In this document: piece after piece, positions 1 through 64,000 of the stretch
Layout: each line of letters begins with the position of its first letter
How positions within the stretch are numbered: position 1 is the stretch's first letter
Assembly (NCBI GenBank): GCA_004565275.1
Contig: SDOX01000005.1
Coordinates: 1,090,765-1,154,764, forward strand
Reading direction: 5' to 3'
Origin: Nannochloropsis salina CCMP1776
Taxonomy: Eukaryota; Sar; Eustigmatophyceae; Eustigmatales; Monodopsidaceae
Length of the DNA stretch: 64,000 nucleotides
Translations under genes and position numbers: made by a program
The notes under the pieces: model-generated
What the model saw: only the letters and a program-made list of their open reading frames with translations
The model's database searches: none
Told to the model about the DNA's origin: nothing

Positions 1-1
1 A

Positions 2-172
2 CTGCTGGATTTACTCCAACTGCAGTTGGGAACCGAGTGGGGGGAGATCCGTGGGCGGAAGAAGCAGCAGGGACACAGGGCGCGGAGGAGCGTACGTGCG
101 AAAGAAGAGATTGGTGACGCCACCATGATTAGAGGGGTCATCGCAGAGGTACAGGCGTGCGAAGGATTGTGA
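2..172 (+). CDS. Possible 3' end of a gene entering from the left edge
   Basis: One frame stays open from base 2 to a TGA at 170-172. It encodes a charged, leucine- and glutamine-containing tail (LLDLLQLQLG near the start, VIAEVQACEGL at the end), and base composition falls towards AT-rich just after the stop, as at other 3' ends in this window. I do not recognise the peptide. The opposite strand is also open here, so the call rests on composition and position only. Confidence 0.3.
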   Translation: MLDLLQLQLGTEWGEIRGRKKQQGHRARRSVRAKEEIGDATMIRGVIAEVQACEGL

Positions 173-961
173 CCAAGGATCAGGCGGGAGCACAGTTTTT
201 GGAGGGATCATGTTTTTAACAGGGAGAACGGCTGCTTGTTCATGCCATTGCATTTTCGTAATGTAACATTTTGACAGTTTTGGAAAGCAGTGGATTTAAC
301 CCCTGTTTGACTGAAGTCGACAGGAATATTTTGGGTGAGGAGGAGCCAGTTTTATATCTCTAGCCAACACTGTATGGCAGCCAGTATTTTACTTGGTATG
401 CAATGTATTTTGGCATTTTTTCAGCTAACATAATAGAGTCCGCCGGAAAAAGCTCCAAAGAAATGTAGGTGCAATCTTCTATACGATATCGCTTCATCGA
501 AGATGTCGCATTGAGGGCCACTGCCTTTACGTTCCTCGTGCTCACTCGCTCTTGAGCTTCCACCAGCTTTGCTTCATTTCTTACATCGCATCTGTCAAGG
601 TCGCACATCGAAAATACTGAGGGAAAGACACAATGACTGCTGCCACGTGTGATTGCATTTGTCCCTAACATTCAAAGCCAGACGAAGAGTCCAATGCTGA
701 CAGGAAAATTGAAGGAATACGAAAGGAGCAGGGACCATCGAAAAGTAAATTTGTCGTAGAAAATCACAATTAAAATAGGTGAGAGATTCTTCTTCTAAGG
801 TGCAGAGTTTCTCAAGCATGACTGTCGCCTTCCGTAGATTCCGTTTTGAAACCAGACCCCCACGCCCTCACGCCGCGCTTGCACTACTCTGCTGTTCCCG
901 ATCCCGCCCCTCCCCCCTCCCTCCCTTGCCATGCCTTCCATCTTTTTCGCTATCAAGGAGT
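173..961. other. Gap downstream of eL43, no clear gene
   Basis: No convincing protein is encoded here. On the minus strand, downstream of eL43, several pyrimidine-AG acceptor-like sites and a GTAAGA donor-like site (near 590-720) suggest a spliced 3' UTR or an unrecognised minor gene. A 103-codon minus-strand frame (360-671) has no recognisable motif. Pyrimidine-rich DNA lies at 890-950. Confidence 0.3.
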
Positions 962-1488
962 TTAGACGGCCTCAGCCTTAGCCTTGCGTAGGCGAGCAAG
1001 TGTTGATCGCACTTGGACCGCAGCTGCAGTGGAAAGCGTGTAGGCACCGCCCGCCATGCTCTTCTTGCATGAACCACACTTCCAGATGCCTACCACTTCC
1101 CGCTTTACGTTGTCCTTCCCGCAAAAGACACACGTGTACTTGGAATGCTGTGATATTTCAATCTTTTTGATAATCTTTCGAAGGGAAGCTCCGTATCGCG
1201 TACCATACTTCCCGCAAATTCCTACTTTCTTAGTGCGCTTTCCCTGTTCAAATTTAATTACAGATGTGGGTGTCGATTCTTGTTAGGCCAAAAGGTCGGG
1301 AGTAGACACGTGTGGATGATAAGCAATTGTCGTCATAAACCCTGTGTGAGCTGCACTTGATTCCTCTTACACAGGATAACATGCGATTCCACGCTCCATC
1401 ACGTGCCTTCTGTCGTGTTGTTTCTTACAACCGCCTCTCACAATTTTCCCACGCTTTCCCCTACGAGACAACCAAGACAACGTACCAT
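962..1488 (-). CDS. RPL37A: 60S ribosomal protein eL43 (L37a)
   Basis: Component of the large cytosolic ribosomal subunit. The gene is complement(join(962..1243,1486..1488)): exon 1 contributes only the ATG, followed at once by donor GTACGT; a 242-nt intron ends ...GAACAG; exon 2 resumes [20 protein letters not shown], the signature start of the family. The protein is 94 residues against about 92 in animals. The four-cysteine zinc ribbon is intact (CVFCGK and WKCGSC pairs), followed by the conserved [13 protein letters not shown] segment. An intron directly after the start codon is common in ribosomal protein genes of intron-poor eukaryotes, and it means a simple ATG-to-stop scan misses the gene. 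Identification is near certain; the exact donor is inferred from splice consensus. Confidence 0.93.
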
Positions 1489-1794
1489 GGTGACTGATGA
1501 CAAGTTTGAGGTCGATAGATATGACGGGTGGAAGGAAAACAAGGATGTAGCGTGTGTGGTATGCGTATGAAGAAGCGTGAGAACGACTGCACGTATGGGG
1601 CCGATTCCATAAACCCACCATTGTCGCTATTCCAGCAGGACGACAGCCATGCCATCCTGCATTGCACTCAGTTCACATTTGCTGCCACATGTCGTTGATC
1701 ATCGTGACGACAATAAGAGAGAAAAAAGGGAAGGCCTAGCTTGCCCGTGGAGGGCGGTGCACGCGATGCTCGACAGCCGTCCGTTCCCACACAG

Positions 1795-2159
1795 GAAAAG
1801 GAAAATCAGGAGCCGGCCCCTGGACGACAACAGCCTCAGAACTAATCTGCCACCGCCCCGTCTACCATCCTCAAAACCCGAGCTACCATGACCATGCACG
1901 GGGTGCGGCTCGCCAGAGCTTTACCACCACACGCGAACGGGGAGGCGGGGCGGGCGGCGACGGAGGGCCCTCAGACCGTAATTACCTCCCACTTCGGCCA
2001 CCCCCATATCGCGCATCTGCGGCTGCCTTTCGCCGCTGGACTCGCCGCTATTTCTTGGCGCAACACGGGACCGCTGCCCTCAAGGAGGAAGAAAATCTTG
2101 CGATGGTTCAGTTCAACGACCTCCGGATGGAGTCCCCGGTGTTGCGCGAGTGCGCATAA
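1795..2159 (+). CDS. Candidate terminal exon of an unrecognised small gene
   Basis: From a possible acceptor (CCCACACAG at about 1786-1794) one frame runs 121 codons to TAA at 2157-2159. It encodes a proline/glycine/arginine-rich stretch, then a non-repetitive helical tail (FRRWTRRYFLAQHGTAALKE followed by MVQFNDLRMESPVLREC). The tail looks like real protein and uses GC-rich codons like neighbouring genes. No ATG precedes the stretch in this frame, so an upstream exon, perhaps near 1640-1740, would be needed; alternatively translation begins at an internal ATG at 2103 and gives only 18 residues. I do not recognise a family. Confidence 0.3.
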
Positions 2160-2748
2160 AAATGCGGATTTCCACCCCTTGCTTTCTAAACATTACTATC
2201 ATCATGACCGTCGCTGGCACCCTCGCGCCTGCAAGTGACGGTTTTCTTGGTTGATGATGGCAGAAATGGATGCGTAGCACTGTGGTCTAAACAGTCTGGC
2301 TTTTTCGCGAGGTGGGGACGCTCTTTAGCACTCACCATCGAAAGTGTTGATTGTCTCTTCTTTCGCGAGGGTGAGGGACGTGCGCTGTTCTGTAGAGATT
2401 TACTAGATCTGCGCATGAATTGGCTCTCTGGCGCGCTGGAATAATCAGTTTGCGCTCAGTCACTCTCCCGTGCAATCGACCTCGTTGTGACTCTGGCTGC
2501 GTCTCATGCGATTTTCTCTTTCCCCTCGACTCTTTTCATACACCACAGAGAAATAGAAATTATTGATGCCTTTTGCTTAGTAGCGTACATAGAGACATTT
2601 TTGCCCGGCCGTGGCTGCTCTCAGCCAGCACACCATGGTGGAGTTTCCCGGGCATGGTATGCACTCGAGGGGCGCACAGACGAATGAGAGCCCTCACCGG
2701 ACCACTTCAAGCCGAAGGCGTCCGCGTCAAAGAACTGTCGCTAATGTT
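2160..2748. other. Gap before first RAP gene
   Basis: No gene is seen. It contains two short imperfect repeats of TTTCGCGAGG (near 2304 and 2360). The 5' leader of the RAP gene probably lies in its right half, where an in-frame upstream ATG (2635) also occurs. Confidence 0.35.
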
Positions 2749-4947
2749 ATGGTGAAGTGGTGCTCGGCTACCGCGCTTTTTGGAGGCTTACAGCAATTAT
2801 CGCGAGGAGACGCATTTCAGTCCACGTGTTCGGGATCGTCTCCAGGTCTACCGCGCGTCCGCTGCAATGCCCCACGACCAGTTTTTTGGCCTCCGCTTTT
2901 CTCTTCGTTTGCGGGCAGCAGCGACGGAAGCTTCGACATGAGTTTTGATGAGTTTTTCAGAAGCGAGACAAGCAATGGGAACGCGTGCACACCCGGAACT
3001 TCGACGAACTGGCGGGACCTGGCCTCGCACCGCGCCCCCGGCCGCCCCCCCCCCCGTTTCCCCCGTCACCGGCAGCAGCTGGGCTCTCCTCTTTCCCCTT
3101 TCACCTCCCCAGCTCTGGCTGAGACGACCGACGTGGCCCTGCCCTCCGACCCGCAGAGGCCACAAGCCGCAAGGCCGCCTCTCCCGGGCCGCCTCGATGC
3201 AGGCTTCCAGGTCGGGGACTGGCGGGCGAGCAAGGAGGAGTCTCAACACACGCAAAGCCTCATCCTCCAGGCCCAGTCGGAGCCTGCGGACATGCTTCGC
3301 CTCCTGCTCGACAACCCTTCCTGCTGCAACCACGTCAACGTCTGCACTGTCCTGCACCGCTGTGCGAGGCTGGCCGGGACGCCGCGTCTGACCCCCGCCA
3401 TCGAGGCCACCATCATCCAGAGCCTCCTGCCCGTGGTGGCGGAGGTCCTGCCGGCGTGCAAGGGCCGCCAGCTCTGCAACTTGGCCTGGTCCCTCGTCAG
3501 GCTCGGTATGCCGGACGAGGCCCTCTTTGACGCCACCATCGACCGGCTCCAGGAGCGGCAGGGGGCCCTCCTGGAAGCCTGCAATGCGGGGGAGCTGGCC
3601 ATGGTGCTGTGGGCCATCGCCTCGGCGGGCTTGACCTTCCAGCACGCCTCGTTCTTCGAGAGGGCGGCCGGGTCCTTGGCGGAGCTCGCGGTCGGGCTCC
3701 GGCCCCGCGAGATCGGCCTCATTACCTGGGCGTACGCGACCTGGCTGGGGAACGACTTGAAGCTGAACGGGCAGCAGCAGCGAGGGATGGGAGCAGGGGG
3801 ACTGGGCGGGTGGGAGAGCTGCGACGCGGTGGAAGGGGCGGCGGGGCCCGGGGGGGCGGCGGGGCTGCCGGGGCCCAGTGGGAGGAAATGGTTGGTGGCC
3901 CCCATGGTGAGTTTGTTGGAGGCGACGCTGCAGGTGGAGGCAGATTTGCAGGCCAAAGACATCGCCATGATCGCATGGGCCTTTGGGAAGATTGCGGCTC
4001 TGGATTGGAACGCCATGGGCCCGCACGTGGACATGCTCTGCGCAGTCTTGGCCTCGGCGGCGCTCCGGCACATCCGCGACTTCAGCGCGCAAGACTTGGC
4101 CGAGCTTTCCGTGGGCGTGGTGGCCATGCAGTACGACAATGCCAACCTCATGCAGCTGGTTGCCTACCAGGCGGCCCGGAAGCTCCGCTCCTTCTCCCAC
4201 CGGGAGCTCAGCAACATTATCTGGGCGTACGGGAAGGTCTTTCGCCGGCCTCGGAAGTTCGTGCTGGCCGCCGCGGCAGAAGCGCGGCTTCGTCTCCCGC
4301 ATTTTACCCCCACAGAACTTGCGAACGTGGTCTGGGCACTGACGGTGCTGGAAGTCTACGACGTCGGGCTCTTCCGAGAGGTGTTTGACAGGGCCGCGGC
4401 GGACGAGGGGCTGCGGCTTTTGCAAGAAGGGGACCTGAACCAATTGTACCAAGTGTACTGCCTGTTGCGGCTGCAAGCGCCCGAGGCCGTTACAGGCGTG
4501 GGGCGGGGCTTGCTCGTGGCGATGGAGGAGGCTTGGGCCATCAGCAAGGATCGGGAGAAGCGGACAACCAAGCGGCAGGCGGCCGTCGCCAAAGTGCTGG
4601 AGAGCCTGCACATCCGTCACCGGGTGGAAGCCGAACACGATATCGACATTCTCCTGCCTGAGCACGGAGTGGCCTTGGAAGTCGATGGTCCCGCGCATTT
4701 TTTGAGGAACACAGGCCATCCGATGGGACACACCATTATGAAGCGGCGCCTGCTGGAGCTGATGGGCTACAATGTTATCTCAGTGCCGCACTTTGAGTTC
4801 GACCGCATTCCTTACTGGTCTTCCATGGAACTCAAGCGATATTTGCAGCGCAAATGTCAGACTGAAGAAGTGTTGTACTTCAACGACCTGGATTCCTCGA
4901 CTCACAAGCCTTACCCTCCCCGGGGGAAGAAGACGCGCTTCGATTGA
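2749..4947 (+). CDS. RAP-domain protein with FAST/OPR-like helical repeats, probably plastid
   Basis: Predicted organelle RNA-binding protein of 732 residues, intronless. The C-terminal ~80 residues form a RAP domain (EHDIDILLPEHGVALEVDGP, then AHFLRN and a hydrophobic strand ISVPHFEF), a restriction-endonuclease-like fold found in organellar RNA-processing proteins. Before it are helical repeats with the recurring pattern LxxxxWAxxxL (LCNLAWSLVRLG, LAMVLWAIASAG, IGLITWAYATWL, IAMIAWAFGKI, LSNIIWAYGKV, LANVVWALTVLE). I chose the ATG at 2749 because it starts a hydrophobic signal-like sequence ending GDA/FQS, resembling the ASA-F cleavage motif of secondary-plastid proteins. An earlier in-frame ATG at 2635 would add 38 polar residues. 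A 627-codon open frame on the other strand is a GC-rich shadow. Confidence 0.9.
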   Translation: MVKWCSATALFGGLQQLSRGDAFQSTCSGSSPGLPRVRCNAPRPVFWPPLFSSFAGSSDGSFDMSFDEFFRSETSNGNACTPGTSTNWRDLASHRAPGRPPPRFPRHRQQLGSPLSPFTSPALAETTDVALPSDPQRPQAARPPLPGRLDAGFQVGDWRASKEESQHTQSLILQAQSEPADMLRLLLDNPSCCNHVNVCTVLHRCARLAGTPRLTPAIEATIIQSLLPVVAEVLPACKGRQLCNLAWSLVRLGMPDEALFDATIDRLQERQGALLEACNAGELAMVLWAIASAGLTFQHASFFERAAGSLAELAVGLRPREIGLITWAYATWLGNDLKLNGQQQRGMGAGGLGGWESCDAVEGAAGPGGAAGLPGPSGRKWLVAPMVSLLEATLQVEADLQAKDIAMIAWAFGKIAALDWNAMGPHVDMLCAVLASAALRHIRDFSAQDLAELSVGVVAMQYDNANLMQLVAYQAARKLRSFSHRELSNIIWAYGKVFRRPRKFVLAAAAEARLRLPHFTPTELANVVWALTVLEVYDVGLFREVFDRAAADEGLRLLQEGDLNQLYQVYCLLRLQAPEAVTGVGRGLLVAMEEAWAISKDREKRTTKRQAAVAKVLESLHIRHRVEAEHDIDILLPEHGVALEVDGPAHFLRNTGHPMGHTIMKRRLLELMGYNVISVPHFEFDRIPYWSSMELKRYLQRKCQTEEVLYFNDLDSSTHKPYPPRGKKTRFD

Positions 4948-5524
4948 CTGTCTTTGGGATGATTGCATGTGGACAGAGGTTGTTTTATGATCGACATTGA
5001 ACAGATGGATAGAAATTTGTTGCTTACTGTACAGAAGAGATGCGTTTGTTTACATAGATAGCGTGAATGGAATCGGTATCGGAGGCGGGGAAAATAGGGG
5101 GTGGTAAGACAGTCCAGGTATCTGACATCAAGTCCCGGTGTGACACTAGAACCCTTCGGCTAAAGATACCTTTGCCGTGCATCCTCGATAAATAGGTATT
5201 CTTTGTACATGTGTGCCGTTAAGAGGTAGGACCAGGAGGTTTAATGAAAAAAGCTGGTTGACAGCTCGGATCGAGGTTGACGACGACGACGAACAACGTC
5301 TTGAAGTTTTGTTGTCATTTTGCTTGCTTATTTTTGTCAGCCGCCCCCTTCATACGAAGCGTGGATATTACCAGGTTGCATTACCACGGACCTAACCTGT
5401 CTACCTTCTCGTCTTGGGCTTATTTTTACTCCGGCAGGTCTTCCTAGGTCAGAGACCTGCGTTCCCCCCCAGAGCCTCCTCTTCACAAGGAACAGGGGCT
5501 CGCGTCCTTGCATCCAAGAACCTT
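4948..5524. other. Gap between RAP gene and SBNO
   Basis: Holds the RAP 3' UTR and SBNO leader. A pyrimidine-rich stretch ending CCGGCAG at about 5438 is a possible acceptor of a 5' UTR intron. A short GAC-type repeat (GACGACGACGA) sits at about 5280. No coding region is seen. Confidence 0.4.
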
Positions 5525-8500
5525 ATGCCCGGTGGTGCACGACGTCGCCAGCGACGTAGGGATGGCGGGAGCTTTTGGGGTGATTTCGCACGGGCAGGAT
5601 TAGACTATATTTTACCTGTGATACGAGACAATCTGTCGCGACCGGCCCCTGTAGCATGCAACCCCGGTAACTTTCCTCAAAGTAATCCTTTTCAGCGACA
5701 ACCAGGGCGAGACTACAACCGTTCAAATGGTGGGTCTGCCCACAGGAGGCCTCCGGAGGTTGTTGGAGGGACAGGGGATCAGTCAATGGGGAGGGGAGGC
5801 AGTAGGGAGGATGTCGGGGCTCCCGATGAGTGGGAAGATGGCGAGGAGGCGCAGGAGGAGATGCGTGAGCTGACAGCACTCTACGATGGAGACGACGACG
5901 ACGCCACTGATGGTACGGACGGTGTGAATGAAGAGTACCGGCCGGCTCGACTTAAGGGCGGCGTTCCTCATCCCGGCAATGTGGTGCAGTCCGTCGCCAT
6001 GGCCGCTGCCGTGCCCCCGCCGATCACCTACAAACTAGGCTTGCCCCGGAGACTCGTGGAGTCTGGAGCTCTATCCTTGTTGCAGGTGGAGGCTGTACTG
6101 TATTGCATGCAAATGCACGAAACGAGGCTTCCCACGGGGGCGCGGGCTGGCTGGATGCTCGGGGATGGCACGGGCATCGGGAAAGGCCGCATCTTGGCGG
6201 CCATCATCTTGGAAAACCTCATCCGGGGCCGGGACCGGGCAATATGGGTCACAGCATCTCCTTTCTTGGCGATGCAGATCCGTCGGGATGCGCGGGATGT
6301 CGGTGAGCGGGGGGGGCTCGGGGCGAGGGGCCTCGGGGGGTGGCCAAGCGCAGCTTGGCATTTTCGAGCTTCTCGTCCACGAAACGTTGCTCAACCCCGT
6401 CATTCCGTCTCTCACCAGGATTGAAAACGAGAATCTGGGAGCTCTCCGACCAGAAACTAAAGGACAATCACGACCTGTCCGACATGGGCCCCGGCCTCAT
6501 GATCTGCACCTACCGCACGCTCCTCGGGCAGGAGGCTGGGGGCTCGGTGACCCGGGTGAACCAGCTCCTGAGTTGGGTGGGGGGGGACGGGTGGGACGGG
6601 GTCTTGGCGCTGGACGAGGCGCACAGGGCCAAGAACCTCCACGCCCAGGGCGGGGGCAAGCCCAGCAAGACGGCTGTCGTCATCGACGCCCTCCAAAGCC
6701 GACTCCGGGATGCCCGCGTCATCTATGCCTCGGCGACCGTTGCCACCGAGCCCCAGAACATGCAGTGCCTCTCCAGACTGGGCCTGTGGGGTCCGGGCAC
6801 GGCTTTCGATTCCTCCACGCGCTTCGCCAAGGCCATGACCGACGCCGGTCTCCCGGGCCTGGAGCTCCTTTCCGTGAATCTGAAGCTGGCAGGCAAGTAC
6901 TTCGCAAGGACCTTGGGCTTCAAGGGATGCGAGTTCCAGGTGGTGAAAGTCCCGATGGACCCGAATTTTGCGGCGGTGTACGATGCCTGTGCGAGGCAAT
7001 GGATGGAGCTGCAGCAAGACTTGCGGTTGCTGGTGCCGTGCGGTCCTGTCTGGCGGAAAAGGAAGAAGAAGAGGTCCGAGAAGCAGAAACGGAGGGCCAT
7101 GGGCCTGAACGGGATGGAAGAGGCAGATGGAGAAGAGGAAGGAAGGACTGCTCCCACGGACGAGGAGAAAGCCAAGCAGATGATTTGGATGTTGTTCTGG
7201 GCGACGCAGCAACGCTTTTTTAGGAGTTTGTACGTGGCTGCGAAGGTGCCTACGGTCATTGCTCTGGCGCAAGAGGCAATTGCCAACGGGTACGCACCCG
7301 TGATTGGACTCCAAACCACCGGCGAGAGTCAGATTCGCGTGGAAAGAGAAAGGACGGCGGAGCGGCGGAAGCGGGCAGCAGGCCTGGGCCCGGTGGGGGT
7401 CAGCGAGGTCCAGGATATAGAGGAGCTGTCGCAGTGTCGCGGTCAAATGGACCGCTTCTTGACAGTCCATATGAGCGACGCTTTGGGGCCAGGGACGGCG
7501 GAGGTTCGATCCCGCCATCTTTCCTGGCTGGATCGTATGGGCCCGCGCTTGCCACCCAACCCCTTGGACCAGCTCGTGGAGGGCCTGGGAGGGGCGGAGG
7601 TGGTCGCAGAACTGACAGGGCGCCAGTTCCGGAGAAAGCATGGCCGGTACGAGCAGACAGCTACCTCGCAAAGGCTGCACGAGGCGGAGCGGACGGCCTT
7701 CCAGCGGGGTACGAAGCTCGCTGCCGTCATCTCCGAGGCGGCCTCTGTTGGGATTTCATTGCACAGTGACCGGAGGGAGCCAACGGCGCACAAACGTCGG
7801 GTACACTTCTGCCTGGAGCTTGCCTGGGGCGCCGATCGCGTTATGCAGCAACTAGGGCGGACGCATCGTACCAATGCGATGACGGGCCCGCTGTACAAGT
7901 TTGTTGTCACCGAGAAAGTGGGCGCCGACACACGGTTTATCAGCACGGTCGCTCGTCGCCTGCAGTCGCTGGGTGCCATATGCCACGGTCATGAGGGAGC
8001 CACGACCAAGACGATAAATCTGCGCGAGTACAACGTGGAGTCAAAGCATGGGGACGAGGCCTACACAAGACTTTGGTCCGTCGAGGATCCCAGTCCGCGC
8101 TATCGGAAGGCCCTGCGAATCTTGGAGGCTGTGGCCCTGAATAGGGATGATGATACCAGAAAATTTCTTAATCGTTGTTTAAGTTTTGAACTGGAAATTC
8201 AGCATGTTCTGATGGACAAATTTTTCGAATTGTTCAACAAGGTAAGGGAGCAAGAGGTTGTTGAGTCGGGAGAAAATAAGACATTGGATGACGGGGAACG
8301 GATTGACGAGTACAGTAGTAAAGTGCTCTGGATGCCCAAAGGTTCAGATATCTTCTTGGGAAGAAAGATGAGACGGGATGAGCGTTTTTCCCCTCAGATT
8401 CCTGACCCGATCATTTCTCAACGGGGTCAAATGCGTCAGGTAGTACATGCTGCCAAATTGGATGGCACATATGAGTCACAAGGCATAATAAACATCCGAG

Positions 8501-10332
8501 GGGAGGCTGTAGAAGTGCATGGACCCATCAAGAAGTATAAAACTTCAGACGATGTCTTACAGCTGTCTCTTCCACGACCTTCTTTGACTGAGACAGTCGC
8601 AGCTGGAGCGTCTCACGTCGCTCCTTGCATTGTTGATGGTGGCGACAATCATGAAAGCAAAGCTGTGCTCGCCAACAAGGGTCTCACAAACGGAGTTTGC
8701 CACCAGGACATGAAGAGGGCAAAAAGTTTGCATGAAGAGACGACCATGTCTCTAGTCACCCTCACTCTGGACCGAGGTCTGCGTTTCGACCGGGCCCTTG
8801 AGATGCTGAAGGGGGCAGACGCGGGCGGTGAGGGTCATCTCGGTGGAAATGGCTTTTATCTTTCCCTGGACTCGGTCAGGCCTTTTTTGGCCCTCGATCG
8901 TGGAGGGGGTTGCTCGTTTAAGATAATCTTCCCCGACGTGGGCCGTCAAGCATTCGTGGACAAGAGGCCTGAGCACTTGCTCCGGGCGCAATACCTTCGA
9001 CCCCACGAGGCGGAAAAAGCCTGGACACGCTGCTACAATGCCGCTCTCGTTCGCTGCTTCCCTCATGGTCGACAAGCACCCTCCGGTAGCGTAGGCCTAC
9101 GGATTCATAAGGCTTTCATGTTGACGTTCGACGTTATCAGACACTGGCAGCTAGTTCAAAAATTGGCACGTAGGAAGCGGCTGCGTGTTGTAAGAGCGGC
9201 AATCACATCAAAACCGAAGAAGCATTTCATGGGGGTTATGCTCTCGGAAAAAGCATTAAGAAGGTTAGAGGGGCTAGGTCTGCCTGTGGTAGATGAAGAG
9301 GGAGAGGCAGCCGCCGAGGAAGGTTTTGAAGACAAGCAATTGGATGTAATTACTTTTTTTGAAGAATGGGAGAGAGAAGTTAAAGAAAAGGCAATGAGTG
9401 GCATGCTTGAGGGCAGGAACGGAAAGGAAAGTGTGGAAGAGCAGGGTAAATATGATAAAATGGAGGTCGTAAAGACTGAATCAAACATCATGGATGGAAG
9501 CACCGCAGAAGGGCATGACCTAGAGCATGAAGAGCAAAATGTCATATATTTGGATAGCGATTTGGATTCGGAAAGTGTCACCGAAATATTTGGCTTGGAG
9601 GAGGATCATGGAAGAAGGATGCTTCATGGATCGAAAGAGAAATGGAGTCGGGAGGACTCTGTGGACTCTGCAGGTGCGAGTACATTGGAAGTTGTTCATG
9701 AGGACGACGACAAAATGGATACATTGAGCACCGAGAGTCCTTATATTTGTGCCCAGGTGTCTTCAATCTCGGAAGCATCAGATGGTGATGTAAACGCTCG
9801 TAAAGGCAGTGAGAATGCTTTCAAAGGAATCGTCGATTTGTCACATGTCTGCGTACTGGAGGATGGAAAGGAGGACTCCGTGGGTGAAAGAGAGAAATCG
9901 CGCGTGTACCCGACCGTGCATGATCATAAGACCGTGATCGATGTCGATGCTTTGGACGATAAAGGACTGGGAAGAAAGAGAGGCGGGTATGAAAATGACA
10001 GCAGTACTGCTGCCCGCAACAGTGCAAGCTGTGAGGCTTCTCGCAATGGCGAAGGCTCTGTGAAGATCCAAAACCCGATTGATTTAAGTATAGAGACGGG
10101 AAGTTCCCGAGCGGGGGACATGGAAGATGAGGACACTTTGGTAGTGGATCTCTTGGATATGCTGGATGAGCTTAAAGATGAAGACATCATCACGAAGCAG
10201 GAAGCGCGAGGACTCCGTGCGCGGGCAGTGAACAGGGATGCGCTTGTCGTGGAGGCATTTTACAAAGCACGTGAATGCAATACAGCCTACACAGGCGGGC
10301 AAGTTTTTCGAAAGATTGCGTTGGGAATGTGA
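5525..10332 (+). CDS. SBNO: Strawberry-notch (SBNO) family helicase-like protein
   Basis: Nuclear DExH-type regulator of 1563 residues; SBNO proteins act in transcription and chromatin control downstream of signalling. Structure: join(5525..6302,6419..10332), with a 116-nt GTGAGC...CACCAG intron inside the helicase core. Visible motifs: SBNO-specific lead-in (LPTGARAGWMLGDG), Walker A GDGTGIGKGR at about residue 213, LALDEAHRAKN at about 320 (DEAH in place of the usual DECH), VIGLQTTGES, and the C-terminal helicase motif GRTHRTNAMTGPLYKFV at about 740. Residues ~1000-1450 form a long acidic low-complexity insert. The last ~60 residues make a predicted helical element (LLDMLDELKDEDIITKQEA) not usual for SBNO. 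The start ATG at 5525 is the first in frame; an upstream exon cannot be excluded. Confidence 0.93.
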
Positions 10333-10390
10333 TACTACTGTAGAGCCGTTGGATTTCAAACTGCATGATAGAGGCAGACTCACGAAGACT

Positions 10391-10588
10391 GGAATTGTAA
10401 GATTGTATACTTGCTGAGGTGTCAAATAAATATGGCAATAAGTAAGAAGTTGAGTTTTCCCGGAATTTGTACTTAGCTGCTAAGGTGCCTACGGTTGTTC
10501 TGGCGCGGGAAATGAACCCCTGGAATTGTAAGATTGTATACTTGCTGAGTTGTCAAATAAATATGGCTTTTAGTAAAAACTTGATTTA
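10391..10588 (+). repeat. Duplicated SBNO 3' UTR flanking an SBNO-like coding shard
   Basis: Two direct copies of a ~67-nt segment (GGAATTGTAAGATTGTATAC...) start at 10391 and 10522. The first ~46 bases differ at one position; the rest diverges more. Between them, 10463-10512 reads NLYLAAKVPTVVLARE in one frame and aligns to SLYVAAKVPTVIALAQE encoded at about 7225-7275 of the SBNO gene, with an in-frame 3-nt deletion and mostly conservative or synonymous changes. The order (internal coding piece joined to a second 3' UTR) is what a collapsed tandem duplicate of SBNO would leave. Confidence 0.8.
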
Positions 10589-10756
10589 TGCGGCAAAACT
10601 TTGCTTGTGTGCTCCAAAAAGCCGAAGGCAGGATCAACGATAAGCCACAACAGTGCTTTTATTCAACAAGCTTTCTTTCTATCGTGGATTCCCAGAGCCA
10701 ACGGAGAACGCGGCGTCAAGGATAATTTTGCGCGCATTCATCCTTAACGTGACATT

Positions 10757-13700
10757 TTACAAAAGGCGAAATCTTTCGCCCACCATGTACACTACACATT
10801 CATTTTGCAATTGTCTCACGCATCCACGGAGCATATTTTCTTGTGCAGTATTGTGAGCGAGGTCAAGGTGCGCCAACATTTCACTAACAGTCAATCCATT
10901 CGGCCGGGCAGTCAACAACTTGATCACTTTTGCAGTGCTTGGTAGTAATTTCTGCTCTGGGACACGAATCCTCGTAGCAGCAACTTGCACGGATGCGTCT
11001 TGCTTTTTTGGCGTCATTTTTGCAGTCTCAGCCTTTGTTTGAACGTGGCCTCGCGCAGGAGAGGGTGAGATGGAAGGCTTCAGAGCACCTGGTGTGGAGA
11101 CGACTGAGATTGGCGTCTGTCGCTGTGTCCATGAATCAACCGCACTATGAAGACGTGAAGTGTCATTAAGCCTTTTTCCTTGTGTAGCATAACTATCAGC
11201 AGACACGCCGTCTTCGCAAGAATCTCCCCCAATTTCCATGAGTGATCGACAAATATCCCTGGGGCTATCATTTTGCAGGTAACTGGGTTGGTAAGGCTTC
11301 TTGATATCGCTTCCTTGGGGTAAGGTGCTGTCCGTCTCGCTGTCTTGACTACCCTTACTATTCGTACGGCGTCCCTGCAATGCATTGTCCATGGCAAGAG
11401 AGGCTGGACGCTTCCGTGTAGTCATCCACTCGCCATCTCCTGCCGAGCCTACTAAAGATTGAGACGAATCCGGCGCCCGAGAAGGAGGTCGAGTATGCGC
11501 CTGACGCGCTTGCATCGTGTTCTGTTGACAGGTGAGGAATATGCGACACGTTTCCACATCACCCCAGGACGCTTCTTTTCCTTGCCAAAATTCTGGGACG
11601 GCTATCTTGATGTCCCTGGTCATGTATATATCAAAAGGTCTGCTGCTTCTTCCGCGGCCTCCACAGGGAGGTGTATCATTCGGAAATGAAACTAATCGTG
11701 CTGCAGTTGGAGTCTCGATTGCAGCAGGGAGACTTTCCATCGCGTCGTGTGTGTTTGTCTTTGTGCTCTGTAATGTGGCCATTGCCTGAACCACCGCGTC
11801 CAGGAGTCCCGGTGGGAAGGCTATGCGGCTCCAGTCTAAAGGCAAACCGTGCAAGAAGCATTGAGCCAAGTAATTCCGCACAGTTCCCTCTTGAATGGGT
11901 TTCGGTCTGTTGTTCGCGATTTCACGTATACTCTTGCCTTGTTCCATGTACAAATGGTGTGCCTCCAAATAACTAGGTCGTAAGACGCCTGTCGCTGCTG
12001 TCTTGTCGGCAAGGACGGCCTCTCCTATCCGAACGTCTGCCGCACCAGAAAGGGCCGACGTTATTTGTAGACAATCGGTCGTCAAACCCAGTTCCTTGCT
12101 CTTCTTTTGAATCACGTCCAAGAATGCCTGTCCGTAGCGCTGTATCTTTGTCTCCCCCCACCCCCCTACTTCGCGCAATTTTTCCACGGTGGTGGGACGA
12201 ACCAAGGCCAACTGTCGGAGAAAGGATTCGTCGGAAATCTGATACGCCTTGGTTCCATTCGGCGCATTTCGGGCTTGCTGAGTTCGCACTTGCATTAAAG
12301 CTTGAAGCACATTTTCTTCCTTTGCCCGGGCCGCCATTCGTTCCTCTTCCCGCTGCCGCCGAGCTTCCTCCCTCGCTTCCAAGCGCTGCTGCTGCACCCG
12401 AAGCTGGCCCTCGGCCTCGACGAGCCCTTGAGAGGCCACCATAGGTGTCAACGTTGCCGACGGGTCTCCCAAGAACAAGCGGCCCTTCGCGGTCAACTCC
12501 AGGATCTGGATCACCCCGTTGGCGCCTTGCAGCTGCCGGTATTCCACGTATCCCTCGTCCATCAACTGGTTCAGCCACGCTTTCCACCACGCCTCCCCGT
12601 GCTTGCTTTTCTTCGCCGCCCCCCAGGCTGGGTGGACTTTGATCCGATCAATGTCTGGGCGGGTGCGGATATCTTTCTGTTCGCTTGCCGCGAGCATGAG
12701 AAGCACTTTTTTGGAGCCGGCGCGCATCTTCTCCACAGCACCCAACACATGCCTGGCAGCATTTTGGTACTCCTCCTTAGGCAGGCTTCCCCGCACGACC
12801 CGACCTGGCTCCATGGCCGTTGCGGCGTCCATTTCCACGTTCAAGTCGCAATAGTCACAACAACGGTCGGTCCCCGCGGCCGCCTGCAGCGCGGCGGCAG
12901 AGGTCATTTCCCCGAAGTGTCGAAGGAGACTCTCCCGCCGACAGCCAGCATGACGGGCGAATTTTTGGACTTCTTGGACCTTGGCCATATTGCTCGCAGT
13001 CTGCTCTTCTGAGCTCCTTCCTTCTGGTTGCTCGCTTCCGTTCGTATGCGTGGCAAGGAAGTTCAGGATGCCGACGTCCTTTGTCCCCCAATACATGACG
13101 CACCTTGAGGGGAGACCGTCGCGACCCGCGCGACCTGTCATTTGCAGAAAATCTGTCCAAATGGAAATAGTGGTGAGTGTCTCAATCTTTGTGAGCATAA
13201 GTGGGAGCTTGCATTCAAAGCCGCTCCTTCCTATTGGGTCTAGAGCCAGCGTGACATACACTATCGATGATTCCCATCTGCCCCAATGCCCACTTCCTCT
13301 TTAACTTCATCCGAGGACCCTGCCGTATATTTCTTTTCTGCTTACCTTCCAGCGACTTGGTCAAGCCAAAACAAACAACCGTGCGCACGTCCGGCTTGTC
13401 TACCCCCATCCCAAACGCCACCGTCGCACACACGACCCGCACCTCGTCCCGCGACCACTGATTGTACACCTGCTGCCGCACCGTTGCCGACAAACCCCCG
13501 TGATAGGCTGATGCAGAGATACTTAATTTGTTCGTTAGGGCTGTGGCGAGCTCTTCGGCCTCCGCTTTGGTCAAAACGTAAACTATAGCCGAGCCAGCGC
13601 TGCCTCTCAAAATTCCGCCGAGATCCTCCATGGGCCCTCCGGGTGACTTGCTTTTCACGGTGTAATGGAGATTTGGGCGATTAATACCGGAGCGAATGAC

Positions 13701-14385
13701 GAGAGGATCGTCGAGACGCAGCTGTTGAACGATATCCTCTTGGACGTGGTGCGTTGCGGTTGCGGACACGGCGATGATTGGTACATCAGGAAGCTGTTCC
13801 TGCAGGCATGTGGGAGACGTCACACGGCCGACGTTGAAAAGCAGTTTTCTGGGCGAAAGATTCTACACAGGTACTACAACTTACCCGCAATTTGTAGAGC
13901 AACAAGTAAGCAGGGCGGAAATCATGTCCCCATTGACTGACACAGTGGGCCTCGTCTATCGCCAGGGCGGCCAGGCCTACGTTGTTATGCAAGGTGACCA
14001 AGGAATCCAGCCATCCTTCCAAACGCTCAGGTGTTACGTAAAGCAATGCGTAGTCTCCTCGCAGTGCCCCTTCAACTTCATCATTCGTGGCTGCTGACCC
14101 AACCGCAAGCGCGCTGATGCCATTTGCCCTCAAACCTGCCACTTGATCTTCGATCAGAGCGAGCAAAGGCGACACTACGACAGTCACACAGCGGTAACCC
14201 TTTTTATCTCGCAAAAGAAGGGAAGGCAATTGATAGCAGAGAGATTTTCCTCGGCCCGTGGCCATGAGGAGCAGACAATCTCGTCCATAGATGACTGTCT
14301 CAATCACCTCCCGTTGATGAGCGCGGAAAGCTTGAAAGCCCCAATACTGTTGTAGCACACTTTTTAGCTCCTCCTCGGTCGCCAT
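10757..14385 (-). CDS. RecQ-family DNA helicase with HRDC, HTH and C-terminal winged helix
   Basis: 3'-5' DNA helicase of 1116 residues. Model: complement(join(10757..13152,13346..13799,13885..14385)); introns of 193 and 85 nt restore continuous RecQ motifs (YKLR/EQLPDVP and TKSLE/DFLQMTGRAGRDG). Domains: ATPase with MATGRGKSLCYQLP (42-54) and DEAH (144-147), VSATATHHV, arginine finger in GRAGRDG, zinc-binding C...CCDYC (~390-420), RQC winged helix (~445-545), HRDC (~600-670), a HTH resembling the 'helicase helix-turn-helix' (~710-760, SIREIANNRPKPIQEGTV), a ~290-residue disordered serine/proline region, and a final winged-helix-like segment (NGLTVSEMLAHLDL ... VVYMVGERFRLL). The order is closest to WRN/bacterial RecQ but without an exonuclease domain. 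Confidence 0.93.
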
Positions 14386-14777
14386 AGCGCCGCCACCGAG
14401 GAGGAAGGTAGCCTATGAAGGTGAACATTACAAATGAGAATTCAAGGGAAAGTTGAGCCAGTGATGGCAAAGTAATGATGGTCGGCTGACTTGAGGTTTG
14501 GGCCGACCTCGAACTCACGGGCCCCGGGAAAGCGAGGGAGTGCTGTATGGGCCGGCGTAGGCGAAACCGAGAGTCAACAACAGTGGGAAAGGGGGGAGCT
14601 TGACCATGATAGAGCTTGACAATCTCCTAGTTTCTTCCCTTCGTTTTCAAAGATGGGTTCTCATTACCAGGCAGGGGCAGGTAAAGGTACTGATGATAAG
14701 CAAGCAAGAGGACAAAGGAGGCGGGAGGTTGATATGTGCTCCCTGCATTCAGCTCTTCAAGCATTTAATCATGGAGA
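14386..14777. other. Gap between RecQ and MetC-like gene
   Basis: RecQ leader and MetC 3' UTR, both read on the minus strand. No coding region. A GC-rich stretch at 14500-14570 contains a TTCGAGG motif on the minus strand but no cloverleaf I can pair. Confidence 0.35.
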
Positions 14778-16314
14778 TTATTGCTTTCCATTAACATTTC
14801 GCAAGACCGCGAATCCTCTCGCCAAGTCTGCTTTCAAATCTTCGATTTCTTCCAATCCAATATGATATCTTGCCGTGGGGCCTGTCAAAAAAGGTGAGAT
14901 TGGCTCAACAGAGCGTGTAATTGTCCGCGTCGTTGGGAGTACCAAGCTTTCATAACCGCCCCAGGAGGCGCCAATGGCAAACAGATGATAGCTATTCAGC
15001 ATGGCGTGCATGGCTGCCTCGGTATATTTGGGTGAAAAGACAACGGAAAAAAGCGAGCAGCATCCCGTGTAATCGCGCACGTAATATTCGTGCCCCGGAC
15101 ACGAGGGCAAGGCGGGATGGAGGATACGCTGGATATCCTCGGGAAATGTCTCGGAAAGAAAGCGTGCAATCTCAAGGCCCGCTCGCATTTGATGCTCAAG
15201 CCGGACGCCTAATGTCCGCGCCCCTCGAAGAGCGAGCCACACGTCATCAGGAGAGGCAACCTCTCCCAGCTCCTGAGCGCATTGTCGGACTCGCTCCCAG
15301 TCCCGTCGCGTGTTGACTATGATGGCTCCCAGCAAGGTATCGGAATGGCCGACGACGTACTTTGTCAAGGCCTGATAGAAGAGCGAGCGGAAAGAATCGG
15401 GTGAGGGGAACAAATTGCCAGTGAACGCGACGACGTTACGCCAGGAAACAAGGATCATCGCCTCGATAACGCACTATATGAGTCCCCATACCAACGAATA
15501 AATTTACCTGAACGCTCACATCTACCTCTCCCTTTTCGAAGGGTCGAAAGAAATGTACGCCGTAGGTATTGTCCAAGATGCTTGTCGCACCGTGCGCTCT
15601 CGCAACGTGAGCTATCGCACGCACGTCTACCACCTCAAAGGTATGCGAACCCGGACTTTCAATGTATACCACACTAGTGTTGGGTTTGATAAGAATCTCG
15701 ATATCTGTACCGGTAGCACTTGCATGATAGTAGCTAACGTCAACGTCGAAGCGCCGTAGCATGCCTTCCGCGAAGCCTCGGACGGGCCCATAGACAGAGT
15801 CGGGGAGTAAGACGTGGTCGCCCGCTTTTGTGTAGGCAAAAAGGGCTATCGTGCAAGCGGATAGCCCGGAACTTGTAATTTGGGCCCGGATGCCACCCTC
15901 AATGTTGGCTATCATATCTTCAAGCATATGATGCGTCTAAAATTGGTGCAAAGATGGATAAAAGGTAAAATAAATCCGCAACCCGCTCGCTGATGAGCTC
16001 ACTGTCATAGCCCTTTTTACTCTTCTACGCACCTGACTTCCATTTATACCGTAGGTCAGCTCTTGCTCAAAACGCTTTCGACCTGACCACGAGGCATTCC
16101 GCTCTTCTACCGTCGGAAAGAGCACTGTACTTCCACGTTGTACAGGCGGATTTACGAAGCAGTGGCCGACTGGCCGGGATAAATGGGTCAATCTTGTTCC
16201 CAGGCCGGAGGTTTGAATGATAGAGTGTTTTTTTTCCACATCTGTCGGCATCGCGATAGACAACAATAGTACTGCCAGCGCCACAAATGAGTAGGCACTC
16301 CCTGCTCTTTGCAT
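14778..16314 (-). CDS. metC: Cystathionine beta-lyase (MetC-type PLP enzyme)
   Basis: PLP-dependent Cys/Met-metabolism enzyme that cleaves cystathionine to homocysteine, pyruvate and ammonia in methionine synthesis. Model: complement(join(14778..15371,15508..15936,16033..16314)), introns of 136 and 96 nt, 434 residues, normal length plus a presequence. The splices rebuild LTYGINGSQ/THHMLED and SVQ/ALTKYVVGHSD; the lysine in TKYVVGHSD is the PLP Schiff-base residue, and YGPVRG and DNTYG are the other cofactor contacts. IESPGSHTFEV is characteristic of MetC rather than cystathionine gamma-synthase. The chosen ATG (16314) begins a hydrophobic N terminus (YSFVALAVLLLSIA) suggesting entry into the secretory/plastid route; a later in-frame ATG (PTDVEKK) would give a cytosolic form. 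Confidence 0.92.
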
Positions 16315-16796
16315 GTATAAAAGGAGAGATCCAAACGACCATCCAGAAAGTATCAAAGCTTTTCAATCGTGCGCACAAAGCATTTCATTGTTTGACAACG
16401 ATAAAACGTGGGGGGGGGAAAGTTGCCCTTTTCCTTACCAATGTCCTCGAGGGATAAGGGACAGCGAGTAGGGCGTGTCGGAGCCCGTTGCGTTGCTCCA
16501 GTCCCGGCCCCACAATGATAGCCACGCCGTCCGGAATATGTCGTTGCGCGTCCGTGTAGCGCTTTTTCTTATAATTTACCACAGTTGTTTGACTGACTGA
16601 TTAAATAATGCAGGACATTTGGATAGTGGGCGTTGCCATTTTGCCATCTAAGCCCGTGCCGTCCTCATCCCATGAACTTCAGCTTGAAGCAGTAAGGACT
16701 TGCCAGAACAGGCTGGGAAAGACCTCAGTGCGAAGAATGCTCTTTTCACTTATTTACTTCTTTCCCCAACTTGACACATTATTTGACAAGGCTAAA
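16315..16796. promoter_or_regulatory. Shared upstream region of MetC and E1 genes
   Basis: Divergent gap feeding cystathionine beta-lyase (minus) and the E1 (plus). A run of nine G lies at about 16410. The E1 frame is open leftwards to an ATG at 16608 (63 codons upstream of the chosen start), so part of this gap may be coding or a 5' intron. No specific factor site can be named. Confidence 0.4.
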
Positions 16797-19700
16797 ATGT
16801 TGAGATCAAGACAAAGGGACAAGCTTCGACCGTATTCGGTGCTTTACCTATTCCTCATCCATGTGCTGGTCCTCCTCGAACAGCAGCGTATTCATGCCTC
16901 TATTGTCGTCGATGAAGCCCTTTATTCGCGGCAGCTTTACGTCTTGGGACTGCCCGCGCAGCAAAGACTGGCCGCCTCAAACATTTTGGTGGTAGGATTA
17001 GGTGGTGTAGGGGTTGAAATCACCAAAAATGTGATCCTGGCTGGGCCTCAGTCTGTGACCCTCATAGACCCAACACCGGCAAGAATGGTGGACCTTGCTA
17101 CCCAATACTATCTCGACGAGACGAGCTTGGGGCAGTCGCGAGCCATGTGTAGCTTTGCCAAATTGAAAGAGCTGAATCCATTGGTACAGCTCGACCTGCT
17201 AGAGCCTTCGAGTATGGACATAGAAGCCGTCGCGGAGGCTATAGCGGCAAGCGGACGCAACTTCGATGTGATAGTAGCAGCGGACCAGGACAAGGCAAGC
17301 GAGGAAGCTCTGAATACGCTAGCCCGGCGTTTAAAGGCCAAATTTGTGGCCGCGCAGGCACCTGGTCTCTTTGGGTCCATCTTCTGCGACATGGGCGACG
17401 ACTTCACCGTCAACGACACGGACGGAAAGGAGGCAAAGACGGGCCTGCTCAAATCCTTCGATCCCCTGCCTGTGACAGGCGAGACCCTGGTGACATTGCG
17501 GGAAGGAGAGCGGCACGATCTAAGCAAAGGGGACCTTGTCTATTTCGAGCGCACGGCTGCCGAGGAAGACGGTCAGACAAAGGACGCAGTCCGAGCCGGC
17601 AGCGCGGCCCCAGACCTGGAGACGGACACCTTTACCGTTAAACGCATCGTCTCGCCCTCGTGTTTCACCGTCCCTGCTAGTGCCAACCTTGTCAAACAAG
17701 TCCACCAGTACTCCAACGGCCGTTTCCGGCAGCTCAAGCAGCCACTGCAGCTCGGATTCCAGCCCTTGACCTTGGCACGGCAGGCGATGCGGTCGGTGCC
17801 CACCGATTTTGGCAAAGCCAGTCTAGGGCGACAATTAACCCTCCATGCCTGCTTCGAGAGCTTAAGAAGGTTCAAGACACATGCAGGGGGAAGGCTACCC
17901 ATCCCCGGGAGCGCCACGGATGCTGCGGCCTTCAAAAAACTGGTCAAAAGCTGCGATGTTCTGAGCGACGTCATTAGCAGCCACTCTGCCGCAATGGCCG
18001 CCAGGTCTGCCGCGAAACGGCCCACCTCCAAGACCAAGGCACCAAGCCCACCCGTCTTGGACGAGCAGATTATGGAGATCTTTGCCCGCACCTGTCAAGG
18101 TTCGCTGGCGCCGATTTGCTCCTTTGTCGGGGGCACGGCAGCCCAGGAAGTGCTGAAGGCCTGCACGGGCACTTTCGTACCCCTCCAGCAATACCTCTTT
18201 TTCGACGCGGTGGAGGTTTTGACCCCGGAGAGCGGGAACGATGAATCGCCCGAGATTTTCTCGGCGAGTCTCCCCTCGGAAAAGGAGTGCGCCAGTCGCG
18301 GGGACAAGTATGATGGCATGCGAGCTGTGCTCGGGTCTCGCTTGATGAAATTGCTCCAAGACCAGGCTATCTTCGTGGTGGGCGCGGGGGCGATTGGCTG
18401 CGAACTGCTCAAAAATCTGGCTCTCATGGGCGTGGGGCCTCTGACGGTGACCGACAACGACTCGATCGAGAAGTCGAACCTGAATCGACAATTTCTGTTC
18501 CGTGAGAGGGACCTGGGGGCACCGAAATCTGAGGCAGCAGCACAAGCCGTCCAACGCCTGAACCCAGACGTGGAAGTCCGAGCGTTGGTGAGGAAGGTGG
18601 GAAAAGAGACGGAGGAATTCTTCGACGACAATTTCTGGTTCGGGCATGACGTGGTGGCAAACGCGCTGGACAACGTCGCCGCCCGCAAGTATGTGGATGG
18701 TCGCTGCGTCTACTACCGACGGCCGTTGCTGGAGAGTGGAACGGAGGGTACCAGCGGGAATGTGCAGGTCGTGGTGCCCTTTGTCACAGAATCCTACGGC
18801 TCCAGCGTGGACCCGCCCGAGGCCAGTATCCCGGTCTGCACCCTGAAGAGCTTCCCTTACATGATCGAGCACTGCATTCAATGGGCGCGTGACTTCTTCG
18901 ACGGCTACTTTCGCATTCAACCCGAGCGCTTGAACGACCTGATGGCGCGTCTGAGCGAAAACAGCCACAGAGGAGAGGAGGACGATGCCGCCGCTGCAGC
19001 TGTGTTGGCGAGCTTGCGGGCGCAAACCAGTGATGAAACCTTGCTGCGGGAGCTAGAGGGCTGTCTTGTCGATCTGGAGATATGGGACCCCGTGCCTTCT
19101 GCTCGCCGCTGCGTGAAGTGGGCCTTGGACCGGTTCCACGAATTGTATCAGAGCAACATCGTAGCCCTGTTGCGCGAACATCCCCGCGACAGCGTCACGG
19201 AGGACGGAGAGCCTTTCTGGTCGGGCGACCGGCGGATCCCAACCCCGATCGTTTTCGACCGGAGTGACCCCTTGCACATGGACTTCCTCCTATCCGCCGC
19301 CTTGCTCAAGGCGCGCGTCTTCAACGTGGTGGATCCGACCACGACTGTGGAGGGCATGAGTGAAACTGTGCAAGCCACGCTAGATGAGATTCTTGCCTCG
19401 GGGTACCAGCCCCCCACCGAGGTGGTACGGGCGGAGGAAGAGGAAGAAGGGGACCTGGAGGCCAAGGTGCAGCGCGAGTTTGAGGAAGTGCGGCTGACCA
19501 TCAAACGCATCGCCAAACGGGGAGGAGACAACGGCAAAGGGACGGAATGCGCAGCGGCGCGGACCAGGCCGGAAATGTTTGAAAAGGACCAGGACTGGAA
19601 CGGACACATCGCCTTCATTACGAGTGCGAGCAATCTTCGCGCTGCAAATTATGGCTTGGCACGTGCGGATCGCTTGCAGACGAAGAAAATAGCTGGGCGT

Positions 19701-20429
19701 ATCATTCCTGCGATTGCGACGACGACGGCGGTAGTTGCCGGATTGGCGAGCCTGGAACTGTGTAAGCTCGCTCAGCGAAGCTTGCTAGAAGAAGAGGAGG
19801 AGTATTCGGACTTGGAATCTCAAAACAAAGAAGAGAGATTGTCAAAGCAGCGACGGCGACATCGACGACATTATCCCCCTCTTCAAGCATATCGGAACGC
19901 CTTCATTAATCTGGCAGGGCCGTTTTTGGCGCTGACGCAGCCAATGGAAGCTCATCCGATTGCTTTAGGCGAGCAAGGAGAGGTGTACAATATGTGGGAT
20001 CGTCTGGAAGTAACGCCAAAAAAAGATATGACTCTCAAATCTCTACTAGCACATGCCTCAGAGAATTTTGGCCTGCAAATAACATCCGTGACTTTGCATG
20101 GCTCGCACATTTTGTATGCGGATTTTATGCATCCCGGCGACGACAATCCAATACTAGGTAAATCCATGACAGAGCTCGTTGAAGCCGCCATGAAGAGCGA
20201 GAATAGGGCAATAGTAAGAAAAGGAGTTGAAGGTACAAATATACAAGAGATGCCGCTACGGCGGCAGTTTGTAGATTTCGAGATTGAATGCGTAGATGAC
20301 GCGGGCGATGAAGTTGAAAGTCCACCGCTTCGATATTTTTTCCCTCACGTGAAAGAACGCAAGAGCAAGGGCAGAAGGCCGTTGGCACACCGCTGGTGGG
20401 GAGGAGTGCTCAAGGCAATTTCTAAGTAA
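16797..20429 (+). CDS. UBA1: Ubiquitin-activating enzyme E1 with signal-sequence-like N terminus
   Basis: ATP-dependent E1 that adenylates ubiquitin and passes it as a thioester to E2s; 1210 residues, intronless. The whole family layout is present: inactive adenylation half (VVGLGGVGVEITKN ~64), first catalytic half, active adenylation half (VGAGAIGCELLKNLALMG ~527, NLNRQFLFRERD), catalytic cysteine in IPVCTLKSFPYMIEH at about residue 681, AASNLRAANY, and a C-terminal ubiquitin-fold domain starting MWDRLEV. Odd features: before the canonical DEALYSRQLYVLG start lies a basic then hydrophobic stretch (YSVLYLFLIHVLVLL) ending IHASIV, just like a signal peptide, absent from cytosolic E1s; a low-complexity acidic/basic insert before the AYRNAFINLAGP motif; and a basic tail of about 27 residues. 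An alternative in-frame start at 16608 would bury this stretch internally. Possibly the symbiont-type E1 of plastid import. Confidence 0.93.
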   Translation: MLRSRQRDKLRPYSVLYLFLIHVLVLLEQQRIHASIVVDEALYSRQLYVLGLPAQQRLAASNILVVGLGGVGVEITKNVILAGPQSVTLIDPTPARMVDLATQYYLDETSLGQSRAMCSFAKLKELNPLVQLDLLEPSSMDIEAVAEAIAASGRNFDVIVAADQDKASEEALNTLARRLKAKFVAAQAPGLFGSIFCDMGDDFTVNDTDGKEAKTGLLKSFDPLPVTGETLVTLREGERHDLSKGDLVYFERTAAEEDGQTKDAVRAGSAAPDLETDTFTVKRIVSPSCFTVPASANLVKQVHQYSNGRFRQLKQPLQLGFQPLTLARQAMRSVPTDFGKASLGRQLTLHACFESLRRFKTHAGGRLPIPGSATDAAAFKKLVKSCDVLSDVISSHSAAMAARSAAKRPTSKTKAPSPPVLDEQIMEIFARTCQGSLAPICSFVGGTAAQEVLKACTGTFVPLQQYLFFDAVEVLTPESGNDESPEIFSASLPSEKECASRGDKYDGMRAVLGSRLMKLLQDQAIFVVGAGAIGCELLKNLALMGVGPLTVTDNDSIEKSNLNRQFLFRERDLGAPKSEAAAQAVQRLNPDVEVRALVRKVGKETEEFFDDNFWFGHDVVANALDNVAARKYVDGRCVYYRRPLLESGTEGTSGNVQVVVPFVTESYGSSVDPPEASIPVCTLKSFPYMIEHCIQWARDFFDGYFRIQPERLNDLMARLSENSHRGEEDDAAAAAVLASLRAQTSDETLLRELEGCLVDLEIWDPVPSARRCVKWALDRFHELYQSNIVALLREHPRDSVTEDGEPFWSGDRRIPTPIVFDRSDPLHMDFLLSAALLKARVFNVVDPTTTVEGMSETVQATLDEILASGYQPPTEVVRAEEEEEGDLEAKVQREFEEVRLTIKRIAKRGGDNGKGTECAAARTRPEMFEKDQDWNGHIAFITSASNLRAANYGLARADRLQTKKIAGRIIPAIATTTAVVAGLASLELCKLAQRSLLEEEEEYSDLESQNKEERLSKQRRRHRRHYPPLQAYRNAFINLAGPFLALTQPMEAHPIALGEQGEVYNMWDRLEVTPKKDMTLKSLLAHASENFGLQITSVTLHGSHILYADFMHPGDDNPILGKSMTELVEAAMKSENRAIVRKGVEGTNIQEMPLRRQFVDFEIECVDDAGDEVESPPLRYFFPHVKERKSKGRRPLAHRWWGGVLKAISK

Positions 20430-21355
20430 CCAAAGTCTGAGTATTGGAATGATGATTGAAAGTTTTTTTAAAGAAATCGGTAAGGCACACAATCAAACTG
20501 CGTCAACGAAAGCATACTCAGTATCCTTTGGTAGGTGCTTTCTCAGGCATGGTATTTACTTTTAAATTATTTTTTCTTGCATAGCAGTGTCGCAAGTAAT
20601 GGATACTAAAATTTCAACAATAATTGGAATTCTACCAGCACAAAGCCGTGGCGCACTGGCTCTAAATATGGGAGGCCTCCCGTCTCTCTCGAGGCCTCTG
20701 GTAATGTAGCTATGACTCACAATGCGCAAATCATCCCCACCGAATCACTTTAAACAATCGCCCGGTAAAATACCTGTTGTATGACCGAATCTTTTCATCG
20801 TCTTCTGGAGGGCGCATTTGCATCACCACGGACAAGACAATTGGCTGCAGGCTTCGGTCACCCTCGCCAGGCTACCCGGAGGATTGAAGCTTCCACCTTC
20901 GCCATATTCGAGTGCCCGATTCAAACATGGCTCCTGTTCTGAAGCGTACCATCAGCTCTCAGGGAGGCCAAAGTTTTGATGATGAGGTCCGCAATCTTTG
21001 GAGGTCCTCTTAACGGAGACTGCTGTAGCTTGAACGTCGTCTGCATTTTCTTTACCGTGATAATCAATCATCAACTCTCCCCTCAAAACAAGAAAACCGG
21101 AGCACTGCAAGGCAGCTGGAAGCTTCATTGTGGCAGAAGACAGTGAACATCGACAGCGCCGTCTGCCACCGTCACAATCTCCTCTGCCTATAGACGGTGC
21201 CGGCGACGGAAGTGACGCGCAAAATCTGGTCTTTTGCTTCAACCTTAAATCTTCCTCTCCTTGTGCACCCCCTTTCCTCCGCCTCGGCCGCCGTTGCCGT
21301 GGTCACACCGTCACTTGAGGAAGAGAGCGAAACACAAAGGGAGGCAGGTCAGGTG
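20430..21355. other. Gap between E1 and CD36-like gene
   Basis: About 0.9 kb. The left part is AT-rich 3' UTR-like DNA. A 96-codon minus-strand frame (20952-21242) has no recognised motif. The frame of the next gene is open leftwards to 21197 but contains no ATG before 21356. Confidence 0.35.
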
Positions 21356-23407
21356 ATGGGCCGGTACGACGAAGATGATGCCCACGCTGAAGCAAAAAGG
21401 GTTGAGTATTCTTCCTTCAAGGATGCTTTAGATGACGGTGACTCATTTTTTGGCAGCCCGGAGCGTGCCTCCTTTTGCGTCCGTCGTCCTATGTGTGGTG
21501 TCTGGGGTGGACCTCGCGTTTGGTGCATTCGTCGGGCCAGCGATCGCTGGGGAGTGCTTTTGATAAGCGTCGCTGTAGTCCTCGGGGTGCTCACAGCCTG
21601 TGGCCCATTGATAGTGGATCGTCTAGTCGCCCAGGGGATTGATGCGCAGACGGTTCTGAAAGGTGCTTCGGGAAAAGCCTACAAGACCTTCGTGGACAGT
21701 GGAGAAAACTTGGGTGTTGAAATCTACTACAGCTTGCACTACCTCAACCTCACGAACCCGACCGAGCTGTTGGAGGGCACAGCGCTTGCGCGCCTGGAGG
21801 AAATAGGCCCTTTCGTGTATCGACAACATCGGCACAAATTGAACTTGACGTTCGCTTCTGACGGAGAAACAGTGAGCTTTGTCTTGCAAAAGACATATGT
21901 TTTCGACGAAGGCGCCAACGCGGCGACGGGCTTGGTCGACACCGACGTGCGCGTGACCACGGTGCATCCAGTGATCCAGGTCCTCCAAGGGCAACTCCAG
22001 AACACCCTTAACTCGCAGCTCAAAGAGATCATTCACCCCGCCATCGGTTGGCTGGCGCCTTTGCGGCGCGCGATTGAACGCGAAATCGATGCCTCGGATC
22101 TCTGGAAGGCCGTGTACAAGCTAGTGCTCTGCCAAGGCAACCCCATGGGCGTCTCTCCCTTCACGGTCCAGAGCGCCCGAGATTTGTATTGGGGCTACCA
22201 TAATGACAGCGTACTGTTGACTATGCAGGCATTGGTAGGGGCCATAGATGAGCTGGCCAAGCGTGTAGGCAAGAGGGTGTCTCTGCCGGTCATCCCCGAA
22301 GCCTTCCCGGGACTCCAGCCCAACCTGACTTCCGAGGCGGAGACTGCCCGTCGGATCGGCCCCAATGTGGTTTACACGGGGCAAGGGAAAACCAAGGCAC
22401 GTCTGCAGGGGTACATGATGTTCCAAAACATGACGCAGGTCCACGCATGTCCGGACCCGACCACGGGGGACGCCCCGGCCCCGGGAGAGATGCCCGCCTG
22501 CGACATCTATCAGGCGGACTGGACCAACAGGTCGGCCGTTCGGCATGGGTACTTCCCGCAGTGGAGAAGCGCGGCTGCCAACGAGGTTCGAGGTACGGAC
22601 GGGAGCTTGTTCGCGCACCCCTTAACGGGCCAGGAGACGGTCGTCACTTTTCAGGAGGATTATCGCCGGTGGATCGAGATGGTGTACGTGGGAGAGGTGC
22701 ATGATTTCCACGGGATTTCGCTGCGTCGTTATGTCTTCAGCCAGGAGGATTTCCGGAATGACTCGGTCATGTCGGCAGACTGGTACCAAGACAATCTGCC
22801 GACGGGGTTGTCAAACTTGACGCTCATGGGCGGTTTTCCATTGTTCTTGAGCAAGCCCCATTTCCTGGAGGCGGACCCGAGCGTGCAGCAGGCAGTGGAA
22901 GGATTGAATCCAGACCCAGAGTCGCACTTGACCTTTATCGATGCGGAAGAGCGCAGCGGGGTCACGTTTCGCACCCACAAGCGTGTCCAGTTGAATGCGG
23001 GCTTGAAGCGACTCCGATTCCCCTCCTTGTCTCGCATCGAAGCTTCGTCGTTGGCGACCATCCTGCAGAGGGACTTGAATGAGGCAGAAAGACGATGTGT
23101 GCGTGAGGAAGTGACATGGGACTTTGGCCTGCCCGCCGAGGGGGATGAACACATGCTCTTCTTGCCGATGGTCAGGTACGATGAAGGCTTCGAAATGCCT
23201 GCATCTTTCGTCAAGGATTTCAAAAAGCAAGTGCTTGGGAGCACAAGCGCCGCAAAAACTGTACAGGTGGCGGGTCCCTTGTTTGCAGTCTTATTAGCGT
23301 TGATTGGAGTGATCATCATCATGAGAGGAAGGCGAAACGAGCAAGAGCTCGCACGTCGGCGGACACACCGATACAGTACCATACACGAGGGGGATATAAT
23401 GGTGTGA
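21356..23407 (+). CDS. CD36/LIMP-2 family scavenger-receptor-like membrane protein
   Basis: Type III membrane protein of 683 residues, intronless; family members bind lipids or lipoproteins and sit in plasma or lysosomal membranes. Topology matches the family: short acidic cytosolic N terminus, first membrane span (GVLLISVAVVLGVLTACG, ~68-86), a large glycosylatable ectodomain, then a second span near the C terminus (VAGPLFAVLLALIGVIIIM) and a short basic tail ending RYSTIHEGDIMV. Family cues include the YFxxxLTNPTEL-like region (YYSLHYLNLTNPTELL), GPFVYRQHRHKLNLTF, and many NxT/S sites. The chosen start is the first ATG in frame. The ectodomain is longer than in animals. Ligand unknown; algal members may concern lipid handling, which is inference. 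Confidence 0.87.
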   Translation: MGRYDEDDAHAEAKRVEYSSFKDALDDGDSFFGSPERASFCVRRPMCGVWGGPRVWCIRRASDRWGVLLISVAVVLGVLTACGPLIVDRLVAQGIDAQTVLKGASGKAYKTFVDSGENLGVEIYYSLHYLNLTNPTELLEGTALARLEEIGPFVYRQHRHKLNLTFASDGETVSFVLQKTYVFDEGANAATGLVDTDVRVTTVHPVIQVLQGQLQNTLNSQLKEIIHPAIGWLAPLRRAIEREIDASDLWKAVYKLVLCQGNPMGVSPFTVQSARDLYWGYHNDSVLLTMQALVGAIDELAKRVGKRVSLPVIPEAFPGLQPNLTSEAETARRIGPNVVYTGQGKTKARLQGYMMFQNMTQVHACPDPTTGDAPAPGEMPACDIYQADWTNRSAVRHGYFPQWRSAAANEVRGTDGSLFAHPLTGQETVVTFQEDYRRWIEMVYVGEVHDFHGISLRRYVFSQEDFRNDSVMSADWYQDNLPTGLSNLTLMGGFPLFLSKPHFLEADPSVQQAVEGLNPDPESHLTFIDAEERSGVTFRTHKRVQLNAGLKRLRFPSLSRIEASSLATILQRDLNEAERRCVREEVTWDFGLPAEGDEHMLFLPMVRYDEGFEMPASFVKDFKKQVLGSTSAAKTVQVAGPLFAVLLALIGVIIIMRGRRNEQELARRRTHRYSTIHEGDIMV

Positions 23408-23647
23408 AGAGGATGCCAAAATGGGCACAGACGTTGGCGGATGAAATCAGTAAAAGGGCCATCAACGTAAGGATGTAAGATTGGTTATTGCTTACAGGGG
23501 CGCCTCAGACAGTAAGCAACATATAGCCACACAAGGCAATGATGTCAAGGTGTGGTTTTTGATAAAGGAAAAAATGTATGATACATTTCAAAAAGACGCA
23601 ATCCGCTTTCCTGGAAAAAATGTTTGGTTTTCGTTGTTACTTTTGCC

Positions 23648-26600
23648 TCAATTTAAGGCAGCTTGCTTCCCTTGGGAATGGCGAGACGCATACATCTTCA
23701 AAATTGCCCGTGCGCGTTGTAACTCCCGACACAACGCTAGCTTACGTTTGTGCGCCCGAGTGTCGCGGAAGTACTTTTGAAAAGAGACGTTTTCAGTGCG
23801 TTTCAAATCTTCGTTCAGAGATGGTCTCGAATGCGTACTTTCTCCCCAAAATTGCGACTTGTTATCCCTCCCTTCTCCCTCACTTGCCCCTACATTGCCG
23901 TATCGCTCAATGAAGTAAAGTCTGATGCGCTGCCCTCGCTTTTCTCTCGCAGCTCGACGTATCATGGCATGCAACGGGTTGAGCCGCGGCAGTTGAGTAA
24001 ACATTCCCCCGAAGCCGAGCTTTAAGAAGTCCCAGTGATCATCCATCGCCACCTCTTTCTCCAAACCTTTGCCAGCTTTGTTAAAATAATCGCGAACTCT
24101 AAATGACGTGGACGACCATGGCGTGGCAGTCTGCGTCGAGGCTGCCGCGGCCGTTGCTGCCGTGATCGCTTCTGTTGCCGCCCTCCGCACTCCCGCGTGA
24201 AAATGATGAACTTTGAGAAGCGACAACTCCCAGGCACCCGAAGCCAGCGGATTGCTCATTTCCGGCTCTACGGCATCAGGTCGATACACGCCCATCGCAA
24301 CCCGGTCGGTCTCTCCGTCGAGCATTTGTTCCAGGCCCGGGTAGCGAGTCGGTAGCTCCTTGACGATCCCCAGCACGACCTGTGACTCCTGCGGGGAGGT
24401 GAGTTGCAAAGCGAGGCCCAGAAGGCGCTTATAAAAGGCAGCAACACGCGCCAGAGAAAATTCTCGCCGTTCCAAGAGGGCTTTCCGTAGGCACGTAACA
24501 AGCAGCGGGAAGATGGTGACGCCGGAACGGGCATCAGTCCTCTTCTCGTCCTGGTGGCTGTCGGCGGCAAGGCCCATCCCGACGCGGCCCAACAGCTGGT
24601 ACAAAAAAGTCAAGAAGGCCTTATCGTCGACCCTGAGCTCTCGACCCGGACCTTGCAACGTGCGTAGGGCCGTGAGTACCGCGTGCAGGCTCGCTCCCAG
24701 GGGCAAATTCCGGGTCGGATCCAGCATGTCTTTCAACACCTCCAAGACGTCCACCACGGTGTCCAAATTTATGAGATGGGCTACGCGACTCAACCCCTCC
24801 AGCGCTGCGGGCAGCAAATTCGGCTTCCTGGCCTGTTTCAGCACGCGAAAGTACAAAATTGTAACCTCCTGCAAGGACTCGGACTGGCACCGTGCCCGCA
24901 ATTCCGGGTCTGCGCGCGCCTCGGCCTCCCTCAACCCCGTCCGCACGTCCCTCTCTCCGTCCTCCTCCTCCTCCTCCGCCGCCTCTCCCCCATGCTGGCT
25001 CTTCCGCTTCTTGGCATGCACGCGCGCCTTTCGTAGCACTTCCTCAGCCTCGTCTTCCTTCACCACCAGTTTAAGCGCGTGCAGGGCCCGCAGCATGTCT
25101 TCCGGCGCCTGCAACCGTCTATGTTGCATCTCCTTACATATCAACTTAGTCGCGGATAGAGACACGTCTCCCTGTTGGTCGCGTTCCAAAAGACGCCGCA
25201 CCGCCGCCCCTGCCATCGTCCGGGTAGGAGGATCGGGCCCCATGCCGAGACGGATGACGGCGGTCAGCACGTTCGTCGTGAAGTTGAAGTGAGACAGCGC
25301 CGTCAAAAGCTCGCACAGACACTTGGCTGCCACGCTCCGACGGACCTCCCTCCCCGCTGGGGACACCTGAGGCTTTCCAGAGGGCGACGGGCGGCCTGCT
25401 CGACTCGTCCGCTCCAAATACTTGAGGTATGCTTGGTAGCTGGCAAGCAAGGCCCGCTCGTACTCCTGCGTGCGCTTGACTTCCTTCGACGCCTTCACCT
25501 GCAACTCTTTCTCCGTGGGGAGGCGGATCCGGTAGGCGGGGGCCAGGTCTCTGAAGACCGCCACCAGTGAGGCCATCGCCCAGACTTGGACTTGCTTGTC
25601 CTTGTCCTCCAGAGTGCCGAGCAAAGCCCCCATTCGGCTGCCCCTGCCCCTACCACCGCCCCCGGCGGACCGGCCTAAGAGCCCTCCCTCTGGGTTTTCC
25701 AAGATGGCCTCGCACAAGGTGGCAATCTCTGTTTTTTTCAACTCTAGTCGGGCACGTCGCATCGCTCGGACATCCCCTCCGAACGCCTCGACGGACAGAC
25801 TTTCAGCCACCGCTGCATGTTGTCCCGGCGCTACCCTGCTGCCACTACGATTTTTAGCTTCTCGTCCGTTCTTCGGTCTACTGTCACTCAAGACTTCTGG
25901 GTCCGAGGTTTCGGAATGCATTGCAACGTTCACGTCATCTTCGACATCCTCCTCCTCCTCCTCCGCCTCCGCCTCCTCCTCCTCCTCCTCCTCCTCCTCC
26001 TCCTCCTCCTCCTCCTCCCCCTCCTCCTCCTCCCCCAATCCCTCCTCCTCCTGCTCCTCCTCCCCCTCCTCCTCCTTTTTTCTCCTCCCCTTGTTCCAAT
26101 TCTCCCCCTCTCTTATCTTTTTCCCCCTTACTCTTTCTTGCAGAAACAACACTATTCACTTTCTGCGTGTCTTCGACTATTTCCTCCACCTCCTCTAGAC
26201 GGAAGTGAAGCTTGCCATCGATTGTCTTGGTGGGTAGTCGCTCTTTCACCACCCTGTGCCCAATGCCGCGCGCCGTATTCCATCCTAATGTCGATGCTTT
26301 ACGCCGCATGGACTTCTGTTCGATGGGCACCTCAACGCCGCCATTGTTGTCCCCAGGGGCGGTATGCGCTCTATTGCTTTTTCCGGCCGACCCCGCGGGG
26401 GTGGGACTCTGAGGATCAGCGTCAAGAAAGCTAGCAGCAAAACTAGAGTGCTCCTCAACGAACGCACGATCTTCCTCGTGTATTTCCATGGTGTCATCTT
26501 CGTCATTCTCAATCGGGAGCTGCTCAGGCATGGGAGTGGCACTTCCGGGGCCACGGGGTCTAGGCCCCTTCCGCCTCACTAGACTGCTTTTTTTCGCAGG

Positions 26601-26651
26601 CACTGCACGTCCCAATCGTCCCTGGTCACGCGATGCTGCTTTTTTCTTCAT
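23648..26651 (-). CDS. NOC3: Nucleolar complex protein 3 (NOC3), 60S ribosome assembly and replication licensing
   Basis: Nucleolar factor that pairs with NOC2 to export pre-60S particles and in yeast also helps load MCM. Proposed model: complement(join(23648..26050,26160..26651)), 964 residues. Recognition motifs: KTEIATLCEAILENPE, ALLASYQAYLKYLE, VAAKCLCELLTALSHFNFTT, LLPAALEGLSRVAHLINLDT, and the final SRPSLNEDLKRTE-type tail. Exon 1 carries the basic N terminus (MKKKAASRDQG) and conserved ERLPTKTIDGKLHF. The two coding frames meet inside a GAG repeat; a 109-nt intron (donor AAA/GTGAAT, acceptor GAGCAG/GAG) joins them in phase, but the acceptor lacks a pyrimidine tract, so a length error in the repeat is the alternative. 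It is convergent with the CD36-like gene, 240 bp away. Confidence 0.88.
25950..26080 (+). repeat. (CTC)n microsatellite, poly-Glu on the minus strand
   Basis: Near-perfect trinucleotide repeat of CTC with a few CCC/CGC interruptions, lying inside NOC3. Read on the minus strand it is GAG, giving an acidic run. Nearby frames read as poly-Gly, poly-Pro or poly-Leu and are artefacts. A likely site for length polymorphism or assembly error. Confidence 0.9.
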
Positions 26652-27047
26652 TGTACAGCTGTGGACGGTGCAAGGGGTGGGAAAGCGCGGGATGAGGCGG
26701 GCATAAAGTATCATTTGACGTGGAGTTGGCTTCAGGGGGAGGTGGCCTGAGAGTAGTCCAGCCTGCTGAGGCTGAACGGCCCACAGGCACAGGAAGCTGT
26801 CCTCCCGAGGGATTACCGCCCGATTTTCGACCACTCTCCTGACCCCATCCCCTTCTTTGACCAATCGACGTGTCAATCATGTAGTCATTGACAGGAAGAA
26901 GTTCTTCCCAGCCTCGGCAAGCTCATGTTATCGGGTTAAGGCGGCCGACGTACTCTACAATATCATTTGCGAGACCTCTCCGGACACGTCCCCACCGCAT
27001 CCACACTACCACCAAAGTCCACGCGTTTCCCGGAAAAGCTGTAACAC
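26652..27047. promoter_or_regulatory. Bidirectional promoter between NOC3 and DBP7-like genes
   Basis: A 396-bp gap separates the starts of two divergently read 60S-assembly genes, so both promoters must lie here. It has no coding region of its own. No named motif is claimed; the shared gap would explain co-regulation of the two genes. Confidence 0.6.
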
Positions 27048-29993
27048 ATGGAGTTAAATATCGTTGAGAAACCGAAGCTCAATGCTACCCGTAGCCAAAA
27101 CGGAGAAAAGCCTCTCCGCTTCGTAAAGCGGCATCGTTTTAAGGCAAAGCGCGAGCGCCAGGGGGATACTAAAGTGGGCCTGGGCAGCTTGCGCATCAAA
27201 GAAGCTCCGTTGGTTGGTCCCGAGCCCACACCATCAGGCCAAAAACCACGTAGCGTGAAGATAAACAAGCCGCAAGACTTGTCGTCTACAGCTTTAATTC
27301 TTGGCAAGAAACGAAAACTAAGCGTAGACCTGCTGTCCGAGCAGCAGGAACACGAGGTGGACGGTCCCCTCAAGCGGCGGACAATCTCCCACTCGACACA
27401 CCCAACATCTCGCACAGACGTCCCGGAGGTTGAAGGTCATGAAGGCAAGGGAATGAAGAGTAGGCTTACAGATTCGACCTCTACGCCTGTTGGCCCGGGA
27501 CGTGCGCCGTCCTCGGATTCCCGGGTGAGGGTCTCCGAGAACGAGGAAGGCAAGCGGACTGCGCACTGTCGTCTTGGAAGTGCGTCTACGACATCGATGT
27601 CGAGGCCGTCAAAACCCTCGAAAGATGAAGATAACAAGGCTGCCCCAACCAAAACGCGCCCGCCTACGAAGGCCAGCACCAGTCGCGAGACGACCGATCC
27701 CTCTTCACGCGAATCGAGTACGGCCATCGACCTGGGACCTGGGGGTTCAAAACGTGGTTCACCATTCACACCACTGTGCACAGGATATAGTCGTAAAAAC
27801 CCTGCACCTGCCTCAGCTGCCCGCCTGGATGAATTCCACATCAAACCCTCCGAGCTCGACATGGTCACTGCCGCAGCGCCTACCGGCAGAGATAAAGAAA
27901 GCGCTACAGCTTCTACCTCCGACCCAGCGTCTGCCAGGAAGAGAAAAATAAGCAAACACATCTTCACAGCCACTCCCTTTTCTGGCCTTGGCCTGCACGA
28001 GCACCTAATCCGCGTCTTGGAGGCCCCTCGGGAGCACCACGGCTTGGGACTGCGTGTGGCCACCCGGGTCCAAAGCGCTGCTCTCCCCGCACTGCTTCAA
28101 TCCGCCCGCCCCAATGCCCTGATCTGCTCCGAAACGGGGTCTGGTAAAACCCTTGCCTACCTGCTTCCTATCCTGCAGCACTTGCAGGCGTTACAGCCAC
28201 GGCCTTCGAGGGCGGAGGGGACGCGTGCCATCATTGTGGCGCCGACCCGGGAGCTCAGTCACCAGATATACGACGTCTTGTCTCTTCTCGTCCGAGCTTT
28301 CATTTGGATCGTTCCAGGGCTGGTGAGTGGTGGAGAGAAGCGCAAATCGGAGAAAGCGCGCCTGCGGAAAGGCGTGACGGTTCTGGTGGGGACGCCCGGC
28401 CGGTTGTTGGACCACCTGCAGAACAGTCAAGCCTTTCGGCACGAGGCCACGGAGTGGCTGGTGCTGGACGAGGTCGACCGGTTGCTGGATTTGGGATTCG
28501 AAGCGCAGGTTCGTGAAATTGTGGAAAAGTTGCGGACGAGCCGAGAGGGGGGAAGCAGTGGGCAAGAGGAAGCCAGGGCTAGAGTACAGGTGCTAGCCGC
28601 CTCCGCCACCCTGACGGCCGCCTTGGACAAGTTTGGGTGCGAGCTATTGGGTCAGCACGTGCGGATCGATGCCAAGACTGGAACGGTGGTAGATGTTGAT
28701 GTCGCCGCGACTCCCGGAGAGGGGCAAATGGGGGCGACAGACGGAGAGGGAGGGGGCCAAGACGGGAGGCCGATAGGTGGGAAAGATGATACTGTGGAAG
28801 GGAGGAAGGGTGAAAACTCACCAGCAGACGCCACGCCTCACGCCACCAGCACAGAGCTGAGCGATCATTTCACGACACCCGTTCAGCTGATACAGCAGTA
28901 CATGGTTGTCACTTGCAAGCTTCGCCTGCCTGCCCTCATATCTTTCTTGCGTGTGCATGCCAGGACCCATAAAACTGTCGTTTTCTGCTCGACCTGTGAC
29001 TCTGTCGACTTCCACTACGCCCTCTTCGAGACCAGGCTAGAGGGAAACGAAATAGGGGCGGATAAAAGCGGGAAATCCTCACATACGCTGTCGTCGGAGG
29101 ACGCGGCGGAACAGCCATTGCTGGGCTCGGATATGCCCGTCTACAGGTTGCACGGCAATATTCCCCAAGCTGCGCGCTTGCTCGCATTCAAAACCTTCCG
29201 ACAGGCACCCCGCGGAGTCCTGTTTTGTACTGACGTGGCGGCTCGAGGTTTGGACTTACCTGCGATCGATTGGATCGTTCAGTACGACCCTCCCACAGAG
29301 ACAGCGGAGTACGTGCACCGGGTGGGCCGGACGGCGCGGCGAGGTCGTCAAGGACACTCGATTCTCTTCCTCTTACCTTCTGAGCAGGGTTACTTAAACG
29401 TGCTAAAAAATCGCGGAATCACTCTCACGCCCTTGTCATTGCAGCAGACGCTGTTTGAGGCCACGCCTGCGCGTTTTAAGGGACGCTTTCGGGCGCCTGA
29501 GGAGGTCTTCTGCCTGGATATCCAGCAACAATTGGAGAGAGCTGTCGCCACGACGAAGGAAGAGGGAGGTACGAACGAGAGGAAAGGAAATGCTTCCTCG
29601 CCTTTGCTCGCGCTCGGACGCAAGGCGTTCGGCTCTTTTGTTCGGGCCTACGCCACTCACCCGGCTGACTTGAAGCCAATCTTTGCGGTTCGTGCTCTAC
29701 ATCTTGGCCATGTTGCTAAAAGTTTTGCGCTAAAGGAGCCTCCTACCTCATTGAAAGTGGGCAAGGAAGTGATCAAAATTTCCAGCCAAAGACAAAGCGC
29801 AAGTGAGCATGACCAAAATGGGAAGAGTAAGCGTGGTGGTGACGACTTGCGAGACACTGACAGTGAGACAGTCAGAAGGATGGTGACCAAAAATACGCAA
29901 AAAGCTTTTCAGTCTCCTCGTAAGCAATCAACAGGTAGCAAGCGCAGGAGTCGCACAGCCTTCAGCTCTGTTAGTGAGTTTAGTGCGGGATAA
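27048..29993 (+). CDS. DBP7: DEAD-box RNA helicase of the DBP7/DDX31 group
   Basis: ATP-dependent RNA helicase of 981 residues for large-subunit rRNA maturation in the nucleolus. N-terminal ~300 residues are basic and disordered. Core motifs in order: TRVQSAALPALLQ (Q-like), CSETGSGKTLAYLLP (~359), APTRELSHQ, VGTPGRLLDHL, VLDEVDRLLDLGFE (~472), LAASATLT, KTVVFCSTCDSVDF, TDVAARGLDLPAIDWIVQYD, and HRVGRTARRG. Motif II is DEVD rather than DEAD; related DBP7/DDX31 proteins also vary at the third position. A C-terminal DUF4217-like region follows (FGSFVRAYATHP), as in DBP7/DDX31/DDX10/DDX18 types. An ~80-residue low-complexity insert separates the two RecA lobes, which is typical of DDX31. Intronless; divergent partner of NOC3. 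Confidence 0.92.
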   Translation: MELNIVEKPKLNATRSQNGEKPLRFVKRHRFKAKRERQGDTKVGLGSLRIKEAPLVGPEPTPSGQKPRSVKINKPQDLSSTALILGKKRKLSVDLLSEQQEHEVDGPLKRRTISHSTHPTSRTDVPEVEGHEGKGMKSRLTDSTSTPVGPGRAPSSDSRVRVSENEEGKRTAHCRLGSASTTSMSRPSKPSKDEDNKAAPTKTRPPTKASTSRETTDPSSRESSTAIDLGPGGSKRGSPFTPLCTGYSRKNPAPASAARLDEFHIKPSELDMVTAAAPTGRDKESATASTSDPASARKRKISKHIFTATPFSGLGLHEHLIRVLEAPREHHGLGLRVATRVQSAALPALLQSARPNALICSETGSGKTLAYLLPILQHLQALQPRPSRAEGTRAIIVAPTRELSHQIYDVLSLLVRAFIWIVPGLVSGGEKRKSEKARLRKGVTVLVGTPGRLLDHLQNSQAFRHEATEWLVLDEVDRLLDLGFEAQVREIVEKLRTSREGGSSGQEEARARVQVLAASATLTAALDKFGCELLGQHVRIDAKTGTVVDVDVAATPGEGQMGATDGEGGGQDGRPIGGKDDTVEGRKGENSPADATPHATSTELSDHFTTPVQLIQQYMVVTCKLRLPALISFLRVHARTHKTVVFCSTCDSVDFHYALFETRLEGNEIGADKSGKSSHTLSSEDAAEQPLLGSDMPVYRLHGNIPQAARLLAFKTFRQAPRGVLFCTDVAARGLDLPAIDWIVQYDPPTETAEYVHRVGRTARRGRQGHSILFLLPSEQGYLNVLKNRGITLTPLSLQQTLFEATPARFKGRFRAPEEVFCLDIQQQLERAVATTKEEGGTNERKGNASSPLLALGRKAFGSFVRAYATHPADLKPIFAVRALHLGHVAKSFALKEPPTSLKVGKEVIKISSQRQSASEHDQNGKSKRGGDDLRDTDSETVRRMVTKNTQKAFQSPRKQSTGSKRRSRTAFSSVSEFSAG

Positions 29994-30818
29994 TATCTCC
30001 TTAGTGAAACGCCGAAGTCAGACGGCTCTGTTGCTACATTGTTAGCGCCATTTTCCAAGCCGAAAACATAAATGGGAATCAACACACAGAGTGTAAGTAA
30101 TGACATCAAAGTACAGGAGAAGAAGTTCGATCTCACTTTTTTAGACAACACGTCAATGTTGTCACCTTGCAGCCGGGAGGTTAACGCCTCACCGACCGTT
30201 ACGGCCTTATGGGGTGGTACGTGGTCCCTCACTGAAAGTGCGAGGCACGGAAATTTTAGATCCCAAAAAATGTCGCCGGAGGTTTGTAAGAGTCCTATTT
30301 ATTTGTAGCCTTGCATTTTTCTGTCAGCATGTTGACAACAGGATGCCCAACCCATGCCTTCAAATCATTTTTTGTAAACTTTACCGAGAATAAATGATTC
30401 TTCAACTGTGTCGCATGCAAATTCTCCTCCGAGGAGTCATCAACGACTCGTAGACGACGTCTCGGGAAAAATTGGATTTGATTCGTTCTGTCCTCCCCTG
30501 TACTGAAGCTGGAAACAAATTTGCAGAAGGAGTCTTTCAATATGCCGAGAGAAAACTAAACCTACACGTGGCAAGAATGTAGGAAAGTGAAATCTTGGCA
30601 ATCAAGCAACGATATTTTCCTTTGATCCAATCAAAATGCATCACCCTGTCATCGGCAAGATCCTACAATCAGGCATTCGAAAACCTGGAAGAGTGTCATA
30701 GCTTCGAGATGCACATTGATCTGTGCAACTTACAAGTGTATGTATATATAATTTCGTGCCAATCTTGTGAAACGATGGTACCCGACATTTTATCAAATTT
30801 AGGCTCAGTCAAGAAATC
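29994..30818. other. Gap between DBP7 and ABCG genes
   Basis: About 0.8 kb of AT-rich DNA holding the DBP7 3' UTR and ABCG leader. Frames of 78-107 codons occur on both strands but show no motif, no codon bias and no splice support. Confidence 0.4.
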
Positions 30819-32804
30819 ATGGCGTCGTCACATGGTCCTGGGCCTGCGATCTCTCATGTTGTAAGGATCGGGGACCACGCTAGAGAAAACCAAAATAGCC
30901 ATTGTAGCGTTCGTAGTGGTCTTACTGAGAGCGGTGACGATCAAGCCAGAAATGACCACGGTAACGGTACTGTCGACTCCTTTACTCCTCTAAATCGGGA
31001 ACCCAGCTACTGGAGCATCAGCGACATGACATTCACGCCTCATGTTGAGGAGCAAAGTAAGGCAGTTTTAAGTTGGAAGCACTTGACAGTTCGAAGCAAG
31101 CGATCACCCGAAAAGGCCTTGTTGAAAGATCTCTCGGGAAACATAACCGGAGGTTTTTGGAGCTTGATGGGCCCGAGCGGTAGTGGTAAATCCACGCTTG
31201 TCAACACCTTGGCATGTCGTTTGACACCTGGGATGTGGTTTGAAGGAGAGATTCGTCTGAATGGGCGCATGTACTGCCTGCATGATCTGAAGTGCATGTC
31301 AGGGTACGTAATGCAGGACGATCTCATGAATGGTGCTCTGACTGTATGGGAGACCTTGTTCTATGCTGGTGAGCTCCGGCTACCGCACGATATGACGGTG
31401 GAGCATCGGCGAGAAAGGGTCGAAGAGTCGATCGTTGAAATGGGCATTGGCCACGTTCGGGATGTTGTGGTGGGCGACTCATTGCATAAGGGTATATCGG
31501 GTGGAGAACGTAAACGCCTGGCTGTGGCGATGGAATTAATTACACATCCGGTTCTTCTCTTTCTCGACGAGCCCACCAGTGGCCTGGATTCCGTCACGGC
31601 GCTCTCTCTCTGTTCGAAGCTGAAGTCATTGGCCGCCTCGGGGCGCACGACCGTCATATGCACCATCCACCAGCCTCAATCCAAGCTCTTCGCGCTCTTC
31701 GACAACCTGATCCTCCTCAAGGCGGGAGAAATTGTGTATTTGGGGCCGGCCGGCAAAGCTGTGAGCTTTTTTGAAAAAGCGGGGTTCCCCTGTCCTCCCA
31801 TGACCAATCCTGCCGACCACTTGATGGACGTCATCACACCCGAGCTTGGAGAGGACGCAGACATCGCCAAGGCAAAAGGAGATCGGCTCAAAAAGTACTT
31901 CACACCGAAGGTCGTTGACCTTCACGCGGGGTCGGACAGACCTGCCATGCCAATGCGACAGCTGATCCCCTGGCCTAAGCAGTTCCACGTTCTCTTCCGC
32001 CGGTCCCTCCAAGAGCACAGGCGCAAATGGGTGCAAGTCGCTACTCAGATCCTTAATTCGATTCTTATGAGCATTTTGATAGGCTTTGTCTTCTACAGAA
32101 TTGGCGACAGCCAGGCCTCGATAAGTGTGCGACAGGCGGTCTTGTTTTTCTGTGTGATCAACCAAGGCATCTTTGCTTCGCTCGAAACGATCAATTCTTT
32201 CCCCAGTGAACGCGCTCTGACCTTGCGGGAGCGGGCAGCGGGGACGTACAATGTCTCGGCTTACTTTCTCGCCAAGACGGCAACGGACACGCTTTTCCAG
32301 CTCCTCCCACCCGTGGTCTTCAGCGCCATCGTTTATCACCTCGTTGGCTTGCAGGACACTCCCGAGAAGTTTTGGGTCTTTACTGGCTTCATGATCCTCT
32401 GCCAGCTCAGCGCCACCTCTTTGGCGACGATGGTGTCGTGCGTAGCGCGAACGACGGACCTGAGTGTGGTCGTGTTGCCGCTCTTCATCGAGATCGGACG
32501 TCTCTTCGGCGGGTATTTCCTGCCTCCCGCCCAGCTTCCTTTGTACTTTTCCTGGCTATACGCCCTGTCCTACGTAAAATACACGTACGTGGGCATTGCT
32601 CAAAACGAGCTGAGTGGTTTGAAATTTACATGTTTACCGTCAGAGCTGGTCGACGCCGCCTGTCCCATCAGCAGCGGGGAGGAAGTCATCAAACGGCTGG
32701 GCCTGGACTTTATAACTCGAGATCAAGCGGCAGGCATCTTAATACTTCTCGTCGTCATCTGCCGTGTGGTTGCCTATCTGGGGTTGCGATTTATCAAGTG
32801 GTAG
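30819..32804 (+). CDS. ABCG-type half transporter
   Basis: ABC half-transporter of 661 residues with the reverse ABCG/White-brown layout: ATPase first, six-span domain second; it must dimerise to work. ATPase motifs: Walker A GPSGSGKS at 118-125, YVMQDDLMNGALTVWETL (Q-loop region), signature ISGGERKRLAVAMEL (~227), Walker B LLFLDEPTSGLDS (~246), and the switch histidine in TIHQPQS. The membrane part begins at about residue 410 (ILMSILIGFVFYRIG) and includes FPSERALTLRERAAGTYNVS, a known ABCG motif, and a late GGYFLPPAQLP segment. The ATG at 30819 is the first in frame and the gene is intronless. Substrate cannot be told; relatives move sterols, lipids or xenobiotics. Confidence 0.95.
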   Translation: MASSHGPGPAISHVVRIGDHARENQNSHCSVRSGLTESGDDQARNDHGNGTVDSFTPLNREPSYWSISDMTFTPHVEEQSKAVLSWKHLTVRSKRSPEKALLKDLSGNITGGFWSLMGPSGSGKSTLVNTLACRLTPGMWFEGEIRLNGRMYCLHDLKCMSGYVMQDDLMNGALTVWETLFYAGELRLPHDMTVEHRRERVEESIVEMGIGHVRDVVVGDSLHKGISGGERKRLAVAMELITHPVLLFLDEPTSGLDSVTALSLCSKLKSLAASGRTTVICTIHQPQSKLFALFDNLILLKAGEIVYLGPAGKAVSFFEKAGFPCPPMTNPADHLMDVITPELGEDADIAKAKGDRLKKYFTPKVVDLHAGSDRPAMPMRQLIPWPKQFHVLFRRSLQEHRRKWVQVATQILNSILMSILIGFVFYRIGDSQASISVRQAVLFFCVINQGIFASLETINSFPSERALTLRERAAGTYNVSAYFLAKTATDTLFQLLPPVVFSAIVYHLVGLQDTPEKFWVFTGFMILCQLSATSLATMVSCVARTTDLSVVVLPLFIEIGRLFGGYFLPPAQLPLYFSWLYALSYVKYTYVGIAQNELSGLKFTCLPSELVDAACPISSGEEVIKRLGLDFITRDQAAGILILLVVICRVVAYLGLRFIKW

Positions 32805-33438
32805 CCTTACGAGGAAATACTCTTGAATGACTCGGCACAGGTCGTAAAGGCCTACGGTGCAAGGTTGCTCCACCGAACGAAAGAAAGCCTCCATCGTCGA
32901 ATGCTGGCATAATATAAGGCACATGCTACAATATGGCCATGTCGTGCTCCTCCACTGGATGGGGCGGATAGAATACACGGGTCCTGGCCTCGCGGAAAAT
33001 GGCCTTTGGAAGTACGTACTTGGTGCGGGAGAGGAGGCTTCGGCAGACTACCATCCTACAAGAAAAATGGTCGATTTAGGATAGTTACTTGGAGAACGAA
33101 GTGTAAACGTAAGGAAAACATGTCAGCCGGACGCATGATGGGCAAATGATTCGCGTGTTCCACCCTCTGAAATCTATTTCTAAGGAGGACAGAGATTTGC
33201 CTACATGGATCGGCTTTGCACACTGTATGTAGACATGGACAGAAGAAAGAAAAAAGATTGAGGTTGATTGCATATCTAGAAGAAACATGTGATGTACCTG
33301 ACCAGCTACAAAGACGCGTATAGACAGGACGGAAGGGAAACCAATGATTTCTAGCATCAATTATTAAGCCCACAGGGAGACCAAAATGATGCGTAATGTA
33401 AACTATGAAGCCCGAATTCTTTCGAATAATTTTTTCCA
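32805..33438. other. Convergent gap between ABCG and LYR genes
   Basis: 3' UTRs of two convergent genes. Short minus-strand frames (to 128 codons) downstream of the LYR gene have no motif. Nothing else seen. Confidence 0.45.
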
Positions 33439-33741
33439 TCAAATTTCGCGCTTGTTGTGGTACATTGGATCACAGACTAGCTTGGACAAGGAAGCCGCTT
33501 GGATTCTCACGGTGTCAAGCTGAAGGGCGGCGTATTCCAAGGCAAAGGCGACTTTACTTGGGTCTGTCTCGTATCTAGCTGCCTCAAACTCCTCTCGTAG
33601 CTTGTCGCGAACAAATTTCTTCCGACGTATCGTAGGCATACCCCGGGAGGCTCTCCAAATCGCGCGATATAGCTGCAAGGCCTGTCCTCCTGATGCGATC
33701 GTGCTCAAGCGACGAAATGCGCTGAGGCCCCCGACATTCAT
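33439..33741 (-). CDS. Small LYR-motif protein, probably mitochondrial
   Basis: A 100-residue protein of the Complex1_LYR family, small accessory proteins that bind acyl carrier protein and serve Fe-S assembly or respiratory-complex biogenesis. The motif LYRAIWRASRGMP (23-35) fits the LYR signature, followed by basic helices (RRKKFVRDKLREEFEAARYE) and a conserved-looking phenylalanine region. The N terminus (MNVGGLSAFRRLSTIASGG) is positively charged and serine-rich like a mitochondrial presequence. I cannot assign it to one LYRM subgroup. Divergent from the MFS gene. Confidence 0.75.
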   Translation of the reverse strand: MNVGGLSAFRRLSTIASGGQALQLYRAIWRASRGMPTIRRKKFVRDKLREEFEAARYETDPSKVAFALEYAALQLDTVRIQAASLSKLVCDPMYHNKREI

Positions 33742-34154
33742 GAAGTATTGATGTCAGTTCTTGTACACCGTTGCACTATAGCTATCCCTCAGTCGCAAGA
33801 AAAGTCTGCCGAAAAATTGGCTCGCAAAAAGTCCTGAGAAGCAACTCGAGTGGATTACTTTTTCTTGACCTCCTGCCTTTTTTCCAATGAAGGGTAGGCA
33901 GCTTCTTTACGTGCTTTAATGGGCTGCTGCTCGACAGGCTAGAGTGCTTTTGCAACACCTGCTTCCGGATCCGTGCAATCTACGTCTGCTATGTCAAGTA
34001 ATGAAGTGAGGGTGGTATTCGCATTGGGTAGTGCCTGAAATCGACACTGCCCCTCCTCGTGCTGTATGTTCGCCAAGAAATCGCCCGCCTTGCCCTGTTC
34101 CATGACAATTCACCACAATACTCATACACGTTACTCAGAATCCCTCGATACAGC
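33742..34154. promoter_or_regulatory. Divergent upstream region, LYR and MFS genes
   Basis: About 0.4 kb feeding the LYR gene (minus) and MFS gene (plus). The MFS frame is open to the left but lacks an ATG before 34155. No named motif. Confidence 0.35.
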
Positions 34155-35819
34155 ATGTCCACAAGCACGTTCGCGCAGTTATGTGCGCGGTCGGAGGCAT
34201 TTTTCTCCTCCGTGGTATCATCACCCAAACTCATACCAGAAGCGGCGCGCGCGACCTCTGCTGCCACTCGTACGTCCCGTCCCCCCCCCGCTACAAGCAG
34301 TCCTTGCACGGTAGATGAGCGGCGGTATTTGTACGTGCTTCCGGTTCTCTTTCTTGAATACTTGGCGCTCAGTCTCAGCCGTGCCTTGTTACCAGGCCTG
34401 ATGAATTCCGCTTTTGGAAACTACACGTACCACGTCTTGGGCATAGTGGAGACGGCGAAAGGCATCCTGGCATTTATGGCATGCCCCTTGTTTGGGAAGC
34501 TCAGCGACGTCGTTGGACGACGGACTGGGCTTTTTATTACTGTACTAGGTACAACCCTGCCCATTTCTAGCTTAGCCCTGACGCAGAGCATGTGGATTTA
34601 CGCTGTGGCTCAGGGCTTGTCAGGCGTCTTTGCTTCCACGTTCACTATCACGTTTGCCTACATCGCGGACCTGGTGCACAAGGAGCGACGATCGTCCGCG
34701 TACGGCCTAGCACTCGCCACCTTCGGGCTCTCGTATTGTCTTGGGCCCATCCTGGGGGGGTTCCTGGCAGAGCGGTTTTCTTACCGCGCTGTCTTTGCCG
34801 TCTCGGTGGCCCTGGTCGTGCTGGCGGTGGCGTACATTGTCGTGATCTTGCCGGAATCGCGCTCGACGGAGCAACAGCGGTGTCGACGGGGGATCCGTTT
34901 ACTTGCCGCAGGGATGCCCCCCCCGGAGGATTACTTGCCCATGTCCTGGAGCCCTTTCTCGGTCTTGGAGGTCTTCTCGGGCGAGCCTCTCCTACGGAGC
35001 GTCAGCAAGATAGTCTTTCTGTACTACACAGGGGTGTGGGCCATCGTCTCCACCCTGATGGTGCACGTGCAGCGATCTTTCCACGCGGACGAGGTGACGC
35101 TCGGGGAGCTCATGTCCGCCTTCGGGGTCTGCACCATGCTCTCTGAGGGCGTCCTGGTGCGCCTGATGGTCCCCCACTTCGGGGAGAAAGGGGCCATGCA
35201 GATAGGCCTCGCGGCCTTCGCCTTGCAGTGCGCTTTTTTCAGCTTCGCCCGGCACATCCACGACGTCCTCTTTTCCCTCCTCTTCTCGACCTTGGCCAAC
35301 CTGGTCTACCCTGCCGTCTCCTCGCTCGTCTCGCGCAGCGTGCCTCCCTCCAAACAGGGAGAGGCTCTAGGGGCCATGAATGGAATCCGGGCCCTGACCG
35401 AAGGCTTCGGCCCGCTCCTTTTCGGGTCCCTCATGTTCCTCTGCCAAGACACCAGGGCGCCTGGAGCGCCCTACTTGTTGGCAAGTGCGTGCAGTGTGGC
35501 GGCGTTGCTGCAAACGAACAAGCTCCCGAGCGAGGCTGAAATCTGGGAGTACGAGAAGAGGGTCTCCAAGCAAGCCGGGCTGCAGGAGGCTGTTGGACTC
35601 CTGTCGGAGGAAGGCCAATGTGAAGAGGAGGGGGAAGGAGGGGACCCGAACGAGGAGGAGAAGGAAAGTGAGAGCGAGCAACAGAGCCCGGAGGGGCATC
35701 TTCCCAAGGACTTGACGAAAAAGTCAACGACGAAGCCGTCGGCCTCGACACTCCAGGCGTCCCAACTCGGCCAAAAACGCGTGCCAAAACATGAGCTAAA
35801 GCAAGTTTGCTCTGTGTAG
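34155..35819 (+). CDS. MFSD14/HIAT1-like major facilitator transporter
   Basis: Twelve-span secondary transporter of 554 residues, intronless. The sequence matches the MFSD14 (hippocampus abundant transcript) and bacterial TetA-like group: LPVLFLEYLALSL in span 1, the MFS signature FGKLSDVVGRRTGLF in loop 2-3, SGVFASTFTITFAYIADLV, RSSAYGLALATFGLSYCLGP, and in the second half YPAVSSLVSRSVPPSKQGEA with GAMNGIRALTEGFGPLLFG. After span 12 there is a ~100-residue hydrophilic, Glu/Ser-rich tail. The N-terminal ~60 residues before span 1 are serine/alanine-rich. Substrate unknown. Confidence 0.88.
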   Translation: MSTSTFAQLCARSEAFFSSVVSSPKLIPEAARATSAATRTSRPPPATSSPCTVDERRYLYVLPVLFLEYLALSLSRALLPGLMNSAFGNYTYHVLGIVETAKGILAFMACPLFGKLSDVVGRRTGLFITVLGTTLPISSLALTQSMWIYAVAQGLSGVFASTFTITFAYIADLVHKERRSSAYGLALATFGLSYCLGPILGGFLAERFSYRAVFAVSVALVVLAVAYIVVILPESRSTEQQRCRRGIRLLAAGMPPPEDYLPMSWSPFSVLEVFSGEPLLRSVSKIVFLYYTGVWAIVSTLMVHVQRSFHADEVTLGELMSAFGVCTMLSEGVLVRLMVPHFGEKGAMQIGLAAFALQCAFFSFARHIHDVLFSLLFSTLANLVYPAVSSLVSRSVPPSKQGEALGAMNGIRALTEGFGPLLFGSLMFLCQDTRAPGAPYLLASACSVAALLQTNKLPSEAEIWEYEKRVSKQAGLQEAVGLLSEEGQCEEEGEGGDPNEEEKESESEQQSPEGHLPKDLTKKSTTKPSASTLQASQLGQKRVPKHELKQVCSV

Positions 35820-36725
35820 GGGCGGCCCTGAGGTAACATGACTGTAGAAATCTGGTGTAAAGAAAAGTATTGACCCTCGTTTCCAGTGACAACAGCCAAA
35901 GCCCGAAAGCGACAAAGAGTAGAGCTCATTCTCTGTCCATATGCTTGCAGTTTAATTTCATGACGCAACTTCTGCTCGTCTGCGATCCACTTCTTGAAGT
36001 ATTGCAAGGTATGTTCCAATTTCCACAGAGCGTTCTGGGGATGAGACACATGTGTCACCCTCTTTTGTTCTATGCTACCATGCGTGTGCTTCTGTTGAGC
36101 GTCTGCTGTACACGACATATTAAAAACAGGGCAACCATGCAGATTTCGATAATATAATATGCATATGAGTTGCTGGTAGAAGCTGCCATCTGCCCTGGCC
36201 AATGATTTCCCATTGCATGGTTCATAGAGGACAAGGACCAGAACAGGGGGAACGTAAAGAGTAGCTGGCATTCTTTTTGTTACACCTTGATCTTCTCCAG
36301 ACAACTTTTGTGGCATTAAGGCTAAAGAAAAGCGTACAAGAAGCAAAAAGCTCTTTCCCGGATAATACTACGTCTCCTTTGCTGGGTGCGTAGCGCGTCA
36401 GGAGGCTGTGAAGCCCACGCCTCCACACCTCCGTTGATGGCGCGACCATTCTTATTTTGCGAAGGCTGATGACACATTTTTTTGAAGACACGGCGCCAGC
36501 GTCGCTGCAAATGTGAGCTCTTTCCCAGGTCAGGGAAACCCATCGCCCCCTTCTCGCTTCCTGCTTTCGATAGCCTCCTCCCTCGCGCGGGCGCTTAGGA
36601 ATTTCCTCAAACTCATCCTCGCATATCCCGTTTAATGTTTGGACGAAGGTTGGGCACGACTTGCATGATGTGTGCTGCCGTAATGGCTGGTGCCGTCGCT
36701 TCTTTCTTGTTTTACGACTTCTCAT
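35820..36725 (-). CDS. Unresolved small spliced gene(s) on the minus strand
   Basis: Two stretches look protein-coding but do not join cleanly. One (about 36370-36450) starts MVAPSTEVWRRGLHSLLTRY; the other follows a good acceptor (CTCATCCCCAG, about 36034) and reads NALWKLEHTLQYFKKWIADE then QKLRHEIKLQAYGQRM to about 35880. The second runs on antisense into the MFS gene without a nearby stop, so another exon end is missing. The Arg/Gln-rich helical second block is faintly like the ATP-synthase assembly factor FMC1 (a LYR relative), but this is a weak guess. Boundaries given are those of the region, not of a confirmed gene. Confidence 0.35.
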
Positions 36726-36810
36726 TATTGTTGTCCATGCTCACGTGCAACACATGCAGGAAGACGGACGGAGACATACTGTTCCCGTTCACCGCGGTGG
36801 CAGAGGAAGG

Positions 36811-37563
36811 ATGACATCATTCATCAAAGTCGTGTCCTACCTCTTCTTTGTTGTAACTCTATCACTAGCCCTCGCATTGGGCTACCTACGGCAAAATCCT
36901 GAATTCAGGCATCGCTGGTTTGCCAGCGTATGTACGTGCCTGGTGTCCAACCAACCGGAGCAGCACGCGATACGCTGCGACCTCCTGAAAGACGTGCGAG
37001 GAGACGTGCTTGAATTAGGACCAGGACCCGCTACTAATATGGAATGCTTTGAGGGCAAAACGAGCATTACATCTTACACGGGAATCGAACCCAATATCTT
37101 TCTGCATGAAGTGTTTCGGAATAAAACTGCGCACTTATCTTTGCCTTTCCCCCTCGAACTCAAAACGCTGGAAGGCGAGCACTCCGGGTTGCCGGACGAA
37201 AAGTTTGACACAGTGGTCTTCACACACGTCTTGTGCAGCGTCCACAATGCCACGCAGGTGCTAGCCGAAGTGGATCGCGTCCTCAAACCGGGAGGGCGCG
37301 TCTTCTTCTTGGAGCATATCGCCAGCCCCCCCGGGTCATGGATGCGTTTTTTCCAGAAAACGATCGAGCCTATTTGGTCGATTGCTTTGGATGGTTGCAA
37401 ATTTCCCGATACACATCTTCTCTTGGAACGGTTCAAAAATCAAGGCAAGGAAGGATTTGAGGTCATGTATCACTTCTTCGATGCGCCCATGCCCTTGGCT
37501 ATCGTTAAACCCCACCTGATGGGCCACGCCGTGAAGAAAGGCAGGGAGGCCGGAGAGCAGTGA
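36811..37563 (+). CDS. METTL7-like membrane-anchored methyltransferase
   Basis: SAM-dependent methyltransferase of 250 residues, the usual METTL7 (TMT1) length. An N-terminal hydrophobic anchor (VVSYLFFVVTLSLALALGYL) is followed by the SAM-binding motif VLELGPGPATNMECF, TGIEPNIFLHEVF, FDTVVFTHVLCSVHN, VLKPGGRVFFLEHIASPPGSW, and the family ending DGCKFPDTH and PMPLAIVKPHLMGHAVK. Animal relatives are ER/lipid-droplet thiol methyltransferases; the substrate here is unknown. The ATG at 36811 places the anchor at the very N terminus; two earlier in-frame codons (GC-poor leader from 36661) look like 5' UTR. Convergent with the mutase gene. Confidence 0.88.
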   Translation: MTSFIKVVSYLFFVVTLSLALALGYLRQNPEFRHRWFASVCTCLVSNQPEQHAIRCDLLKDVRGDVLELGPGPATNMECFEGKTSITSYTGIEPNIFLHEVFRNKTAHLSLPFPLELKTLEGEHSGLPDEKFDTVVFTHVLCSVHNATQVLAEVDRVLKPGGRVFFLEHIASPPGSWMRFFQKTIEPIWSIALDGCKFPDTHLLLERFKNQGKEGFEVMYHFFDAPMPLAIVKPHLMGHAVKKGREAGEQ

Positions 37564-37798
37564 TAAAATTGTGCATGCAGTTTTATAAGGAAACCTAGCG
37601 TTCGGTGGTTTGTGTGACAAGAAAAGGCCAAAGGTGCGCGTCGGAAATTACCCTAAAAAAACTACAAGATACAAAGCAAGCTGATATGTTGATGTCGAGA
37701 CTTCCTTTTTGGGGGCATAGGGGACCATGTAATTCGTAGTCTTAAGCACTTTGAAATTTGAGTCACCCGTGGTTCTTCATGGAAGTTCTTCGCTGAGC

Positions 37799-39698
37799 TC
37801 ATGCGGCGGTTGGCGCCACATTCGAGGGGCTTGGCCTTCTCTTTGTCTCCGTGGAGCCGATCGCCTCACTCCCCCCCTGAAGGTGACATGTCTCACGTCC
37901 CGTAATGCCCAGATCGTTAAAGTGCATTGTCTCACACGTGTCTATCAACGCCGCGGCCTCTGCCTTGCCCATCGACCAACCCTTCTTCAAGAGCACCGTC
38001 AGAGCCAAGGGATCGTAGTACCGCAATTTCCTGTCACCTCTCTCTTGTCCTTTCCTTTTTCCTAATCCCCCTTTCTTCTGACCTCGCTCGACCGCTTGAT
38101 GGCATCGACGGGCGCAGCTCTGTGCCTTCTTCCAGGCTTTGGAATTCACTACCCCAGGCAACCGCACGGTCGTCTCCTCAGCGTCCATCACAATGGCGTC
38201 CACCGCCTCCACACCCTGCATCATGCTGTGATCCTGGTTACTGACTTCGTATTTCCAAGCCCCGAAGCGGCCGCGCGATTTGATGTCTTTTGCCTCCAGT
38301 GCCTCCAGGGCCCGCCCGCAAACCTCCTCCCTTTCTAGAAAAGGGGTCGGATACCCGTACTCCAGTCGACGATGGAAGCGAGAAATGACCTTGTCCCGTT
38401 CTACGTTGAGAAGCTTTACAGTGTAGAAGCCTTGCAAGACCGAGTCGACGATGTTAGAGGGATCCACGGGCCGCGCCGCCGTCTCGCAGACCTCCGCCAT
38501 GAGGGACCATTGCTGACCCGGCATGGGGACGTTATAGGGCGAATAATTCGAAAAGACTGTCACCCGGTAAAATGGACAATCGTCTTCGGGGAAATACATC
38601 CAACACTGGCCTTGCAAGTGAGCGGGCGGTTGGCCGGCCACCCCGATCCCAACCACATGGGTAGAGGAGTATCGGAACCGTGGCACGAGGGCAGGCAAGT
38701 CTTCTAGGCCTCTCCCCACCACGAGCCCGCACAGTCGATCCAACGGCATCGTGCTGATCAAATTTCTGTACGGCACGTCCGATCCGTCCGCGAGCCTAAG
38801 TACCTTCCTGTCGGCGTCCACGGCCACAATCTCTGAATTGAATCTAAACTTGCTCGGGTCAATTCCCTCGTAGATCCGCCGCCAGATGAAGCCTGTTCCT
38901 CCTCGCAGCGGGAAGCGAAAGGTGTGATTGGGACCCCAAGTGGTGTCGTTGGTACCGTTCCCTTTGTGCTCCTTGATACGGGTCAAATCCACGGTAGCAA
39001 CCCGATCCTCCATCCAGGCAGCGTTCATCTCACTTGGTTCGTAACCCCAAACCTTGCGGTTATACGGTGCCATAAAAAGGTTCACAATGCCTCGGCCGAA
39101 ATTATTTTGAAGCCATTCGAGAAATGTACGTGGCTTAGTCAGGCGTGATATATTCTGCTGCTGTATTTCAACGAGGCCGTCTATGCACTCGTGAAAGTCT
39201 TCTGCGGACAAGCGGTGGATATTGTTCTGAAAAGGATAGGGAATAAATCGACCTTTTTGCCAGATATAGCTCACACGCTCTCGTTTACACCAGTCTCTTA
39301 CAATGTGGTCCAACACTTTGTCAAAGTAAGCATAGTGAGAGAAGATGACATGGCCTCCTGGACATTGAGATGTGTGATAGGGATGAGGACTCGATCGTGA
39401 ATTTTAACATTAAAAAATCAAGAAAGCCATCGAATTGACACTTCGTTGCGGATTTGATTTATTGATAAGATATGGAAAGCAAACATTCGAATGAACGAAG
39501 TAAAGGTAGAAGAAACTTACCCATATCCCAAAGGAAGCCCTCCTCGTCTTTTGCCGTTACTGACAGGCCACCCGGTTCGGAGCCAGCCTCCAATACGATA
39601 AAGTTTTTTACCCCAAGCTCATGCAAACGATGTGCAGCGCCTAACCCACAAGGTCCAGAGCCGATGACAACGATTGGAGGCTCCTCTGTGGGAGCCAT
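37799..39698 (-). CDS. glf: UDP-galactopyranose mutase, eukaryotic type
   Basis: Flavoenzyme that interconverts UDP-galactopyranose and UDP-galactofuranose. Model: complement(join(37799..39357,39521..39698)); a 163-nt intron rebuilds FLWDMG/GHVIFSHYAYFD, a diagnostic eukaryotic UGM motif. Further hallmarks: FAD fold VVIGSGPCGLGAA (8-20), VSYIWQKGRFIPYPFQNN, FMAPYNRKVWGYEPSEM, WGPNHTFRFPLRGGTG, YSSTHVVGIGV, YFPEDDCPFYRVTVFSNYSPY, and NQDHSMMQGVEAVD for flavin/substrate contacts. The protein is 578 residues, with about 80 extra basic and polar C-terminal residues compared with fungal enzymes. The start used is MAPTEEPP; upstream in-frame ATGs at 39758 and 39800 would add an N-terminal extension. 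Confidence 0.93.
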
Positions 39699-39800
39699 GA
39701 ATCTATATCTCTTCGACGAGCACGGGGCGGCCCCAGATGGGGGAGAACATGCCCTCATGAAGGTAAGAGCTGTGTGAAGAACACGATCATGGAAATACAT

Positions 39801-41148
39801 GCTGTGTCAGAACGTTGTTGATCATGGTATGATAAGACAATTTTTATCTGGTGTTTGACAGCATCATGTTGGCGTACATACTTAATCCCATCTCATTCAG
39901 ACCGTTTCGAAGATCTCGTCTGATATTTTAAATTTTCAAAACTCATCAGATAATCATCCACTGGATGCTGTGATGCAAGAATCGCCTGTGAATACTATCA
40001 TTTCTTTTTGCTGCCTGTTTTTCGCCATTAGAGCTATATCACTCAAAGGAATAATAGAGAGGGGCTTCTTCTCGGCAGGCTGAGAACAACCCAATTTATA
40101 AGCTTGCTCTTCAACATGAACTCCCTTCCTTCGACGATTTTGTTGTGAAGTCACTCGTCTTGGAAATTTGATGCATTCGCAAGACATTTGAGTCTTTGTT
40201 TACCGATAACGATCTTTGACTTCTTGAATTGAAAGTAAGAAATGGTTTCCTCAATTCTGTTGCTAGTTTTTCTTCGAATTTTTTTGGGCACGGATATGGG
40301 GTTTTGGAGCGAGGAACTCTTGCCACGACATCGACTTCCCAGGACCTAGTCCACTGATACGTTTTGACATCTATTTCTTTGATCTTATACTACGTGCGGT
40401 TTATTTGTAAGCTTTAGAAGTCCATAATGACAATTAAAAAGCTTATGCGAAATGACGAGCACAAGAGACGTGTTGCGGTTATGCGAACATACATACATAC
40501 ATACAATTTACGATTATGCGAGCATGAAATCTTAGTCCGTGATAAGGTCTACCTGCATGATGATAATGATGCGTGCAAATGGTGTCGATATGTTTCCTCT
40601 GTTAGCCTTCTCCGTTTTTGCGCTCACACTTTCGCAGCCCAGTTATTTGCGTAGGGCATGACAAGATGGATGGGCTCTACTTCAAACAACCCTTGTAGAC
40701 GCACTCGACCTTTCTCTTCTTAGGTACAAACGAGCCGACCATGTGAAGGGTTATGGGGAAATCACCCTGCGGTTCAGGCGCGGGCCACTTGCAGTCGAGG
40801 GGCGTGACGACACGGCCGTGAGGCAGAGCAACCACGGAGCCAGTCCCCGCCAGGGGGCTCCCACGTCGCACCTGGTGGAGACCGTGGACCTTATTATCAC
40901 GTTAAAAACTGGCCCGAAACTCAAAATAAATGATGAAAGTAATCCGTCAAGGTAGCATTTTGAAACGTTTGACCGAAGAAATGTCTCTATTGGTGAAGTC
41001 AACTCCTTCGCTGCTCACTGAGCGCTCAATGTACCCCAGCCGCTATCTTTCCGCCATATTGCTCGTCCTTGAAGGCAACTCATCATGTCTCATTTCATCG
41101 ACGCATCCACAATTCTCTGACATCGTGCAGGCAAGACACTGCGCTGCT
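39801..41148. other. 1.3-kb divergent gap, UGM and second RAP gene
   Basis: AT-rich on the left, with a (CATA)n run at about 40490-40505. The only coding-like stretch is the minus-strand segment 40677-40871, listed separately. The RAP frame is open back to an ATG at 40930. Confidence 0.4.
40677..40871 (-). CDS. Orphan coding-like segment with basic PKKRKV motif
   Basis: After an acceptor-like CTCCACCAG, one minus-strand frame gives about 64 residues in GC-rich codons (GSPLAGTGSVVALPHGRV ... DFPITLHMVGSFVPKKRKVE) and ends at TAG. Its composition is unlike the AT-rich surroundings. PKKRKV equals a classical nuclear-import signal but six residues can match by chance. No ATG opens the segment except one (MVGSF) 22 residues from the end, and no 5' exon was found. 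Confidence 0.25.
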   Translation of the reverse strand: MRRGSPLAGTGSVVALPHGRVVTPLDCKWPAPEPQGDFPITLHMVGSFVPKKRKVECVYKGCLK

Positions 41149-44112
41149 ATGCCGCGACGATCAAGATATAAAAGCAGTTGCGGTGCCAGCAGGGCGTCTT
41201 GCCCTAGAAGGAGAGAGGGACCAATTCCAGCCATACCATCGGCCTTTCCCCTCCATGTTGCTTCCTCCCTCCTCCTGCTCTTTTTTGTGCTCCAATGCGT
41301 CCATGCATGGGTCGTACCATTTAAATACTATGAACATGAATGTTTGAATCCCGTCTTAACCAAGATCAGTCCGTCAAGAAGACGGGGAAGCGGCGTTTCT
41401 CCATTGACGACGTCTCGAGCGACAGCAGCCTCCTGGGCTACTGCTCGCGATGGCTACGGTGCCGGACACAACGAGGCAGAGGGCGTGGACGACACCGCCA
41501 GTGGTATCAAAGGCATTGGTGGTGTGAATCGTCGTGCCAGATCCAGGCCCGGGGCGGCGATGGAGGAAGTGCGGCCACCACGAGAGGCAAGGCAACCATC
41601 TTGGAAACCGCGAGGGAAGAGCCAGGCGCATGTCTCGACAGGGCCAAGTCGGAGCACGCCAAATCTACAGCGGCCTTCCAATCCACGGCAGCCTTACAAC
41701 GCGGATCATCATCGTCCCAGTGGGGAATGGAATCGAGGGAAACAAATAACGAGCTTTTTGCGCAATGCAGGGGACGAGGGCGGGCATCACGGAATGATGG
41801 AGGTGGTCACGTCCCACTTGAGTGAACTCAACTCCGTGCATTGCACCATGGTATTGAACCGCTTAAGCAAAACGCCGCCTTCCGAACGTGATACTGTGCT
41901 GCAGTCTTCCGGCTTCGGGACCTTGATGGAGCGGGTGGAGCAGGTAATGGAGCAATTTAGCAATCGTGACATCGCTCAAGCGGCGATCAGCTTGGCTCGC
42001 TTCCGTGACCCGCGTAGAATGGGACAATGGCAGGGTCTGATCCGGGCCTTGCAAGACAAGGCAAAAATGTCGCTGACGGAGATGACCACCAAGGAGCTGG
42101 CCATGATTGTGAATGCCTTTGCCAACCTGCCGGAGCCCCCCGGGACTGCCTACTGGGACGCATTCTCCCAGGTTTTTTTGAAGAAGGCCAGCGACTTCGA
42201 CAAGCAAGGCCTCTCCATGGTCATAAACGGCATGAGCAAGATCCTCTACCGCCCGCCCCCGGAGGTGCTTCATGCCGTGGAGGCCCTCACCCTGGACTTG
42301 ATGGAGACGTGCAACACTCAAGAGCTGGCGAACATATTGAACGGTTTCGGCAAGCTGGACCACGTCCCGTCCCCTGACTATCTGGCCCGCTTTGAACTTC
42401 TCTCCCAGCCCAAACTTCCTCAATTCCAGCCCCAGGAGCTCTCGATGACTTTCAATGCCATGAGTCGCATCGGCTACCGTCCAAGTGACAGCTATTTGCA
42501 GGCGTTCGAAGCCGCGTGCATCCAAGCCTTGCCCCAATTCAAGACCCAAGAGTCGGCCATGACGATCAATGCCTTCACCAAAATGGCGGACTTTGTTCCG
42601 TCCCCTGCTTTCTTCGCCGAAGTAGAGCGTTGCGTCATTCAAAAAGCTGGCCAGCACCGCGCACAAGAAGTGGCTAATACCATCCACGGGCTGGGCCGCC
42701 TAGGCTATGACCCGTCTCCACGTTTTGTGGAGGCCTTTGCTGAGCACGGAAAGGTCTTAATGGACAAAATGAAGACGCAAGAACTCGGCAATTTGATCAA
42801 CGGCTTGAGCAAGATGACGTACCGGCCGGCCCCTGCCTTCTTCTTGCGCTTCATGGACGTGTCCCAGCCAAAATTGCGCTATTTCACCACACAGGAATTG
42901 TCGAACGTCGTGAATGGTCTGATGCGCCTGGGGTGCAAGCCGGATGAAGAGTACCTGCGGGCGACGGTGCAGATGGCGGCCAGGCACTTGTCGGAGTACA
43001 AGGAGCAAGAGCTTGCTTGCTTGTTCCACGCCTACGGCCGCATGCTCTTCTTTCCCGGGACGGGCTTTATGGAGGCATATGAGATGGAGTTTGGACGGCG
43101 AGTGGCCTCTGGAGTGAACAGTCAAGCCCTGGCCATGACGTTGAACGCCTTCAACCGCCTGAATTGGAAACCTTCTCCACGGCTCCTGCTTGAGATGGAA
43201 AAGTCGCTTGAACGTGCCACCTGCGAAGGACTCATTTTCGGGGCCGAGCTCGCGCAAGCCGTCAATGGCTTGGCTAATCTAAACCACACCCCGGGGCGCT
43301 CATTCCTGGCGGCATTCAAGAACGTCATCCTCGAACAAAAGAATTACGTGGACCTGTCGACGATCGCCGTCATACTCTGGTCGCTCTCCGCCCTCGACCC
43401 GGCCCGCATGAAAGGGTTCTACACGGAGATGGTGGAGGTAGCCTGTCGCCGGCTTGAAGGCGAGCAGCCTGATATCTTGCCAACCTCTTTCTCAGGCGAG
43501 CGCTCGTCCATGTACTACTCCTCGTTCAACGAGGTGGTTCCGACGATCGGGGGCGAGTCCTTGGAGCCGCCCATGGTCATGTGTGTCCGACAACTTCTGC
43601 AGACATGCCGCTACCTGACAATGCTGGCCAACCCCATCGATCCCGCCCTTTTCCAACGTTTCTCTTCTCTTCTCGAGAAGAAGTGGGCCGAGATCCAGCG
43701 GGAAAAGTACGAAGTGCACACATCTTATTTCCACCGGGACGTCTTGGCTGTTGTTACGAAAAGCTTGGGCTTGCGCTGCGACATCGAAGTGGAAGATGAA
43801 GCTTACACACTGGACATGGTCATCTACCCGACGGACGGAGGATTGCCTGTGGTTGTGGAGGCTGACGGTCCGCACCACTTTTTTCGCAATCAGCCGGACG
43901 AGGCCATGGGCTTCACCGTGTTCAAGCACAGGCTATTAGAAGGCCGCTCGGACAGATGGAGGGCTGTTGTGTCGGTGTCCCAAGCGGAGTGGCAAAGGGC
44001 GAAGGAAAGCGATTCTCAACGGGGACGGACGGCCCTGCTGATTGGGAAGCTGAGGGGAGCTGGCTTGGACTTGGAGGAGGTGACAGAGGCGGTAGTAGAC
44101 CCGCCCACTTGA
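41149..44112 (+). CDS. RAP-domain protein with tandem ~38-residue OPR-like repeats, probably plastid
   Basis: Organelle RNA-binding candidate of 987 residues, intronless. After a signal-like stretch (VASSLLLLFFVLQCVHA/WVVPF) and a disordered basic region come at least nine helical repeats of ~36-38 residues. Their shared frame is QELxxxxNGxxxLGYxPSxxY: TQELANILNGFGKLDHVPSP, PQELSMTFNAMSRIGYRPSD, TQESAMTINAFTKMADFVPS, AQEVANTIHGLGRLGYDPSP, TQELGNLINGLSKMTYRPAP, TQELSNVVNGLMRLGCKPDE. The RAP domain follows at about 880-985 (VVVEADGPHHFFRNQPDEAM, VVSVSQAEW). Such proteins usually stabilise or process specific plastid or mitochondrial transcripts. The start at 41149 (MPRRSRYKS) puts the hydrophobic stretch at the N terminus; an ATG at 40930 is in frame. 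Confidence 0.9.
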   Translation: MPRRSRYKSSCGASRASCPRRREGPIPAIPSAFPLHVASSLLLLFFVLQCVHAWVVPFKYYEHECLNPVLTKISPSRRRGSGVSPLTTSRATAASWATARDGYGAGHNEAEGVDDTASGIKGIGGVNRRARSRPGAAMEEVRPPREARQPSWKPRGKSQAHVSTGPSRSTPNLQRPSNPRQPYNADHHRPSGEWNRGKQITSFLRNAGDEGGHHGMMEVVTSHLSELNSVHCTMVLNRLSKTPPSERDTVLQSSGFGTLMERVEQVMEQFSNRDIAQAAISLARFRDPRRMGQWQGLIRALQDKAKMSLTEMTTKELAMIVNAFANLPEPPGTAYWDAFSQVFLKKASDFDKQGLSMVINGMSKILYRPPPEVLHAVEALTLDLMETCNTQELANILNGFGKLDHVPSPDYLARFELLSQPKLPQFQPQELSMTFNAMSRIGYRPSDSYLQAFEAACIQALPQFKTQESAMTINAFTKMADFVPSPAFFAEVERCVIQKAGQHRAQEVANTIHGLGRLGYDPSPRFVEAFAEHGKVLMDKMKTQELGNLINGLSKMTYRPAPAFFLRFMDVSQPKLRYFTTQELSNVVNGLMRLGCKPDEEYLRATVQMAARHLSEYKEQELACLFHAYGRMLFFPGTGFMEAYEMEFGRRVASGVNSQALAMTLNAFNRLNWKPSPRLLLEMEKSLERATCEGLIFGAELAQAVNGLANLNHTPGRSFLAAFKNVILEQKNYVDLSTIAVILWSLSALDPARMKGFYTEMVEVACRRLEGEQPDILPTSFSGERSSMYYSSFNEVVPTIGGESLEPPMVMCVRQLLQTCRYLTMLANPIDPALFQRFSSLLEKKWAEIQREKYEVHTSYFHRDVLAVVTKSLGLRCDIEVEDEAYTLDMVIYPTDGGLPVVVEADGPHHFFRNQPDEAMGFTVFKHRLLEGRSDRWRAVVSVSQAEWQRAKESDSQRGRTALLIGKLRGAGLDLEEVTEAVVDPPT

Positions 44113-44985
44113 GGAAGAACAAGGGAGAATCGAAAGTTGAGAGCCAAAAAATGAGCAATGACGAGAAAATGTATAATTAACTGTTAAGAGCGAGATAACT
44201 GTCGACCATTTGGGGTCGCAAAAGCCGCGTACGCGTTCAAGCACGAAATGACAGTCCGGATGCCATAATGAACAAAATATTGACCAAAAAATTGATCACG
44301 TCTGATTCCTCTCATGTGCTTGTTGGTACGTTTATCGTTCACGAGTATGGCGATACACTTTTGTCAAATACTCCTCAATCTTGCTTTTGGTCTTCTTGAC
44401 TCTCGTGCCTTATTCCCTAATTTACTGGCACCCACCCTCTGCGGCCGCACATGGCATTATCTTTGCCATCAAATTCTCATCGTGTGACTTCTTGTTTGTG
44501 GTTTGTCTAAAGCTCGCGTTCAATTTTCATGATCAATATTACAATCAAAGCTTGAAAACTATCAGAAATGTACACTGCTTCCCCAATTTTCACGTAAAAT
44601 ATACTAATCAATCCGGTCCGTGACCTCACGTGGCCTGAATCCCTATACATGACACACCGTGTCTACCTCCACCTTTGTCTTTTTTTGTCTGCGATCACTC
44701 GCCAAGACGGGACAACAAAGGACACCTACACGTCTTAATAAATCCGCTTTCGCTTCAGCTTGTGTTCTATCAGTTCAGTAACACAACTCGACGACGGCCG
44801 TGTTGGTTCACTCCCCCTGCTCATTCTATTTCAAAACTCTGTAATTTTCTCCTTTCCATCCCCACATCTCTGCTGCGCATTTTTCTATCGAGCAATTCGC
44901 CCACCTTGGGACGCCAGTACGTCCAAAACGCCGAAAAAGGCGAGTCCTCCATAGAAATTTGCGATGGGAGGAGATGTCGTCCCAT

Positions 44986-44986
<1 letters not shown>
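44113..44986. other. AT-rich convergent gap
   Basis: About 0.9 kb between the convergent RAP and zinc-finger genes. AT-rich throughout, with only short frames lacking motifs. Could include a downstream exon of the zinc-finger gene (see findings). Confidence 0.4.
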
Positions 44987-45021
<35 letters not shown>

Positions 45022-45042
45022 TACTACTACTAATAATAATAA
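44987..45042 (+). repeat. (AAT)n microsatellite
   Basis: A run of about eleven perfect AAT/TAA units, then ACT units and four more AAT units. It abuts the stop codon of the zinc-finger gene read on the minus strand. Confidence 0.95.
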
Positions 45043-45043
45043 C

Positions 45044-46897
45044 TTACGTGGAGGTAGAGGGACACGGGGCATACAAGGGTGCGCGCCTTGAGATGCCTCC
45101 AAAATACAGAGAGCTTGTTGCCCCCAAGCGCTCCTCGTCAATCACACCGACAACTTGCGCGTGGCGAGACTCCGAAAAGAAAAAGCTTTCTGCGTCAAAA
45201 TGGTCCCTCTTGACAACATCGCCATTCGCTGCGACGTTTCCTCGTACTCGCCCTCCCTTACCCTCGGCGTCGCCAGTATCGCTTTCAGCTCTCACTGACC
45301 TCCCGTTCCTGTCGTCCATGTCCTCACACCACTCGCGACTGTCCATCCCTTCGGTCACCACATGCTCCTCAAGCACGAGGCAGGCTAGGCCCTCCGGCTC
45401 CGGGGCCGCCCATACTCCGGTACTCAGCAAGTCACTCACAGGCATCGGGCTGCCTGCAAACGTCTCCGTGCTTGGCGCACTCTCCTGTGCCCGCGCTGTT
45501 TCAAGACCAATCCTTTCCAGTGCGCCTTGCCCGCCTTCCTTCACGCCAGCTTGGTCATCGTGCTGCCACAGTGCTCGGCTCTGTCTCTCTGCAGGCTCTT
45601 CCCCTCCCACCAGATTCGCTACCCCTTCCATCTCCGCCGCTGTGTGGGGATGGATACTGCATCCTCCCGCTGCGACCGGGTACTTCATGCAAGACGCGTA
45701 GGAAGAGTGATTATTCATAGTTATCCATCCCTGGAGCTCCTCAGAGAGACCCTCCCTGTCCTCTCCCACGGCCGTGCTCGAGAATACTGGTCGCTGGCTT
45801 GCGGTTCTATCAAAACCTTCTCTCAAGTGTCGAGCACAGCGGCCTTTTGCGTGACACGGCGCCTTACAGCCGATGCCAGCCCCACAATAAGCCAAAATCA
45901 AGTGGGCAGGGCAGTAAAGTGGCAAACCCTGGCTTGTCAAGGCTGTCTCCACGCATCTACTTCCTCGCTCGGGGTCCACGTGCGTGCACGCCACCTCCTG
46001 CAGGCCTCGTTCCACCTCCCGGGCATGGTGCAGACGGAAATGGTCAAAAATACGGCCATGGCCTTGGCACCATCCATGGCGAGACTTGAGTCCGGACCGC
46101 ATGCACCCAGGATGCCGGCAAGCACTCTTCCCCCCGTGCTTGGCACACACTCCCTTGGTCACAGCCCGCAACTCGCAGCCCTCCATTCGACAGTTCACGA
46201 AGCCTCCATGACGAGTGCAGCGACCATAAAACCGTGCCCTCTTGTCGCATTCTGGTACGATACACATCTGCGCTCCGCCATGTACGGAACACTTTCCGTC
46301 CAAGCGCGAGAAACCGGTGCAGCCTGGAATTTTACAATTTACGCCTCCTCCGTGCCGACGACATCGCCCTGTAGACCCCCTACTCTTCTTCACACAGCCT
46401 TTCACTGTGCAAGTGCCTCCTCGTTTGGATACGTTACGTTTCTGCATGTCTCCATTTTGGCCCACGCCACCGCTTACGTCATCACCCACCAAAGTCTGCA
46501 GTCGAGACGCGTTAGTGTTTGGAAGTCTGTGGTCGATCCATGCACAGGGTTTGAGGCGCCCTCCAGCTCGACCTCCGACCTCATGAGCTCCGTCATCATC
46601 GTCGCTATGACTATATGCTGTATGATAAGAAAGGATGGGTCGGTATATAACCATACATGCAATCAACAACAAAACATGGTAAGCGACCACCGCGATTCTG
46701 CACACCTTACCTAGCAAGTACGAGGGCGTCCGCCGCTCTCTCAGCCTGTATAGAGGGGCTCTCATCTCCATGTCGTCGAGCGCAGGTGGGACCGAGACAC
46801 GCTGTCCGGCGCGTGGCACTGAATCATTCACGATAGCGCGTCTGTGGACATTTAACTGACTCTGCGACCCGTTATGTTGCGAAGAAGTGCTAGACAT
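45044..46897 (-). CDS. WRKY19-like tandem zinc-finger protein
   Basis: Predicted 586-residue protein with at least five tandem short zinc-knuckle repeats of the form C-x4-C-x(8-11)-C-x2-H-GG (CTVKGCVKKSRGSTGRCRRH, CKIPGCTGFSRLDGKCSVHG, CIVPECDKRARFYGRCTRHG, CRMEGCELRAVTKGVCAKHG, CRHPGCMRSG). This matches the zinc-finger repeat of plant WRKY19-type and oomycete proteins; role thought regulatory but unproven. Model: complement(join(45044..46617,46711..46897)). The unspliced frame stays open through the 93-nt intron (donor AG/GTAAGG, acceptor CATACAG) and there falsely suggests a membrane helix. The start at 46897 (MSSTSSQHNG) is a choice; an in-frame ATG lies at 47092. The stop overlaps a GTAAGT donor-like site, so the C terminus may be incomplete. 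Confidence 0.75.
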   Translation of the reverse strand: MSSTSSQHNGSQSQLNVHRRAIVNDSVPRAGQRVSVPPALDDMEMRAPLYRLRERRTPSYLLGKVCRIAVVAYHVLLLIACMVIYRPILSYHTAYSHSDDDDGAHEVGGRAGGRLKPCAWIDHRLPNTNASRLQTLVGDDVSGGVGQNGDMQKRNVSKRGGTCTVKGCVKKSRGSTGRCRRHGGGVNCKIPGCTGFSRLDGKCSVHGGAQMCIVPECDKRARFYGRCTRHGGFVNCRMEGCELRAVTKGVCAKHGGKSACRHPGCMRSGLKSRHGWCQGHGRIFDHFRLHHAREVERGLQEVACTHVDPERGSRCVETALTSQGLPLYCPAHLILAYCGAGIGCKAPCHAKGRCARHLREGFDRTASQRPVFSSTAVGEDREGLSEELQGWITMNNHSSYASCMKYPVAAGGCSIHPHTAAEMEGVANLVGGEEPAERQSRALWQHDDQAGVKEGGQGALERIGLETARAQESAPSTETFAGSPMPVSDLLSTGVWAAPEPEGLACLVLEEHVVTEGMDSREWCEDMDDRNGRSVRAESDTGDAEGKGGRVRGNVAANGDVVKRDHFDAESFFFSESRHAQVVGVIDEERLGATSSLYFGGISRRAPLYAPCPSTST

Positions 46898-47806
46898 CGT
46901 CGAAATCTCCACCACGCCCTGGTATGACGCGGTATTTAATGTCTCTATGCGTGAGGAAATTTTCAGGTACTGTGCAGTGTTGTGTGAAAGCGCAAGAAAG
47001 TACGTCATGTGAGACAGGAAGGCGAGGTGACCGACTGGACCAAAAGGCAACAATCTTGGCCATATCCTGCGCATACACTGGACATTTTCCATTCTGACAA
47101 TTACTTAAGCTTTATCTATCTCATGTAGAGCTGCCAAGCATCAGAAAGCCATCGATTATGATATCTGTTGCAGGCAAAAGAACGCTCATTCGGACTTATC
47201 TGTTGTCCGGGGGCGGGGCAACTGTCCGAGGTGAGCGCTCTTATTCCGACTCGATGCGGAAAATACAATTCTCAAGGTTTTAAAGCATCGGTCAATCATA
47301 TCAAGCTCATTAATCTGTCCGTGTGATTGCCAAATATGGCAGCCATTACCGGGTGCGGTCAATAGCGCTTTCGAAGCATCGGGCATATTTCGTTTGCTCT
47401 TCAAGCTTTTCCGCTCTTTCCCGTCGTCACCTCCCGTCCGTATTCCCACTTCGCATTATCCCACCGCCACGGGATTCACGCGTTTTATATGCGAGCAATG
47501 GGTGCCAAAATTAAATTCTTGACATTCAACAACTGCTGGTACCGTTAAAATAGATAGTTTGCATCATCGCTTGGCGCCGGGCTTTTATCTTGGTTTCTAC
47601 AATCTATGGTCCAGAGAGGCAACCAGAGGCGTCTCGCCACCTGAGCATCTGTCGATCGTATGTCCTTCGAATCACCTCGGATTCGAAGTCGAGTAACTTT
47701 TTGAACTTTTTAGTAAATATTGTTTTTCGGTACATATAACGCGTGGTCGTGCGTGGTCGCTCGAGCACGATGTCATTTTTTCGTTGTATATTTTCCTTTG
47801 GATCCA
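46898..47806. other. Gap between zinc-finger and RsmH genes
   Basis: Upstream region of the zinc-finger gene and 3' UTR of RsmH; both neighbours... zinc finger and RsmH are read on the minus strand. Apart from the possible N-terminal extension of the zinc-finger frame up to 47092, no coding region is seen. Confidence 0.4.
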
Positions 47807-49812
47807 TTACTCTGTTGTTTGAGTGGCATTGTCCTCGTTTTCCGAATCCTCGCTATCGGCATTTCCTTTCTTCCCTCTCCCACGCCGTTTGTCACCACGG
47901 TCTTCGGCTTCCTGCCTTCCCTTCATCTCGTCGCTATTGTTCGAAACTATCGTGCTCTCAGACTTTTCCATGTGTGGTCTCTGCCTTGGTTTTGTGTAGG
48001 TGACAGGCGGTATCGCGTCCACCCTCGCCCGAACTTGTGCCTCGCCTAACTCTGTCCTTTCGCCAACCCGCATGCTCACACTCCTGGCCCTAGGGTTCAT
48101 ACTCACTTCATCTTCCTTTGGGCGGATAGACGTCCGCGCTACGGCCCGCCATGTGCTTACTTCGTGGCCATAAAAGTCCCGCTCAACCCTGCCTTCCTTG
48201 TTTCCCGCCCGCAAAAATCGTTTCACAGGACGGTCTTCCAAAGAGTGGTATGATAAGACTACGAGTCTCCCCCCTCTTCGGACCAGTCGTGTGGATTGCG
48301 TGAGGATCGCCTCCAGGGCCTCCACCTCGCCGTTCACAGCAATGCGTAGTCCTTGAAAAACCCGGGCCAAGACCTTTGGTCTTTCTGTGTGGCGTGCACA
48401 TGGAGGAGGGTGAAGGGTACAGTGAGAGTGGGACATGTAAAGATCGCATTGCTCGGAAAGACAAGTAAATAATATCAGCAACAGTACTCACTCCTCTAGT
48501 CTCTGATTTTTGAGTGTGTTGACCCGAACCCTAGTTGCTTGATCATCCCATACCTGCATACGGTGCGCATTTGGCTACCACCTCTCTGAGCTCTGTGGTG
48601 GACTTCAGGGGTCGGGAAGACACGATGGCCCTAGCTATTTTGTAGGCACGAGGCTCCTCCCCGTAGGCTCTGAGCACGTTGCTCAGGGCCCCTACCTCCC
48701 AGGTGTTGACGATGTCACCCGCGGATAACGCCGAGGGCGGCGAGGAGGAAGACGTTGAGGTTGGCGGCTTCATGGGACCCTGAAGGAAAGAGATGCAGGA
48801 GGAAGATGAGTGCCTGACATAGCCTCCAATGCTCTAAGAATACACAGCGGAAAAGACATCCAGATGCGAGAGTGCGGCGGTTCAGGCCTCCATACCTGCA
48901 TGCGCATGTCCAGCGGTCCGTCTCCGCGGAAACTGAAACCCTGCAAACCGAGACAGTCAATATTGCCCGTACATGCCCGTGGAGAATAGATCATTCGTCA
49001 GCCATGGGCGCGCACACAAGCGTAATGCATGCACTTACCCGCGCAGCCTCGTCAAGTTGGTGCGACGAGACCCCGAGATCGAGTAGAATGCCTGGAGATA
49101 TGTGCAGCGACGAGGAGGAAAATTAACATGACTCCAAAAGGTTCTTCCCTCTTTACCCCAAGCCTCTCGCATTTGCACCTGCAAAGGGACCAGGCTCCGT
49201 CCCCGCGGCAGCTTCCGGCGTGATGAGACCCTCGGAGAGCAAGACATCAGTCGCTGCCCGAAAATTTGCCCTGAGTGCCTTGAATCTCCCTCGGCCCACT
49301 TCCTGCTCCAAGCGCTTGCCTGCGAAGTCTAGGGCGTCAGGATCTTGATCGAGGGCGATGACTTTCCCTCCGGGCTCCTCAAGGCGGGTGAGAATGGCCT
49401 CAGAATGCCCTCCACCCCCCAAAGTGCAGTCGAGGTACAGACCTCGAGTGTCGGTAACTAGGTGCTCCAATACCTCCCGCCACATAACCGGGGAATGGTA
49501 TTCACTACTGAAGGGAGACAAGATTTTGTTCTCACTTGTATGAACTTCAATGCTATCACTTTTATCTACATGAGGATCTGACGTGCAAGGCCGCGGACGC
49601 CGTCTGCTGGAAAAGGGCCGACAGAGTGAGAACGAGGCGAAGAGCTTGGTATTAGAGAGCAGGAATCCAATTTGACCGCAAGACCCCATATTCCGGAATG
49701 ACAAAAACTTTGCGCCGCATGTCCTTCGGTACATTATTGTGGATGACAGGACAAAAAGCGCAGGCGAGAGTAGGCGGGAGGAAAACCTTCGACTTCTCGT
49801 GGAAGTCCGCAT
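47807..49812 (-). CDS. rsmH: RsmH/MraW-type rRNA (cytosine-N4) methyltransferase, organelle-targeted
   Basis: Bacterial-type enzyme that N4-methylates C1402 of small-subunit rRNA; in eukaryotes it serves plastids or mitochondria. Model: complement(join(47807..48384,48554..48779,48896..48940,49039..49091,49179..49812)), 511 residues; introns of 169, 116, 98 and 87 nt. Junctions rebuild PFAG/ILLDLGVSSHQLDEAAR/GFSFRGDGPLDMRM. Motifs: YHSPVMWREVLEHL, SAM site CTLGGGGHSEAIL, ALDQDPDAL, YGEEPRAYKIARAI, VLSYHSLEDRPVKRF, and MNPRARSVSMRVGER. One coding exon is only 45 nt. An N-terminal ~100-residue Arg/Ser-rich extension (MRTSTRSRRFSSRLLSPALF) fits an organelle presequence, and a ~65-residue charged tail follows the domain. 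Confidence 0.93.
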
Positions 49813-50804
49813 GCAAAAAAGAAGATGTAGACCAGCCAAAAGTCGCGTTCCAAAGGCCCTGTCGTATACCAAAGTAGGAGAATCTCAATGATAAGTGGCG
49901 ACATTCAAAAGATTGATCTATTTATTCTTGCAAAGGCGAGTCACGTGAAAGAACGTCTGGACTGCGGGGTTTGCGGGACTTAAAGCAGCCGCCGGCGTGT
50001 AGGCACTAGTCTTCATCTTTTATGCCTTCTCGAACAGGCCCTCGTCTCAAAAGGCAACAATTTTTTTGGCCTTAGACACGAGAAGCATGGATGAACGACG
50101 TGGCTTCGTGTTGAAAATGTTCAGAAAGCATTTTAGTGGCCTTCAAGGCCCTTGCTCGTCTCGTCTCGCCTACCCGGCGTCCAATCACCTCCGCGGCCCA
50201 TTCCAAATCAAATTGCCTCCATGAATTCATGTCACGTTTTGCGTCATCATCTCAAAGATATTCCTCATTCTGCAATCAAGATCTTGCTCTGATCCTTTTG
50301 TGTTTTTTGGACGGTTTGAAAGGGACAACGACGGCAGCAATTGAAAACCTTTTCGCGTACGTACGTTCAATAAAATGCTTATATTCGTGATTTTTTTCTA
50401 ATAGAAACGGATTATAAGGTCCCGTACACTTTCAGCGCGAGTCAAAGATGTGCAAGCCATATGATGTCCCCAGCGTAAGCTACCCATATAGTCATTCTTT
50501 TGAAGTAGCAGAAAAAAACTTGACCCCGCCGGACTCAGAATACTTTTTGTTGCATGACATAAGGATACATTCGAACGTCTTTCATAGATGGAGGTATCAA
50601 CTATTTCCATTTAAAGTCGTGCATGTTGAGTCTCTGGACATGCTGCTGAGGTACTGCGTTTGTTGTGCGGAGGAGAGGGCTGCATTCACCAGTAGAGTCC
50701 AGGAAAAGCTAGTTGGAATCTCATAACGCAACTTGCCTTCGGCAATCAGGTCAAGCCGTGTAATTTTCGCAAATTTGATGGCGACATTTTCTGGCAAAAA
50801 TATG
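49813..50804. other. Gap between RsmH and TLC genes
   Basis: About 1 kb. A 92-codon plus-strand ATG frame (50448-50726, MCKPYDVPSVSYPYSHSFEV start) is cysteine- and aromatic-rich but has no recognised motif; it lies antisense to the TLC gene's 3' flank. I do not call it a gene. Confidence 0.35.
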
Positions 50805-51941
50805 TCAGGCCGCCTTCAGGCCCTGCTCACAGCCTCGAGTTGAGGGCGTCGCTAGTGCCGTTGCCCGTGCTTGTGACGGTCTCTTGGGTGCGGGCGATGG
50901 GAGCCAATTAGACGAGGCTCCCGTAATTTTACAGATTTTAAGGACATTGTCTGGACGACCAGCCTTGCTCGCTTCTTTGCATGGCTTTCCCAGAGAAAAA
51001 AGCACTTTCGTCAACCCTTTGATCATGATGTAGCCCCAGTAGGCGTTCAGCAGGTTGGGCAACACCAAGACGCTGCTCGCTGCTCGCACCGTCCAGGGCA
51101 GGCCCGACTCAGCGGAATGAGGAACCGAAACGAGGATGGCCCAAATGTTGAGTGGCAGCATGGGACAAAGCCGGCAAAGAGCGAACGCAATGGTCATAAT
51201 GATACCATTAAATATGTACAGGGGGTGTTTTTTCCCCAGATCTTCACTCTGCAGTATAAACCATCGGTACTGGACGAAGGGGGTGGAGAACTCCATGCTC
51301 AGACAGCAAAGAAGGAAGTAATGGCAGGCGGGATGGCAGATCCCGAACGGCCAAGTGACGATGGAGATACCGTGGTGTAAAAAGATGAGTACCTGTTGCT
51401 GTTTTAGGCAATAAATGATAGACACAAAGCAAAAAGAGGATGTATAGTGTTAACTTGGAGCATGACATTATTTTTTTCTTGCTGATCCGCACGTTTTGCA
51501 GAACACTCATCGGCATTGGCCCCAAATATCCGACCAAGCCATAACTTTCGCACCCTCACTTACCGCGAATCGACCTTCCCACACGGGAATAAGCGCCAAA
51601 TCAAAGAGGAAATATGCCAATGTGAGAGGAGCTGCCACGGCTACCACGTCGGAACGGGCATGAACGAGAGGCCATCGCACCGATGCCGCGTCGCGTTGGA
51701 GGATGCCAGTAGTTATTTCATGCATGTTTTTTTCGTAAAACAAAGCCCAGATGCTCATCGTCGCGACTACAGTCGCATGCACGACTGAAAGAGCTTTTAG
51801 CGCCCAAGAGGCACGAAGCCTTCTGTTTTTGAGGCCGACGATGTCCAAGAGGAAAAAGCCATAGAAGACTGCAGAAACCAATAAGAAACTCACAATCACT
51901 TTCCCTAGAACATCTAGCGGCTTTGTTGAAGTCAAAAACAT
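50805..51941 (-). CDS. TLC-domain multi-span membrane protein (TLCD4-like)
   Basis: Polytopic membrane protein of 321 residues with a TRAM-LAG1-CLN8 domain, a family tied to ceramide synthesis or lipid sensing. Model: complement(join(50805..51392,51564..51941)); the 171-nt intron joins GRFA to VLIFLHHGISIVTWPFG, restoring the paired histidines typical of TLC. Other cues: first span VIVSFLLVSAVFYGFFLL, SVVHATVVATMSIWALFY, LTLAYFLFDLALIPV, the MEFSTPFVQYRWFI loop, and a late LLNAYWGYIMIKGL span. It lacks a homeobox and the LAG1 motif length of ceramide synthases, so TLCD-like is the better fit. A second AG six bases upstream would add two glutamines. Confidence 0.85.
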
Positions 51942-52798
51942 GACTGGTGGGATAAAAATGAAGAGGTATTGGTTGTTGAAGTGAAAGTGAAAAAAAGAAT
52001 CACAATTAATGTATGAATAAGGACATCGCCCGCATGGCTCGGAGTCTTAGGCTCCGCTCGCGTGAGAGAGCTTGAAGCTGGCGAAGGCGAGAGTCGCGGT
52101 TTAGGCACTCCCTACGCCCCAAGTGGCCTGAATAATAGCCAATCCGCCTCTAAAACGCGATATAGGAAGCGTCAGTATAGTAAATTTGTGTCTGACAGTC
52201 ATGAATGGCATAATGGAAGCTAATGGCGCGGGATTTCCTACAGTCTTGCCAGTGCCGGGTAGTCTTGAGCGCTCGCCACTGGCAGGCCGTAACGGCAGCC
52301 ATGTATGGCGCACTACTTTGCGTGGAATGAAGTGTAGTCAATGAATCAATGAGATGCGGAAGCATCTTCAGTCCTTGCTCTTTGGAAAGTTGTAGGGTTT
52401 TCTTGGTCTTTAAATTCAGGTGCTCGTCGGCATCCCGGCCAACAACTGCATGGACAAGCCGTTTCGGATACTTGGGTCTCGGATTAGACGCGCCAGCGAA
52501 CCTTTCAACGGCAAGAAATGGTATAAATCAATATATGTCGCTACTTAAGTGCGTAAAATTTTGCACGATTGTGCTTGATATGCCCCGTCAAATAGCAAAG
52601 CATCGTGAAAATGGACCTAAAGCAAATCGCAATACACCCTCAAGCTCGTCAATCGTGGACGGCAATGTTCACGAGGAAGACTGGCGAACGATTTATTTTT
52701 CTTACATATTTATCTTTCTTTACTAGTTAAGTACATATACCGTCTCATTCTTCCCTACTATTTGTCTACAACAGGAACGTTTTTGGCATAGAACAAAC
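51942..52798. promoter_or_regulatory. Divergent upstream region, TLC and PH/CRAL-TRIO genes
   Basis: About 0.86 kb between two divergently read membrane-lipid-type genes. A GC-rich patch at 52020-52110 holds an imperfect inverted repeat (GGAGTCTTAGGCTCC, 52040-52054) able to form a short hairpin. No tRNA or coding region is seen. Confidence 0.35.
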
Positions 52799-55301
52799 AT
52801 GCCGGATTCTGGCTCGCCGATAGAAGCACCGGGAATAGCAACCATTACAACGCCGGTGCTCATAAAACCGGATGTTTGCTCGGGGGAGGTTGTCTCTGCG
52901 GCAGGCTCTACGACCTTCCCTGTCGGAGGATCGAGCACCGAAACTACACTTACGTCTTCCTCCCCCACCAAGCACCTGAGAGGCCCTCCGTTCGGGGTCT
53001 TGAAGACTGGAAACCTGCTCAAGAGGAATCCCAACAGACCATTTGATAAGCCTAAAAGACGATTTTTCATCTTGACAAGCGTAGCTCTTCATTGGTTTAA
53101 GCGCGAGGATGGTTACGACCTGTTTGGAGACGAGCGTGGAAACATAAATCTCCATGACATGTCAAAGGTGGACCTTTGTGCGATCTTACCCGACAACCCA
53201 TCATCGCATGGAGATGCCTTCGAGGTCTGCTGCCATCAAGATTCAGTTCATCGCATCTTCCAAGCATCATCGCCGGAGGAGGCATGCGCGTGGGTTTCAG
53301 CATTGAAGGGCGCTAAAAAAGCGCGTCCCACGTTTCGGCGCGAGACCCTATCTGGGTTGAGTTTCTCGCCCCATGGTCACAATTACGACAAAGAACCGCC
53401 TTTAGTCTCGGTCGTGACGCTCAAAAAGGGTGAGGCTGGAGAGGAAGTGGTCTTAGCCAAAGCGCCGCAGTACCAGTACGGGGAAAACTTCCGGCTGCCC
53501 CTTGATCCGAGGGCTTCCTCTCCGCCTCCCCTCTCCCAGACACTGTGCATCTTGTTAAGCAATGGAGATTCGGCAGAGGTAAACACAGAGGTACTGAGAA
53601 ATTGCGAGGTGGGTGACACCTTACCCGCGCGAGTTAGCTGTCTGAGCGACCAGATTGCTGTGCTACCTCTCACGCTTAGAGCTAGGTTTCAGGCAAAGAC
53701 CGGAGCAGTTCCCGCGACACCGATTTCTCGGCCAGAAGCATTCCTTGTTTCCTCGTTATCTGCCGTCTTTCTGGCTTTGTCCACGGGATGGAGCCTTCAG
53801 GATGGACAAGGGATGGCAAAAGGTCCGGGATGCTTCCATTACGTGGAACGCCTGCTTTTCCTGGTCCTGGTGGCTTTCACCCTGCTTCGTGCTCTGTGTC
53901 CACAGCTGCAGGTATATTTACAGAAATACAATGCTTGGAACGGTAATCACGGGTACACCACGGTATTAGAAATTTCCATCGACGACTACGTGGTCGAAAG
54001 CCGCCGCAGCAAGAACGCTGAGCAAGAAGAAGCCAACGTTCTCCCTCCCATTCCGGACCGTTTCGTCAATGGCTGCTTTGGGGACATGGTGGAGGCTGAG
54101 CGTCGATGGAGAATCACCTTGGCCTGGCGCAAGAATTTTGGGACAGATACAATCTTGGAACGCGAGCATCCGTACTTTGATTTGGTCAAGCAGGCACTAC
54201 CGGCCTTTTATTGCGGAACCGCTAGGGACGGGAACCCTGTGTACTACGAGAGATCGGGGCAGACCGACCTGGCCAAGGCCAAGGAGGTGGGGCTAGACTG
54301 GATGGTGTACAACTATGTGCACTCCACAGAGGTAGGTCTTTCCGGCTCGCATGAGCAGGAGACGAGTCCGATCGGACGGGCTCCAGGTGCCTTTTCAATC
54401 ACGCACCTGTTTCTATTAAATAATCTATCTTACCGGATTTCGCTGAAACTTGGGTGTACAAGTGGCGGAGAACTCACCCCCTCCCTCTTTTTTCGGTATT
54501 TAGTTCGTGTTCAAGGTGTTGCATCCGCGCGAGACTGCTCGCACGGTCACAATCTTCGACGTGGAGGGTCTGTCGCTGGGGGACATCGCTGGAGATCCGC
54601 TGGAATTTATTCGAAGAGCTACACATGTCATGCAGGTAAGGTACAGATTGCGCAGCGACAGCGCGTCACATACAGCGGTTTAAACCCGTAGGAAATGTTG
54701 TAATCGCCTCGCGATCAACCGAAAGCCAAAATGATGCGTTCACCTTTCTTGACCTCAACCCACTGGTTGCTGATTCCTCCAGGAGCACTATCCAGAGCGG
54801 TGCCGCGTCATCATAATCTGCAATTGCCCCGGTTGGTTCTCCTTCGTTTGGAAAATTATACGACCTCTCGTTAACGAGACAACGCAGCAGAAAGTCAAGG
54901 TAACCCATTCTATCCTTTCGGTGCATCACAGCAGGAATAGGGGATGAGATCTTCCTCTCTTCTTCTCCTGTATTCTAAAATGTGTGTGCTGTTACATGTG
55001 CTGTTTGTATCTTTTAAAAAAAGTCCATTGCCGCTTTTTTATTCTGCATCTTGTTTCATAGATCGTCAGCAAATCCGCGACTTTCAAGGCGATAAACGAA
55101 TTTGTGGAAGCGGATCAGATTCCAGTCGAGTACGGAGGAAGTCTTCGATTTGGTGACGGGGAAGACAGCTGCCGGTGGCTATGTCCGGAAGAACAACAGT
55201 TACGTGAGCATGTTCAGGCGATCAATAAACGATTTAAAGAGGAAAGAGCCGCGAGAGGGGAGCGAGAGCCGGATCGCATGGAGCCGATCTATGGGGATTG
55301 A
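52799..55301 (+). CDS. PH-domain plus CRAL-TRIO (Sec14-like) protein
   Basis: Lipid-binding/transfer candidate of 673 residues. Model: join(52799..54331,54504..54635,54783..54899,55062..55301); all junctions are phase 0. N-terminal PH domain at ~65-172 (FGVLKTGNLLKRNPNRPFDK ... EEACAWVSALKGAKK, ending in the expected Trp helix). A hydrophobic segment near ~345-370 (YVERLLFLVLVAFTLLRALC) looks like a membrane anchor. The C-terminal CRAL-TRIO domain spans ~410-640: CRAL-TRIO-N like LAWRKNFGTDTILE, NPVYYERSGQTDLAKAKEVG, VTIFDVEGLSLGDIAG, EHYPERCRVIIICNCPGWFS, VNETTQQKVK, and IPVEYGGSLRFGD. The three last exons are invisible to a simple frame scan. Cargo likely phosphoinositide or other lipid; not determined. 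Confidence 0.9.
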
Positions 55302-55935
55302 GTACAAAGGGAGGCGCAGATCGGGGAAAAGGAAGGGAGGGGTAACATAAAGGCACGACACAAGTTTGCAGGAACAGGCCTTCACAACGCGGGAGAAGTG
55401 GATCCGGAGGAGAAATTCATGGACGAAATCATAAGGGAGATGCATGCGGGTAGTCAGGAGACGACACAAAGGAAAGACAAGAGGAGGGAAGGGGCTTCTG
55501 AAAAACACTTTGAAAAGAGATGGCAAGGTCATTTTGTTTCCGGGCCAAATCCATTTGACAGCCATGCATAAAAATGGCATAAAGAGATGCACGCCGAAAT
55601 ATGAGTACTGATTGCTACGATGCTTGATGCATGCGCGAGAATTGTCTCCCACAAGTCTCGCCTTTGTGACAGCATGACATTCATTTCTTATTCAGAAAGC
55701 CAAAGGTCACGTCGAGATTGAATATGTCTCCGCGTAGAAATAAACACATTTTAAGGAGGCATTTAAAGTGCCTGCCAAAAGTGAAATTAAACTAAATGCA
55801 ACTTTCTCAACAACATCATTTCCTTGTCGAGTCCAATGATTTGCTTTCTTATCACTGTCGACATGTTCTCCCTTTGCCTCCGTACGACCTGTCGCAGCAT
55901 GGACGTGTACACGCTGTGCTGTGCACTTTCAGCTC
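55302..55935. other. Convergent gap
   Basis: About 0.6 kb between the PH/CRAL-TRIO gene and the glutamine-rich gene. It holds the two 3' UTRs; the first 80 bp continue purine-rich. No coding region is seen. Confidence 0.4.
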
Positions 55936-57616
55936 TTATCGCCCCTTGATTGACGGCCACCGGAGATGTGCTTGTCCGCTGGCGCCTCGGCTCAGCTCCC
56001 CTCTCTTCACGTTTGTGGTTGCCAACATGTCTATCAACCGATCATGCCCCTGCCGCCTGCTCCTCCTCTGCTTTCTCCCCAAATATCGAACCACGTCCGT
56101 ACGCCTTAAAATATGACCCTCCTCGGGCCGCAAACTCTCTGTCGCCTCTCCATTTCTACGTTGACCCTGCCCCTGCTGCTCCTGCTCCTCTTCCGCTTCA
56201 TTCTCATCGGCATTCTTCCTTCCCGGTAGCTCGTAGGGAGCCAGAAACCTGACAACAATGGGTTCTTGCGCACCCAATGTCGCCCCCTCACGGACCAAAT
56301 GTCGCACGTCCTCGTTTTCCCGCTGCTTCGCCAGCCGCACCAAATCTTCCAATAATCCCGTCGCATAGTCCTGGCACGCTCGGGATAAAGCCTCCACCGC
56401 ACGCGCCCTGCCCAAGGACTCGTCCTCCTCGGGCTCTTCTTGCCTTTCTTCTTCTTCCACCTTGCCCTTCCCCTCCCCCACCAATTTCTTTCTCCCTTGG
56501 TCCTCTGTGCCCATCCCGAGTTTGCCTTGCTCCCCTCCATTTGCACATCCTACTTTACGCGCACTCAGCCTCTCTTCCTCCCTACGCTCCGCCCTCCTCA
56601 AAGCTTTACGAACCAATTCTCCATCCATAACATGTTTAAATTCCCAGGTCTCTGCCTCTTTTGCACTCAGCATACGCAGAGGCTGGATGTGCTCCAGGAG
56701 ACCTTCGTCCTCCTCCCGCACGATACACTCCAAGTCCGCCTCCCTGGTGATATCGGATTCAATATCCTCCCCCGTTGCTTGCTGGGCATTGATCAGATCC
56801 AAATCATCCAAGGCCTCCACTATCTGACCCCCCCGTGGCTGCTGTAGAGGGGCCCGGGCTGCTCCCTGCTCCTGGTGTGGTAGCTGATGTTGCTGTCGGG
56901 AAGACGGGGGCTTGTCCGGCGAAAAACTTTCCCCATCCCCCCGCTGTCCCCCCGCTTGCTCCAATAAGCGCCGCGCTTCCCTCCACGCGCGAGACACAAA
57001 ATCTTTGCCTAACAATTCGACTAACTTCTGTTGAACCTCCACGTGAGGCAGTTTAGGGTGTGCCTTGAAATACCGGAAAGCCTCCTGAATCGAGACCTTT
57101 TTCTCCGTGTCCATTTTCAACATGGTCCGATAGAGACATTCTGCAAAACTCGCCTTTCGAGGCCCTCCGCTACCCGTGCCGGCCGTGTTAGCACTACTGT
57201 TGCCGCTCTGGTGCGTGTTTGTAGTGTTGGCCTTGGCGGGGTCTTGGTATTGTGAAGGGCGCTGGAGATGTTGATGCGACGGTGATAGCTGTTGCTGTGG
57301 ATAGCTTTGCTGCTGGTGAGACGACTGAACGACTTGGGATGACGCTGGCCTTCGAAGGGACTGCTGTGAGCCGACTGCCGGGGCGCCTGGTGGTTGCTGG
57401 AGCTGCACCTGAGGTGTCGCTGGCTGGTGTTGCTGCTGAAGCTGATGCTGCTGTTGATGGTGGAGTGGACGCTGCTGCAAATGCTGTTGTGGTTGCGACT
57501 GTTGCGTTGGCTGTTGCGAATGTTGCGGCTGCTGCGATAACTGCCGTTGATGCAATAGTTGTTGTTGTTGTTGTTGTGACTGTTGTTGCTGGTGTTGTTG
57601 TTGTTGGTGTTGTTGG

Positions 57617-57657
<41 letters not shown>

Positions 57658-57666
57658 TCGTGGTGG

Positions 57667-57733
<67 letters not shown>

Positions 57734-58541
57734 GGTTGTTGTTGTTGTTGCGGTTGTTGTTGTTGTTGTTGTTGTTGCTGTTGTTGTTGTTGTTGTTTTC
57801 GTGGTTGATGTTGTGGTGATGGTTGTTGTTGCTGCTGTTGGTGGTGTTGGTGATGAAATTGTTGTTGTGCTTGTTGCTGTTGGGGTTGTTGTTGTTGACG
57901 TTGTTGATGTTGGTATTGTTGTTGTTGGTATTGTTGTTGTTGCTGCTGCTGCTGCTGCTGCTGGAAGTGCTGTCGCTGCTTCTGCTGCTGGTGCTGTTGT
58001 GGTTGTTGTGGTTGTTGTTGCTGTGGTTGTGGTTGTTGCTGCTGTGGTTGGTTTTGTTGATGATATTGTTGACGTTGTTGATGTTGTTGTTGCTGCTGCT
58101 GCTGATGGCGCAGAGACTGTTGATGCTGCTGCTGCGGCTGGGATTGGGAAGGGAAGCCTTGCGCTGGGATGTGATAGGATTGCTGCAGGGCCTGTCGCTG
58201 TTGTAATGGTGTTGTCATATTCGGTGGTGGCTGTGGCTGAAAGGTTGGATGCTGTTGCTGCTGTTGCCGCTGTGCTTGGCCCTGAGCTTGCCCAGCTTGA
58301 GGGAACTGCTGCATTTGGGATGGATTATACCCTGTGGGAAAGCTTGAAGGAGCGGACCGCGCATTACTGCTATAGAACCCAGGAGAAAGCCCAGGACGCG
58401 GACCTCCGCCCGGCCGAGGAGCAAGTAGAAGGGGGGGGGGGCAGACGTGGGATTGACAGGGGCAGGGGGGGGGTCGCTCGTGTCCTCATCATCCTCCTGC
58501 AGCAAAGCAGCGACGTCTACATCCATGTCAATCGTCTGCAA
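55936..58541 (-). CDS. Glutamine-rich nuclear protein, possibly TFIID subunit TAF4
   Basis: A continuous frame from an ATG at 58314 encodes 792 residues; its first ~350 are mostly glutamine. Upstream, the same reading continues without stops to a run of 11 C (minus strand, about 58431-58441), and a good start (MQTIDMDVDVAALLQEDDED, ATG at 58541) lies in a frame one base off; a single extra C would join them. After the Q-rich half come two globular patches: LPHVEVQQKLVELLGKDF, vaguely like the RST domain of plant TAF4, and VEALSRACQDYATGLLEDLV...AKQRE, which shows a TAF4 histone-fold pattern. Identity is therefore suggestive only; other Q-rich coactivators are possible. Intronless as far as seen. 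Confidence 0.5.
57556..57960 (+). repeat. (TTG)n-rich tract, poly-Gln on the minus strand
   Basis: Long imperfect trinucleotide array of TTG with CTG, TGG and GTG variants, encoding CAA/CAG glutamine codons on the minus strand. It is the densest part of a Q-rich region spanning about 57260-58300. Plus-strand poly-Val and poly-Leu frames across it are artefacts. Confidence 0.95.
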
Positions 58542-59216
58542 GGATCCACGCGTGTTGACCCTATCACTTAATTTACAGGAAAGGAGTGAGACGCTGAGTA
58601 TATGCTCTCGCAGCTTAAGCTGTGATATAACGAGAGGCGGTGGGTGAGGTCTTCGGAATGGAAGACGCTGCTCTTACAATGAAAGACGACACCAGAAAGC
58701 CAGATCTCACGTAAGAAGGAGGCTCTGCAACTTTCTCAATAATCTGCAACAAACGAAAAACAAATATCAAGCATTAGGCGGAAAACATTACCAATGACGA
58801 GATGGAAGAGCAGAAAGAAGAGGGGGGACGACGACACAACCGCCAGCGGCAGGGGGTGAGGAGGTTAAAATTAATAAGTCAACTCGCACGAAAAGAATGA
58901 ATGGAGGGCAGGCTAAAAATTACCCTTACAAATAAGTGTGGTCAAACAAGGTACAAACTATAGCAATTGACTGTGAGAAGTGCATGGAGACAACAACTGC
59001 TTCCAAGATCATGCAGGGATTTAATGTAATTTTAAAATTTGTGTGACCGTCTCTAACCAAAACAAAGCTATGTGCGTAATCAATGTGATCGAACAAGCAC
59101 TAAAGGAAGCGCTTTAAACATTGCATTTAAATTCCTTCATTTTCTGTGTTTTTCTAAAGACAAGACGACGATACACAAGCAACAACTCATCATTTTCAAC
59201 GCCCAACCATGGCTCC
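58542..59216. other. Gap between Q-rich gene and eIF3k
   Basis: Upstream region of the Q-rich gene and 3' UTR of eIF3k. AT-rich towards 59000-59100. No coding region seen. Confidence 0.4.
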
Positions 59217-60393
59217 TCACGCTGCCAATCGGTTCAAGATACCAAGCATATTTTGTAAATCCACTTTCTCTTTGTATTTTCGGACCCACGGCTGATTTTC
59301 TTTATTAGGAGCAAAAATTACCCGGTCTACCTCCACCTTGGCCACCAACCCAGGGGTATTTGCCGTAAGGAAGCTGTCAAGCTCATCTCCACTCAATCCA
59401 ACGCCGTCAGAGACATGAGCCTTATCTACCGCTTTGTACGTGGCAGCGTGGACTGTCAATATGACTAAAATGGTGAAGGAATGAGTGTCTGAGATCTGAA
59501 AGCTTGAACGGCCGTACACACAAGTCTATCTTCCCTTTGCATCATCCGAACATTGAAGAAAAAGAATCATCTCACAAAGCACTTACTTTTTCGAATGTCG
59601 TCTTTCCACTCAGGGATAGCTAAAAAAACTGCCGCTCTGCTGTTGAGAATGGACCAAAAATCTGCATATCTTGCCGTTTCCAGGGCCTCCGCTGCATCCT
59701 TTATGGTCAGCACGTTTTCCTAGAATAGCGCACACAGGTAGAAAAGATGTGTGAAGGAAACGTGCCACTCACATGCTCCAAAAGGCCGATTTCGTATTCC
59801 CCTCCGCCAAACTTACATCAGTCTGAAGCTTCTCAGGAAGGATGTAAAGCAGAAGGGTAAAATCCGTCGCCGGAAGATTCAGTAACGCTTTTAGCAAAAT
59901 CTAGGTTGGGATGTCAGAAGGGATCATAACGTGAAAAAATGTCTCTTGCCTTCCCTATCGCGACAAATCTTTCATCGAGCTTGTCGATTGTAATCAGCAT
60001 TTTGAAGCAATTTACACTGTCCCCATCAAGCTCACAGGCATCGATCGAAAACAGGTGGCGGCCTTACCGTCTCCACATTTTCATTATTGGCGAGCGGGGG
60101 ATAGAGCAGGTACAATTTAAGCAACGACTTGTTCGCCTCAAAGTCGTACGACCCCTCTTTCACCTAACAAAGTATTTCAAACAATATTAAAACAAGGGAA
60201 GTGTGATGCTTGACATAACGTCTGCCATTGCCCCAAACGCTCCGCTAAAACTCACCTGCAGCTGCAAGTACTCCTCCAAATGCTTCACTTTCTCCTGCGT
60301 GTAGAGGCCATCACCGAGGACATTGCTATGAACACTGTTGTAAGAAGATGGTCTGGACAAACCCGTGCTTATCCCAGGACTCGCATTTGCCAT
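59217..60393 (-). CDS. EIF3K: Translation initiation factor eIF3 subunit K
   Basis: Small non-core eIF3 subunit with HAM and winged-helix (PCI-like) domains. Model: complement(join(59217..59464,59587..59719,59817..59900,60068..60163,60256..60393)), 232 residues (human 218). Each splice preserves the family alignment: HLEEYLQLQ/VKEGSYDFEANKSLLKLY, NNENVET/ILLKALLNLPATDFTL, LQTD/ENVLTIKDAAEALET, DDIRK/IILTVHAATYKAVDK, and the C-terminal YKEKVDLQNMLGILNRL matching the human EKIDFDSVSSVM end. Introns are 92-167 nt. With five exons in 1.2 kb it is the most intron-dense gene here and only the last exon resembles a long frame. An extra upstream 5' exon cannot be ruled out. Confidence 0.93.
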
Positions 60394-60857
60394 ACTTGAG
60401 TTGCTTTCAGGTCCTGATAGAGGAGCAGTCTTGGATGGTGTCGGGGATGGAAGAGTGAAGGCCCTGTACAGGAAGATGTGAAAGGTAACCCCGAGATACC
60501 AATCATCACAACATAACTGGACAAGAAAATTTCAACAATTGCACATCCAGGACCAGGAACTCTCCGGCACCGTCAGACAGGCTCGTTTCCCCCGGGCGCC
60601 AAGCGTGGGGCTGGCAATGCTTCTCGGGGGCGAGCGTCACCGTGGTAGGGCATCCCCCAGTGCCCCATCCTCGACTCTTTCCGGGGTTGCATGTCCAATT
60701 CTGTTGTCCCAAGCCCCACGTCCTCACGTCTCAACGGTCCACGGAGCTACAGGTTTGGCGCCTTGCGATTGACAGCCGGCGCGGGAGCGTTCTCATGTCC
60801 CTTTTGGTCTGACGTGCGCTTGGAGCTCTCCGACCACGGGAGGAGGATCAAGCAGAA
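60394..60857. promoter_or_regulatory. Divergent upstream region, eIF3k and third RAP gene
   Basis: About 0.46 kb, unusually GC-rich (60540-60850) for a gap in this window. Short frames on both strands but none with a motif. Must contain the eIF3k promoter and, if the signal exon is used, the RAP promoter. Confidence 0.4.
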
Positions 60858-62793
60858 ATGCGTGTCTTGCCGTCGCGCGAAAGGCAACTCGGTGTCTCGT
60901 GTATACGACGGATCTCCACCAGGGCGCTTGCTTTTCTGGGTGTCGGGCTCATCCTTGGGTCACTGCTGTCCGTGCATAGTTGTGCATCCCCACATCGGTC
61001 TCGAGGTAAGAAACAGGCCATGCGCATGCTTGCACTTGAACTCCCTTATGGTACAAGACACACGCCACGAAAAAGCGTATTAGTCAGCTGCGGAAAACTT
61101 GTTGTCACGCATTATGCGACGTGACTAGTAGGCCGAATGGTGCAATGCTTATCGGGAGCGTCTCGAATCCTTTGAAGCTTCTTATTCCGATCTGATGGGA
61201 ATCACTCGCTTGCGAATAGGTTTTCTTTTTGTTACAACTTCGACCGCTTCGGCCACAGCGTCGTCATCATACAAGTTCTACACATCACGGCTATTTGGGC
61301 GTAAAAAGGCGGGACGAACCAAAGGGGATTGCGCAGATGATGGCCTCCCCGGGGGCTCCAGCCTGGAGAAGAAGACCGCGCCGTTCTCTCCCTCCGACGC
61401 TCACGTCGCCTCCGCCACTGCCACATCCACCATCACCAGTCTGATCGGTCGGAGTGATAAGGTCGAAGTTCTACGCACCATCGAGTCCCTCCCTTCCATC
61501 TGTTTGGACGGCGTCACGGTGGCGGCGGCTTGGGATCGGCTGGCGCAACGGACAGTGCCCGCCGGCCCCCGGGCCCCCCACCTGCCCCCCCTTCACAACG
61601 ACCGCGCGTTCCACATTCTTTTGGAGCGGACCCGTACGCTTCTCCCAGACCTATCACCCGGGCACTGTGCGGCGGTCGTCGGCAACTTGGCCAAGCTGCG
61701 GTACCGGCCGGACGACTCTTTTCTCTCCGCGCTTCTAGTCTCATGCCGCAGTCGCGCAGAGGCGCAGACCTTCGGACAGGCGGCCCATTTGATTTCAGGC
61801 CTGGCGCGATTGGACTATGATTTCGAAGAGGAAGAGCTGGGGCGCCTGGCTTGCTTGATGGAGGAGCGGTTGTTGACCATGGAAAAGGACACGTTGCACC
61901 CCGAATCGCTCTCGATGGGTCTGTGGGCGCTCGCCGTCCTGGGCCCGCTGGGAGACCCGAGTCGTGAAAAATTACGGAACTGGCTCGTGGAAGCGGCGAT
62001 CGACCGACTGGCCAGCGCTCATGCGGAAGCCACCGCAGCGGGATTCGGGCAAGGTCCTGTGCTTTCGGAGGGCAAGGCGAAGAACTTGGTGCGGATCTGC
62101 CGGTTGCTTCGGACCGCCTTGCTCTTTCTCTCCGACCCGGAGGTAGGACAATCTGGAAAGAAGGTGAGTGGGACGTCTGATGGCTGGGAAGGGAAGGCGG
62201 TGGAAGAGGGGAGGCGCACTGCCAAGACCCCCTCGCTCGCGTCTCTTTCTCGCCCTGCCCCTGCCTTGAGCCCTTGCTACCCCCTGGCGCTGTCAAATGA
62301 CGACCTGAATTTGTCCGCCTTCGCAAAGCTTCGCCTGTGCGTGGGCCAAGTCTGGCTGGATCTGGGCGCCTGGGTGGACCCTGTCCGATCCTCCCGGTTG
62401 CAGATGGAGGTGGAATCGACCCTCCGCTCCGGCGGCGCCTATTGTACGGGGGAGTGGGAGGACGAGATGGTGACCGTGGACGTGGCGTTGCACCCTCGGC
62501 CAATGAGTGGTGGGGAAGACGCGGAGGGCGCGCGGGATGACGGGAGGGGGGGAAGGAGGGTGCGACCAGTGGCCTTGGAAGTGGACGGACCCTCCCACTT
62601 CTTTGTGAACCAGCCGCAGCGCCCGACGGGGGACACCAAGATCAAGCACCAGGCCCTGCACCTGGGAGGGCAGTGGTCCGCCGTCATCTCCTTGGCGCAT
62701 TTCGAGTGGCCCAAGTCGAGCAAGCAGCAGTTGGCGATTGTTAAGAAGAAGATTGCGCAGACAGGCTTGGAGCCGAAAGACTTCTTCCGGTGA
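60858..62793 (+). CDS. RAP-domain protein with separate signal-peptide exon
   Basis: Organelle RNA-binding candidate. Proposed model: join(60858..61005,61259..62793), 560 residues. Exon 1 encodes a classic signal peptide (RALAFLGVGLILGSLLSVHS) and ends at a strong donor CGAG/GTAAG; the 253-nt intron ends in a pyrimidine-rich CGGCCACAG; the joint is in phase. A downstream ATG inside the intron (61195, MGITRLRIGFLFVTTST) is in frame with the same body and would give a 532-residue form with a mitochondrial-like start. Helical repeats are fewer and weaker than in the other two RAP proteins (HCAAVVGNLAKLRYRPDD, AAHLISGLARLDYDFEEE, SLSMGLWALAVLG). The RAP domain is C-terminal (~450-555): VTVDVALHPRP, VALEVDGPSHFFVNQ, WSAVISLAHFEWPK. 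Confidence 0.85.
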
Positions 62794-63328
62794 GGAAGGG
62801 GCAGTCATGTAGCCGTAGTTATTAAATGTGCTCCAGGAAATACAATTTTGACGTACGTGCAAGCATAAATTATATACATCCATAAGGACTTGACACTGCA
62901 CGGTGTTAATAGTGGTTGTAGGCAGCAGGAACCTCGGACCGCGGTAGCAAAATTTATACATAACCGTAACTTTTTTTTTGGAAGAACTGTTCAAAATGGC
63001 CTAGCCATTATTTTTGTCGGAATGCCAATTCTCCGGACAAAGCAGGCTATGCAGAAGGGAGTTTACCGCCCTCACTTAGGAGCGAAAAGTACACCTGTTG
63101 GACGCAAAAAATAGAAACTCATTTTTAAGGCTCAAGTTGGGAGTGCGTAGGTTTTGTGGCTACCAGCAGCCATCTCAAACGCGTATAAGATCTGTTGCTC
63201 TCATTCATGGCACAAGCAATTTGCTTTCAAAATACTGAATTTCATACACAATATGCGCATCCGGGTAAAGTCTAAATTCCCGCTCTACGTGCCTCCAGCC
63301 TTTACGTTATCCTCCGTACATGATGGTA
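62794..63328. other. Convergent gap
   Basis: About 0.5 kb of AT-rich 3' UTR-like DNA between the RAP gene and the transporter exon. Includes a T9 run at about 62970. No coding region. Confidence 0.45.
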
Positions 63329-63990
63329 TCAATGAGTAATCACGCGCACACCCCGCAGCTTGTCAATCGGATGCTTCCCGTCAGGACATGATATGAACAT
63401 GTGCTCTCTTCCCACGTCTAAGATCTTAGAGAGCGCTTCCACCACCTCTGGAGTGAAGGCCCGATGTACTTGCACCATGCTGACCCGAATGGCTGGATAC
63501 ATGCGGTCGATCATCTCTACTGCCTTTGCACCCGCCTTACCCTCCCCATCCTCTTGTCCCACTTCCTCCCCGCGGCAGTGCACCACTGTCACGTGGTGGA
63601 CAGTGCTTTCGTTGGCTCGGACATAGGTAAGCGCTTTGTTAAGAATGTAGAGGTCTTTGGGGTCCTTGCAGAAGAAGACCACGCGGTCTGACCGCAGCGC
63701 CAGCAATTTTTCCACAAGCAGGGCTGCGACAGACGGAGGGGAGAAGTAGATCAGGACTTTGAGCAGTCTCACGCGTTGGAACATGAGAAAAGTCAGCATG
63801 CCTACCCCTGCGAGGTACAAGAGGAAGTACAACAGGTATTCTGACTGGCTTTGCAGGTTGACAAGGAAGGCAAGAAGGACAGCCGCCCCCCCCCCGATCA
63901 CGTGGGACCAGGGCGCCACCACGTCGCGGGGGAGCTGTGAGCGCTTGACTTTCAGCATGGCACACCCGGCCGCAAAAAGTGCCATCACAC
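63329..63990 (-). CDS. C-terminal exon of an APC-type amino-acid transporter (cut by window edge)
   Basis: Last exon of a membrane transporter continuing beyond base 64000. An acceptor TTTTCTAG sits at 63991-63998, so the exon begins at 63990 and completes a split codon. It encodes three or more membrane spans (VMALFAAGCAMLKV, HVIGGGAAVLLAFLVNL, YLLYFLLYLAGVGMLTFLMF) and then a soluble ~150-residue domain with alternating strands and helices (RSDRVVFFCKDPKDLYIL, STVHHVTVVHCRGEE, IRVSMVQVHRAFTPEVVEAL) ending GVRVITH. The layout, final spans plus a cytosolic alpha/beta domain, suggests an amino-acid/polyamine (APC superfamily) carrier; cation-chloride cotransporters share it loosely. The assignment needs the upstream exons. 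Confidence 0.7.
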
Positions 63991-64000
63991 CTAGAAAAGA

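Follow-up and report, generated by a model that had tools for sequence, protein, structure and literature searches.

Protein passage over the second membrane of red-derived plastids depends on a recycled, ubiquitin-driven machine. In SELMA of red-derived complex plastids, the ubiquitin-activating enzyme (E1), sUba1, is a complete, nucleus-encoded Uba1-type protein accompanied by a second E1 without a leader. PMC7617431 names Uba1 as one of the SELMA components that separate from their paralogs in ERAD and reports a red-algal grouping of SELMA proteins. PMC3681736 describes an apicoplast ubiquitylation system in Toxoplasma and Plasmodium whose E1, E2, and E3 are located peripherally on a red-derived plastid, with the periplastid compartment as the most likely site; the likeness of the enzyme reported here to that system is drawn from sequence alone. 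For Nannochloropsis, a 2019 genome paper (PMC6610115) found no sUbi, sUbc6, sCdc48, sUfd1, or sNpl4 in two species (its Table 2) and lists sUba1 as having no predictable signal in N. oceanica and N. gaditana. From the missing main parts, its authors argued that the genus imports by another system or has none at all, as part of a scenario of the host nucleus being displaced by that of the symbiont.

The E1 described here lies in the window (the whole stretch of DNA analyzed, 64,000 nucleotides). It resembles SELMA sUba1 in the points named above, and ubiquitin, E2, Der1, and Cdc48 are each encoded in the same genome by a copy that carries a leader or a leader-like extension; it differs in its very short transit region when translation is read from position 16797. 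The PsaB of this genome matches PDB 8zo9_b, from Nannochloropsis oceanica, at 718 of 722 residues, which places the organism in Nannochloropsis or very near to it; light-harvesting proteins, among which VCP is the eustigmatophyte antenna, did not identify it further in the four of 34 listed matches that were compared. We predict, with a probability of about 0.8, that this Nannochloropsis-type eustigmatophyte uses the window E1 as sUba1, the ubiquitin-activating enzyme of SELMA in the periplastidal compartment.

A complete Uba1-type E1

The sequence and homology searches identified a complete Uba1-type E1 encoded at 16797–20429, in a frame that is open from 16608 (Table 1). The Pfam families ThiF, UBA_E1_SCCH, E1_UFD, and E1_4HB were all detected above their own cut-offs in the open frame 16608–20429 (stop included). 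The ubiquitin-fold domain is the part that recruits the E2 in known E1s. A PDB search gave yeast Uba1 as the top match (E = 3.2e-188, 631 bits), with 41% identity. The bit scores reached 631 for UBA1, 540 for UBA6, and 504 for UBA7, and a UBA6- or UBA7-type identity was rejected on these values. In the alignment, the motifs TDND, RQFLFR, and NALDN and the catalytic cysteine are all intact; the protein shares its domain types and active-site motifs with yeast and human Uba1 but differs from them in the N-terminal leader, several insertions, and a basic C-terminal tail. The claim of the sequence-only reading that the E1 is complete and apparently active is borne out, as far as domains and motifs can tell.

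Table 1. Features of the E1 gene and its 5′ region (positions in the window)
Feature	Position	Strand	Basis or remark
In-frame upstream extension (5′ UTR, leader, or first exon)	16608..16796	+	TAA in frame at 16602; further in-frame ATG at 16737
Possible intron, GTAAGG ... GAACAG	16692..16883	+	192 nt, phase 0 at both ends, no in-frame stop
Leader from the 16797 ATG	16797..16907	+	Basic n-region, core VLYLFLIHVLVLL, possible cleavage between RIHA and S, SIV, then VDEALYSRQL
Uba1-type E1 body and stop codon	16908..20429	+	Homology search and Pfam domains
E1 four-helix bundle (PF16191)	17739..17951	+	Pfam, residues 378–448 of the 16608 frame
Catalytic cysteine codon (IPVCT)	18837..18839	+	Alignment
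SCCH domain (PF10585)	18855..19685	+	Pfam, residues 750–1026 of the 16608 frame
Ubiquitin-fold domain (PF09358)	19995..20327	+	Pfam, residues 1130–1240 of the 16608 frame

A second E1 without a leader

Of the three findings named as fatal to the sequence-only reading, one, the lack of a second E1 in the genome, does not hold: among the best candidates scored, one other Uba1-type E1 is present, on contig C99. Its N-terminus, MASSSSGVEAALKNTNALSNNAAFMDKYSRQIG, contains no hydrophobic segment. This host E1 is 45% identical to yeast Uba1 and 33–35% identical to the window E1, which itself is closer to yeast (41%), indicating that the two are not recent duplicates; at 33–35% identity, an origin by recent copying of the host gene was rejected. 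A genome search with the SCCH domain returned three matches, namely the two E1s and one fragment adjoining ThiF hits on contig C23, which was taken for part of UBA2. A scan of viral contigs with the E1 alignment gave 286 pattern matches and no E1 relatives. The corresponding scan of the genome contig collection gave 60 loci; the only one used, L074, encodes a full E1, and its MAG carries a planctomycete label, so that the locus was taken for eukaryotic contamination.

Candidate partners in the same genome

Four further genes encode proteins that would be expected to work with a periplastidal E1. The predicted sUbi consists of MASRPNRIRCSSLLALVTVILVCIAHSSWA, a transit region, SVRGG, and a divergent ubiquitin retaining R72 and the GG tail, and its leader is a clear predicted signal plus transit peptide. 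The predicted sUbc6 has the signal peptide MWWRGSAALLSPPSLLSLLLLLLLLHRPSCA, a domain nearest to UBE2J2/Ubc6, and a C-terminal hydrophobic stretch. In sDer1, a hydrophobic stretch and a basic leader form a leader-like extension ahead of the Der1 domain, which begins at residue 141. The extension of sCdc48, obtained with an in-phase acceptor model, is likewise leader-like, with a hydrophobic stretch that starts only after some 40 residues, a long way from the N-terminus by signal-peptide standards; a further Cdc48 copy is located on contig C1. A Der1 on contig C47 was rejected as a second sDer1, its leader being ambiguous and a leaderless start at MRPPRPQ also being open. The genome search, which is weak for intron-split genes, found no leader-bearing (symbiont) Ufd1 or Npl4 and no canonical Ufd1 of either kind; there was one Npl4 match, and the Ufd1-domain matches were confined to one gene, which we take to encode a PRLI-interacting-factor-K-like protein.

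Since a leader-bearing ubiquitin and E2 need a neighboring E1, and the window E1 is the sole candidate found, we read it as sUba1. The absence of sUbi, sUbc6, and sCdc48 stated in PMC6610115 is contradicted by this genome, judging from the predicted proteins.

The candidate leader and the 5′ end of the gene

If started at 16797, the N-terminus of the window E1 is MLRSRQRDKLRPYSVLYLFLIHVLVLLEQQRIHASIVVDEALYSRQL. Kyte-Doolittle hydropathy averaged over 10 residues peaks at 3.15 here, with a charge of +4 ahead of the stretch and a small-x-small site behind it. In the same test, sUbi and sUbc6 scored 3.34, sDer1 2.06, the host E1 0.45, and sCdc48 −0.28, the last because its hydrophobic stretch falls past the residues scanned. 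Screening 723 open ATG starts across the window turned up six (0.83%, any real signal peptides included) that combine a value of at least 2.8 with positive charge and a small-x-small site, and none of 860 stop-free dinucleotide shuffles reached 3.15. The hydrophobicity of the candidate leader exceeds chance. The basic-hydrophobic stretch that had been noted just ahead of the canonical start of the family is upheld by both the sequence and the score, and so is the doubt raised with it, namely that the spacer is very short: about four residues separate the likely cleavage site from the conserved E1 start in the 16797 model, and more in the 16608 models. Two further points speak against the SELMA reading: the DNA under the hydrophobic stretch is rich in pyrimidines and ends in AG, and in sUbi and sCdc48 a raw frame that continues into an intron can resemble a signal.

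Read from 16797, the E1 has almost no transit-type spacer, unlike sUbi, sDer1, and sCdc48. It also lacks the V-R-G-G found at the junction of leader and mature protein in these three (SVRGG followed by M in sUbi, RVRGG in sDer1, and VVRGG in sCdc48). A working SELMA might be kept in which a deubiquitinase-like peptidase cutting at VRGG frees ubiquitin and matures the import machinery, and the E1 enters by its signal peptide alone, but we regard this arrangement as unlikely. The diatom rule, as quoted in PMC11528492, allows F, W, Y, or L at position +1 for stromal proteins. The predicted +1 residue of the E1, S, agrees with periplastidal retention under this part of the rule; the residue after the likely cleavage site of sUbc6 is L, which the same text allows for stromal proteins and which counts against the SELMA reading.

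In-frame ATGs are present at 16608, 16737, and 16797. We give about even odds to a start at 16797 without an intron. A start at 16608 with an intron from 16692 or 16728 to 16883 is possible but doubtful, an unspliced start at 16608 is less probable, and a signal-peptide-like micro-ORF at 16538 spliced onto the E1 is the least probable of the four. The probability of being open by chance is 0.04 for the 63 codons upstream of 16797 and 0.0185 for all 92 codons of 16608–16883; with a start at 16797, the 63 codons would be open merely by chance, which favors an earlier start. Calling the 16608 frame coding was rejected, the codon score not being decisive.

An intron at 16692–16883, if real, would remove the hydrophobic stretch, and this leads to the best of the competing explanations: a second cytosolic E1 with a role like that of animal UBA6, in which the stretch is an intron pyrimidine tract and the N-terminus is MQDIWIVGVAILPSKPVPSSSHELQLEA joined to QRIHASIVVDEALYSRQL, or similar, with no entry into the ER. 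The GTAAGG donor at 16692, which is seen in one other placed intron of the genome (in the C47 Der1), is phase-matched to the acceptor ending at 16883, the codon score of 16692–16796 is noncoding-like (−0.131 per codon), and intron ends do look signal-like in the raw sUbi and sCdc48 frames. However, an in-frame intron of 192 nt would be stop-free by chance with a P of only 0.038, and the 3′ ends of 10 homology-placed introns (24 of 30 frames long enough for scoring) gave a maximum of 2.55, against 3.15 in the E1. The spliced protein would still open with the hydrophobic IWIVGVAIL (2.46; no positive charge ahead), and the leader-bearing ubiquitin and E2 would be left without an E1. We consider a cytosolic enzyme improbable.

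Discussion

The proposal that this gene encodes the SELMA E1 is partly supported: it has gained from the leaderless second E1, the leader-bearing ubiquitin and E2, and the leader-like extensions of Der1 and Cdc48, and the doubt over its short spacer stands. The signal-free sUba1 reported for N. oceanica and N. gaditana in PMC6610115 counts against it. Its location, its pairing with sUbi and sUbc6, its red-algal ancestry, and the exact leader are features that we infer.

The lack of a spacer for a soluble transit peptide also suits an uncleaved signal anchor that would tether the E1 either to the chloroplast ER or to the membrane of the periplastid, making it a membrane-bound rather than soluble enzyme. 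The strong hydrophobic core and positive n-region would serve such an anchor, and the E2 likewise ends in a hydrophobic stretch; yet the possible cleavage site is a fair one, and known E1s are soluble, which makes an anchor very improbable. That the E1 is an evolutionary leftover, with another role after the loss of SELMA in Nannochloropsis, as PMC6610115 argued from the parts not found in its two species (Table 2 of that paper), is hardly credible, given the leader-bearing or leader-like partners in this genome and the intact active site.

In the periplastidal reading, the N-terminal signal would direct the E1 to Sec61 for entry into the chloroplast ER, and passage over the second membrane would then bring the protein to the periplastidal compartment. 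In that space it would adenylate the compartment's own ubiquitin (sUbi), hold it as a thioester on the catalytic cysteine, and hand it to the Ubc6-type E2 anchored in the membrane. Ubiquitylation of preproteins as they come through sDer1 would allow sCdc48 to pull them in.

Nannochloropsis is transformable, and the SELMA question in this genus is now directly testable in a small alga. With a ubiquitin and an E2 that carry predicted leaders, leader-like extensions on Der1 and a second Cdc48, and one spare E1, the argument of PMC6610115 is weakened for this genome.

A complete E1 and a leaderless second E1

The E1 gene of the window (Table) encodes a protein with Pfam matches to ThiF (adenylation), the four-helix bundle, the SCCH domain and the ubiquitin-fold domain, and a PDB comparison identified yeast Uba1 as its closest solved structure. 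With all Uba1-type domains present and the catalytic cysteine and ATP-site motifs intact, the product appears to be the complete, active E1 claimed by the sequence-only reading. The next long same-strand frame (21197–23407) encodes a CD36-family protein (Pfam E 4.1e-65).

Exon-by-exon reading of the organism's own genome (26.5 Mb, 103 contigs), in which only the best candidates were scored, found one further full Uba1-type E1, on contig C99. Spliced over a single 152-nt intron, this host E1 begins MASSSSGVEAALKNTNALSNNAAFMDKYSRQIGAFG and has no hydrophobic leader; it is the second E1 that the earlier reading had proposed to look for. Within the limits of this exon-wise search of the best candidates, with part of the ThiF matches classified, a further E1 broken up over many exons is improbable. 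Aligning the window and host E1s gives 363 identities over 1028 positions (35.3%), and an alternative alignment gives 346 over 1033; the window gene is not a recent duplicate. Compared with yeast E1, whose aligned row ends before the ubiquitin-fold domain, the identities are 353/862 (41.0%) for the window E1 and 390/863 (45.2%) for the host E1. These values suggest either old, separate lineages or a fast-evolving window copy. One more complete E1 of eukaryotic type, with 53% identity to the yeast protein, was matched on a Planctomycetota-labelled contig (NYVR01000102.1), probably as eukaryotic contamination of a MAG.

Features of the E1 region and of the divergent ubiquitin
Feature	Position	Strand	Remarks
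E1 open frame	16608-20429	+	in-frame TAA ahead, at 16602
First conserved E1 sequence, VDEALYSRQL	16908	+	start 16797 lies 37 codons upstream
Possible intron	donor GTAAGG 16692, acceptor ending 16883	+	both ends fit phase 0
Short, signal-like micro-ORF, MSLRVRVALFLIIYHSCLTD then stop	16538-16600		upstream of E1; GTTTGA donor-like site inside
Divergent neighbour gene, intron-split	14778-16356	-	hydrophobic N-terminus MQRAGSAYSFVALAVLLLSIAMP; bounds E1 5' region
Divergent ubiquitin (L046)	C72:595502-595717	-	K63 lost (IGDDS for IQKES), K48 and R72 kept

Candidate SELMA partners

Candidates for the SELMA ubiquitin (sUbi), E2 (sUbc6), Der1 (sDer1) and Cdc48 (sCdc48) were found in the same genome. 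The candidate sUbi is a single divergent ubiquitin, in which exon 1, MASRPNRIRCSSLLALVTVILVCIAHSSWAAIGISPRLCTVTPFQRGNGRQSSAFQRFMSVRGGMQ, is followed by a 363-nt intron and the ubiquitin part. This part keeps R72 and the GG tail, after which comes a short WPWVR extension, so that, given the leader, processing would be needed at both ends. The E2 on contig C15, whose nearest PDB relatives are UBE2J2 and Ubc6, opens with a textbook signal peptide and has a hydrophobic stretch at its C-terminus. The residue following its likely cleavage is leucine, which the diatom rule given in PMC11528492 permits at +1 in stromal proteins. Two further E2 fragments, on C45 and C78, appear to be of this type too. 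Ubc4 is the SELMA E2 studied in PMC7617431, and Phaeodactylum sUbc6 is listed in PMC6610115. The Der1 domain of the sDer1 candidate on C14 starts at residue 141; ahead of it lie a hydrophobic segment and a leader of basic character. A second Der1 (L011, C47) has either the leader MRKNNWG...LTRLHA...VGGGNSP or a leaderless start, MRPPRPQ; it may represent sDer1-2 or else a host derlin. In the sCdc48 candidate on C6, a hydrophobic stretch some 40 residues from the start precedes a leader; the other Cdc48, on C1, is intron-rich, and its assumed start, MDESTGKAGDG, has no such stretch. Own-genome searches found no leader-bearing Ufd1 or Npl4.

V-R-G-G stands at or near the leader/mature junction in three of the four leaders compared, those of sUbi (L046), sDer1 (L012) and sCdc48 (L040), but not sUbc6. 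Fifteen long frames of the window, together 12,408 residues, contain no VRGG, a frequency comparison done only after the motif had been noticed. The junction is similar to LRGG, the tail of ubiquitin, but equally to the V-R-M preceding the mature part in two of four light-harvesting proteins read; it may simply be a common processing site in variant form.

N-terminus and start of the window E1

Read from 16797, the window E1 starts with a basic n-region; a very hydrophobic core follows, and then a plausible cleavage site between RIHA and S. Leaders were scored on the most hydrophobic 10-residue segment among roughly the first 32 residues, together with the charge before it and a small-x-small site after it. 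The window E1 scored 3.15, sUbi and sUbc6 3.34, four of the organism's own light-harvesting preproteins 2.40–2.64, host E1 0.45 and host Cdc48 1.14. The score of sDer1 was 2.06 and that of sCdc48 -0.28, its hydrophobic stretch lying past the scanned residues. Among the window's 723 open ATG starts, six (0.83%) reached at least 2.8 with a positive charge and a cleavage-like site, and none of 860 stop-free shuffles of 16797–16883 got as high as 3.15. The basic-hydrophobic stretch noticed before the canonical E1 start holds up.

This stretch could instead be part of an intron (16692–16883), its pyrimidine tract, in a second cytosolic E1, as the in-phase GTAAGG donor and the acceptor would allow. 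The raw frames upstream of the intron acceptor in sUbi and sCdc48 are likewise signal-like, and the window stretch could be such a frame. However, ten homology-placed introns (24 of 30 frames scorable) scored at most 2.55, against 3.15 here, and a stop-free frame across the putative intron has a chance of 0.038. The chances of an open frame over 16608–16796 (0.04) and 16608–16883 (0.0185) argue for a start earlier than 16797. Codon scores are indecisive between the start models: 16692–16796 looks noncoding (-0.131 per codon), and the scores of 16797–16883 (+0.030) and 16608–16691 (+0.024) are similar to those of five other coding stretches at 5' ends (-0.037 to 0.000). We favour the start at 16797, without certainty; the micro-ORF is a possible alternative first exon. 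The neighbouring gene presumably encodes a PLP enzyme of the cystathionine gamma-synthase/beta-lyase type, judging from its motifs.

Relation to published SELMA inventories and proposed role of the window E1

PsaB, encoded on contig C103, places the organism in Nannochloropsis or very close to it: the protein agrees at 718 of 722 positions with PDB chain 8zo9_b, from the eustigmatophyte Nannochloropsis oceanica (1678 bits, against 1465 for the second-best chain), and other chains of that entry bear the name VCPI. In PMC6610115, major SELMA components are reported absent from N. oceanica and N. gaditana: sUbi, sUbc6, sCdc48-1, sUfd1 and sNpl4 were not found, sUba1 (the SELMA E1) was found without a predictable signal, and N. 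oceanica sDer1-1 and sHsp70 carry a signal. PMC3971594 states that all such lineages with four-membrane plastids have SELMA. On sUbi, sUbc6 and sCdc48, the candidates described here side, for this genome, with PMC3971594 and not with PMC6610115. Among openly licensed papers on SELMA or protein import in Nannochloropsis or eustigmatophytes, no title indicates a correction of the 2019 claim of PMC6610115; one may exist elsewhere.

The proposal that the window gene is the SELMA E1 was partly sustained. The intact Uba1-type E1, its leaderless partner and the leader-bearing SELMA candidates favour it; the low sDer1 and sCdc48 scores, the +1 leucine of sUbc6 and the open upstream frame weigh against it. 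These adverse points leave its likelihood unchanged, since sUbi, sUbc6 and the second E1, which has no leader, carry the argument. If a ubiquitin and an E2 are routed via the ER to the plastid periphery, they would serve no purpose unless an E1 were present there too, and since one of the two Uba1-type E1s found is plainly leaderless, the window gene remains for this role. By elimination, which is not a localisation, the window E1 would serve the ubiquitin and E2 of the plastid periphery, and on genomic logic it would work like a SELMA E1.
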